NCBI GenBank assembly: GCA_030622125.1
Contig: JAUXGM010000083.1
Location: 1 to 9,954, forward strand
From: a bacterium
GTDB lineage: Bacteria > AUK180
DNA: 9,954 nt
Direction: 5' to 3'
Translations under genes and position numbers: made by a program
Notes under the pieces: generated by a model
Database searches by the model: none
Seen by the model: only the letters and a program-made list of their open reading frames with translations
Told to the model about the DNA's origin: nothing
In this document: one piece after another, positions 1-9,954 of the stretch
Layout of the letters: the number at the start of each line of letters is the position of its first letter
Numbering within the stretch: the stretch's first letter is position 1

Positions 1-2
1 GA

Positions 3-1121
3 GAAGGAGAAGCTGAAGAAACAGTGATCTATACTCCTGATGAGAAACCGGGAGAAAAATTAGAAGGAACCATAGAAAAAGAGGATAGAGGCATGCCCAG
101 CACCAATTTGGTGCGGGGTGAAAGGTTAGAGGATAGTGAAGAAAAGACAAAAGAAGATACAGAAAAAGCAAAAGAAGAAGAAGAAATCACAAAACCCATA
201 ACCACAGAGAAAACAGAGAAAGAAGAAGTAGAACCGGAAATAATTGAAGAAAAAACAAATGAAAAGCCAGAAACAGAGAAAGAAAAAGTTGAAGAAATAA
301 TTGCTCCGACAATAGATATGAATCAGGAAGTAGTATCACAGCCAAACAGGGGACATACCTCGGATGTTCAGGTGTGTCCCGATGAAACCGAGGGAATCCA
401 GTCGCAAACTCCGCAACAAACGGAGGAAACTGCAGAAAAAGAGGTTGGTGAAGAAGAAAAAGCCGAGAAAGAAAAAGCAGAGAAAGAAACCATAGAGAAA
501 GAAACGCTTGAAGGCAAAAAGCCCGTTAAATCAAAGTTTAGCGATAGATATAAGAAAAAAGAAAAAGTAAAAAAGGTAAAAATAAAGAAGACGAAACCCG
601 AAAAAGAAAAAAGCAAAAAAAGTCCACTCTTAACAATTGTTTTAATAATTATTTTGATTGTTGTTTTTATTGCAATTGCTCTGTTCCTTTCAAATCAGAA
701 TGACAAAATTAGACAGATATTTCCAATAGGAAAAAGAGAGGTTCGAGGCAATAAAAAAACAGTGAATGGTGAGAAGTTCACCCCGTTAAAGACGGAATCT
801 CTAACGGGGTTAATAGTGAAAAGTGAAGAAGAAAAAGCAGAGAAAGAAAAAACAATTAAAGAAAAAATTATCAAGAATTTTTATGTTCAAGCCGGGTCAT
901 ATACAAAAAAAGAGAGCGCACTTGAAGAAGTTTCAAAATTTGAAAAGATTGGATTCAATGCCGGAATCGTTGAAGTTGATATAAATGGAGTGCATTACTT
1001 TCGGGTAAGAATAACCGGAGCTTCGCCTACAAGGGAAAAAGCAATGGAGAAAATTAAAAAGATAAAATCAGCGGGCTGGAAAGAGGATCTTTATCCTTTT
1101 TTAGAGACGGAGGCAAAATGA
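3..1121 (+). CDS. SPOR-domain envelope protein, 5'-truncated by the window edge
   Basis: SPOR domains bind denuded peptidoglycan glycans, typically at division septa. The reading frame is open from base 3 with no stop, so the GTG at 24 is probably internal and the true N-terminus lies upstream. Residues below count from that GTG. Residues 1-199 are low-complexity Glu/Lys/Thr-rich and probably disordered. A lysine-rich stretch (about 165-199) precedes one hydrophobic helix (202-222), so by the positive-inside rule the N-terminal part should be cytoplasmic and the rest periplasmic. Residues 223-283 form a charged linker. Residues 284-360 are the SPOR domain, opening with NFYVQAGSY and containing a second FRVRI strand. 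The transmembrane helix is internal rather than N-terminal, which leaves room for a missing cytoplasmic domain. In Bacteroidota a similar layout carries an HU/CCDC81-like domain; that comparison is inference. Three palindromes interrupt the low-complexity parts in frame. The stop overlaps the next ATG as ATGA. Confidence 0.85.
   Translation, partial: EGEAEETVIYTPDEKPGEKLEGTIEKEDRGMPSTNLVRGERLEDSEEKTKEDTEKAKEEEEITKPITTEKTEKEEVEPEIIEEKTNEKPETEKEKVEEIIAPTIDMNQEVVSQPNRGHTSDVQVCPDETEGIQSQTPQQTEETAEKEVGEEEKAEKEKAEKETIEKETLEGKKPVKSKFSDRYKKKEKVKKVKIKKTKPEKEKSKKSPLLTIVLIIILIVVFIAIALFLSNQNDKIRQIFPIGKREVRGNKKTVNGEKFTPLKTESLTGLIVKSEEEKAEKEKTIKEKIIKNFYVQAGSYTKKESALEEVSKFEKIGFNAGIVEVDINGVHYFRVRITGASPTREKAMEKIKKIKSAGWKEDLYPFLETEAK
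94..120. repeat. Palindromic element 1 inside the SPOR gene
   Basis: This is an imperfect inverted repeat. GCACCA (100-105) pairs with TGGTGC (109-114) around a 3-nt loop. After one A-G mismatch (99/115) the stem continues through CCC (96-98)/GGG (116-118) with G-T wobbles outside. It is clearly richer in G+C than the flanking GAA/AAA codons. It encodes residues about 24-32 (MPSTNLVRG), which differ from the Glu/Lys-rich surroundings, and it does not break the frame. No T-tract follows, so it is not a terminator. Confidence 0.6.
350..380. repeat. Palindromic element 2 inside the SPOR gene
   Basis: An 11-bp stem joins GGGACATACCT (350-360) to AGGTGTGTCCC (370-380), with one wobble pair (356/374) and a 9-nt loop. 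The element is 31 nt long and is read in frame as RGHTSDVQVCP (residues 109-119), including the only Cys in the disordered region. A competing pairing exists between CCTCGG (358-363) and CCGAGG (388-393), and a further small hairpin, CTCCG/CGGAG, lies at 409-425. The structured, inserted-looking stretch may therefore extend over roughly 340-430. Confidence 0.65.
450..480 (+). repeat. Glu/Lys-coding repeat, copy 1
   Basis: This stretch encodes EEEKAEKEKAEK and nearly repeats the DNA at 825-854, which encodes EEEKAEKEKTIK. The two copies flank the membrane helix of the SPOR protein. They may reflect internal duplication or convergent low-complexity codon use, since the gene is full of gaa/aaa codons. 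I rate it as minor. Confidence 0.45.
780..810. repeat. Palindromic element 3 inside the SPOR gene
   Basis: A perfect 9-bp inverted repeat, ACCCCGTTA (780-788) and TAACGGGGT (802-810), continues after one A-C mismatch with AGA (790-792)/TCT (798-800) around a 5-nt loop. The element is 31 nt long and is read as part of TPLKTESLTGL (from residue 253), in the linker between the membrane helix and the SPOR domain. GGTGA (768-772)/TCACC (778-782) just upstream gives an alternative small hairpin. Its sequence is unrelated to elements 1 and 2. Confidence 0.65.
825..854 (+). repeat. Glu/Lys-coding repeat, copy 2
   Basis: This is the second near-identical copy of the stretch at 450-480, on the periplasmic side of the membrane helix. 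It directly follows palindromic element 3 and precedes the SPOR domain. Confidence 0.45.
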
Positions 1122-1912
1122 TAACGAAAGAGGTGATATATATATTTTCTATAAAAGATGAATTCACTGATTCCAATTATACTACTATTGAAAAAGAGAT
1201 CAATTCTCTTATCATAAAAGGTGAGAAAAACTTTATTGTAGATTGTAGTGATTGTATTGATATTGAAGCACGGAATATTCAAAATCTTGCAATTATCTCA
1301 AATCGTGCGAAGAAAAACCTTGCGAACTTTGTAATATTAAGTAAAAAAGATTCGGAAATTGACAGGAAGTTTCACCTATTTAAAGTAGATAAAAATGTTC
1401 CTTATTTTTATTCTATTATGGAAGCAATGGGACATATTAAGATGAAAGAAAGCAGCGGTTTGAAATATTTTACAATGGAAATGGCATTTTCAGGCGAACT
1501 TGACAATCTTCCTCTAATAAGAGAATATGCGTGGTCGGTATTACATAATTTACCAATAACACATGAGGAAGGCAATCTCATTGTCCTTTCCATAGATGAA
1601 GCGGTTGCAAACATTATGAAGCACGCTTACAAGGGCAGCAAGGAAAGACATCTCATTGTTCAAGCACAATATAAAAAACCAAATTTAAGATTTGTTTTAA
1701 TTGATAATGGCGATGAGTTCGACCCGACTGAAAAAAGTGAAGAAGATCTGAATATTGATGAATATATAAAAGAAGGGCACGCCGGCGGGCTTGGTATTTA
1801 TATCATTGAACAGGTTATGGATAATTTTCAACATCTATACATTCCCAATATGGGAAATAGGTTGATATTAGAAAAGAAAGTTGAAACCAATGAAAATTCT
1901 AATAGTAGATGA
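1118..1912 (+). CDS. STAS-like domain fused to RsbW/SpoIIAB-type ATPase
   Basis: This is a 264-residue soluble regulator. Residues about 5-105 resemble a STAS (anti-anti-sigma) fold: a strand with IFSIKDEFTDSN, then FIVDCSD, and a FYSIMEAM end resembling the usual C-terminal helix. The usual D-S-x-G phospho-acceptor stretch seems to be replaced by E50-A51-R52-N53, so no serine sits at the normal site. Residues about 120-255 form an HATPase_c_2 domain of the anti-sigma kinase family: N-box D160-E161 to N165 with H169, G1 box D196-N197-G198, and G2 box G223-G224-L225-G226. All core ATP-binding motifs are present. Proteins of this family usually bind a sigma factor or phosphorylate a partner STAS protein; the target here is unknown. 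The start has a good GGAGG (1109-1113) and overlaps the SPOR gene stop by 4 nt. The 3' end overlaps the response regulator by 23 nt, which suggests that the two work together. Confidence 0.85.
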   Translation: MITKEVIYIFSIKDEFTDSNYTTIEKEINSLIIKGEKNFIVDCSDCIDIEARNIQNLAIISNRAKKNLANFVILSKKDSEIDRKFHLFKVDKNVPYFYSIMEAMGHIKMKESSGLKYFTMEMAFSGELDNLPLIREYAWSVLHNLPITHEEGNLIVLSIDEAVANIMKHAYKGSKERHLIVQAQYKKPNLRFVLIDNGDEFDPTEKSEEDLNIDEYIKEGHAGGLGIYIIEQVMDNFQHLYIPNMGNRLILEKKVETNENSNSR

Positions 1913-3236
1913 TGAAAACGCAATAAGAAAAACCTTTAAAATGGTTTTGACTTATGCTAAACATAATGTAGTGGAAGCAAAAACTGCGGAAGAAGCATTT
2001 GATATTGCAAAGAAGGGGGATATTGATATTGTTTTTTTGGATGTGAAGCTACCGCAAAAAAGCGGACTTGATATTGTTCCCGATATTAAGAAAGTATCGC
2101 CATCTTCTTATATAATTATTGTTACCGGTCATGGAAATGTTATTGATGCTGTAAAGGCAGTGAAAATGGGCGTTTATGATTATATTGAGAAACCCGTATC
2201 AGTTGAAAGAATAAAATTTTTGATAAATAATATTAAAGAGGAGAAAAAAATAATAACTGCATACAGTCGGGTAATAGGTGAACAATCTTCGTTTGAGCTA
2301 ATCGGTAATGATGATAAGATAAACGAGATCAGAAAAATGATATTCAAGGTTGCCGATTCCAATGCAACTATTTTGATAACGGGAGAAAATGGCACAGGTA
2401 AAGAGATCGTTGCCCGATTGATACATAAAGATTCTAATTTAAAAGGCAAATTTGTTACAGTCAATTGTGCCGCACTTCCCGATGAACTTATTGAATCCGA
2501 ATTGTTCGGTTATAAAAAAGGTGCTTTTACGGGTGCCGAAAAAGACAGTGTCGGGAAAATCGAATTTGCCGATGGAGGAACTCTTTTCCTTGATGAAATT
2601 GGTGATATGTCTAAAAAAACGCAGGCAAAACTTTTGAGGGTTCTTCAATTTAGAAGATTTTCTCCGCTTGGTGATACAAATGAAAAAGAGGTTCAGATAC
2701 GATTTATTGCCGCAACAAATAGAAATTTAAGAGAATGTGTTGAAAAGGAGGCATTTAGAGAAGATCTCTTTTTTAGATTAAATGAGATACCAATATTTTT
2801 ACCTCCGTTAAAAGAACGAAAAAATGATATTCCAATTCTAATCAAATATTTTCAAAATACATTTATAAGCGAAGATCGTTTTGACTTTACCGATACTATT
2901 ATGGAATATTTAATAAATTACAATTATCCGGGAAATGTAAGAGAACTCAAAAATTTCCTTAAAAGAATCTTATTACTTTCTGAAAAAAAACCAATAGATG
3001 AGGAAGAATTTTTACACATAATACCTGAAATAAAAGGACAAATTAAAGATAAAAAATTTACCTCTCCAGCTTCGTATAATGAATATATGGATCTAATTGA
3101 AAGGGATTTTATCCAGAGTGCGTTGGAAAAAGCCAACTGGAATATATCTAAAACCGCCAAAAATATAAATATGCAAAGATCGAACCTCTATAAAAAAATA
3201 CAAAAATATAACCTCCAAAAAGATGAAATTGACTGA
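1890..3236 (+). CDS. Sigma-54-dependent response regulator (NtrC family)
   Basis: This is a three-domain transcription activator of 448 residues from the ATG at 1890. An in-frame TTG at 1881 would add three residues, but the ATG gives the standard receiver opening MKILIVDDE. Receiver, about 1-115: acidic pair D7/D8, phospho-acceptor D51, T79 and K101 are all present. AAA+ domain, about 140-370: Walker A G165-E172 (GENGTGKE), the sigma-54 contact loop GAFTGA at 211-216, and Walker B ending D235-E236. The C-terminal part (about 405-446) is a Fis-type helix-turn-helix (ISKTAKNINMQRSNLYKKI). It should bind enhancers and drive ATP-dependent opening of RNA polymerase-sigma-54 promoters. No histidine kinase is encoded in this window; the upstream neighbour is an anti-sigma-type ATPase instead. 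It overlaps that gene by 23 nt and the following methyltransferase gene by 14 nt. The upstream Shine-Dalgarno match is weak, which fits translational coupling. Confidence 0.95.
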   Translation: MKILIVDDENAIRKTFKMVLTYAKHNVVEAKTAEEAFDIAKKGDIDIVFLDVKLPQKSGLDIVPDIKKVSPSSYIIIVTGHGNVIDAVKAVKMGVYDYIEKPVSVERIKFLINNIKEEKKIITAYSRVIGEQSSFELIGNDDKINEIRKMIFKVADSNATILITGENGTGKEIVARLIHKDSNLKGKFVTVNCAALPDELIESELFGYKKGAFTGAEKDSVGKIEFADGGTLFLDEIGDMSKKTQAKLLRVLQFRRFSPLGDTNEKEVQIRFIAATNRNLRECVEKEAFREDLFFRLNEIPIFLPPLKERKNDIPILIKYFQNTFISEDRFDFTDTIMEYLINYNYPGNVRELKNFLKRILLLSEKKPIDEEEFLHIIPEIKGQIKDKKFTSPASYNEYMDLIERDFIQSALEKANWNISKTAKNINMQRSNLYKKIQKYNLQKDEID

Positions 3237-3807
3237 AGATACTTTTTTCCTCTATCAATCTATTAAATTCAAAAGAGATGCCAAAGTGCTGGATATTGGT
3301 TGTGGAGATGGTAGTATCTTGTCCGATTATGCAGATAAATATAAAACTATTCAGTTCTACGGCATTGATAAAGTTAAAGTATCTGCAAGAAATAAAGAAA
3401 ATTTAACAGTTAAAAATATTGATATAAAAGATTACAAGAAATATTTTTCATCCCATTTTTTTGATATAGTGCTTTCAAATCCTCCTTATTTTTGTGCCGA
3501 TGAGGGAAAAATTTCCCCGAAAGAAGAAAATATAATGTCAAAGACGGACCAATATCTATCCATTGATCTGCTATTTTGTTCGGTAAATTACCTTTTGCAC
3601 CCAAAAGGCAGATTCTATTTGCTTTATCCGGCATCTCGATTATATGAGGTGTTGACAAAGAGTGAGAAATACTCTTTAAAAATAGATAAGATAAGATTTA
3701 GATTTACCGTGAAGGACAGAAATGCCGATATTTTCTTATTTAGCGGAGAAAACAAAAAAGGGAAAGTAGATCCGAAAATTTTATTTCCCTATATTAAGGA
3801 GGTTTAA
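3223..3807 (+). CDS. SAM-dependent methyltransferase, TrmN6/YfiC-like
   Basis: This is a 194-residue class I methyltransferase. The N-terminus has LTEDTFFL (3-10), resembling the start of the TrmN6/YfiC family, followed by the SAM-binding loop D24-I-G-C-G-D-G-S31. N86-P87-P88-Y89 is the catalytic motif of enzymes that methylate exocyclic amino groups of adenine (N6), cytosine or glutamine. Characterised YfiC/TrmN6 makes m6A37 in tRNA1(Val). This protein is shorter than the usual roughly 240 residues, so the substrate is not certain; another RNA, DNA or protein target is possible. The start lies inside the preceding gene (14-nt overlap) with no clear Shine-Dalgarno, and the stop abuts the next ATG directly. 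Confidence 0.8.
   Translation: MKLTEDTFFLYQSIKFKRDAKVLDIGCGDGSILSDYADKYKTIQFYGIDKVKVSARNKENLTVKNIDIKDYKKYFSSHFFDIVLSNPPYFCADEGKISPKEENIMSKTDQYLSIDLLFCSVNYLLHPKGRFYLLYPASRLYEVLTKSEKYSLKIDKIRFRFTVKDRNADIFLFSGENKKGKVDPKILFPYIKEV
3797..3803 (+). promoter_or_regulatory. Strong ribosome binding site
   Basis: AGGAGGT lies 4 nt before the ATG at 3808 and within the last codons of the methyltransferase gene. It is the best Shine-Dalgarno match in the window. It fixes the start of the nucleotidyltransferase gene and suggests that this gene is translated more independently than its neighbours. Confidence 0.75.
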
Positions 3808-4782
3808 ATGAAGGTTATAATTCCGGTTGCGGGTGTTGGAACAAGATTACGCCCTCATACACACACGGTACCAAAGGTACTGATAAATATTGCAGGAAAA
3901 CCGATAATATCATATATTGTTGATAAATTAAAGAATGGAAAAACTTTAGAATTTATCTTTATATTGGGCTACTTGGGCGACAAGATAAAGGATTACCTTA
4001 TCTCTCAGTATCCCGGTATGAAATTTAATTTCGTTTACCAGAAAGACAGGAAAGGACTTGGACATGCGATTTATCTTGCAAAAGAATTTATAAAACCGGA
4101 GGAAAAGGTTCTTATAGTATTAGGTGATACGATCTTTGATACCGATTACAGTTTTTTAAAGAACAATGCTTCCGTATTGGCGCTTAAAAAAGTTGACAAT
4201 CCGCAAAGATTTGGAATTGCCGTGACGGATAACGATAAAATAATTAGATTGGTTGAAAAACCCAAAGAATTTATTTCAAATCTTGCTTTGGTGGGTATCT
4301 ACTACATTCAAAATTGGGGGCGTCTTGAAAATGCTTTAAAGTATATAATTGAGAAAAATATAAAAACCAAAAATGAGTATCAACTTACCGATGCCCTTCA
4401 GAAAATGATAGAAGATGGTGAAACCTTTATTCCTCATGAGATCAAAGGATGGTATGATTGCGGAAAATTAGAAACAGTGCTTTCTACAAATGAATTTTTA
4501 CTTTCTAAAAATAATATGATTCATAATGGGAAAAACAGCATAATTATTCCGCCCTGTTATATACCCAAAAATGCAGTAATAAAGAACTCAGTTATCGGTC
4601 CGTATGTTTCGGTCGGTGAAAATGTTATAATAGAATCATCTATCATTAAAAGTTCTATTATTGATAAGAATACCGAGGTATATAATATGAATTTGTTCCG
4701 TTCTATTATTGGTGGACATTCTTATATCAAGGGGCATTCAAGACAGATGAATATTGGTGATTCATCGGAGGTGGAATTCTAA
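3808..4782 (+). CDS. Sugar-1-phosphate nucleotidyltransferase with hexapeptide tail
   Basis: This is a 324-residue enzyme that should activate a sugar 1-phosphate with an NTP to give an NDP-sugar and pyrophosphate, supplying surface polysaccharide or LPS synthesis. The N-terminal Rossmann-like domain carries the signature G9-x-G11-T12-R13-L14-R15-P16 with P22-K23, the metal-binding G106-D107 and the E150-K151-P152 motif; W215-Y216-D217 matches the conserved sugar-pocket region of this family. Residues about 240-315 are rich in I/V-x-x-S/N repeats (VIKNSVIGPYVSVGENVII) typical of a left-handed beta-helix, as in long glucose-1-phosphate thymidylyl- or uridylyltransferases and GlmU-like proteins. 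The exact nucleotide and sugar cannot be told from sequence. The stop overlaps the next start by one base (TAATG). Confidence 0.88.
   Translation: MKVIIPVAGVGTRLRPHTHTVPKVLINIAGKPIISYIVDKLKNGKTLEFIFILGYLGDKIKDYLISQYPGMKFNFVYQKDRKGLGHAIYLAKEFIKPEEKVLIVLGDTIFDTDYSFLKNNASVLALKKVDNPQRFGIAVTDNDKIIRLVEKPKEFISNLALVGIYYIQNWGRLENALKYIIEKNIKTKNEYQLTDALQKMIEDGETFIPHEIKGWYDCGKLETVLSTNEFLLSKNNMIHNGKNSIIIPPCYIPKNAVIKNSVIGPYVSVGENVIIESSIIKSSIIDKNTEVYNMNLFRSIIGGHSYIKGHSRQMNIGDSSEVEF
4767..4774 (+). promoter_or_regulatory. Ribosome binding site of the nucleoside phosphorylase
   Basis: GGAGGTGG ends 7 nt before the ATG at 4782, within the final codons of the nucleotidyltransferase gene. It supports this ATG as the start despite the one-base overlap. 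Confidence 0.65.
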
Positions 4783-6041
4783 TGAGAGTATATGATATTA
4801 TTTACAAAAAGCGAAATGGTAATGAGATATCAAAAGAAGAGATAGAATTTATTATAAATAATTATGTAAATGGTAAAATCCCCGATTATCAGGTATCGGC
4901 ACTTTTAATGGCGATCTTTTTTAGAGGAATGGATTTTAAAGAAACCCTCAATTTAACACTTGCAATGACCAATTCGGGAGAAACTTATAAACTTGATGAT
5001 CTTGATCTTCCTACCGTTGATAAACATTCAACGGGTGGTGTTGGTGATAAGATATCTATACCGTTAGTTCCAATTGTAACCTCTTTTGATGTAATTGTTC
5101 CGATGATGTCGGGACGTGGTTTGGGACATACCGGCGGCACACTTGATAAATTAGAAGCGATCCCCAACTTCAAGGTGAATTTTGGAAAGGAAGATTTTTT
5201 TGATCTACTTAGGAAGAATAAGGCGGCAATGATAGGACAATCTGAAAAGATCGCTCCAGCAGATAGAAAGCTATATGCTCTGAGAGATGTTACTGCAACC
5301 GTTGATTCCATATCGCTTATTACAGCGAGCATTATGAGTAAAAAGATAGCCGAAGGGGCGGAGAATCTTGTTTTTGATGTTAAATACGGTAGCGGTGCAT
5401 TTATGAAGGAGAAAGAAAATGCCGAAAAACTTGCAGGCTATTTAGTAAAGGTTTCTAATATCGCCGGTAGAAATGCAGATTTTGTTCTTTCGGATATGAA
5501 TACACCTCTTGGTCAAATGATAGGCAACCGCCTTGAGATCATAGAATCCATAGAAATATTAAAAGGGCAGGGTCCCAAAGATACAACCGATCTGACGGAA
5601 GAACTTGGAGCAAAAATGCTTGTTTTAGCGGGTATATATGAGGATATGGGGACTGCCAAAAAAGAAATACAAAAAAGATATGAAACAGGTCTGTATCTGG
5701 ATAGGTTTAGAAAGATCATTGAATTACAAGAAGGAAACCCGAAGGTGATAGATGATTATAATATAATGATACCATCTGAATATAGATATGAATTTAAAAG
5801 TGATAAAGATGGAATTATAATAAAGGAAGATGCTTATTTATTCGGAATGGCTGCACTTGTAACCGGTGCGGGAAGGGAAAGAAAAGAGGATGAGATAGAC
5901 CATTCCTGTGGAATAGAATTATTAAAAAAAGAAGGAGAAAATGTTTCAAGGAATGAAACAATACTAATTATTCATTATAATAATGAGGCAAAATTACGGA
6001 ATTCTCTTAAATATATTAAAAAGGGTATTTCAATTGAATAA
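4782..6041 (+). CDS. pdp: Pyrimidine-nucleoside phosphorylase
   Basis: This cytoplasmic salvage enzyme splits uridine or (deoxy)thymidine with phosphate into free base and (deoxy)ribose 1-phosphate. At 419 residues it is close to the family norm (about 430). The all-alpha start (YDIIYKKRNGNEISKEEIEF) is followed by the phosphate-binding loop K81-H82-S83-T84-G85-G86-V87-G88-D89 and the family signature SGRGLGHTGGTLDKLE. R168, S183 and K187 fall where the pyrimidine-binding Arg/Ser/Lys of bacterial pyrimidine-nucleoside phosphorylases lie. The C-terminal alpha/beta domain (about 335-415) is complete. The alternative is a dedicated thymidine phosphorylase (deoA); specificity is not resolved by what I can see. 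Nothing in the operon supplies an obvious pathway partner, so its placement among envelope genes looks incidental or growth-linked. The 3' end overlaps the exporter gene by 8 nt if the TTG start there is correct. Confidence 0.93.
   Translation: MRVYDIIYKKRNGNEISKEEIEFIINNYVNGKIPDYQVSALLMAIFFRGMDFKETLNLTLAMTNSGETYKLDDLDLPTVDKHSTGGVGDKISIPLVPIVTSFDVIVPMMSGRGLGHTGGTLDKLEAIPNFKVNFGKEDFFDLLRKNKAAMIGQSEKIAPADRKLYALRDVTATVDSISLITASIMSKKIAEGAENLVFDVKYGSGAFMKEKENAEKLAGYLVKVSNIAGRNADFVLSDMNTPLGQMIGNRLEIIESIEILKGQGPKDTTDLTEELGAKMLVLAGIYEDMGTAKKEIQKRYETGLYLDRFRKIIELQEGNPKVIDDYNIMIPSEYRYEFKSDKDGIIIKEDAYLFGMAALVTGAGRERKEDEIDHSCGIELLKKEGENVSRNETILIIHYNNEAKLRNSLKYIKKGISIE
6018..6025 (+). promoter_or_regulatory. 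Ribosome binding site supporting a TTG start
   Basis: AAAAAGGG ends 8 nt before the TTG at 6034. It favours that TTG over the in-frame ATG at 5983, which lacks a comparable site and would add 17 residues not typical of the family. Confidence 0.5.
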
Positions 6042-7896
6042 AAAATATATAAATTTCTATAAGGATCTTTTATTTCGCCATAAGACAAGATTTATTACCG
6101 CCATTATTTTTATGTTCTTATTCTCAACATTGAATACATCAATTGTCTTTGTAGTAAAAAGTCTTATGGATGATGTGTTTATAAACGCTGCATTACTTTC
6201 ACGAGGAAAGAATATCAAAAAAACAAAAATATTTGACCTGAAAAGAATGTTATCAAAAAAAGCCGTTTCCATAAAAGATCAGGCATCAATAAAAAATAGC
6301 ACTCACATAAAAGGTAAAGAAGCCGTAAATTATCTACTTCATTCTTTAATACTGGTAGCTCTTATTTTTATAAGCATTACATTGTTAAAAGAGTTATGCT
6401 GGTATATTCGCAGGTATTCAATGCTTTATATCGGGGAAAGTGTTGTTCGGGACCTTAGAAATGGTATTTATACACATATTCAGCATCTATCTGTTAGGTA
6501 CTTTGATAAGGCACAAACCGGAGAAATAATGTCTCGAATTACGAATGATGTTACACTTGTTCAGCAAACAATTGCAACAGCAGGAACTCATATTATTCAA
6601 GAACCTATAAACTTTATATTTGCCTTTGGTGTTCTTTTTTATTTGAATTACAAAATGACCGTCATTGCACTTATTACAATTGTAATATTGATCTATCCGG
6701 TAGACTATCTTTCAAGAATAATGAAAAAAGCCGCACAGACATCTCAGAAAAAGATCGGCAATTTAAGTTCAATTATGCAGGAGATAATAAGTGGTATAAG
6801 GATCGTTAAAGCATTCAATATGGAAAAATATGAGATAGAAAAATTTAAAAAGACAAATAAAGAATACTTTAAAGCAATGATGAAAGGAAATTCTGCAAAG
6901 GCTTTACTGACACCGACAAATGAGATACTTGCATCAATTGCAATATCAGCAGCTTTAATAATCGGCGGTTTTGAGATAATAAACGGTAAAATGACCACCG
7001 GAACATTCTTTGCGTATTTTTTTGCTTTATTTTCAATGTATGCACCATTAAGATCTATTACAAATGCATCATCTACCTTGAAAAGATCTCAGGCATCTAT
7101 AGATAGAATAAATGAAATATTAAATGAAGAGATCAAAGTAAAAGAAAAGGAAAAGCCAACTCCCATAAATAATTTTAGCGATATCATCACTTTTAAAGAT
7201 GTTTACTACGCTTATGATGATAAGAATTGGATTTTAAACAACATGAATTTCTCTATAAAAAAAGGTGAGACAATAGCGTTTGTCGGTGAATCAGGTGCCG
7301 GAAAATCTACAATTGCCTCATTGTTTTTAAGATTTTATGATGTAAATGAAGGTAAAATCATTATAGATAAAGTTGATATTAGGGATTATTGTGTAAATGA
7401 TCTTAGAAATCTTATCGGCTATGTTTCACAGGAGACCTTTCTTTTCAACGATACTATCCGTAATAATATAATCTATGGAAAGGAAAAAATCAATGAAAAC
7501 GAAATAATAAAAGCTGCAAAGAATAGTGGGTCTTACGATTTTATTATGAGCTTGCCAAACAAATTTGATACTATGATCGGAGAAAGGGGTTATGCTCTTT
7601 CCGGCGGACAGAGACAAAGAATTGCGATAGCAAGAGCACTTATTAAGAATCCAGGTATATTGATACTTGATGAAGCAACCTCTGCTCTTGATACAGAATC
7701 AGAAAAATTAGTTCAAAATGCCCTAAATGTTTTGATGAAGGGAAGAACAAATATAATTATAGCTCATCGATTATCTACTGTGGCAAATGCCGATAGAATT
7801 ATGGTGCTTTCAAATGGAAAAATCGTAGAAACAGGAAGTCATAAATCGCTATTAGAAATAAAAGGATATTATTGGAAATTGTATAATATAAGATGA
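6034..7896 (+). CDS. msbA: MsbA-like lipid ABC exporter (fused membrane and ATPase domains)
   Basis: This is a half-transporter expected to dimerise in the inner membrane and flip lipid A-core or a related lipid. It has 620 residues from the TTG at 6034; an ATG at 5983 would add 17. The membrane domain (about 1-330) has six hydrophobic segments, the first at about 18-40 and the second at about 100-120, and carries the coupling-helix motif FDKAQTGEIMSRITND. The ATPase domain is complete: Walker A G418-T426 (GESGAGKST), Q-loop Q466, signature L522-S-G-G-Q526, Walker B D546-E547, and switch H578. The extracytoplasmic loop between the first two helices (about 48-98) is long and Lys-rich, which explains a length greater than the usual roughly 580. 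The adjacent acyltransferase, overlapping by 4 nt, supports a lipid A role. Generic multidrug export remains possible, because the family is hard to split by sequence. Confidence 0.88.
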   Translation: MNKKYINFYKDLLFRHKTRFITAIIFMFLFSTLNTSIVFVVKSLMDDVFINAALLSRGKNIKKTKIFDLKRMLSKKAVSIKDQASIKNSTHIKGKEAVNYLLHSLILVALIFISITLLKELCWYIRRYSMLYIGESVVRDLRNGIYTHIQHLSVRYFDKAQTGEIMSRITNDVTLVQQTIATAGTHIIQEPINFIFAFGVLFYLNYKMTVIALITIVILIYPVDYLSRIMKKAAQTSQKKIGNLSSIMQEIISGIRIVKAFNMEKYEIEKFKKTNKEYFKAMMKGNSAKALLTPTNEILASIAISAALIIGGFEIINGKMTTGTFFAYFFALFSMYAPLRSITNASSTLKRSQASIDRINEILNEEIKVKEKEKPTPINNFSDIITFKDVYYAYDDKNWILNNMNFSIKKGETIAFVGESGAGKSTIASLFLRFYDVNEGKIIIDKVDIRDYCVNDLRNLIGYVSQETFLFNDTIRNNIIYGKEKINENEIIKAAKNSGSYDFIMSLPNKFDTMIGERGYALSGGQRQRIAIARALIKNPGILILDEATSALDTESEKLVQNALNVLMKGRTNIIIAHRLSTVANADRIMVLSNGKIVETGSHKSLLEIKGYYWKLYNIR

Positions 7897-8711
7897 TACA
7901 AATTGTAAAATTTTTATATTATCTCTCTGTATATTTTCCCGATATTACTTATTTTATTGGCAAAATATTTGCAAATCTCCTTTATATACTGGGTATTAGA
8001 AAAAGAATTGTTTTAAAAAATTTGGCGATTGCATTTCCGGATAAAGACATTAAATGGAGAAGGAAAATTGTAAAAAAGTGTTATGAATTTTTTGTTTTTC
8101 AATCGGTTTGGACAGCTTATTACTACATTTATCAGGAAAAACTTAATGAAAGATTAGTAATAAAAGGTATGGAACCCTATTTAAAAGCGATAAAAAATAA
8201 GAAGCAGATTTTTTATTATTCGGCACATTTCGGTTCATGGGAAATTGCAACCCTATATTTTGAAAAAAATTTCAGAAAAACAATATGCCTATATCAAAAG
8301 GTTCATAATGAACAAATCAATAAATTTTTACTGAATTTTAGAAAGAAAACCGGCGGAATATATGTTAATAGGCGAAATACAAGAACAATGCTGAAATATA
8401 TAAAAATGGGCTATGATCTTGCTTCAATAGTGGATCAGAGACCTATAGAGGAGGGGATAATCGTAAATTTTTTTAATACAAAACTTCCCTTTTACTCAAT
8501 TCCCTTTAAATTGGCAAAAAAATTTGATGGAGATATCTTTTTTGTGTTTTCATACTACAAAAACGGTTTGTTTTATATTGAAATAAAAGAGTGTAAAGAA
8601 AAAGAATTGGATAATATTGTGCAGGATTATGCAAAAACTCTTGAAGAATATATAAAGAAATGTCCCGAACAATATTTCTGGCTTCATAATAGGTGGAAGG
8701 AAAGGTTTTAA
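7893..8711 (+). CDS. LpxL/HtrB-family lipid A acyltransferase
   Basis: This 272-residue inner-membrane protein should transfer a secondary acyl chain to a lipid A precursor. The N-terminal hydrophobic stretch (about 5-35, YLSVYFPDITYFIGKIFANLL) is a membrane anchor. H112-F-G-S-W-E117 is the catalytic H-x4-D/E motif. V-D-Q-R-P in the middle and W-L-H-N-R-W-K near the C-terminus match conserved blocks of the family. The length is slightly short of the usual roughly 300 residues. The start overlaps the exporter stop as ATGA, so the two should be co-translated: one enzyme completes the lipid and the other exports it. LpxL and LpxM types cannot be separated here. It is the last gene of the compact run, and no convincing terminator hairpin follows. 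Confidence 0.88.
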   Translation: MIQIVKFLYYLSVYFPDITYFIGKIFANLLYILGIRKRIVLKNLAIAFPDKDIKWRRKIVKKCYEFFVFQSVWTAYYYIYQEKLNERLVIKGMEPYLKAIKNKKQIFYYSAHFGSWEIATLYFEKNFRKTICLYQKVHNEQINKFLLNFRKKTGGIYVNRRNTRTMLKYIKMGYDLASIVDQRPIEEGIIVNFFNTKLPFYSIPFKLAKKFDGDIFFVFSYYKNGLFYIEIKECKEKELDNIVQDYAKTLEEYIKKCPEQYFWLHNRWKERF

Positions 8712-8717
8712 ATTTTC

Positions 8718-8746
8718 TTGACTTTAAACCATTTTTAAGTTATAAT
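8718..8746 (+). promoter_or_regulatory. Sigma-70-type promoter
   Basis: TTGACT (8718-8723) and a perfect TATAAT (8741-8746) are separated by exactly 17 bp, in the only real intergenic gap of the window (8712-8763). The predicted start of transcription is near 8753, only about 10 nt before the ATG at 8764. The Shine-Dalgarno GAGG (8755-8758) would then lie almost at the 5' end of the mRNA. No operator-like palindrome is evident. Confidence 0.75.
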
Positions 8747-8763
8747 TCAAAAACGAGGTTGCT

Positions 8764-9954
8764 ATGAAAAAAGGAATTTTGGTTATTTTATTGTTGACGG
8801 TTTTCATTTTTAATGCAAATGGTTCTTCATTTTTTTATGATGAAGAGGTAGTGAATAATGGACTGAATCTTTTTATAGGTCCAAAGATCGTATCGGATCC
8901 TGCGAACCCTTCTGAAAAGGAGTATTGGTTCTATTCGAACATATCACCTGAATTTACTATTAGTATGGTTACATTCGGATTGGATCTGAGATTTCAATAC
9001 AATATTAGTGATAGTAAGTTTTATAGTGACGATTGGAATAGTTTTGAAGGCATATTAAGAAAAATATGCTTTATAAAATTGGGTAAAAAATATTCTAAAT
9101 ATTATTTTAGATTTGGAGATTTGAAAGGGACATCCATTACTCCGGGGATTTTTATGGCAAATTACTCAAATAGTCCTATTATTGACAAAGAAAAGAGGGG
9201 ATTTGAACTTGGATTTGATCTTGGAATGGGCGGATTTGAGTTGATGTTAAATGATCTCTCGCATCCATCACTTTTGGGAACCCGAGCATTTTTCAGACCG
9301 CTCTTTAAGACAAAGATCCCGGTTGTTTCAAATACACAGGTCGGAATTTCTTATGTCGGTGATTTTAAAGCTCCTTCCAATGTTCAATATGAAGATATTA
9401 TCATAACGGATGATGAAGGAAATACGGAGACGGTAAGGGCGGTTATAAGGGACGATAATGATGATCCGGTTTGTGATTATAAGACGGTGTCTACAATTGC
9501 ATTTGATGCCAATGCACCGATAACGAAGTTCAATGTATTTACAACCGGTGTTTATGGAAGTTACGGAAAATTTCTTGATGCAGGTAATGGAATAATGGCG
9601 GGTGCTTATGTTTATACAATATTTGATATTAAGGTTAACCTTGAATATAGAGATGTTTCTCCCGATTTTATTGTTGATTACTTTGATCAAAGTTATGAAG
9701 TGGATAAATGGGGTATCGGTGATTCAGAGATAAGTAAATATAAGCATCTAATGTATTTGAAAACACAGGTTGACGGAAATACATCAACCGGAAGAATTAA
9801 AGGTATATTCGGCGGTATATCGGGCAATTTATTTAATAAGATATTAATAAGCGGAAGCTACATGGATATGGAAGGACCTGATAACTGTATTTTAAGGATA
9901 AATCTTGATGCAACAAGAGCAATTGAAAAGATCAAAGCAAGATTCACATATACC
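8764..9954 (+). CDS. Exported protein, probable outer-membrane beta-barrel, 3'-truncated
   Basis: The frame is open for 397 codons to the window edge with no stop, so the C-terminus is missing. The ATG is preceded by GAGG (8755-8758) and the promoter at 8718-8746. Residues 1-20 (MKKGILVILLLTVFIFNANG) form a clear signal peptide with a likely cut after A-N-G. The mature part is rich in Tyr/Phe/Gly/Asn and has many alternating hydrophobic/polar stretches (FTISMVTFGLDLRFQYNI, GFELGFDLGMGGFELML), as expected for transmembrane beta-strands. It has only a few cysteines and no lipobox. The segment with GTRAFFRPLF followed by a strand ending GISYVGDF resembles a layout I associate with uncharacterised outer-membrane proteins of FCB and candidate phyla; that association is from memory. 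Function is unknown; porin or envelope assembly is only a guess. It is transcribed separately from the upstream run. Confidence 0.8.
   Translation, partial: MKKGILVILLLTVFIFNANGSSFFYDEEVVNNGLNLFIGPKIVSDPANPSEKEYWFYSNISPEFTISMVTFGLDLRFQYNISDSKFYSDDWNSFEGILRKICFIKLGKKYSKYYFRFGDLKGTSITPGIFMANYSNSPIIDKEKRGFELGFDLGMGGFELMLNDLSHPSLLGTRAFFRPLFKTKIPVVSNTQVGISYVGDFKAPSNVQYEDIIITDDEGNTETVRAVIRDDNDDPVCDYKTVSTIAFDANAPITKFNVFTTGVYGSYGKFLDAGNGIMAGAYVYTIFDIKVNLEYRDVSPDFIVDYFDQSYEVDKWGIGDSEISKYKHLMYLKTQVDGNTSTGRIKGIFGGISGNLFNKILISGSYMDMEGPDNCILRINLDATRAIEKIKARFTYT

Follow-up and report, generated by a model that had tools for sequence, protein, structure and literature searches.

Palindromes in a gene for a SPOR-domain membrane protein

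How did three short palindromes come to lie in a single gene for a SPOR-domain membrane protein without breaking its reading frame? The window that we analyzed is the whole of contig C44 (9954 nt) of a 2.08-Mb genome in 192 contigs (G000), and coordinates follow its numbering unless another contig or locus is named. An inverted-repeat search of the window placed the arms at 96-106/108-118, 350-360/370-380 and 777-792/798-813 (elements A, B and C, respectively; Table 1). A search for arms no shorter than 11 nt with no more than 1 mismatch and a loop of up to 12 left exactly three hairpins in the window, every one inside the SPOR open reading frame; 200 dinucleotide shuffles of the gene yielded a mean of 0.01 such hairpins and never reached three. 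Folding of the single-stranded DNA gave z-scores of -3.1, -2.9 and -4.3 for A, B and C. The hairpins that a preliminary description had reported at 94-120, 350-380 and 780-810 are real, being the sole strong G+C-containing ones in the window, and the frame is open through all three, as had been stated. The Pfam SPOR match (E=3.2e-9, residues 291-357) covers about nt 873-1073 and the membrane helix, as read off the sequence, about nt 624-690. Because these coordinates are clear of all three hairpins, the domain and the helix are indeed free of them.

Table 1. Positions of the elements, their host gene and examples of 7-nt arrays
Feature	Position	Strand	Description
SPOR-domain membrane protein gene	3..1121	+	open frame; 5' part cut by contig start
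Element A	91..120	+	palindrome CCCAGCACCAATTTGGTGCGGGG in GAGGNNN heptamer-like frame 81-139; encodes (ED)RGMPSTNLVRGERLE
Element B	350..380	+	31-nt palindrome GGGACATACCT-CGGATGTTC-AGGTGTGTCCC; encodes RGHTSDVQVCP
ACCGAGGGAATCCAGTCGCAAACTCCG	387..413	+	piece of another dispersed repeat adjoining B; in-frame TEGIQSQTP
Element C	780..810	+	palindrome CCCCGTTAAAGACGGAATCTCTAACGGGG in TGAATAG heptamer-like array 738-832; encodes TPLKTESLTG
Degenerate 7-nt array, example	L108:9047-9158
Degenerate 7-nt array, example	L098:1663-1840
Degenerate 7-nt array, example	L109:2166-2252

The extents first given for the three elements were amended: A is better bounded at 91-120, within the heptamer-like frame 81-139, the repeated frame around C spans about 738-832, and B forms the core of a longer in-frame repeated unit at about 344-413 that is common to contig C29. 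The repeat adjoining B has related words at C29, C34, C52, C58, C162 and C47, in the last of which it is coding (TEGIQMQTP). That the elements are of three unrelated kinds did not fully hold for A and C, which are partly alike, because a copy on contig C38 combines the stem of C with the frame of A (GGCATG-CCCC...GGGG-TGAAA).

The elements are multicopy and mostly intergenic

A genome search within 3 mismatches located element A (GCATGCCCAGCACCAATTTGGTGCGGGGTG) at 15 places, element B at about 25 and element C at 9, against 0-1 places for the reversed-pattern controls. Approximate counts in 889 kb of sampled sequence were ~20 for A (loop variants counted), 26 for B and 10 for C; given that this sample, ~43% of the genome in stretches, was in part picked for holding elements, the densities are not those of an unbiased sample. 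These copy numbers dispose of the possibility that each element occurs only once. The majority of the copies are intergenic. At C89:15246, between genes, lies an A copy that is base-for-base identical to that of the SPOR gene; for B, an identical copy lies on C29 and another in a different genus (G002:C213). In the same 889 kb, 15-mers seen at least 5 times made up 22.6% of non-ORF bases versus 0.65% of ORF bases. Element A had no match in viral contigs, nor had the B pattern with a fixed loop, and no copy of A was found in the six relatives searched. The G000 sample also holds several kinds of GGGAC...GTCCC palindromes that have GGGAC[A/G][C/T]A ends in common and differ in their interiors. 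One of them, GGGACACACGATGCAAGCAACGTATGTCCC, has 7 copies; it looks as though many different cores could be combined with a single terminal motif.

Repeats of this kind interrupt the assembly, 58 of 126 contig ends carrying them compared with 4% of random windows, and the contig start is 91 nt away from element A. Window nt 1-90 resemble part of an unrelated Roadblock-protein gene on C47 (L096, minus strand), with one mismatch seen; this near-identity suggests either that disordered regions bearing repeats have exchanged sequence or that the contig is mis-joined. Repeat collapse might accordingly have fused intergenic repeats to the SPOR gene. We regard such an artefact as very improbable: B and C are shorter than usual reads, lie deep in the contig and have in-frame SPOR coding sequence on either side; the same in-frame pattern recurs in several other genes; and G000:C36:4631-5395, probably the N-terminal part of the SPOR gene, terminates in element A in a frame that matches the window copy.

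Element B matches the ends of a Y1 transposase gene

The genome contains four Y1_Tnp (IS200-like) genes, in keeping with the expectation that an IS200-type transposase would be present, and a link to an element emerged for B only, through the terminal repeats of the gene on contig C172. Inverted repeats of the GGGGACGGTGGT... kind bound three of the four genes; the one on C172 has B-type ends (TTAGGGACACACCTCGC...) and encodes a Y1_Tnp protein with a weak DnaA-type HTH match. Element B repeats the C172 TIR (GGGACACACCT-CG), its arms corresponding to the C172 terminal repeats fused head to head. An orthologue of the C172 gene in G002 (C235) has 66% identity, the same neighbours and a perfect TIR (TTAGGGACACACCTCGC...). 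Among the six relatives searched, both element B and the C172 orthologue were found only in G002; G001, G003 and G004, of the same family, had no B, and their best C172-like proteins reached at most ~42% identity. As for a TIRYT-associated repeat, then, B matches the TIR of a Y1 transposase in the same genome, although one orthologue common to two genomes is a small sample for this link.

Elements A and C flank none of the four Y1 genes of G000, and no transposase partner was found for them there. The unrelated GGGGACGGTGGT ends of three of the four Y1 genes led us to reject a single transposase for all three elements. IS200-like Y1 genes with inverted GGGGACGGTGGTT-type ends are widespread in the family (G000:C73, C140 and C141; relatives' loci L061-L088), and these end repeats agree from gene to gene over no more than their first 8 to 12 bases.

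Elements A and C are nested in heptamer arrays

Filamentous cyanobacteria carry short heptameric tandem repeats, that is, degenerate 7-nt arrays scattered between genes. Those of the present genome differ in being of several unit types, in hosting hairpins and in also being read in frame. The flanks of A and C have lag-7 identities of 0.43 and 0.46 versus 0.30 at random, and Tandem Repeats Finder returned many 7-nt arrays of ~4-5 units and several kinds. Degenerate arrays (AGGTTAG, ACAATTG, TGAATAG, AGGTCAA and others) occupy intergenic regions and genic tails, and some are translated in frame (RGSRLEVSEE, TIDNGQLTIDNE, KKTMNSEELIVNSEE).

The nesting of A and C in these arrays raises the alternative that the elements spread with no transposase at all, through gene conversion or homologous recombination among heptamer arrays of low complexity, together with tandem slippage. 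Since C44 and C47 share ~90 nt past the element, recombination between arrays is possible, and two L17 copies of A likewise have flanks in common. Yet element A occurs in two array kinds, AGGTTAG and AAAGGTT, and B is found in other contexts with arms that match transposase terminal repeats, so that recombination as the only process appears unlikely.

Relatives lack the elements and the genome holds empty sites

The gene order around the SPOR gene is the same in the relatives' loci L049, L050 and L051; the closest named records, the MAGs JAGLGN, JAGLWT and JAGGYO, have 58-61% protein identity. Comparison with relatives showed SPOR and L17 proteins with similar disordered regions or tails that are devoid of A/B/C-type peptides, arguing against the possibility that all orthologues carry the same conserved peptides, and so the disordered stretches probably predate the repeats.

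Within the genome, alignment of the window with the C-hosting array on C58, which has no hairpin, showed the window to be longer by a net 33 nt, and alignment with the C-hosting array in the L15 tail, which holds a different hairpin, by a net 30 nt. The A-hosting frame occurs without the hairpin (GAGGATAGAGGCTCGAGGTTAGAGG) in C47 and C58, with a net difference of 27 nt. Each of these length differences is a multiple of three. Given that there is no pair of full and empty SPOR genes at close distance, the nearest relatives having ~60% protein identity, we infer insertion into the SPOR gene from the paralogous sites and from the absence in orthologues.

The elements could instead be kept for a regulatory function, as RNA or DNA hairpins that stabilise mRNA, act as terminators or bind proteins, as their folding is stable and, in the contexts examined, intergenic copies often stand directly 3' of genes. 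We consider this very improbable, as the same gene in the relatives examined lacks the elements, identical copies are spread over unrelated contexts, and the SPOR-gene copies have no T run after them.

Other proteins carry the repeats in frame

The SPOR gene had been proposed to be a special landing site for small mobile palindromes. This idea was ruled out because several other genes also carry repeats in frame in disordered Glu/Lys-rich regions: copies of A, B or C or of their companion repeats occur in the Roadblock/LC7 protein of C47, in ribosomal proteins L17 and L15 of C110 and in proteins of C58 and C31. Of these, the L15 tail, the C31 protein, which has TPR matches, and the C58 membrane protein contain related repeat peptides; the L15 gene is taken to be such from its position before secY. 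Coding copies of A number seven (the window, the end of C36, two in C47, two in C110 and one in C58), all in one frame and one orientation and reading RGMPSTNLVRGE or a near variant, although three of the six frames of the A unit are open. At L098:1354-2229 (minus strand) and L098:7757-8245 (minus strand), genes for L17 and, by gene order, L15 have long C-terminal tails that are largely built of repeats.

Discussion

The multicopy state, the identical intergenic copies, the orthologues that lack the elements, the empty sites within the genome and the match of B to transposase ends support the earlier reading of the hairpins as mobile palindromes. Very probably they are small dispersed palindromes of a mobile type that were inserted in frame into disordered Glu/Lys-rich regions of the SPOR protein, B deriving from a TIRYT and A and C travelling with arrays. 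From the sequence relationships we propose that B is a miniature of the fused ends of a C172-type TIRYT (Y1, HUH) gene, probably spread by a C172-type Y1 enzyme that worked in trans on hairpins of single-stranded DNA. The other two elements, A and C, would form a separate pair of related hairpins that lie within 7-nt arrays and spread along with them, and the motor for these arrays may be a Y1 enzyme or recombination between arrays. The disordered SPOR regions would tolerate the extra peptides that insertions add, and selection would purge insertions that break frames or folds, so that genic copies would persist only in disordered, open-frame stretches. Both transposition in trans and the neutrality of the peptides are what we infer.

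The elements recall several known systems. Rickettsia palindromic elements (RPEs) are in-frame palindromes in Rickettsia genes (Ogata et al. 2000, 2002, as summarized in PMC10969869 and PMC3733652). Like RPEs as described in these summaries, the present elements are dispersed, partly intergenic palindromes that lie in frame in unrelated genes and give the same peptide each time; RPEs are by the same accounts longer (~150 bp) and belong to another phylum. The elements here are palindromic, multicopy and in frame in genes that lack them in relatives, a likeness of features. They further differ from RPEs in being concentrated in regions that were already disordered and rich in Glu and Lys, and A and C in being nested in heptamer arrays.

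Intragenic REPs tagged with GTAG or CGTC are known from several bacteria, and some of them lie in frame within known proteins (Di Nocera et al. 2013, PMC3733652). A, B and C share with REPs, as characterized there, a size of 20-40 bp, many copies and a chiefly extragenic location. Inspection by eye of the flanks of the listed copies revealed no constant GTAG/CGTC tag; the tags are GGCATG/TGAA for A and C, and B has GGGAC ends. Because the GTAG/CGTC tags are absent, the elements fall outside the REP superfamilies so defined, alike as their behaviour is.

TIRYTs, assigned to subclass 2.1 of the Y1 proteins in PMC6006769, are the type of Y1 transposase with such TIRs, and PMC3733652 describes the corresponding TIR repeat families. 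B resembles these TIRtron/TIRYT systems, as outlined in the two sources, in that its arms match the TIR of a Y1-plus-HTH protein, and its TIR, GGGACAC(AC), is similar to the TIRYT motif GGGGWSAS given there. B differs from the systems so outlined in being one compact 31-nt fused palindrome with one copy coding in frame; no in-frame insertion of the TIR type was met with in the sections of these sources consulted.

The spread of palindromes within genes is best known in Rickettsia and in a few REP-rich species; here it is met in an uncultivated lineage, where palindromic repeats reach the tails of ribosomal proteins. We suggest tentatively, and with somewhat less than even confidence, that heptamer arrays with nested hairpins are in-frame tail-building modules outside the Rickettsiales that repeatedly lengthen disordered regions of essential proteins such as ribosomal L15 and L17, one family being driven by a TIR-associated Y1 transposase. 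Because the terminal repeats that match B single out one particular transposase, the entry of such elements into genes becomes testable, and the locus illustrates a route whereby mobile DNA enlarges disordered regions of proteins.
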